Of a stretch of 33,098 bases of DNA, positions 1 through 33,098 are shown piece by piece; position 1 is the first letter of the stretch, and each line of letters begins with the position of its first letter. The notes below the pieces were generated by a model. That model had not been told where the DNA came from and did no database searches. It saw only the letters and a program-made list of their open reading frames with translations. Made by a program: the position numbers and the translations under genes. The stretch is from assembly GCA_024692385.1 (NCBI GenBank), contig JAILMS010000093.1, forward strand, positions 1 to 33,098. Reading direction: 5' to 3'. Source of the DNA: Prevotella sp. GTDB lineage: Bacteria > Bacteroidota > Bacteroidia > Bacteroidales > Bacteroidaceae.

Positions 1-777
1 GAACTCTACACCCCAGATGCCAGCACCCGTCAAGGCCTTTGTCACCTTGTCGGCCATCATCTGAGCCTGCTTCAAAGCCTCATCGCTAATCTTATAGGGC
101 TGCCATGACTCACGGTAGTCGCCAGCCTTCTGCACATGACCAATGGGAGGACAGAACAGTGTGGGCCAGCCATGTTGCTGGGTAACGGTGAGCAGGGTGA
201 ACTCAGAATCGAAGTCGATGAATTCCTCGATAATCACCTCCTTGACATCACCACGAGAACCTTCCATAGCCTCCTTGAAAGCCTGCTCCAACTCACCATC
301 ATTGTGAACATAGCTCTGGCCATGACCTGAAGACGACATCAGGGGCTTTACCACACAGGGGAAGCCAATCTCGTCGGCAGCCTTCTTGAACTCATCGAAG
401 GTCTTGGCATAGAAATACTTGGCAGTGCGCAAGCCCAGCTCCTTAGAAGCCAGGTCGCGGATGGCACGACGGTTCATAGTGAAGTTGACGGCACGGGCAG
501 AGGGTACTACCTGGATGCCCTGCTCCTCGAACTTAAACAAGCGCTCTGTGCGGATAGCCTCAATCTCGGGCACGATGATGTCGGGCTGGTGCTTCTTTAC
601 AACAGCCTCCAAGGCATCTCCATCCAACATCGAGAATACCTCGCGCTCATCGGCCACCTGCATAGCAGGGGCATTGTCGTAGCGGTCGCAAGCGATAACA
701 TACTGGCCAGCACGCATGGCGGCAATAACGAACTCCTTGCCCAGTTCTCCTGAGCCTAACAATAAGATTTTCTTCAT
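1..777 (-). CDS. purT: Formate-dependent phosphoribosylglycinamide formyltransferase (PurT), C-terminus truncated by window edge
   Basis: Minus-strand translation from ATG at 777: [56 protein letters not shown]...; ATP-grasp PurT-like sequence; open at position 1. Confidence 0.9.
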
Positions 778-779
778 AC

Positions 780-820
780 AAAGCCTCCCCAAGCCCCTCC
801 CAAGGAGGGTTGTTTGGTTA
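780..820. repeat. GC-rich inverted-repeat element, copy 1 (CCTCCCCAAGCCCCTCCCAAGGAGGG)
   Basis: Similar in sequence to copies near 1964, 3170 and 3271; internal CCCTCC/GGAGGG palindrome. Confidence 0.6.
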
Positions 821-833
821 CATATTTAAACGA

Positions 834-2018
834 TTAATGATTTCCGTACATTTTTTCGTAATACTTCTGGTAGTCGCCCGAGGTGACATTGTCGAGCCAC
901 TCCTGGTTGTCGAGATACCAGCGGACGGTCTTCTCGATACCCTCCTCAAACTGCAGTGAGGGTTCCCAGCCCAACTCACGCTGTAGCTTCGACGAGTCGA
1001 TGGCATAGCGCAGGTCGTGGCCAGCACGGTCGGTAACGAAGGTGATGAGGTCCAGGTCCTCGCCTTCCTTACGGCCCAGCAGGCGGTCGACAGTATTGAT
1101 GACTACCTTGATGATGTCGATGTTCTTCCACTCATTGAAGCCACCGATGTTATAGGTATCGGCAATCTTACCCTTATGGAAGATGAGGTCGATGGCATGG
1201 GCGTGGTCTTCTACGAACAGCCAGTCGCGCACATTCTCACCCTTACCATAGACGGGCAGGGGCTTGCGGTGGCGGATGTTATTGATGAACAGCGGTATCA
1301 GCTTCTCAGGAAACTGATAGGGGCCGTAGTTGTTGGAGCAGTTGGTAACCACGACAGGCATGCCGTAGGTATCGTGGAAGGCGCGTACGAAGTGGTCGCT
1401 GGACGCCTTGGATGCACTGTAGGGAGAATGAGGATTGTACTTGGTGGTCTCCAGGAAAAACTTATCACCGTAGGCCAGATGGTGCTCAGCAGAAGAGGCC
1501 GTAGTGGTGAAAGGAGGCTCGATACCCTCGGGATGCGTCAGCTCCAGGGCGCCATATACCTCGTCGGTAGAGATATGGTAGAAGCGCTTGCCCTCATACT
1601 TCTCAGGCAGCGACTCCCAATAGAGCTTGGCAGCCTGCAAGAGTGACAGCGTACCCATCACATTGGTCTTGGCAAAGGTGAAGGGATCCTTGATAGAACG
1701 GTCTACATGGCTCTCGGCAGCGAGGTGGATGATGCCATCGACCTTTTTATCCTGCATGAGCTTGTAGAAAGCATCGAAGTCGCAGATGTCCATCTTCACA
1801 AACTCGTAGTTGGGCTTGTTCTCGATGTCCTTCAAGTTAGCGAGGTTACCGGCATACGTCAACTTGTCGAGGTTGATGATGTGGTAGTCGGGATATTTGT
1901 TTACAAACAGGCGCACCACATGGCTTCCAATAAAGCCTGCGCCACCAGTAATAACAATGGTACGGGGCCCACCCAAGCCCTCCTGAAGGGAGGGGTGTTG
2001 ATTAGTTGAAGTACTCAT
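834..2018 (-). CDS. rfbB: dTDP-glucose 4,6-dehydratase
   Basis: 394 aa; Rossmann TGGAGFIGSHVVR, HLAAESHVDRSI, STDEVYGAL, YSASKASSDHFVRA motifs. Confidence 0.93.
   Translation of the reverse strand: MSTSTNQHPSLQEGLGGPRTIVITGGAGFIGSHVVRLFVNKYPDYHIINLDKLTYAGNLANLKDIENKPNYEFVKMDICDFDAFYKLMQDKKVDGIIHLAAESHVDRSIKDPFTFAKTNVMGTLSLLQAAKLYWESLPEKYEGKRFYHISTDEVYGALELTHPEGIEPPFTTTASSAEHHLAYGDKFFLETTKYNPHSPYSASKASSDHFVRAFHDTYGMPVVVTNCSNNYGPYQFPEKLIPLFINNIRHRKPLPVYGKGENVRDWLFVEDHAHAIDLIFHKGKIADTYNIGGFNEWKNIDIIKVVINTVDRLLGRKEGEDLDLITFVTDRAGHDLRYAIDSSKLQRELGWEPSLQFEEGIEKTVRWYLDNQEWLDNVTSGDYQKYYEKMYGNH
1964..2003. repeat. GC-rich inverted-repeat element, copy 2, within the rfbB N-terminal coding region
   Basis: ACCCAAGCCCTCCTGAAGGGAGGGGTGTT; encodes HPSLQEGLGGP in the rfbB frame. 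Confidence 0.6.
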
Positions 2019-2056
2019 ATTTCAAGTTATATTTATTATTATTTCTGCTTTGTTGT

Positions 2057-2563
2057 TTATTTTAACGCTTGGGGAGCCCCCAATGTAATGACCTCACAAT
2101 CACTGAACTTATTACCTTCAATGGTGAGTCTTATCAGTGTGCGCTCCTTGTGCCAGCCCTGCAGGCCTGCGGCACCGGGATTGATATGCAGCATGTTCAG
2201 CGTCTTGTCGAACTTCACCTTCAGGATATGCGAGTGACCGGCAATGAACAGCTGGGGCGGACTGGCATACAGCTGACCACGCACGGAGTAGTCGTAGTTG
2301 CCCGGGTAGCCACCGATATGTTTCATCAGCACCTCTACATCCTCACACTTCCAGCGCAGTACCTCGGGGTACATGAGGCGGAGGTCGCCACCGTCGCAGT
2401 TGCCACAGACGGCACGCAGCGGGCGGAATGCGGCTAACTTCTCAGCGACCTCTAACGAACCGATATCGCCAGCATGCCATATCTCGTCGCACGGCTCGAA
2501 GTAGTGGAGGTATTTCTCGTCCCAATAAGCGTGGGTATCGCTGATGATGCCTATCTTCTTCAT
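2057..2563 (-). CDS. Metallophosphoesterase, YfcE/MJ0936-like
   Basis: 168 aa; GIISDTHAYWDE, HAGDIGS, GNCDGGD, IAGHSH motifs; ATGA overlap with upstream gene. Confidence 0.87.
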   Translation of the reverse strand: MKKIGIISDTHAYWDEKYLHYFEPCDEIWHAGDIGSLEVAEKLAAFRPLRAVCGNCDGGDLRLMYPEVLRWKCEDVEVLMKHIGGYPGNYDYSVRGQLYASPPQLFIAGHSHILKVKFDKTLNMLHINPGAAGLQGWHKERTLIRLTIEGNKFSDCEVITLGAPQALK

Positions 2564-3243
2564 AGTCCTAAGCGCTTACGGATGAATTCAGCAATCAGCT
2601 TCTCGGTCTCTACCAGTCCCAGGATGCTGGAATCGATGCAGAGGTCGTAGCTCTCAGCAGCACCCCACTTCTTACCCGTATAGTAGTTGTAGTAAGTGGC
2701 ACGCTTCTCCTCAGCATCGAGGATAAAGCGCTTGGCCTGATGAGGCGTCATGGAGCGCTGTGACAGCAGCTTGTCAACACGGGTGCGCATGGAAGCGGTG
2801 ATAAATACCGTCACCACGTTGGGCATATCGCGCAGCACATAGTCGGCACAACGGCCTACAAAGACACAGTTGCCCTCTTCGGCTGCCTTGCGGATGGCAT
2901 CGCTCTGAAACTGGAACAGGCTCTCCTGTGAGAAGTTCGACTTATAAAGACTGGCACCACTCAGGTGTGTAGCCTGCACATTCAGCAAGCTGCGCAGGAA
3001 ACCCTTCTTCTCGTCGTTCTGCTCAAAGAACTTCTCACTGAATCCACTCTCCTTAGCAGCAAGGTTAAGCAGTTCGCGGTCATAGTACTTGGCATTGAAG
3101 TCCATAGCCAACATACGGGCGATGTCGTGGCCGCCACTACCCAACTGGCGACCTACACAGATGATGACAGGCCTACCCGATCCCTCCCCAATAGAGGGAT
3201 GTTTGGTTGGCTGTTGAGTTGCATTCTTGTCTTGCTCCATCAT
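2560..3243 (-). CDS. Cytidylate kinase-like family protein
   Basis: 227 aa; IICVGRQLGSGGHDIARMLA..YYDRELL, CVFVGRCADYVL, YNYYTGKKWG typical of Bacteroidota cytidylate kinase-like proteins. Confidence 0.8.
   Translation of the reverse strand: MMEQDKNATQQPTKHPSIGEGSGRPVIICVGRQLGSGGHDIARMLAMDFNAKYYDRELLNLAAKESGFSEKFFEQNDEKKGFLRSLLNVQATHLSGASLYKSNFSQESLFQFQSDAIRKAAEEGNCVFVGRCADYVLRDMPNVVTVFITASMRTRVDKLLSQRSMTPHQAKRFILDAEEKRATYYNYYTGKKWGAAESYDLCIDSSILGLVETEKLIAEFIRKRLGL
3170..3210. repeat. GC-rich inverted-repeat element, copy 3, within the kinase N-terminal coding region
   Basis: TACCCGATCCCTCCCCAATAGAGGGATGTTTGGTTGG; encodes TKHPSIGEGSGRP in frame. Confidence 0.6.
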
Positions 3244-3268
3244 ATTTCTATTGTGTTATAACTTCTCA

Positions 3269-4642
3269 TTAAACGCCCTCTCCCCGGGAGGAAATTGGGG
3301 AGGCTTTTAGCTTCTTCATATACCAGATGAGTATCGGTATCGTCATGGCAAATGCGCAGAAGTCGCTGGCTGGCATCGCATACCACACACCATCCAACTG
3401 CCATATCAACGGGAACACGTATGCCATCGGCAACAGCATAAACAGCTGGCGCGACAGCGACAGGAAGATAGATATCTTTACCTTACCGATGCACTGGAAG
3501 AAATTGGTGATGACAGCCTGTGAGCCTACCACAAAGAATACCAGCATATCAATCTTGATACCCTGGGCAGCCAGCTTTATCAGCGTCTCGTCAGTGGTAA
3601 AGATACGGGCTATCTCACGAGGGAAGAGCATTGACAGCGCCCATCCTACCAAGAGGATGCCCGTGGCACAGGCAATGGCGATGAACATGCAGCGGAACAT
3701 ACGATCGTATTTCTCAGCACCGTAGTTATAGCCCACAATGGGCTGCATGCCCTGACAGGTGCCCATCACAAACATGAAGAACATCATGACCACTGAGTTG
3801 GCAATGGAATAGGCACCGACAGCCATATCGCCACCGTAGTGAACAAACTGGTTGTTCATGAAGATGACGATGATACACGAGGTGGTCTGCATCAGGAATG
3901 GAGAGACACCGATGGCAATGATGTTGCGCACCAGGTCTTTCTTCAGCCTATAGATGCCCTTCTTCAGGTGGAGAATCTCTTTCTTATCACTAAACAGCCA
4001 CATCTGCCAACAGAGTGCCAGCGACTGTGACAGCACAGTGGCAAGGGCGGCACCACGGATGCCCCAGCGGAACCACCACACAAAGGCGACAACCAGCACG
4101 ATATTGCACGCCACGGTAAACAGCGTGGCATACATGGCATGACGCGGCTTTCCGGCAGCACGCAGCACGGCATTCATACCGAAATACATGTGGGTGACCA
4201 CATTACCCAGCAGAATAATCTGCATAAACTCACGGGCGTAGGGCAGCGTGATATCCGACGCACCAAAGAAGCGCAGGATGGGATCCAAGAAGAGCAGGCA
4301 GACCGCCATAAACAACGTACCGATAATGAGGTTGAGCGTCACCGTATTGCCCAACAGCATCTGAGCACGCTTGTAGTTGCGCTGTCCTAAATTCACTGAG
4401 ATACAGGTAGAAGAACCCACACCAACGGCAGCGCCAAAGGCGGCGCTAAGGTTCATAAAAGGAAAGGTAATGCCCAGACCGGCGATAGCCTCCGGACCTA
4501 CTACCTGTCCGATAAATGCACGGTCGATGATATTGTATAGGGAGGATGCCGACATGGCCACAATGGCTGGCATGGCATACTGCATCAGCAGCTGTCCTAC
4601 CGGCTTCGTCCCTAGTTCAAGTGTTGCTTGTTTATTGTCCAT
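3269..4642 (-). CDS. MATE family efflux transporter
   Basis: Multi-TM protein, MDNKQATLELGTKPVGQLLMQYAMPAIVAMSASSLYNIIDRAFIGQ; the track ORF starts at 4738, but ATG 4642 follows a TAATTTTG -7-like box. Confidence 0.88.
   Translation of the reverse strand: MDNKQATLELGTKPVGQLLMQYAMPAIVAMSASSLYNIIDRAFIGQVVGPEAIAGLGITFPFMNLSAAFGAAVGVGSSTCISVNLGQRNYKRAQMLLGNTVTLNLIIGTLFMAVCLLFLDPILRFFGASDITLPYAREFMQIILLGNVVTHMYFGMNAVLRAAGKPRHAMYATLFTVACNIVLVVAFVWWFRWGIRGAALATVLSQSLALCWQMWLFSDKKEILHLKKGIYRLKKDLVRNIIAIGVSPFLMQTTSCIIVIFMNNQFVHYGGDMAVGAYSIANSVVMMFFMFVMGTCQGMQPIVGYNYGAEKYDRMFRCMFIAIACATGILLVGWALSMLFPREIARIFTTDETLIKLAAQGIKIDMLVFFVVGSQAVITNFFQCIGKVKISIFLSLSRQLFMLLPMAYVFPLIWQLDGVWYAMPASDFCAFAMTIPILIWYMKKLKASPISSRGEGV
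3271..3309. repeat. GC-rich inverted-repeat element, copy 4 (opposite orientation), forming the MATE C-terminus
   Basis: CGCCCTCTCCCCGGGAGGAAATTGGGGAGGCTTTT; encodes KASPISSRGEGV-stop in the MATE frame. Confidence 0.6.
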
Positions 4643-4704
4643 AAATAAATAATGTGCAAAATTACTGCTATTTCTTCGAATAGCCAAAATTATCTCCATT
4701 TTTC

Positions 4705-4735
4705 TTTGTACTTTGCGCACTAATTTGTAACTTTG
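4705..4735 (+). promoter_or_regulatory. Bacteroidota primary sigma promoter for the S8 peptidase gene
   Basis: -33 TTTG 4705-4708, 19 bp spacer, -7 TAACTTTG 4728-4735; ATG at 4759. Confidence 0.65.
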
Positions 4736-4758
4736 CAAACCTTTATAACGGCTACCTC

Positions 4759-6183
4759 ATGAAACGATGGATATGGATATGGTCTTTTCTGCTGACGGCA
4801 ACATGTTTGTATGCCGCCAGTCCGCATCTTGCTGAGCGTGTGAAATATAAGAACGGGCCGGCATATATCTATCGTCTGTATCTTACCGATAAGAAGAACT
4901 CCCCCTACTCTATTGCCCATCCCAACCGCTACCTGTCGCGTCGTAGCATTGAGCGCCGCAAGCGCCAACAGTTACCCATCGACAGTACCGACCTGCCCGT
5001 AAATCCCCGCTATCTGCGCCTTATCGAGCAAGAGGATGTCAGCATCGTCGGGCAGAGCCGTTGGCAGAATACCGTATTGGTACGTCTGAAGGACAGCACC
5101 AGGATTCACCGGTTGGAAGAACTGGCGTGTGTGGCCAGCAGCAAACTGGTATGGATTGCACCAGACTCCGTCATTCCTACAGCTCAGAAGACTCCCTACC
5201 GTGACGACTTTGAAGAGCGCGACAGCATTGGAGGCATTCTCCACGGCAAGAACGACAGTCAGATAAAGCTGTTGCAGGGTCATAGGCTGCACCAGATAGG
5301 ACTGACGGGTAAGAACATGATGATAGCCATTCTGGACGGAGGCTTCAAGAATGTGAACCGCATCCCTGCCTTCCAACAGATAGACATCTGCGGCTATCAG
5401 GACTTTGTCAGCCCTGCCTCGCCCAACATCTTTGCAGAGACAGACCATGGCACGAAGGTATTATCGACCATGGCCATCAATACACCCTATTTCTATATAG
5501 GGACAGCGCCTAAAGCCTCCTACTGGCTGCTACGCAGTGAAGACCAACAGACGGAACAGGAGGTAGAGGAAGACTACTGGACGATGGCGGCTGAATTTGC
5601 CGACTCCGTGGGTTGCGACCTCATCAACTCGTCGTTAGGCTACCATGAATACGACTACCCCTGGATGTCGCACCAGCTACGCCACCTCGACGGGCGCACA
5701 GCCTTTATCAGCAAGTCGGCAAGTCTATTAGCCAGCAAGGGCATCATCCTCGTCAACTCAGCAGGAAACTCGGGCATGGGATCATGGAAGAAGATTGGCG
5801 TACCGGCTGATGCCAACGACATCCTGACAGTAGGTGCCATCACAGCCGACGAGCCCCGCGACTTAGCGCCGTTCAGCTCGGTAGGACCTTCGCAGGACGG
5901 TCGCATAAAACCTGACGTGGTAGCCATTGGAGCACCTACCTTCCTAGTAAACGGCCGTGGCGTCATCATAGAGGATATGGGTACCTCATTCTCTGCGCCC
6001 ACCATCTGTGGACTGGTGGCTTGTCTGTGGCAAGGACTGCCGGAGAAGAGTGCCATTGAGATCATCCGTCTGGTACGTCAGAGCAGCGACAACCACGAGC
6101 ATCCTGACAACATCTACGGTTATGGCATACCCGACTTCTGGAAAGCATACACAAGGGGCGGCCTGCGGCCTAGTGAAGAGTGA
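4759..6183 (+). CDS. S8 family serine peptidase (subtilisin-like), secreted
   Basis: Signal-like N-terminus; catalytic triad contexts MIAILDGGF (Asp), TDHGTKVLS (His), GTSFSAPTICG (Ser). Confidence 0.92.
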   Translation: MKRWIWIWSFLLTATCLYAASPHLAERVKYKNGPAYIYRLYLTDKKNSPYSIAHPNRYLSRRSIERRKRQQLPIDSTDLPVNPRYLRLIEQEDVSIVGQSRWQNTVLVRLKDSTRIHRLEELACVASSKLVWIAPDSVIPTAQKTPYRDDFEERDSIGGILHGKNDSQIKLLQGHRLHQIGLTGKNMMIAILDGGFKNVNRIPAFQQIDICGYQDFVSPASPNIFAETDHGTKVLSTMAINTPYFYIGTAPKASYWLLRSEDQQTEQEVEEDYWTMAAEFADSVGCDLINSSLGYHEYDYPWMSHQLRHLDGRTAFISKSASLLASKGIILVNSAGNSGMGSWKKIGVPADANDILTVGAITADEPRDLAPFSSVGPSQDGRIKPDVVAIGAPTFLVNGRGVIIEDMGTSFSAPTICGLVACLWQGLPEKSAIEIIRLVRQSSDNHEHPDNIYGYGIPDFWKAYTRGGLRPSEE

Positions 6184-6192
6184 AGAGTGAAT
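6172..6192. repeat. Heptanucleotide tandem repeat AGTGAA(G/T), 3 units
   Basis: AGTGAAG AGTGAAG AGTGAAT. Confidence 0.8.
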
Positions 6193-6206
6193 AATTTGCT
6201 ACCGCC

Positions 6207-7394
6207 ATGAATAGTGAACATTTTACCCTACGTCAGCTGAACATGATGGTGCGTGACGCCATCGAGATGCAGATGCCCGATGAATATTGGGTAGAGGCAG
6301 AATTGTCAGAATGTCGTGAGCGTGGCGGTCATTGCTATATGGAACTCATCGAGAAGGACGAACAGACGAATACCCCCGTGGCAAGGGCTTCTGCCAAGTG
6401 CTGGCGACAGACGTGGCAGGTATTGCAGCCCCATTTTGAACGGGTGACAGGCCAGACGTTGCATACAGGACTGAAGGTATTGATGCGCGTCTATGCACAA
6501 TATCACGAGGCTTACGGTTTCTCCTGGATTGTCACGGACATCGACCCCACCTACACCATTGGTGACATGGAGCGCAAGCGTCAGGAGATTATCCGACAGC
6601 TGAAGGAGGAAGGTGTGTTCGACATGCAGCGCGAGCTGCGCATCCCTTTGTTTGCCCAGCGCATTGCTGTCATCTCTGCCGCAGGGGCTGCTGGCTATGG
6701 CGACTTCTGCAGACAGTTGGAAGAGAACGAATACGGCTTTAAGTTTGAGGTAACACTCTTCCCTGCCATCATGCAGGGCGAACAGGTGGAGAAAAGCATT
6801 ATTGCAGCACTCAACGACATCTATTCCCACAGCGCTGAGTCCACGCAGCAACGAGCCTTCGACTGTGTCGTGATTATCCGTGGCGGTGGCGCTACTGCCG
6901 ACCTCAGCGGTTTCGACACGCTGGCACTGGCAGAGAATGTGGCACAATTCCCATTACCGATTATTACGGGTATCGGTCACGACCGTGACGAGAGCATCCT
7001 CGACATGGTCAGCAACACACGCGTCAAGACACCTACTGCAGCGGCTGCCCTACTCATTGACAACCTGCGACAGGTGTTGGAGCGCCTGAATAATGCACAA
7101 CAGCGCATCAGCATGGTGGGGCACATCATCATCGATGCCCGCCATCGTATCGAGATGCTACAGCAGCGGCTATCGGTAGCCATGGAGCGCATCATGACCA
7201 ACCAGAAGCACCGCCTCAGTCAGATAGAGCTGCTACTGCAGGGCTACGACCCACAACTACTGCTGCGTCGCGGCTATAGCATCACCATGCACAATGGGCG
7301 TGCCGTACGCGACCCTCAGCAGCTGAAGGCCGGCGACGAGATAGAAACGAGAGTAGAGAAAGGAACGATACGTTCTGTAGTGAAAAGTGAATAG
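6207..7394 (+). CDS. xseA: Exodeoxyribonuclease VII large subunit
   Basis: 395 aa; LRQLNMMVRDAIE, IRGGGATADLSGFD, PIITGIGHDRDESILD, KTPTAAAALLI. Confidence 0.93.
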   Translation: MNSEHFTLRQLNMMVRDAIEMQMPDEYWVEAELSECRERGGHCYMELIEKDEQTNTPVARASAKCWRQTWQVLQPHFERVTGQTLHTGLKVLMRVYAQYHEAYGFSWIVTDIDPTYTIGDMERKRQEIIRQLKEEGVFDMQRELRIPLFAQRIAVISAAGAAGYGDFCRQLEENEYGFKFEVTLFPAIMQGEQVEKSIIAALNDIYSHSAESTQQRAFDCVVIIRGGGATADLSGFDTLALAENVAQFPLPIITGIGHDRDESILDMVSNTRVKTPTAAAALLIDNLRQVLERLNNAQQRISMVGHIIIDARHRIEMLQQRLSVAMERIMTNQKHRLSQIELLLQGYDPQLLLRRGYSITMHNGRAVRDPQQLKAGDEIETRVEKGTIRSVVKSE

Positions 7395-7413
7395 TGAATA
7401 GTGAATAGTGAAT
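7379..7413. repeat. Heptanucleotide tandem repeat AGTGAA(A/T), 5 units
   Basis: AGTGAAA followed by four AGTGAAT units at the xseA/xseB junction. Confidence 0.85.
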
Positions 7414-7416
7414 AAT

Positions 7417-7611
7417 ATGAACGAACCAGCTAAATACGAGGAGGCACTGGCTCAGTTGGAGACCATTGTCCGCAAGATGGAGAACAATGAATATACGATT
7501 GATGAGCTGACGGTACAGCTGAAAACTGCCCAACAGCTCATCAAGGTATGTCGTGACAAACTCACTAAGACCGAGGCTGAACTCTTAGAAGAACAGTCCA
7601 AAGGACAGTGA
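7417..7611 (+). CDS. xseB: Exodeoxyribonuclease VII small subunit
   Basis: MNEPAKYEEALAQLETIVRKMENNEYTIDELTVQLKTAQQLIKVCRDKL; follows xseA; GTG 7408 is an alternative start. Confidence 0.9.
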   Translation: MNEPAKYEEALAQLETIVRKMENNEYTIDELTVQLKTAQQLIKVCRDKLTKTEAELLEEQSKGQ

Positions 7612-8418
7612 GTGGAACTTAGGATTCTCTACACCATGTGCTGACTTACTCTCCAGCACGGTCATCGGTGAGTACTTACAGTACAAACCAAAACCATCAG
7701 ACTTCAGGATGCCCATGAAGTCGACAGTTACAGGGCGCTGACCTATTTCCTTAATGCCCTGCTCCCAATTGATATCATCATCGGTCCACTCATTGTTGAT
7801 GCGACCGCGAAGATTGAAGTTCACCACAGGACCCAGCGAGAAGCTGCTCTTACTCTTCTTGCCAAACTTCTGAGTGAACAGGAAAGGTACAGACAGGCTG
7901 AAGATATCAATACATGAGCTGGTCTTCGAATAATTAGCGAGATAGTCGCCAAAGGTAACGATACCATCCGCATTCTTTCTTATCTCATTACCTCTGGGCA
8001 CCGTATAGCTACGCCAGTTGCACCACAGACCAACAGAATAGGTCTGCAGGCCCTTCTTCGGGGTGTAGCAGTAGCGCAGACCAATCATCCACTCAGGTGA
8101 TCTGAAAGTGGCAAAGCCATGACCCTGAGGGGTATTGGTAGGAGCTGTCCAACCATAACCGAGATCGAGCACCAGCTTATTATCGTCGTCCGTGACAGTC
8201 TTCTTAATAATCGTTGAGGTAGATTTGCTGATAGTTACCTTTGACACATAGTGAATACTCTCACCATCTTTTTTACTGGTAACCTTAATCGTCTGTACGG
8301 AATCGTTGGTCATCACCGTCACCTTGGTAGGATTATAGTATACCACCGTATCATTCATCTCCGTAGCGTTTACCATTGTGCAAACGGCCAATGCCATCAG
8401 CAGGAAATATTTTCTCAT
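7585..8418 (-). CDS. Putative secreted/outer-membrane beta-barrel protein, function unknown
   Basis: 277 aa; signal peptide MRKYFLLMALAVCTMVNA; alternating aromatic/polar strands ending in ...FHSLSFGLFF. Confidence 0.65.
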   Translation of the reverse strand: MRKYFLLMALAVCTMVNATEMNDTVVYYNPTKVTVMTNDSVQTIKVTSKKDGESIHYVSKVTISKSTSTIIKKTVTDDDNKLVLDLGYGWTAPTNTPQGHGFATFRSPEWMIGLRYCYTPKKGLQTYSVGLWCNWRSYTVPRGNEIRKNADGIVTFGDYLANYSKTSSCIDIFSLSVPFLFTQKFGKKSKSSFSLGPVVNFNLRGRINNEWTDDDINWEQGIKEIGQRPVTVDFMGILKSDGFGLYCKYSPMTVLESKSAHGVENPKFHSLSFGLFF

Positions 8419-8538
8419 ACTCTCTTGTTTTGTTAATACGTTGAATATCTATTCAGTTTTTCGGCTGCAAAGGTATACAAAAAACTACACACGACACACT
8501 TTTCAGAGGAAATTCTTGCACAAATGACAGATTTTGAT

Positions 8539-8546
8539 TACTTTTG
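8539..8546 (+). promoter_or_regulatory. -7-like box of the ilvE promoter
   Basis: TACTTTTG (TAnnTTTG) with TTG ~20 bp upstream (8516-8518). Confidence 0.5.
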
Positions 8547-8587
8547 CCAGCAATTTGATACAAAGAACAACAAAAACAGAGACCATT

Positions 8588-9604
8588 ATGAAGAATTTAG
8601 ATTGGGCTAGTTTGTCGTTCGGTTACATGAAGACCGACTACAACGTACGCTGTTACTATCGTGACGGTAAGTGGGGCGAGATAGAAGTTTGCTCCGACGA
8701 GTATCTGAAAATGCATATGGCAGCGACCTGTCTGCACTACGGTCAGGAGGCTTTCGAAGGACTGAAGGCATATCGCTGCAAGGATGGTAAGGTACGCATT
8801 TTCCGTGTCGATGAGAATGCAGCCCGCCTGCAATCAACCTGTCGTGGCATTATGATGCCTGAGGTTAGCACCGAGCTCTTCACCGAGATGGTCAAGAAGG
8901 TGGTACGCCTGAATCAGGAGTGGATTCCTACCTACGAGAGTGGTGCCACGCTCTATATCCGTCCGCTGCTCATCGGTACCAGTGCACAGGTTGGTGTACA
9001 TCCCGCTAAGGAATACTGCTTCCTCATCTTCGTTACTCCCGTAGGACCGTACTTCAAGGGCGGCTTCTCCAGCAATCCTTACGTTATCGTACGCGACTAC
9101 GACCGTTCAGCACCTCTTGGTACTGGTAAATATAAGGTGGGCGGTAACTACGCTGCTTCTCTCTTCGCCAACAACCTGGCACACGAGAAGGGCTACGCCT
9201 GCGAGTTCTACCTTGACGCCAAGGAGAAGAAGTATATCGACGAATGTGGTGCCGCCAATTTCTTTGGCATCAAGAACAACACCTACATCACTCCAAAGTC
9301 AACCTCTATCCTACCCTCTATCACCAACAAGTCACTGATGCAGGTAGCAGAGGATCTGGGTATGAAGGTGGAGCGTCGTCCTATTGCCGAGGAAGAGCTG
9401 GAGACCTTTGAAGAGGCAGGAGCTTGCGGTACAGCAGCCGTTATCTCACCAATCTCTTATATTGACGACCTCGACACTGGCAAGCGCTATAGCTTTGGCG
9501 ACAAGCCCGGTCCCGTATCGAAAAAGCTTTTCGACACATTGCGCGGCATCCAGTATGGCGAGATTGAAGACAAGCACGGTTGGACAACCGTTGTTATTGA
9601 ATAA
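8588..9604 (+). CDS. ilvE: Branched-chain amino acid aminotransferase
   Basis: MKNLDWASLSFGYMKTDYNVRCYYRDGKW..., HYGQEAFEGLKAYR, GKYKVGGNYAASL, EECGAANFF-like motif; fold-type IV PLP enzyme. Confidence 0.92.
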   Translation: MKNLDWASLSFGYMKTDYNVRCYYRDGKWGEIEVCSDEYLKMHMAATCLHYGQEAFEGLKAYRCKDGKVRIFRVDENAARLQSTCRGIMMPEVSTELFTEMVKKVVRLNQEWIPTYESGATLYIRPLLIGTSAQVGVHPAKEYCFLIFVTPVGPYFKGGFSSNPYVIVRDYDRSAPLGTGKYKVGGNYAASLFANNLAHEKGYACEFYLDAKEKKYIDECGAANFFGIKNNTYITPKSTSILPSITNKSLMQVAEDLGMKVERRPIAEEELETFEEAGACGTAAVISPISYIDDLDTGKRYSFGDKPGPVSKKLFDTLRGIQYGEIEDKHGWTTVVIE

Positions 9605-9616
9605 CGGTTATTGCTA

Positions 9617-10387
9617 ATGGGAAAAGGCAAACTGGCGAAATTCGCCGACATGGAAAGATATGAGAACGTGTTCCAGTACCCTTATTCGGTAGTGGAGCAT
9701 GTTCCTTTTGAGATGCGAGGTCACTGGCATGAGCAGTACTTCCACAACGGCAACCCCATCGTCTTGGAGTTGGGCTGTGGTAAAGGCGAGTATACCGTTG
9801 GCCTGGCCAAGAAGTACCCTAATATCAACTTTATCGGTGTGGACATCAAGGGTGCACGCATGTGGACAGGAGCCACACAGGCCGTCAACGAAGGGCTGAA
9901 GAATGTAGCCTTTTTGCGCACCAATATCGAGATTATAGAGCGCTTCTTCGCCCCTGGTGAGGTACAGGAGATATGGCTTACCTTCTCTGACCCTCAGATG
10001 AAGAACCCACGCAAGCGTCTCACGTCGACATGGTTTATGAACCGCTATCGTAAGTTCCTTATCAACGATGGCATCATCCACCTGAAGACCGACTCTAACT
10101 TTCTCTTCACATACACCACCTACATGGTGGAGAAGAACAGCCTACCCATAGAGGTAAAAACGACCGACTTATATGCTGAAGCAGAAGGCAACTCATTACT
10201 GCAAGAGGCAGCATCCATTCAGACCTACTACGAGTCTATGTGGATTGAGCGCGGCCTGAATATCAAGTATATGAGGTTCCATCTGCCTCAGGAGGGCACT
10301 CTTGAAGAGCCCGACGTAGAGATTGAGCTCGACGACTACCGCTCTTATCACCGCGACAAACGCAGTTCTAAAGACAAAGCGAAATAG
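9617..10387 (+). CDS. trmB: tRNA (guanosine(46)-N7)-methyltransferase
   Basis: [47 protein letters not shown] motifs. Confidence 0.9.
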
Positions 10388-10391
10388 GACA

Positions 10392-10432
10392 TAAAAAGCG
10401 CTAAGCAAATGGGCTCAGCGCTTTTTTATTTC
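10392..10432 (+). terminator. Rho-independent terminator downstream of trmB
   Basis: AAAAAGCGCTAAGCAAATGGGCTCAGCGCTTTTTTATTT: AGCGCT/AGCGCT stem and T-tract. Confidence 0.75.
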
Positions 10433-11199
10433 TACTTCCTCGCTTTCTTGTAAGCCTTCAGCTCTGCAGGCGTTGCAATACCAGCTTTGCAGCGGTATTC
10501 CAGTCGTGCCAGACGCATCTGTTCTAGGAAGCGCTCACTGGTGTGCAAACGTGCATAGGCGGCAGAAGCAGCCAGGCGACCAGCATCGACGTCGCTCTGC
10601 CAGTGGGCACCAACGATGATGCGGCTCTCGCCATACATATAGCCACGAGCCAGGAGGGTGTCGGCACGGTCAGGATTGATCTCCGACAGCAACAGCGCTG
10701 AGCTCCAGCCAAGGATGGTGTGGCCAGAGGGGTAAGAGCCATTCTTACGCAATGAGGGCTCGTCCTGGGGATAGAGCGTAGGCTCGTGCATTCGCATGAA
10801 GGGGCGACGGCGCATGTAGTACTTCTTGGGGATTCTGCAGATGCTATCGCATGTGGCTGTGCCATTGCGCAGCACCTTATAAATCTCTGGGGTTTCCTCC
10901 TTCGAGATCTTCATGCCGAAAGGCTCGCTGAACTCACGGATGATACAGTCGAGACCATACTCTGCATCACGGATGGCAATAGCGGCACGCTCCTTGTTCT
11001 GGCGCATCTGCTTGCCCCACATATACTGCATGATATCATAGGTAAAGTGGGCACCGACAGTGTCGGGAGGAGCAGGACACCACTTCAGCATGTCGGGCAT
11101 CTCCTCGGAGGTGAAATACGCTTCTACATCACTCTGTGCCTGTGCACAAACGGCAGTCATCGTCATGACAGCCATCATCATCATCTTTTTCATCTTCAT
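10432..11199 (-). CDS. PAP2-family / class A non-specific acid phosphatase, secreted
   Basis: Signal peptide MKMKKMMMMAVMTMTAVCAQA; PAP2 motifs RRRPFMRM, GSYPSGHTILGWSSALLL, GESRIIVGAHWQSDVDAGR. Confidence 0.9.
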   Translation of the reverse strand: MKMKKMMMMAVMTMTAVCAQAQSDVEAYFTSEEMPDMLKWCPAPPDTVGAHFTYDIMQYMWGKQMRQNKERAAIAIRDAEYGLDCIIREFSEPFGMKISKEETPEIYKVLRNGTATCDSICRIPKKYYMRRRPFMRMHEPTLYPQDEPSLRKNGSYPSGHTILGWSSALLLSEINPDRADTLLARGYMYGESRIIVGAHWQSDVDAGRLAASAAYARLHTSERFLEQMRLARLEYRCKAGIATPAELKAYKKARK

Positions 11200-11224
11200 A
11201 ATAACCTCTATTTTATGTACTGTT

Positions 11225-12117
11225 CTAAAATTGCACTTGCAGGCGCGTCTCAAAAATGCTGACCTCATTGTCGGCAAAGCCGCTACGATTGGTAACCTTC
11301 CTCCACGAGCCACGAACACGCCATATCATATACTTATTGATGTAGTAGTCGTAGCAGAGCGCCCAGTCATTGAGGTAACCGCCATAGACGCCCGCACTGG
11401 CATCCGACAGCGACGTGTAGTTATACTGTAGACAGAGTTCCATATTACCGGCATCAGGGGTAGCGATGCCAACGTCGGTCATGGTGTATTTGTAATGACG
11501 TCCCTTGAGCAGACCACGCAGGGTGACATAAGCGCCACTGCCTCGGAAGGCTGTCAGCCCATTGTCGCGCGAGATGCTGTTGTAGAAATACTGTCCTATC
11601 ACGGCAAATCGTCCAAAAGACCAGAGGATTTCAGGCGAGAACTTGTACATCACCTTCGCATCCGTCACAACAGCCTGTTGCGAGTTGACCTTAGCCACAC
11701 GGGTAGGCCAGTGCGTGCTGAGCGTGAACTGCTTGTGGCTGAGCGAGTCGGCAGTATTGTAGCGAGGAACTGGTACAGCTCTGATAGCCATACTGGTGGA
11801 TGAAATAGCCACCACGAAAAAAAATTCTGCTTATCAAGGTCGTACTGTATGAAGACATCCTTCATATTCACTTTACCATAGGCAAAACCCATGTCAATCT
11901 TTCCTTTCCACTGACCATAGGTAAAGCCGACGCCGAGGCGCATATCAGGGGTACCCACCCCACTCTTCAGCTGGTCTTCCTGCTGCTGGCCATGGATGTA
12001 GGCCGCATCAAAGAGAATGCGCCCTGAGGGTTTCACCTTCAGTTCGGGTTCTTGTGCATTGGAACTAATAGCCGCTACCAATATCATCATCCACACTACA
12101 ATTCGTAATCTCATCAT
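11225..12117 (-). pseudogene. Disrupted outer-membrane porin (phosphate-selective porin O/P-like), split across reading frames
   Basis: N-terminal signal peptide + KVKPSGRILFDAAYIHG... in one frame; C-terminal porin-like ...VSIFETRLQVQF in another; break at an 8-T tract (11817-11824) and again near 11770. Confidence 0.75.
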
Positions 12118-12199
12118 ATTTTGTTTATTTTGTTAAGATCATTATTCGAGCGTAAAAATAAGGTATTTTTTTCAAAAAGCAAAACAGATGGCAAAATAA

Positions 12200-12230
12200 T
12201 TGGCATTTCCCCCTTTTATTTGTACCTTTG
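12200..12230 (+). promoter_or_regulatory. Promoter of the mrp-type ATPase gene
   Basis: TTGG 12200-12203, 19 bp spacer, TACCTTTG 12223-12230. Confidence 0.6.
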
Positions 12231-12245
12231 CAGCATAAAACTAAG

Positions 12246-13349
12246 ATGATAATGGCATTATATCCGAAATTAATTATGGACGCGCTGGCTACGGTGACGT
12301 ATGCTGGTACAAAGAAAAACCTGGTAGAAAGCGAGATGGTGGCTGACCAGCCTGCCATCAATGGCAATAAAGTAACTGTCGTGCTGGAATTCCCACGCGA
12401 CACTGATCCTTTCCTCAAGTCGACCGTAAAGGCGGCAGAGGCAGCTATCAAATATCACTGTGGCAAGGATGTGGAAGTGGAGATACAGACGGAATTCAAG
12501 TCGAAGCCACGCCCAGAGGTAGGCAAACTGCTGCCACAGGTAAAGAACATCATTGCCGTCAGTTCTGGCAAGGGCGGTGTGGGCAAGAGCACCGTATCAG
12601 CCAACTTGGCTATCGCACTGGCCCGTCTGGGATATAAGGTCGGTCTGCTGGACTGCGACATCTTCGGTCCCTCAATGCCCAAGATGTTCCATGTAGAGGA
12701 TGCACGCCCCTACGCTGTAGAGGTGGACGGAAGACAACTCATTGAGCCCATCGAGGCCTATGGCGTGAAGATGCTGTCAATAGGTTTCTTCGTGAATCCC
12801 GACACGGCAACACTGTGGCGTGGCGGTATGGCGACGAATGCCCTGAAACAACTCATCGCTGACGCCAACTGGGGTGAACTGGACTACTTTATCCTCGATA
12901 CACCTCCTGGCACCTCAGATATACACTTGACACTGCTGCAGACGCTGGCCATCACGGGATCCGTCATCGTATCAACTCCTCAACAGGTGGCACTGGCCGA
13001 TGCTCGCAAGGGTATCGACATGTATCGTAACGACAAGGTGAACGTGCCCATCCTCGGACTCATTGAGAACATGGCATGGTTTACACCTGCCGAACTGCCC
13101 GAGAACAAATACTACATCTTCGGCAAAGAAGGCTGCAAACAGCTGGCTGAAGAGATGCAGGTACCCCTCTTAGCACAAATTCCTCTGGTTCAAGGCATCT
13201 GCGACAGTGGTGACAAAGGCGAACCTGCCGCGCTGAATAGCGAGACCGCTACAGGACTGGCCTTTATCAACTTGGCACAAGCTGTAGTGACTGTAGTAAA
13301 CCGTCGCAACAAGGAACAGCCTGCTACGAAAATCGTAGGTATGAAATAA
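12246..13349 (+). CDS. Mrp/NBP35-family ATP-binding protein (Fe-S cluster carrier)
   Basis: N-terminal MIP18-like segment, then deviant Walker A SSGKGGVGKSTVSANLAIAL, DCDIFGPSMPKMF, LDTPPGTSDIHL; true start 12246 or 12252. Confidence 0.9.
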   Translation: MIMALYPKLIMDALATVTYAGTKKNLVESEMVADQPAINGNKVTVVLEFPRDTDPFLKSTVKAAEAAIKYHCGKDVEVEIQTEFKSKPRPEVGKLLPQVKNIIAVSSGKGGVGKSTVSANLAIALARLGYKVGLLDCDIFGPSMPKMFHVEDARPYAVEVDGRQLIEPIEAYGVKMLSIGFFVNPDTATLWRGGMATNALKQLIADANWGELDYFILDTPPGTSDIHLTLLQTLAITGSVIVSTPQQVALADARKGIDMYRNDKVNVPILGLIENMAWFTPAELPENKYYIFGKEGCKQLAEEMQVPLLAQIPLVQGICDSGDKGEPAALNSETATGLAFINLAQAVVTVVNRRNKEQPATKIVGMK

Positions 13350-13351
13350 CG

Positions 13352-16126
13352 TCAGCCCTGACTGACGTCAATCGGTACCCAAAACCAGAAGGTAGAGCCA
13401 TGACCCTCGCCTTCTGAGGTGACACCAATGCGACCACCACACTTGTCGACAATGGCCTTACAGATGGCAAGGCCAAGACCTGTACCCTGTACGAAATCGT
13501 TCAGTTTGACAAAACGCTCAAAAACGGAAGCCTGCTTCTCCTTAGGGATGCCCACACCGGTATCTTCACAGAAGAAGCAGAGCCCGTCACGGCGTTGTCC
13601 ATTAATCTCACGCGACTCCTTGCGGTAGCCCACACGGATATGTCCCTTTTTGGTGTACTTGACGGCATTGGTAACGAAATTGGTCAGCAACTGCTGGAGG
13701 CGTCCCTTATCCATCATCACGGGCAACGAGTCGTAAGGATTATCTTTCAGGAACTTGACATCAGCATTCTGCACGCGCTGCTCCAGCGTCTGACAGATAT
13801 CGTTGAAGACAGGAGGCAAGTCGATTGATGTCCGCTCAATAGCAATAGCCTGTCCCATGCTGCTGGCTTCCAGAATATCGTTAATCAGTCGCAGCAGCAT
13901 GTCGCAGTTGTTACGAATGATACGTATGAACTCTTTACGCTCGTCAGGAGTATCAATCATCTGTAGCAGGTCGCTAAAGCCCACAATGGCATTGAGCGGC
14001 GTACGGATTTCATGCGTCATATTGGCTAGGAAGGCACTCTTCAAACGTCCTGAATCCTGAGCACGCGCCGTCTCCTCACGGAGTTTCTTCTGGGCAAGCA
14101 TCAAATCACTGACATCACGCACCAATCCAAAATATTCCTTGGAATGGCCCTCCTCGTCAGTAATAGGAATACCCGTAATAGCATACCATGTCAGCTCACT
14201 GGTAACAGGGGTATAGTTGAACTCGTGAATCACATTAAAGGGTTTTCCATTCAATACCAAGTCTTGGAAAACCTGCTCGGCTTCCTGGCGATGCTCAGCA
14301 GCCATGCCTGCCAGATAGTCCTCTAAGGATACTGAGTATTCTGTCTGACGCAAGCTACGCGTGAAGCGGATAATGCGCTCAAAAGTATTGAAGGTCCATA
14401 CATACATATTGCTCTCCTCCAACAGGTAGCGCAAGCGTTCCTCATAGCGGTTGATGGCATTATGCGTCTCTTTGAGCTGGCGCTCATGCTCACGCTGTTT
14501 CATATACATATCACGCTCAGCAGAAACATCACGGGAGGTGAGAATATAGTAAACCAGACGTCCCGTTTCATCGGTAATAGGCACAACACGCGTTTCAACA
14601 TACTTATCAACGCCCCAATTTGGATAACACATGTGTCCACTGGCATGGAAAGTACCCAAATGATTCTGGGCAGCATATTCCTTAAAGAACGGATCATCCA
14701 AGAACGACGTTTCGCGGAAATGGCGCTCACGTTCGGGAGTTAACTCCAGCAACTCGCGCATACGATGATTCATATGAATCACAAAACCATTGGCATCATG
14801 GAACGACATCGCCATCATGTTCGTCTCGAAGACCTTCATATATCTATCAGCCAGTTCCTGATTGCTACGCTCCTCTTCCAGGTCCTTGGTAATATCCTTG
14901 ATGGTATGCAAGATATAGCGAGGTATGCCATTCTCTCGTTCCAAGACAGCACCACCCACGAAGGTTCTCCAACAGGGTTTATCAATAGTACCAGCATTAT
15001 AACGGCGCTGCAAGTTCCATGTCTCACAATCGCCACGCTTCATGCAGTCAACATGCATACGGAACTCCTCACGCTCATCAGGGGCTATGCGCTCGATCAA
15101 CTCTTCCATAGCCATACCACCGACTGGCAACAAATCACCATGGATATTCTTGACAATGCCAAGAACAATGTCATATTCGAGCACAAAATAGTCATCCATA
15201 TCAAGAGCCTGTGCCATGATACTGTTCAACTCAGTATTACGACGTATGGAGGCGTTGACACGCTGAGAGAGAAGGTGAGCAGCAAAGAATACGACGAGAC
15301 CTGCCAAAGCCAGACCTATCAGGATGAACGGAGCCAAGGGGGACTCGTTGTCGTGTTCACGCTCAGGATGGAACCACTTATCGTAGATGCGCTGCAAGTC
15401 ACCCGCCTGCTCCAAACGAGTATATTGGTCATCAATAGCATCAAGCAGATCCTTATTATAGCCAATAATGTGTAACTCGCCAGCAGGGATATCCTTCACA
15501 TCATCCAATATAAGGCTATCAATACCCAGCTCTTGAATTTTCTTCTCAAGAGGCATCTGTCCCCAGATGTAGTAGTCGCATTGATGGGCTCGCACACTGG
15601 TAAGGCCATCCTTGGGCGAAAAATACTTTACCTTAAAGGGGATACTATCCATTTCACTGACACGCAGGGCCGCATAGTCATTCTTCTTAACACCTACCCT
15701 GACGCCCTTGCCAATAGCATTGATACCAGCGAAGGGAGGAACATCAATGCGTCGGACTACACGAAGATTGTAGTAGTTGACATATTTCTTCGTTTGTATA
15801 AACGGCTCGTGCCTGTAGTAAATCGATAGTGCGTGGAGCAAGTCGGCCTTATGCTTGACAAACATGTCACTTGACGCCTGCCATTCCTGCATGACATACT
15901 TATGAGGAATCTCCAGACGATTGAGAATAATATCAAGGACTTCCACATTATAGCCTGCAGGTTGTCCATCACTGTCGAGAAACTCGAAAGGACGGAAGTC
16001 CCAGTCACAGGCAATAATCAACGGATGTTCTTCGGTATAGCCGTAAGAATCATTGGCAGCTACCTTTGTAGGTAGCACACCCATAAACAAAGCAATCAAT
16101 ATATATGTTATGATTGAGTTTTTCAT
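13352..16126 (-). CDS. Sensor histidine kinase A: periplasmic SBP_bac_3-like domain + TM + PAS repeats + HisKA + HATPase_c (canonical H-box)
   Basis: SBP start YTEEHPLIIACDWDFRPFEFLDSDGQPAGYNVEVLD; TM LAPFILIGLALAGLVVFFAAHLL; H-box FLANMTHEIRTPLNAIVGFSDLL (His codon 14012-14014); N-box TNFVTNAVKYT; CEDTGVGIP; GTGLGLAIC. Confidence 0.9.
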   Translation of the reverse strand: MKNSIITYILIALFMGVLPTKVAANDSYGYTEEHPLIIACDWDFRPFEFLDSDGQPAGYNVEVLDIILNRLEIPHKYVMQEWQASSDMFVKHKADLLHALSIYYRHEPFIQTKKYVNYYNLRVVRRIDVPPFAGINAIGKGVRVGVKKNDYAALRVSEMDSIPFKVKYFSPKDGLTSVRAHQCDYYIWGQMPLEKKIQELGIDSLILDDVKDIPAGELHIIGYNKDLLDAIDDQYTRLEQAGDLQRIYDKWFHPEREHDNESPLAPFILIGLALAGLVVFFAAHLLSQRVNASIRRNTELNSIMAQALDMDDYFVLEYDIVLGIVKNIHGDLLPVGGMAMEELIERIAPDEREEFRMHVDCMKRGDCETWNLQRRYNAGTIDKPCWRTFVGGAVLERENGIPRYILHTIKDITKDLEEERSNQELADRYMKVFETNMMAMSFHDANGFVIHMNHRMRELLELTPERERHFRETSFLDDPFFKEYAAQNHLGTFHASGHMCYPNWGVDKYVETRVVPITDETGRLVYYILTSRDVSAERDMYMKQREHERQLKETHNAINRYEERLRYLLEESNMYVWTFNTFERIIRFTRSLRQTEYSVSLEDYLAGMAAEHRQEAEQVFQDLVLNGKPFNVIHEFNYTPVTSELTWYAITGIPITDEEGHSKEYFGLVRDVSDLMLAQKKLREETARAQDSGRLKSAFLANMTHEIRTPLNAIVGFSDLLQMIDTPDERKEFIRIIRNNCDMLLRLINDILEASSMGQAIAIERTSIDLPPVFNDICQTLEQRVQNADVKFLKDNPYDSLPVMMDKGRLQQLLTNFVTNAVKYTKKGHIRVGYRKESREINGQRRDGLCFFCEDTGVGIPKEKQASVFERFVKLNDFVQGTGLGLAICKAIVDKCGGRIGVTSEGEGHGSTFWFWVPIDVSQG

Positions 16127-16145
16127 TATTACTTTCTCCCCCCCT

Positions 16146-18923
16146 CTATTTCCTGACAATTTCTGTACATCTACACGGTATGCTCACCCAAACGATAGTA
16201 CCCTTGCCCACTTCTGACTTGATACGTATCTTACCACCCATCTGCGTGGTAATATCATGACAGATAGCAAGACCAAGACCAGTACCATGACCGCCAGACG
16301 ACACGAAACGATCGAAGATTTGCTTCATACGATCGTCGGAGATACCGCTACCAGTATCTTGGAAAGCCATAGCGACACCTTCACCGGTATACTCATAGCT
16401 GGCACGTACCATACCTTTGGTAGTATGCATCGTAGCGTTTTCCATCACCTGGTCGATGACAATGCCTAAATTCTGATCATCCAGCTCAACCATCAACTGC
16501 TGATAGGGATTGTCGGTTACGAAGTCGACACCATCATTATGATGAGCATTCCATACATTCTGGCAACGGGCATCGAAGAACTGAGCGAAGTCGACGGGTT
16601 TCCTCTTGAACTCAATCATACCGGCATCCAGTCGAGACAGGAACAAGATGTCGTTGATGAGTTTCAGCAACTTAGAAGAATTTTTCTTTATCTGTTCAAT
16701 GAACAGCGATTCTTCTTCCGACGTATGCGACATTTCGAAAAGCTCGGCAAAACCAATGACTGAACTGAGTGGCGTACGAATCTCATAACTCATGTTACGG
16801 AGGAAGGCATTCTTCACAGTTTCTACCTCCTGTGCCTTTGCACTCTCCTTGGCGAGTTTCTCTTCGGTGGCCTTAATCTCACTAATGTCACGACAGGCAC
16901 CAAAATACTCCTTAACACAGCCCTGATTATCTAATACTGGGACAAACGATATCAGCAAGCTGAGTCGCATGCCCTTCTTGACACGAATGATGGTATTAAA
17001 GGAATCTTTCAGCGGTGACAACACACGGTTATCCATGCTGTTGAACATGCGCTGAGCACGACGACGACAATCATCAGTAACAAGTGCCAGAATACGCGTC
17101 TGGGTCAACTTACTTTGCTCGCTACCGACATCGGTATATATTAATAATGTATGCGTATCAGGTGAATAACGTGCCATGCGCACACCACCATTCTGCAACA
17201 CATAATTAATGTTGCGGAAATAGGTATTCATCTCCTCATTGGCATGCTCCTGCAGTTCTATGTTGTGCTGTAGACGCTGATACGACTTCACTGTACCTGT
17301 CACATCACGCCCGGTGCCAAAGACTTCAAGCAGGCGTCCCCGACTGTCGCGTAACGGCAACAACTGCAGCTCATAGAACATTTGGCGCTTGTGAATCTGG
17401 GGATTGAAGATACGATCATCACGCCCCGCCTCATACAATCTTGTAAAATAGGAAGGCTGCAAGGTCTCTAACGAAAACTCATCGCCCAACACATCGCGCA
17501 GATTTACTCGGTTTTTCAGTGCTGTTTCTTTACCGCCAGGGAATTCTATATCAGCCTTTTCATTCATGTCATATATATAGCCTTTGCTATCGTAGACAAT
17601 GGTGTCAACCATCGCTGAATGGAAGACAGAGTGATAACGTAGCATAGTGTCTTTCACCTGCAACTGACGCTGGCGGTCGGCAGTAACATCACAATAAGTA
17701 CCTATAATATCGGTAGGCGTCCCGTTCTTGTCGCGTCGGAAGACGGACATCACGACTGACAATATCTGACAATCCCCATTCGGTCCCTGTTTCGAATGAA
17801 CCTCGATTTTCTTTTTCTCTATCTGACCTTCGGCAATCTGCAACAATATGCTACTAATCTGCTGCACATCCTCGGCCTGCATACGATTAAAGAAAATAGT
17901 CGGTGGCTGGCTGTCGGCCTCAACCTCACCTTTATCATTATAGACGGTAACGGTCTTTTTCTCCACATTGAATGTCCACAGATGCACATTCCACGTGCTA
18001 AGGATATGTGACAAACGGGTATTGCTGCGACGGATTGCCTTGGTCATCGTCTTCTCACGGAAGCGATAGAGGGCATAGTATCCGAGGGCAGCCAACAGAA
18101 TCAGGATCATAGCACCTACCACAATCCAAATCCAGTAAGGGATACCACTATCTTTGCGTTCCGGATAAAACCACTTGTTCTGGATAGGCTGCAATTTGCC
18201 TTCAGCCTCCATATGCGAATACACCTCGTCAATAATTTCCAATAGAATAGGCTGGTTGGACAGGAACTTATATTCACCATGTTGCATCTTAACGGGGGTC
18301 AGCTCCAAATCGTCGAAATGTAGTGTACGTTTCAGCCATTTCAGAGACAACGTATTCCAAACAATTTGCTGGTTGGGCTTGTTATGAATATCCTGTACAG
18401 CCTCACGCATATCGTTATAGGGCATGACATGATTCTCCAAGCCCTGACGCTTCATCAGATGGTGAGCAAAGCTACCGTCATGAACAATAAAATGGCTAGT
18501 CTTCAGATCATCTTCTGTCTTGATACGGAGGGGATCATTCTTACGACGTAACACACTATGAGTGAAAATCTGGACCACTGACTGTCCGAAATGTCCGTAT
18601 TCTCGGTGATAGTCTGCGTCCATGGCCAGCATTAAGTCGGCTTCACCATTCTTCACGTCTCGCAGCGCTTCCTTAGTGGGTTTGAGCTTAATAACGTAGG
18701 GAATGTCGAGTTCATCGCAGATAGATTTGATGAGATCGATATTATAGCCTACAGCCTCACCACTTGCATTGAGGAATGAATAAGGCCAAAGATCCCAGGC
18801 ATCCTCATAGATTAGCGGATGTTCACGATTGAAGACCCTCGCACTATCGTTGGGCAGCGCATATATCGGCGACAGCACCAACAGGCAAAGAGCAGTCATC
18901 AGAATACGGTAACAGTTGTTCAT
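16146..18923 (-). CDS. Histidine-kinase-like protein B: SBP_bac_3-like domain + TM + PAS repeats + HisKA-like with Tyr in place of His + HATPase_c
   Basis: NREHPLIYEDAWDLWPYSFLNASGEAVGYNIDLIKS; TM IPYWIWIVVGAMILILLAALGYYAL; FLRNMSYEIRTPLSSVIGFAELF (Tyr codon 16785-16787); N-box-like DQVMENATMHT; QDTGSGIS; GTGLGLAIC. Confidence 0.88.
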   Translation of the reverse strand: MNNCYRILMTALCLLVLSPIYALPNDSARVFNREHPLIYEDAWDLWPYSFLNASGEAVGYNIDLIKSICDELDIPYVIKLKPTKEALRDVKNGEADLMLAMDADYHREYGHFGQSVVQIFTHSVLRRKNDPLRIKTEDDLKTSHFIVHDGSFAHHLMKRQGLENHVMPYNDMREAVQDIHNKPNQQIVWNTLSLKWLKRTLHFDDLELTPVKMQHGEYKFLSNQPILLEIIDEVYSHMEAEGKLQPIQNKWFYPERKDSGIPYWIWIVVGAMILILLAALGYYALYRFREKTMTKAIRRSNTRLSHILSTWNVHLWTFNVEKKTVTVYNDKGEVEADSQPPTIFFNRMQAEDVQQISSILLQIAEGQIEKKKIEVHSKQGPNGDCQILSVVMSVFRRDKNGTPTDIIGTYCDVTADRQRQLQVKDTMLRYHSVFHSAMVDTIVYDSKGYIYDMNEKADIEFPGGKETALKNRVNLRDVLGDEFSLETLQPSYFTRLYEAGRDDRIFNPQIHKRQMFYELQLLPLRDSRGRLLEVFGTGRDVTGTVKSYQRLQHNIELQEHANEEMNTYFRNINYVLQNGGVRMARYSPDTHTLLIYTDVGSEQSKLTQTRILALVTDDCRRRAQRMFNSMDNRVLSPLKDSFNTIIRVKKGMRLSLLISFVPVLDNQGCVKEYFGACRDISEIKATEEKLAKESAKAQEVETVKNAFLRNMSYEIRTPLSSVIGFAELFEMSHTSEEESLFIEQIKKNSSKLLKLINDILFLSRLDAGMIEFKRKPVDFAQFFDARCQNVWNAHHNDGVDFVTDNPYQQLMVELDDQNLGIVIDQVMENATMHTTKGMVRASYEYTGEGVAMAFQDTGSGISDDRMKQIFDRFVSSGGHGTGLGLAICHDITTQMGGKIRIKSEVGKGTIVWVSIPCRCTEIVRK

Positions 18924-18935
18924 GGTTGATAGTTC

Positions 18936-21005
18936 TTACGCTTTTATTTCGCAACAAGGTATCCACATCCAGAAGGTAGAGCCATGCCCTTGTCCCTCAG
19001 AGTCTATACCGATAACACCATGGCATGCCGTGGCGATAGCCTTACAGATAGAGAGTCCCAAACCGGTACCTTGTATATAGTCATTGAGTTTGAAGAAGCG
19101 CTCAAAGAGTTTGTCCTGTACTTCTTTAGCAACACCGTCACCGGTATCTTCACAATAAAGGTACAAGCCTTCATGACTCTCGCCATTCTCTTCGCGCCAT
19201 TCTTTACGATAGCCCACCTTGATATGTCCCTGATGGGTGTATTTCACTGCATTGGTTACGAAATTGGTATAGACCTGACGAATACGGACTTCGTCAATCA
19301 TCGTCACATAAGTGGGATAAGGATTATCCTTGATAAACACGACAGTAGGTTCACGAAGGCGCTGCTGTAACTGTTCACAGAGTTCATCGAAGAACTTAGA
19401 GAAATCGGTCTGCAGGGCCATAATATCTACACTGCCGCTGATATCCAGTGAAGCTGCATCCTGGATGTCGTTAACCAGACGGAGCAACATGTCGCAGTTA
19501 TCTGTGATAAGGCGAATCATTTCCTGACGCTCCTCAGGAGTAGAGAGCATCGGCAGAACATCAGAGAAACCGACGATAGCATTCAGCGGAGTACGAATCT
19601 CATGGGTCATATTTGCAAGGAAGATACTCTTCATGCGACCAGAGTCGTTAGCACGCTCCGTTTCACGCTTCAGTTGTTCCTGTTTCTGCATGAGCTGGTT
19701 GATGTTACGCCATATGCCAAAAGCACCCTTCAGATTACCTTGTTCATCAAATTCAGGAATACTGTTAATCTGCACCCACTGCGGTTCTGTATGCTCATGT
19801 GTCACGACAAAATTCATACGTCCCATATAACTAATGGGCTTGCCAATAACGATGGCAGGATTATCCAAATCGCGTACAAACTCGTCATCCTGATTATAGA
19901 AGATACCCTTCAGCTGCTGCAACGTGAATTGTTTGGTGACAGTACTCAATCCATTATAGAATTCTATCACATTACGTTCCAAAGAAATACGCCAAGCCTG
20001 TAAGCCACAAGTATCCATCATGTAGCGCAACTCTTTTTCATAGAGCTGAATAGATTCATTGACCTTCTGGATTTCGATATCGTTCTTTTTGGCTTGCATA
20101 TACAACTCACGCTCTTCTGAGATATCACGTGCAGCCACAGAAAGGTATATCAGCTTACCTTCATCATCATAGATTGGGTGTACACCTATTTCCAGATAGA
20201 TATACATTTCGCGTTCAGGAACAATACTCAGTGAGCAAGCCAGATATTCGTTCGGATGATAACGGTCGAGTACCTCATTAAAAGGAGCTATATCAAACAG
20301 ATTTACCTTCGAGAAGAAGGCGTCACTATCATCACTGTCGAAGTGACAGATGTCACGCATCATCTTGTTGGCGGCAAGCAGCCATCCCTCAGGTGAATAG
20401 AATGACAAACCTACGATAGAGTCCTCAAAGATTTGCTTATAGCGCTTGGTAAGTTCTTCTTCTTCCTGCTGATGAGTACGCAATTCCGTTTCATCAAGCA
20501 GCACACTGATAATGCTAACAGGGGTACTGCTTCCTGCAACATATTCAGCCACACTATTGCTACGGATGTAAATCCAACACGGTTCTCCACCGCCATAGTT
20601 GACATTCCAGCGATAGCTAAATTCTGCGGACTGCAACTTACCATCAAGAAGCTGCTGAAGAGTTATTAATGCTTGATCGGCATCATCAGGATGGAGATAA
20701 TTTCTGAACTCGTCAGCTTTAATCTCGGAACTTGGAAGCAAATTACCTCTCAGTCGCCTGATAGTATTACCGGCAATGTCATAGATGACGACATCATTGT
20801 CGGCTATCTTTAGAGCTTTCTCCATCATCTCATAGGTAGAGGTGGCTGAAGCGATGCTTTGGCGAACATGACGACGCACACGGAAATTCTGATACATGAG
20901 GGCCATAAAGGATAGTGACACCACCAGCAGTAACAGTAACGCTCCAAGCGACGTAATCGAAATAGAGAGTTCTAAGAGGAGATATGTGAATGTCAGTATT
21001 ATCAT
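18936..21005 (-). CDS. Sensor histidine kinase C: N-terminal TM, PAS repeats, HisKA + HATPase_c (canonical H-box), no periplasmic binding domain
   Basis: N-terminal hydrophobic segment; FLANMTHEIRTPLNAIVGFSDVL (His codon 19602-19604); TNFVTNAVKYT; CEDTGDGV; GTGLGLSIC; ATGA overlap with upstream ORF. Confidence 0.9.
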   Translation of the reverse strand: MIILTFTYLLLELSISITSLGALLLLLVVSLSFMALMYQNFRVRRHVRQSIASATSTYEMMEKALKIADNDVVIYDIAGNTIRRLRGNLLPSSEIKADEFRNYLHPDDADQALITLQQLLDGKLQSAEFSYRWNVNYGGGEPCWIYIRSNSVAEYVAGSSTPVSIISVLLDETELRTHQQEEEELTKRYKQIFEDSIVGLSFYSPEGWLLAANKMMRDICHFDSDDSDAFFSKVNLFDIAPFNEVLDRYHPNEYLACSLSIVPEREMYIYLEIGVHPIYDDEGKLIYLSVAARDISEERELYMQAKKNDIEIQKVNESIQLYEKELRYMMDTCGLQAWRISLERNVIEFYNGLSTVTKQFTLQQLKGIFYNQDDEFVRDLDNPAIVIGKPISYMGRMNFVVTHEHTEPQWVQINSIPEFDEQGNLKGAFGIWRNINQLMQKQEQLKRETERANDSGRMKSIFLANMTHEIRTPLNAIVGFSDVLPMLSTPEERQEMIRLITDNCDMLLRLVNDIQDAASLDISGSVDIMALQTDFSKFFDELCEQLQQRLREPTVVFIKDNPYPTYVTMIDEVRIRQVYTNFVTNAVKYTHQGHIKVGYRKEWREENGESHEGLYLYCEDTGDGVAKEVQDKLFERFFKLNDYIQGTGLGLSICKAIATACHGVIGIDSEGQGHGSTFWMWIPCCEIKA

Positions 21006-23098
21006 AGCAGGATGTTTTCAGTTGTATTTGAGGTATTTTCTTCAAGTCGTCTTTCTATAGTTGCCGCCTCACAAGGAACTGCTACCCAGATAGTAGTACC
21101 CTTGTGCTGCTTCGACTCAACTTCTATGGTACCGCCCATCTGACGAACCAACGACTCGACGATAGGCAGGTCAAGACCGGAGCCATAGAGTTCGTCGTCG
21201 GGACCTTGTACAAAACGATCAAACATATGTGGCATAACATCTTCAGGAATACCTTCACCATTGTCTTCAATGGTAATGAGCAATTCGCCACGACGATATT
21301 CACAACGGGCCTTAGAATAGCCCTGCTCCAGATGGAGTGTGGACAACCAACAAAGTTTCTCAATAACCTTTCCTAATTGTTCTACGTCAATATTAATAAC
21401 CAGACTATCATAGGGGTTGTCAACAATTGTCTTCACCTGAGTGTTAGCATCGCTCCAACCGAGCTGACAGTAGTTGGCAAAGATTGCTGAGAAGTCAATA
21501 TAATCCTTGTGATATTCCACCATATTGGCATCCAGACTTGACAACAACATAATATCGTTCACCAACTTCAGCATATTGTTAGAGTGGGTTTTTATCTGCT
21601 CGACAAAAGCAGGCTCATCGGCCTCATCGTGGGGTGCATTAAACAATCCGGCGAAACCGACAACATTATTCAATGGGGTACGAATCTGATAACTCATGTT
21701 CGAGAGGAAGGATTGCTTCAGCAGCTCTGTCTCCTGAGCCTTCTTAGTCTCCACGGCCAGACGATTTTCCATCTCCACCATATCAGTCATATCACGGCAC
21801 ATACCATAATAGCGCTCCACCTTTCCATTTTCATCAAGCATGGGCACCATATTGAACATCAGCCAGATAGGACGACCTTTCTTGTCACGAATCTCAGTCT
21901 CGATGTTGACATTAATATTATAAGGTGACAGATGATCCATACGGTTCAGCACGCTGGAAACAGTGCGACGGAAGCGCGGGGTAGCCAAACGGATACAGCG
22001 TAACTGTGACAACTTCATCTGTGACTGCGTGATATTATTAGACAACTCCAGCGTGAATGACTTCGGATAGTAGTTTACCATACGAATATCACTGATACGC
22101 AGCGCATAATTAATATTGGAGATGTATTCACGGATATTCTCGTTCACCTTATGCAACTGCTCGGCACCAGCTTTCTGGCGGTGGTACGAAACCACCATCT
22201 CCGTAATATCACGACCAGCCATATAAACACCCTCCAAATTACCTTTTGCATCTCGGATGGGGTTAATGGTAGAATCGTAGTACATCTTCTTTCCTTTCAA
22301 GCCAAATTCATCCAAATGATAGATAGGAGATTCGAAATTATGGAAGTCTACAATAGAGGAAGAACGAGTATTATCCATTGACTCAAGATCGACATCAGCA
22401 AAAAAGGGATTGTTCTTCAATAGGAATTCATTGTCAAGCACAAATTCACGATTGGGAACGCCAAAGGCCTTGCAGGCACGATCATTGATGTCACGCAAAA
22501 CACCATGGTTATCGTAGTACACCATATCAATCAGCGAACTACTGAACACCGTATGATAACGAAGCAGCAACTGATTGACAGCCTCCAAACGACGATACTC
22601 TTCAGTTACGTCATGCTGGATTCCTAAAATACTGACAACATGACCTCTGCTGTTACGACGATCTACGGATACTGTCACCTCATAATGGCGAAGGAAAGAG
22701 TCATCCTTGGCATTACTGGCCAGCATGACAACGGCATTATTCTTCTTACCATCACAAATATCGAAGATTGCCGTGCGTAGCGTTTCAAAGTCTTCACGGT
22801 CAAAGAACTGTAGGAAATCTATAGGATTATAACGCTGCTCCATAGTACCTTCTTCAGAAATAATAAGATACTGACGGGTAGCAGGAATATATTTCCATAT
22901 ACGCAAGCGCCCTGCTTGCAGAACTAAAGCCAGATGGGCATTCTGTTCCTTCTGGCGAGCAGTAGCCTCTTTGGCGCGCTTCAGATAGACATAATTGTAG
23001 ACAATCACTATCAGAATCGCCACCAACAGCACACCCACTACGGCAAATACGTAGTGATTGAGGCTCGACATTGACATTTCACTCGTTTGATATAACAT
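21002..23098 (-). CDS. Histidine-kinase-like protein D (probable pseudokinase): N-terminal TM, PAS repeats, degenerate HisKA/HATPase_c
   Basis: TM YVFAVVGVLLVAILIVIVYNYVYL; FLSNMSYQIRTPLNNVVGFAGLF (Tyr codon 21689-21691); N-box replaced by EKLCWLSTLHL; EDNGEGIP retained; G2 changed to GSGLDLPIV. The track start 23134 is a TTG inside the promoter; ATG 23098 or 23077 preferred. Confidence 0.86.
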   Translation of the reverse strand: MLYQTSEMSMSSLNHYVFAVVGVLLVAILIVIVYNYVYLKRAKEATARQKEQNAHLALVLQAGRLRIWKYIPATRQYLIISEEGTMEQRYNPIDFLQFFDREDFETLRTAIFDICDGKKNNAVVMLASNAKDDSFLRHYEVTVSVDRRNSRGHVVSILGIQHDVTEEYRRLEAVNQLLLRYHTVFSSSLIDMVYYDNHGVLRDINDRACKAFGVPNREFVLDNEFLLKNNPFFADVDLESMDNTRSSSIVDFHNFESPIYHLDEFGLKGKKMYYDSTINPIRDAKGNLEGVYMAGRDITEMVVSYHRQKAGAEQLHKVNENIREYISNINYALRISDIRMVNYYPKSFTLELSNNITQSQMKLSQLRCIRLATPRFRRTVSSVLNRMDHLSPYNINVNIETEIRDKKGRPIWLMFNMVPMLDENGKVERYYGMCRDMTDMVEMENRLAVETKKAQETELLKQSFLSNMSYQIRTPLNNVVGFAGLFNAPHDEADEPAFVEQIKTHSNNMLKLVNDIMLLSSLDANMVEYHKDYIDFSAIFANYCQLGWSDANTQVKTIVDNPYDSLVINIDVEQLGKVIEKLCWLSTLHLEQGYSKARCEYRRGELLITIEDNGEGIPEDVMPHMFDRFVQGPDDELYGSGLDLPIVESLVRQMGGTIEVESKQHKGTTIWVAVPCEAATIERRLEENTSNTTENILL

Positions 23099-23131
23099 TC
23101 TTAGGATAGTAGTATCATAGGTTAATGTAGG

Positions 23132-23162
23132 CAAAGGTATAAAACTTACGGCACTTTACAAA
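23132..23162 (-). promoter_or_regulatory. Promoter of the kinase cluster D-C-B-A
   Basis: Minus strand: -33 TTTG (CAAA at 23159-23162), 19 bp spacer, -7 TACCTTTG (CAAAGGTA at 23132-23139). Confidence 0.65.
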
Positions 23163-23190
23163 ATTTTTTATAACTTTTTTCACAAAATGC

Positions 23191-23222
23191 TTTGCATAGT
23201 CAGAATTTAGTTCGTATCTTTG
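23191..23222 (+). promoter_or_regulatory. Promoter of frr
   Basis: TTTG 23191-23194, 20 bp spacer, TATCTTTG 23215-23222; ATG 23251. Confidence 0.65.
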
Positions 23223-23250
23223 TAGCAAATATCACATAAATAAGAAAAAT

Positions 23251-23811
23251 ATGATTGACGTTAAACAGACATTAGCTGATGCTGAAGAGCGTATGCAGAT
23301 GGCTTCCATGTACTTGGAAGAAGAGCTGAGCCGTGTACGTGCAGGCCGCGCCAACGTAGCCATTCTCGATGGTGTACGTGTAGAATCTTATGGTTCTAGA
23401 GTTCCTCTGAACCAAGTTGCCAACATTTCCACTCCCGATGCTCGCACCATTGCCATCAAGCCATGGGACAAGAAGCAGATTCGCGACATTGAGAAGGCTA
23501 TTATGGATTCTGATGTAGGCATCACTCCTGAGAATAATGGTGAGATTATCCGTCTGGGACTCCCCCAGCCTACTGAGGAGCGCCGCCGCGACCTCGTGAA
23601 ACAGTGTAACAAAATTACCGAGAAGGCTAAGATTGAGGTACGCAATGTTCGCAGTGACATCAAGGAGAAGCTGAAGAAGGCCATCAAAGACGGACTTTCT
23701 GAGGACAACGAGAAGGATGCCGAGAACGAACTGCAGAAGCTGCACGACAAGTACATCAAGAAGCTTGATGACCTCATGGAGGCCAAGAACAAGGAAATCA
23801 TGACCGTTTAA
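23251..23811 (+). CDS. frr: Ribosome recycling factor
   Basis: 186 aa; RVRAGRANVAILDGVRVESYGSRVPLNQVANIS, PWDKKQIRDIEKAIMDSDVGITPENNGEIIRL. Confidence 0.96.
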   Translation: MIDVKQTLADAEERMQMASMYLEEELSRVRAGRANVAILDGVRVESYGSRVPLNQVANISTPDARTIAIKPWDKKQIRDIEKAIMDSDVGITPENNGEIIRLGLPQPTEERRRDLVKQCNKITEKAKIEVRNVRSDIKEKLKKAIKDGLSEDNEKDAENELQKLHDKYIKKLDDLMEAKNKEIMTV

Positions 23812-24762
23812 ATGCAGGGACTGGTCATAAAGAATACTGGAAGCTGGTACACCGTCCTGACGGATGATGGCCAGCTCCTTGATTGTAAGGTAAAGGGCAA
23901 TTTCCGCATCAAGGGAATTCGCTCTACTAATCCCGTGGCCGTTGGCGACAGGGTAACAGTAGGTGATGGCTGCTGGATAACAGATATCGAGGACCGTCGC
24001 AACTACATTATTCGCAAGAGTATCAATCTCTCCAAACAGAGCCACATCCTGGCAGCCAATGTCGATCAAGCATTGCTCATCGTCACCGTTGCCAAACCAG
24101 AGACCTCTACTACGTTCATTGACCGTTTCCTGGCCTCTGCCGAAGCCTATCGCATTCCTGTCATCTTAGTATTCAACAAGGTAGATTTGCTCAGCGATGA
24201 AGAACAACACTACCAACAGATGATGATACAGCTCTATGAAACCATTGGTTATGAATGTCGTGCCATTTCTGCAGAGACAGGCGAAGGCGTTGAGGAACTG
24301 CGCACCCTACTCGACAACAAGATTACATTACTTAGTGGCAATAGTGGTGTAGGCAAATCAACACTCATTAATCGCTTGATACCTCACGCAAATCAACGTA
24401 CTGCAGAAATCAGCGATGCTCACCAGACGGGTATGCACACCACCACGTTCAGCGAGATGATTCCACTCGCCTCGAACGTGACTGATAGTTCCGCTATAGG
24501 CGCTCACTCCTGGCTCATTGACACTCCTGGAATTAAGGGTTTCGGAACCTTCGACATTGAGCGTGAAGAGCTCACCAGCTATTTCAAGGAGATTTTTGAA
24601 TTCTCCAAGCAGTGTAAGTTCTCTGACTGTAGCCACACACACGAGCCTGGTTGTGCTGTACTGAAGGCCGTTGAAGACCACTACATCGCCCAGAGTCGCT
24701 ACCAGTCATACCTCTCTATGCTAGACGACAAGGACGAAAATAAATATCGCGAAGCCTATTAG
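23812..24762 (+). CDS. rsgA: Ribosome small subunit-dependent GTPase A
   Basis: 316 aa; [30 protein letters not shown], zinc-binding region [19 protein letters not shown] of frr abuts its ATG. Confidence 0.95.
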
Positions 24763-24765
24763 CCC

Positions 24766-25836
24766 ATGAATCTAAACGACAAGCGTATCGCAGTATTGCT
24801 TTCAGGCGGTGTAGACTCCAGCGTTGTGCTCTATGAGCTGGTTCGCCAGGGATTACACCCAGACTGTTTCTATATTAAGATCGGTCCTGAGGAGGAAGAA
24901 GAGTGGGACTGCTCTTCTGAAGAGGACTTGGAAATGGCTACAGCTGTCAGCCACAAGTATGGTTGTAAGTTGGAGGTCATCGACTGCCACCATGAGTATT
25001 GGAATCAGGTAACGCAGTACACGATGGATAAAGTACGTGCTGGACTGACGCCAAACCCAGACGTCATGTGCAACCGTCTTATTAAGTTCGGCGCTTTCCA
25101 TGAGAAGCGTGGTCACGACTACGACCTCATCGCTACAGGCCACTATGCGACAACGGAAATAGACGATGAAGGAAGAAAGTGGCTTACCACAAGTCCCGAC
25201 CCCGTCAAGGATCAGACTGACTTTCTCGCACAGATCTACGACTGGCAATTGGAAAAGGCGCTATTCCCCATCGGTCATATGATGAAAGAAGAGGTACGCG
25301 AGATTGCTGAGCGAGAACACTTGGTCAATGCCAAGCGTAAAGACTCACAAGGCATTTGTTTTCTGGGCAAGATTAACTATAACGACTATCTGCGTCGCTA
25401 TTTAGGCGAGTTGCCCGGCGATGTGATAGAACTTGAAACGGGTAAACTCATCGGCAAACATAAAGGTCACTGGTTCCATACTATCGGACAGCGCAAAGGC
25501 ATGGGACTGGGTGGTGGACCGTGGTTTGTCGTCAAGAAAGATATCAAGCAGAATATCATCTATGTCTCTCACGGCTACGACCCTGAGACAGCCTACAAGC
25601 AAGACTTCCCCATCATGGCATTTCATAGCATCAACGGACAGCTACCGCCAACAGACATCACGTTGAAGATTCGCCATACGCCGGAATTTTTACCTGCACG
25701 TTTGGAGTCTATAGGTAACGGAAGCTACATTGTACATGCCACTGCACCGATTCATGGTGTTGCTCCTGGCCAGTTCTGTGTAGTCTATGATAATCGTCAC
25801 CATCGTTGCTATGGTAGTGGCGAAATTACCGTATAA
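24766..25836 (+). CDS. mnmA: tRNA 2-thiouridine(34) synthase MnmA
   Basis: VLLSGGVDSSVVLYEL, TPNPDVMCNRLIKFG, ATGHYATTE, DSQGICFLGKI, HTIGQRKGMGLGG. Confidence 0.93.
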   Translation: MNLNDKRIAVLLSGGVDSSVVLYELVRQGLHPDCFYIKIGPEEEEEWDCSSEEDLEMATAVSHKYGCKLEVIDCHHEYWNQVTQYTMDKVRAGLTPNPDVMCNRLIKFGAFHEKRGHDYDLIATGHYATTEIDDEGRKWLTTSPDPVKDQTDFLAQIYDWQLEKALFPIGHMMKEEVREIAEREHLVNAKRKDSQGICFLGKINYNDYLRRYLGELPGDVIELETGKLIGKHKGHWFHTIGQRKGMGLGGGPWFVVKKDIKQNIIYVSHGYDPETAYKQDFPIMAFHSINGQLPPTDITLKIRHTPEFLPARLESIGNGSYIVHATAPIHGVAPGQFCVVYDNRHHRCYGSGEITV

Positions 25837-25901
25837 TTATACGTTATATAGTACTTTTTGTAGGTAATTGACGTATTTTCTTCAAAATTCTTCTATTTTT
25901 G

Positions 25902-25932
25902 TTGGAAGAATAAGAAATAATTCATATCTTTG
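25902..25932 (+). promoter_or_regulatory. Promoter upstream of the 35-aa small ORF
   Basis: TTG 25902-25904, ~20 bp spacer, TATCTTTG 25925-25932. Confidence 0.55.
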
Positions 25933-26006
25933 TCGCGAAAATGAACAATTACGACGTTTAACTAAAACAAAATAATCAATAACTAAAAAATAAGGAGAAT
26001 AAAACT

Positions 26007-26114
26007 ATGAAGTCACAAAAGTTGATAATCAACCAAGAAGAGTACGAGGTGGACAACCAGTACAATGAAGAAGAATGTCGTCAACAAGACAATTCTAGCA
26101 TTTGGTATAACTAA
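26007..26114 (+). CDS. Candidate small protein, 35 aa
   Basis: AAGGAG upstream, then MKSQKLIINQEEYEVDNQYNEEECRQQDNSSIWYN*; below the track's size range; own promoter and terminator. Confidence 0.55.
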   Translation: MKSQKLIINQEEYEVDNQYNEEECRQQDNSSIWYN

Positions 26115-26134
26115 ATCTATTTAGAAAAAAATAG

Positions 26135-26170
26135 CCGCGCCACTAAAGAGTGAGCGCGGTTTTTTGTTTT
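26135..26170 (+). terminator. Rho-independent terminator after the small ORF
   Basis: CCGCGC-CACTAAAGAGTGA-GCGCGG followed by TTTTTTGTTTTTTT. Confidence 0.85.
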
Positions 26171-26220
26171 TTTATCCTTTTATTCTTTTTCATCTTGTTT
26201 TTTTTCACTACCTTTGCCCT

Positions 26221-26823
26221 ATGAATAACACAAAATGGAGTGAGATTGTAATATTGGTCGATGCTGAATATGTTGATAAGGTTGCTTTCGACCTGACCGT
26301 AAACTTTGAGCGCATGCTGGGGCGCCGTATTCCACAGGCAGATATGGCCCAGTGGTTAGAGTGTGTTGCATTGGATGGCGGAGTAAGACCACAGTCGGCA
26401 GACACAGACGCTCAGACCTCTATTCAGGTGGTACTGATTCACGACAAAGGACACCAGCAGATGGACAATTTCCTGCCAGGACAATTCACCGACCTTGACG
26501 GCAAGGCTTTCAGCGGACAGTTGGGTGAGTTTCTCATCAGTTGCGTACAGGTGGAAGACATAGTCACCAAGGACGATCTATACATCGACTCTCTACAAGT
26601 CATTTCTAACGCTGCCGAGGTAAAACGACTGATGGTGATTGCCGACAGCGAACACATATATTATAAGGTACGCGAGGCGCTTCGACAAGCAGACCCCGAC
26701 AAACACATCACCGTCTTCACTATGCAGCCTATGACTAGCGGTAGTTTCCGCCAGGAGATATTGGGTTATTCACTAATGGCTGCTCTGGGCATCAAGTCGG
26801 AGGAGTTGAATGGAGCATCGTAA
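26221..26823 (+). CDS. Conserved Bacteroidota-type protein of unknown function
   Basis: MNNTKWSEIVILVDAEYVDKVAFDLTVNFERMLGRRIPQADMAQWLEC...; good ORF upstream of the saccharopine dehydrogenase-like gene. Confidence 0.7.
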   Translation: MNNTKWSEIVILVDAEYVDKVAFDLTVNFERMLGRRIPQADMAQWLECVALDGGVRPQSADTDAQTSIQVVLIHDKGHQQMDNFLPGQFTDLDGKAFSGQLGEFLISCVQVEDIVTKDDLYIDSLQVISNAAEVKRLMVIADSEHIYYKVREALRQADPDKHITVFTMQPMTSGSFRQEILGYSLMAALGIKSEELNGAS

Positions 26824-26859
26824 CAACATAATATCGAAAATAATAAAAATAATATAACT

Positions 26860-28098
26860 ATGGCAAGAGTATTAATGATTGGCGCAGGTGGCGTCGCTAC
26901 AGTGGCAGCGTTCAAGATTGCTCAAAACGCTGACGTATTTACAGAATTTATGATAGCCAGTCGCAGAAAGGCAAAGTGCGACAAAATTGTTGAGGACATC
27001 CACAAGGCTGGATACAAACTGGATATCAAAACAGCCCAGGTGGATGCTGACGACGTAGAGCAGCTGAAGGTCTTGTTCAATGACTACAAGCCTGAGTTGG
27101 TTATCAACCTCGCCCTTCCCTATCAAGACCTGACCATCATGGATGCGTGTCTGGCTTGCGGATGTAGCTATCTCGACACTGCCAACTACGAACCCAAAGA
27201 CGAGGCACACTTCGAGTACTCTTGGCAATGGGCTTATCGTGAGCGCTTCGAGAAGGCTGGTCTCACAGCCATCCTCGGTTGTGGTTTCGACCCAGGTGTT
27301 ACCAGCATCTATACTGCCTACGCTGCTAAGCACCACTTCAAAGAGATTCAGTATCTGGACATCGTCGACTGTAATGCAGGCGACCATCATAAGGCTTTCG
27401 CCACTAACTTCAACCCAGAGATTAACATCCGCGAGATTACCCAGAAGGGACTCTATTGGGAGAATGGTCAATGGGTAGAAACAGAGCCTCTGGAGATTCA
27501 CAAGGACCTCACCTACCCCAACATCGGTCCTCGCGACAGCTATCTGCTGCACCACGAGGAGATTGAGTCACTGGTCATCAACTATCCTACCATCAAGCGT
27601 GCTCGCTTCTGGATGACCTTTGGCCAGCAGTATCTGAAGCACCTCGAGGTCATTCAGAACATCGGCATGAGTCGTATCGACGAGATTGAATATGAGGCTC
27701 CATTGGCTGACGGTACAGGTACTGCCAAAGTTAAGATTGTTCCTCTGCAGTTCCTGAAGGCCGTACTGCCTAACCCACAGGATCTTGGCGAGAACTACGA
27801 AGGCCAGACCTCTATCGGCTGTCGCATCCGCGGTATCGGCAACGATGGCAAGGAGCATACCTATTATGTTTATAACAACTGCTCTCACCGTGCTGCTTAC
27901 GAGGAGACAGGTATGCAGGGTGTCTCTTACACTACTGGCGTTCCTGCTATGATTGGTGCAATGATGTTCTGTAAGGGTCTGTGGAAGAAACCTGGTGTTC
28001 ACAACGTCGAAGAGTTTGATCCCGATCCATTCATGGAGCAACTCAACAAGCAAGGTCTCCCTTGGTATGAGATTCACGATGGTGACCTGGAATTATAA
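26860..28098 (+). CDS. Saccharopine dehydrogenase family protein, probably carboxynorspermidine synthase
   Basis: 412 aa; MARVLMIGAGGVATVAAFKIAQ, VINLALPYQDLTIMDACLACGCSYLDTANYEP, GCGFDPGVTSIYTAYA. Confidence 0.85.
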   Translation: MARVLMIGAGGVATVAAFKIAQNADVFTEFMIASRRKAKCDKIVEDIHKAGYKLDIKTAQVDADDVEQLKVLFNDYKPELVINLALPYQDLTIMDACLACGCSYLDTANYEPKDEAHFEYSWQWAYRERFEKAGLTAILGCGFDPGVTSIYTAYAAKHHFKEIQYLDIVDCNAGDHHKAFATNFNPEINIREITQKGLYWENGQWVETEPLEIHKDLTYPNIGPRDSYLLHHEEIESLVINYPTIKRARFWMTFGQQYLKHLEVIQNIGMSRIDEIEYEAPLADGTGTAKVKIVPLQFLKAVLPNPQDLGENYEGQTSIGCRIRGIGNDGKEHTYYVYNNCSHRAAYEETGMQGVSYTTGVPAMIGAMMFCKGLWKKPGVHNVEEFDPDPFMEQLNKQGLPWYEIHDGDLEL

Positions 28099-28138
28099 TA
28101 AGACGTCGAAATAACGAAACAAAAATACAACAAAGAAT

Positions 28139-29164
28139 ATGGCAAAGAAAGAAGGAACAGAACAGCAGACTGCCCAACAGGAGAAGATGAAAGCTCTAAT
28201 GGCTGCAATGGCAAAGATCGAGAAGGACTTTGGCAAAGGTAGCATCATGAAGATGGGCGACGAGAAGATAGAAAACGTAGAAGTGATTTCCACAGGTTCG
28301 ATAGGTCTGAACGCTGCACTGGGTGTTGGCGGATATCCCAAAGGACGCATCATTGAAATCTATGGTCCGGAGTCATCAGGTAAGACAACATTGGCCATCC
28401 ACGCCATTGCCGAGTGTCAGAAGAATGGTGGCCTTGCCGCTTTCATCGATGCTGAGCATGCCTTCGACCGTTTCTATGCTGAGAAGTTGGGTGTAGACAT
28501 CGACAACCTCTACATGTCACAGCCTGACAATGGTGAGCAGGCTCTGGAGATTGCCGACCAGCTCATCCGTTCGTCAGCCATCGACCTCTTGGTTGTTGAC
28601 TCTGTCGCTGCCCTGACACCAAAAAAGGAGATTGAGGGCGACATGGGCGATTCAGCTGTTGGTCTGCATGCCCGTCTGATGTCACAAGCACTGCGCAAGC
28701 TGACAGGTACCATTGCCAAGACCAATACGACTTGTATCTTCATTAACCAGCTACGCGAGAAGATTGGTGTCATGTTTGGCAATCCTGAAACGACCACGGG
28801 TGGTAATGCCTTGAAGTTCTATGCCTCTGTTCGCCTGGATATCCGCAAGGTAACTGCTATCAAGGATGGTGACAACGTCATTGGTAACCAGGTACGTGTA
28901 AAGGTTGTTAAGAACAAGGTGGCTCCTCCTTTCCGTAAGACAGAGTTTGAGATTACATTCGGTGAAGGTATCTCAAAGATTGGTGAGATAGTAGAATTGG
29001 GTGTAGAATACGACATCATTCAGAAGAGCGGTTCATGGTTCTCTTACAATGGCACCAGACTTGCACAGGGACGCGATGCTGTGAAGGAACTGCTTAAAGA
29101 CAACCCCGAGCTCTGCGAAGAATTAGAAGGCAAGATTATGCAGGCCATCAATAACAAGGCATAA
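28139..29164 (+). CDS. recA: Recombinase RecA
   Basis: 341 aa; [63 protein letters not shown]. Confidence 0.98.
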
Positions 29165-29186
29165 CGCTATAGTCTTTCTCCATAAA

Positions 29187-29224
29187 GAAAACGCCCCGAC
29201 ATATTTGTCAGGGCGTTTCTTTTA
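29187..29224 (+). terminator. Rho-independent terminator downstream of recA
   Basis: AAAACGCCCCGAC-ATATTT-GTCAGGGCGTTTCTTTT. Confidence 0.8.
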
Positions 29225-29245
29225 TGATGTTATTTGAGAGTATTC

Positions 29246-30679
29246 CTATTCAGAATGCATCGTCTCTAACGGTGTTAGCGGCTTAGTTTGAGTCTTGGTA
29301 TTAGAACTTTTACCACCACGACTCTTAGCCGAACGCTTATTCTTATTAGCATTCTTCACAGGCTCATCGCTAGCCTTGCGAGCTTTTGCCTGTGTGACAT
29401 AACCCTTCTCGTCAAACCATACGTCAAGAATCACATCGTTAGAGCGGGTATACAGCCACACTTCTCCACCTTCAGCATCGAAGGTTTTCTTGAAGGGTTC
29501 GCCCAATGCCAACTCTACCTCCTCCTTGGTCATATCTGCAATGACACGACCCTCACGAATAGCAGCACGCGACTCCTTGCTGGTATTACGAGCCTCACCC
29601 TCGCCCAAGCCAAAGAGATAGCCAAAGAAGTCTTCACGTGGACCACTGGCACCACCCGCAATATCATCCTCGTTGAACACCACATCTTTATAATAGACAC
29701 GGCGACTATCCGTCTCACGCATCGTCAGCGTATAGTATTTCGAGTTTCTTACGGGAGTAATTTCGTCAATGATAAAGCCCGTAAAGCGAGGCACCTTCAC
29801 ATCACGCACCTTACCAGAGCCCATACTGCTCATAGTAGCAATATATTTGGTATGAACGATCTTATTCAGATACTCTCTGACGTTCGACGATACTGTCATA
29901 TTGGCACCAAGGAACTCAAAGGAGCCAGCAAAGCTGTATTGGCTCGCATCGTAGAATCCGTCCTCACGCAGTCCACTATTGGTTCTTGACATTGCAACAT
30001 TCTGATAGAACTGGTGGCCATTCTCATCTTCTACAATAATCTTGACAGGGAATGCTCGGGTACCAACACCAATAGCCTTTACCGTTACCAGCATGTTCTT
30101 GGCGACTGTGATTTCTCTATAGCCGTCACCATCGTATTGCGTATCAACGCGGAACTTCTGCGTACGCGTCAGAAGTGGCTGATTCATCAGCAGCTCACGG
30201 GCTTTGTCGACATCACCCAGATAAGCCAACGTGGGTACACCTGACTTTGTATAGCAATATTCCTCAAACGTACCAAAAGGCTGTTCGTAATAATAGCTCT
30301 TTCCATCGTCCTCACAGGTAAAATTGATATGAACACGGCCATTTGACAACATACTATATCCTTGATATACCATAATACGATGGCGAAGCGTACCATTTCC
30401 GACTTCCTTTTTGGTTACAGCATCATGGAATGTATTGACCAACAGGTCATACTTATCTGGAACAACCATGAAGCGCATACCCTCCTTCCAGTCACACATA
30501 CTATAGTAGCGAAAGTTCTTTCCCATGAAGTCGGTAGGTTCTGCCTCGTCAGTGCTATGCTGATGAGCCTCTGTCTTTTCCTTCTTTACGCCTTTCGTTT
30601 TCACGATATACGGATTGTCCTGTGCCATAACAGTCGTCATGGCAAGTGCCATCCCTGCTATCAATAGTATTTTTTTCAT
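29246..30679 (-). CDS. Secreted protein of unknown function with a possible BamE/SmpA-like C-terminal segment
   Basis: Signal peptide MKKILLIAGMALAMTTVMAQ; C-terminal VIADMTKEEVELALGEPFKKTFDAEGGEVWLYTRSNDVILDVWFDEKGYV; TATCTTTG on the minus strand at 30714-30721. Confidence 0.7.
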   Translation of the reverse strand: MKKILLIAGMALAMTTVMAQDNPYIVKTKGVKKEKTEAHQHSTDEAEPTDFMGKNFRYYSMCDWKEGMRFMVVPDKYDLLVNTFHDAVTKKEVGNGTLRHRIMVYQGYSMLSNGRVHINFTCEDDGKSYYYEQPFGTFEEYCYTKSGVPTLAYLGDVDKARELLMNQPLLTRTQKFRVDTQYDGDGYREITVAKNMLVTVKAIGVGTRAFPVKIIVEDENGHQFYQNVAMSRTNSGLREDGFYDASQYSFAGSFEFLGANMTVSSNVREYLNKIVHTKYIATMSSMGSGKVRDVKVPRFTGFIIDEITPVRNSKYYTLTMRETDSRRVYYKDVVFNEDDIAGGASGPREDFFGYLFGLGEGEARNTSKESRAAIREGRVIADMTKEEVELALGEPFKKTFDAEGGEVWLYTRSNDVILDVWFDEKGYVTQAKARKASDEPVKNANKNKRSAKSRGGKSSNTKTQTKPLTPLETMHSE

Positions 30680-30844
30680 GATGACGTATCTATAGTTCTA
30701 TGATTTAACGATGCAAAGATAGGAAAAAAAAATCATACTTGTGCCAAAATGTCACCATAATATTGAAAAAAATATTGTTTGGCATACGCTTTGCTATCTT
30801 GCCACTGACAAATTATGCATATTAACAAATAAAAATATAAGATT

Positions 30845-32752
30845 ATGGGAAAGATTATTGGAATTGACTTAGGAACTACCAACAGCTGCGTTGCCGTATT
30901 CGAGGGCAACGAGCCAGTAGTAATCGCCAACAGCGAGGGCAAGCGTACCACGCCTTCTGTCGTTGGTTTTGTGGAGAATGGTGAGCGTAAGATTGGCGAC
31001 CCCGCCAAGCGTCAGGCTATCACCAACCCCAAGAACACAGTATACTCTATCAAGCGCTTCATGGGTGAGAACTGGCAGCAGACCGAGAAAGAGATTTCTC
31101 GCGTACCTTATTCTGTAGTCAATGAGGGTGGCTATCCTCGTGTTGACATCGATGGACGCAAATATACTCCACAGGAGATCAGCGCCATGGTGCTGCAGAA
31201 GATGAAGAAGACTGCCGAGGACTATCTCGGACAGGAGGTGACAGAGGCTGTGATCACTGTACCTGCCTACTTCTCTGACTCACAGCGCCAAGCTACTAAA
31301 GAGGCTGGACAGATTGCAGGTCTCGAGGTAAAGCGTATCGTGAACGAGCCTACAGCCGCTGCGCTGGCATACGGCGTTGACAAGGCCAACAAGGATATGA
31401 AGATCGCAGTGTTCGACCTGGGTGGTGGTACATTCGATATCTCTATCCTGGAGTTCGGTGGTGGCGTATTCGAGGTGCTCTCTACCAATGGTGATACACA
31501 CCTGGGTGGTGATGACTTCGACCAGGTAATCATCGACTGGCTGGTACAGGAGTTCAAGAACGATGAGGGCGCAAACCTCAAGGACGATCCGATGGCTATG
31601 CAGCGTCTGAAGGAGGCTGCCGAGAAGGCAAAGATCGAGCTGTCTTCTTCTACAAGCACCGAGATCAACCTGCCGTATATCATGCCGGTGGCTGGTGTGC
31701 CCAAGCACTTGGTGAAGACCTTGACACGTGCTAAGTTCGAGCAGCTGGCACATGATCTTATCCAGGCTTGTCTGGCTCCTTGTCAGAAGGCTATTGCTGA
31801 TGCCAAGCTGTCAACAGCCGACATCGATGAGGTGATCCTCGTGGGTGGTTCAAGTCGTATCCCTGCCGTGCAGACACTGGTAAAGAACTACTTCGGTAAG
31901 GAGCCTTCAAAGGGTGTGAACCCCGACGAGGTGGTGGCCGTAGGTGCTTCTATCCAGGGTGCTATCCTGAACAAGGAAGGTGGCGTGGGCGACATCGTAT
32001 TGCTCGACGTTACTCCGCTTACACTGGGTATTGAGACACTGGGTGGTGTGATGACTAAGCTCATCGAAGCTAACACAACCATTCCTTGCAAGAAGAGCGA
32101 GACCTTCTCTACCGCAGCCGACAACCAGACCGAGGTAACCATCCATGTACTGCAGGGTGAGCGTCCGATGGCTGCCCAGAACAAGTCAATCGGTCAGTTC
32201 AACCTCACCGGTATCGCTCCTGCACGCCGTGGTATTCCTCAGATCGAGGTAACCTTCGACATCGATGCCAACGGTATCCTCAAGGTATCTGCCAAGGATA
32301 AGGCTACCGGTAAGGAGCAGGCCATCCGCATCGAGGCTTCCAGCGGTCTTTCTCAGGATGAGATCAACCGTATGAAGGCTGAGGCTGAGCAGAATGCCGA
32401 GAACGACAAGCGTGAGCGTGAGCGCATTGACAAGATGAACCAGGCCGACTCGATGATCTTCCAGACCGAGACCTTCCTCAACGAGAATGGTGATAAGCTG
32501 GGTGCCGACAAGGCTAACGTTGAGGCTGCCGTACAGCAGTTGAAGGATGCCCACAAGAGTGGTGACACCACTGCCATCGACAACGCCATCAACAACCTCA
32601 ACCAGGTCATGCAGGCTGCCAGCGCCAAGATGTACCAGCAAGCTGGTCCTCAGCCGGGTGCCGACGCAGGTCAGCAGTACCAGGGCGGTCAGCAGACACA
32701 GTCAAATCCTAACGATGATGTTCAGGATGCTGACTTCGAGGAGGTAAAATAA
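30845..32752 (+). CDS. dnaK: Molecular chaperone DnaK (Hsp70)
   Basis: 635 aa; [44 protein letters not shown]; Gly/Gln-rich tail ending DADFEEVK. Confidence 0.98.
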
Positions 32753-32768
32753 CAAACAACATCTATAA

Positions 32769-32806
32769 TAAAATCCGTGTAGTCGAAAGATTACACGGAT
32801 TTTTTT
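32769..32806 (+). terminator. Rho-independent terminator downstream of dnaK
   Basis: AAAATCCGTGTAGTCGAAAGATTACACGGATTTTTTT. Confidence 0.88.
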
Positions 32807-32820
32807 CAACTATTCATACT

Positions 32821-33098
32821 ATGAACAAGAAAGAACCGAATTACGAAACGATGCCGGAGCACTACACACTGTGCTTCAATGATGATTGTCCGTTGGCAGA
32901 TGACTGTCTTCACAGGTTGGCAACACGTAGCGGACGACAAAAAGATGAGTTGGTAACAGCAGTGAACCCCGTACGTTGCAATGGGAAATCATGTCGTCAT
33001 TTCAAACAAAACAAGGTGGTCACGTTGGCCTACGGCATGGTAGATTCGTTCCACGAGATTAAAGCGGATGATATAGCCGCACTGAGAAATACACTGAT
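32821..33098 (+). CDS. DUF6078-like Cys-containing protein, truncated by window edge
   Basis: MNKKEPNYETMPEHYTLCFNDDCPLADDCLHRLATRSGRQKDELVTAVNPVRCNGKSCRHFKQNKVVTLAYGMVDSFHEIKADDIAALRNTL; open to window end; absent from the ORF track. Confidence 0.65.
   Translation, partial: MNKKEPNYETMPEHYTLCFNDDCPLADDCLHRLATRSGRQKDELVTAVNPVRCNGKSCRHFKQNKVVTLAYGMVDSFHEIKADDIAALRNTL

Follow-up and report, generated by a model that had tools for sequence, protein, structure and literature searches.

Organization of the kinase array

The window, i.e. the whole stretch of DNA analysed here, comprises positions 1 to 33,098 of a contig of a Prevotella sp. genome (GenBank assembly GCA_024692385.1, contig JAILMS010000093.1). 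It harbors four histidine kinase genes on the minus strand, with overlapping or abutting ORFs and the transcription order D-C-B-A. Their features are as follows:

23132-23162, minus strand: match to the Bacteroidota-type promoter consensus TTTG-N19-TAnnTTTG, directly upstream of D
21002-23134, minus strand: gene D, first gene of the putative operon, TM, PAS and HisKA/HATPase, predicted pseudokinase; ATG at 23098
21689-21691, minus strand: phospho-acceptor position of D, TAT (Tyr)
18936-21005, minus strand: gene C, TM, PAS and HisKA/HATPase, all catalytic motifs intact
19602-19604, minus strand: phospho-acceptor of C, CAT (His)
16146-18923, minus strand: gene B, periplasmic SBP_bac_3, TM, PAS and HisKA/HATPase, predicted pseudokinase retaining the ATP-site Asn
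18168-18791, minus strand: SBP_bac_3 domain of B, amino acids 45-252 (Pfam, 59.5 bits)
16785-16787, minus strand: phospho-acceptor position of B, TAT (Tyr)
13352-16159, minus strand: gene A, periplasmic SBP_bac_3, TM, PAS and HisKA/HATPase, all catalytic motifs intact; ATG at 16126
15368-16021, minus strand: SBP_bac_3 domain of A, amino acids 47-264 (Pfam, 53.3 bits)
14012-14014, minus strand: phospho-acceptor of A, CAT (His)

The positions and order of the four ORFs agree with those given in a preliminary description of this locus, as do the H-box strings quoted there and the TAT (D and B) and CAT (C and A) codons. D and C overlap by 4 nt, C and B are separated by 12 nt, and the ATG of A lies about 20 nt past the stop of B. 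The promoter consensus has two matches within the window against 0.09 expected. Since one of these stands upstream of D, and the same motif recurs a short distance before the leading kinase gene of many relatives, D-C-B-A very likely form one transcript.

In all four proteins, PAS domains were found and both HisKA and HATPase_c scored above the Pfam cut-off, and the core of D is predicted to adopt an intact histidine kinase fold (AF2 pLDDT 88), its Foldseek matches being histidine kinase cores with TMq up to 0.78 and including DivL (4q20). Only A and B carry a periplasmic SBP_bac_3 domain, which C and D lack and which the preliminary description had not mentioned; the aligned consensus of these domains held no assignable conserved binding residues from which a ligand could be proposed. 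EvgS/BvgS sensor kinases of the SBP type likewise have a periplasmic SBP_bac_3 domain followed by TM, PAS and HisKA, and A and B share that layout. They differ, however, in that A and B are not hybrid proteins and in that one member of each pair is a pseudokinase; a Pfam search found no receiver or HPt domain in any of A, B, C or D.

No response regulator occurs among the conserved neighbors of the array, either in the window or at the loci of relatives. Adjacent genes were considered as the output and rejected, being housekeeping (frr, rsgA), cysK/metY, transporter, AraC or sugar-kinase genes. In many species metY (O-acetylhomoserine sulfhydrylase) and cysK lie directly upstream of the array and co-directional with it (e.g. 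L103:3338-5604; also L104, L107, L111, L123, L124, L127, L128, L137 and L138), and elsewhere cysK is found alone; a link of the array to sulfur amino acids is possible.

Conserved pairing and duplication of the kinase genes

In a scan of the genome collection, strong relatives of the array were confined to Prevotellaceae (Prevotella, Xylanibacter and others). Outside this family the matches were to generic kinase cores, none exceeding generic histidine kinase similarity, and viral contigs yielded generic histidine kinase cores only. Among the 81 distinct Prevotellaceae loci retained, 32 are of the D-C-B-A type, 19 B-A, 16 D-C and four B-A-B-A, with a few others; B is followed by A in 59 and D by C in 49. 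The only B without an A after it, or D without a C, lie at contig ends or have a partner ORF that is split or masked, and full-length B and D ORFs occur in dozens of species. Gene fusions of C with B exist in two genomes (L056:2-4135, cut at the contig start, and L122:7979-12715, of 1579 aa), joining kinase and pseudokinase in one chain. A rare pseudokinase loss is seen at L099:2119-4461 (same genome as L061), where D is frameshifted into three ORFs while C, B and A are intact, B having His at the H position.

The resemblance of B to D and of A to C, noted earlier for short regions, extends across the whole cytoplasmic part (398 bits for B:D versus 205 for B:C, and 464 bits for A:C versus 189 for A:D). 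In trees of the kinase cores, B and D form one clade (100/99.7) and A and C another (100/96), which rejects an arrangement with A/B and C/D as sisters and, together with the conserved pairing, bears out the proposal that a pseudokinase-kinase pair was duplicated. In the best tree B/D and A/C (plus L086) are united at 96/94, with DivL outside. In a larger quick tree the D clade (97) is nested in B and the C clade (81) in A, and because of this nesting the SBP-bearing B-A pair is ancestral, a tandem duplication having given rise to a D-C copy that lost the SBP domain. The dN/dS ratios of B and D (0.07-0.19) are like those of A and C, indicative of purifying selection, and since they equal those of the intact kinases, B and D are maintained rather than decaying. 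Together with the full-length ORFs in dozens of species, this agrees with the earlier view that the Tyr members do not represent random decay.

Active-site residues of the four proteins

The His of the HExxTPL H-box is the autophosphorylation site of HisKA kinases. This residue, Glu+1, the N-box Asn and the G1, F and G2 residues are kept in 64/64 rows of A and 52/52 of C, i.e. the catalytic residues are complete in all 116 relatives. At the H position, B (n=66) has Tyr in 35 cases, His in 13, Phe in 10, Gln in four, Glu in two, and Ser and Gly in one each, and D (n=52) has Tyr in 49 and His in three. The pairing proposed in the preliminary description is conserved within Prevotellaceae, but the Tyr is not universal (84/118 of B and D pooled, with His in 16/118 and Phe, Gln, Glu, Gly or Ser in the rest). 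Tyr codons (TAC/TAT) and His codons (CAC/CAT) are separated by one transition.

The two pseudokinases differ in their ATP sites. The N-box Asn is kept in 59/66 B and only 8/53 D, and the final Gly of G2 is missing from D, this fifth position being Asp in 45/53. In the window, D has lost the N-box (EKLCWLSTLHL) and B keeps its Asn (VMENATMHT). Most B rows retain the N, G1, F and G2 boxes, and some copies lack the N or F box. Judged by these residues, B and D would be pseudokinases of two grades, B being probably able to bind ATP and D having probably no ATP binding. Around the H position, by contrast with the H position itself, Arg+3 and Pro+5 are invariant in B and D (118/118), and Glu+1 (113/118) and Thr+4 (111/118) nearly so.

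The preliminary description held that orthologues with His at this site would speak against a retained Tyr partner. Such orthologues do exist (the 13 B and three D above, beside the 10 B with Phe), and they are best read as having regained His from a Tyr ancestor: Tyr is the likely ancestral state of B/D (root posterior 0.65-0.90), and a model forbidding the regain of His fits worse by 24-29 lnL units. As His also occurs in B/D and is best taken as regained, Tyr itself is not the strictly conserved feature, which is rather a partner with no need of the His. Some of the His-bearing B/D may be active kinases. The His-bearing copies include the B of L096, L098, L108, L109, L114 and L061, and the D of L058, L060 and L133. 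The copies with Gln, Glu, Ser or Gly form a distinct B subclade, mostly of second B-A pairs (L054, L059, L066, L067, L070, L077, L097 and L107).

A candidate output: a single-domain receiver heading an exopolysaccharide operon

As the array is an orphan, a likewise orphan receiver of matching distribution was sought. The candidate lies elsewhere in the window's own genome assembly (G000):

G000:C160:31282-31650: single-domain receiver (SDRR), 123 aa (PF00072, 92.7 bits; L185, L227, L311)

It opens an exopolysaccharide (EPS) operon, in which it is followed by a priming sugar transferase (Bac_transf) whose N-terminus resembles a receiver, though by a weak match, and, further on, by an outer-membrane export protein, a membrane protein of 731 aa lacking any Pfam match, Wzy_C, three GT2 glycosyltransferases and another membrane protein, possibly a flippase. 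The SDRR is 93-100% identical between species, as against 83-93% for RecA among the genus hits listed and 30-80% for full-length matches to B. This genome also encodes two near-alike 525-aa response regulators (C10 and C72) and two copies of the SDRR (C130 and C160), and the source MAG, with a contamination of 5.5%, may contain contigs of a close second species. A LuxR-type regulator directly after metY in the same genome (L195:1477-2130) was rejected as output, since it has a degenerate receiver, belongs to a family that is broad in the genus, and is not tied to the array.

Across 278 genomes of the genus, each with a completeness of 90% or more apart from the one that holds the window, array and SDRR are both present in 88 and both absent from 183, the array is found alone in seven, and the SDRR never. 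Three of the seven are weak array hits, and in the convincing array genomes without a detected SDRR (G209, G213, G271 and G306) gaps in the MAGs are possible. The raw Fisher p of 9e-65 takes no account of phylogeny and is not used to argue for linkage, a caution borne out by a control histidine kinase. This control, a TPR-type kinase (L010; G000:C88:10603-12639), was found in 47/278 genomes in one to four copies, and since it too is confined to array-bearing genomes, lineage effects evidently exist in these co-occurrence data; possibly L010 is a further input of the same network, or else a lineage marker.

The joint presence of array and SDRR might accordingly reflect no more than their belonging to a single gut/rumen lineage, with another regulator being the target of A and C, a reading that we regard as possible though doubtful. 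The confinement of L010 to array genomes and the lack of a response regulator next to the array are in keeping with it. Presence of both was also mapped onto a recA tree, recA being a weak species tree, on which ten changes are needed for the array and nine for the SDRR. Supported branches provide five independent contrasts; the SDRR follows the array in 4.7 of these and opposes it in none, whereas the control follows it in 0.7 of five, and rows mismatched with the array number 1/74 for the SDRR and 18/74 for L010. In addition, three genomes within the main array clade (G059, G289 and G203) lack both array and SDRR, which likewise argues against a lineage effect alone. These data support a functional link between array and SDRR beyond shared ancestry, the five contrasts by themselves being too few to reach p<0.05.

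Comparison with known systems

The closest parallel to B and D is DivL of Caulobacter crescentus (PDB 4Q20), which acts with DivK and CckA and ranks second among the PDB sequence matches of the B core and of the D core alike. DivL is also a multi-PAS HisKA/HATPase protein with Tyr in place of His; this residue is Tyr550, and the protein has neither kinase nor phosphatase activity (PMC4211667). It binds DivK~P via the face of its DHp domain, through R553 and other residues, and binding persists in the Y550H variant (PMC4211667), in keeping with an H position at which Tyr, Phe and His are interchangeable. The R+3 docking residue is kept in DivL as in all 118 B/D, and the DivL pathway includes a single-domain receiver, as we infer for the array. 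There are nevertheless differences. The DivL family has Tyr throughout with one Ala exception, whereas B/D also have His, Phe and other residues; B/D are encoded in one operon with their own kinase, and B has an SBP sensor; and in the best tree B/D group with the A/C kinases of Prevotella, though placing DivL in their clade costs 13.3 lnL and is not significantly worse (AU p=0.083).

In RetS/GacS of Pseudomonas, one of two paralogous sensor kinases modulates the other or completes it. FasB and FasC of group A Streptococcus are encoded at one locus and heterodimerise, both keeping a candidate phospho-acceptor His (PMC12675982), and native ChrS with HrrS is a further heterodimer in which a kinase joins a partner that is inactive or a paralogue (PMC9491836). 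RetS/GacS and FasB/FasC resemble the array in comprising two sensor-kinase paralogues, which in the array are paired at the level of gene order. They differ in that neither a whole Tyr clade nor a four-gene tandem duplication of a pair has been described for them.

Proposed mechanism and alternatives

Taken together, we consider it an even chance that the four proteins serve a single pathway that controls the SDRR and surface polysaccharide, with A and C acting as kinases and B and D as regulatory pseudokinases similar to DivL, partner contact and phosphotransfer being the inferred steps. In this scheme A would read periplasmic signals via its SBP domain, and A and C would both read cytoplasmic signals via PAS and pass phosphate to the SDRR. 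In the manner of DivL, B and D would dimerise with or scaffold the neighboring kinase, or bind the SDRR through the retained DHp docking face (Arg+3, Pro+5), or do both, and would set the balance between kinase and phosphatase activity without transferring phosphate. As the output, the SDRR would adjust the synthesis of surface exopolysaccharide. More tentatively, Prevotella may have evolved, independently of Caulobacter, a DivL-DivK-like circuit in which two pairs converge on an EPS-controlling SDRR, pseudokinases read its phosphorylation, and a lost His has been regained in several lineages.

The main mechanistic rival is that B and D are dedicated phosphatases for an SDRR phosphorylated by A and C, so that the two roles are split between duplicated paralogues. 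It holds this rank because Thr+4, which is required for phosphatase activity only (PMC3510030), is kept in 111/118 B/D, and Tyr, Phe or Gln at the H position could be tolerated by such an enzyme. The retention in 113/118 of Glu+1, a requirement for kinase but not for phosphatase activity, speaks against it, as does the fact that DivL has the same motif yet no phosphatase activity (PMC4211667), and we find this role rather unlikely. An improbable alternative is that B and A (and D and C) form heterodimers in which the ATP domain of B phosphorylates the His of A in trans, with half-of-sites activity as proposed for FasB/FasC. The intact N, G1, F and G2 boxes of most B, the strict adjacency of B and A, the FasBC precedent (PMC12675982) and the two C-B fusions (L056 and L122) would suit such an arrangement. 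However, the fusions join C to B and not the members of one pair, some B copies have lost the N or F box, and the absence from D of the ATP-site Asn (kept in 8/53) and of the G2 Gly makes it impossible for the D-C pair. That B and D represent normal kinases undergoing slow decay, their shared Tyr being accidental, is very improbable, for in spite of the variable H site (Y/F/H/Q/E/S/G) and the one frameshifted D (L099 and L061), it is strongly disfavoured by dN/dS values (0.07-0.19) as in A and C, by full-length B/D in dozens of species and by pairing at all intact loci.

Significance

To our knowledge, pseudo-histidine-kinases are represented by a few isolated cases, chiefly DivL, and one that modulates a kinase is thus an already known kind of object. 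A literature search of open-licence papers returned none on the array or on the receiver/EPS operon. What is new, as far as can be tested, is the operonic duplicated pair, the natural variation at the key residue, and the co-distribution with the receiver/EPS operon. The array provides a whole clade of pseudokinases (118 cores) with the active partner adjacent, duplicated once as a unit and associated with a candidate output. In this system it becomes testable why a kinase family retains a dead partner, whether Tyr is needed at the H position or merely a residue other than His, and how a pseudokinase regains its His. Since their operon co-occurs with a distant receiver heading a surface-polysaccharide cluster, the 'dead' kinases of gut and rumen Prevotella look like maintained regulators and not decaying genes, and they offer a lead on the control of exopolysaccharide in these common rumen and gut bacteria.
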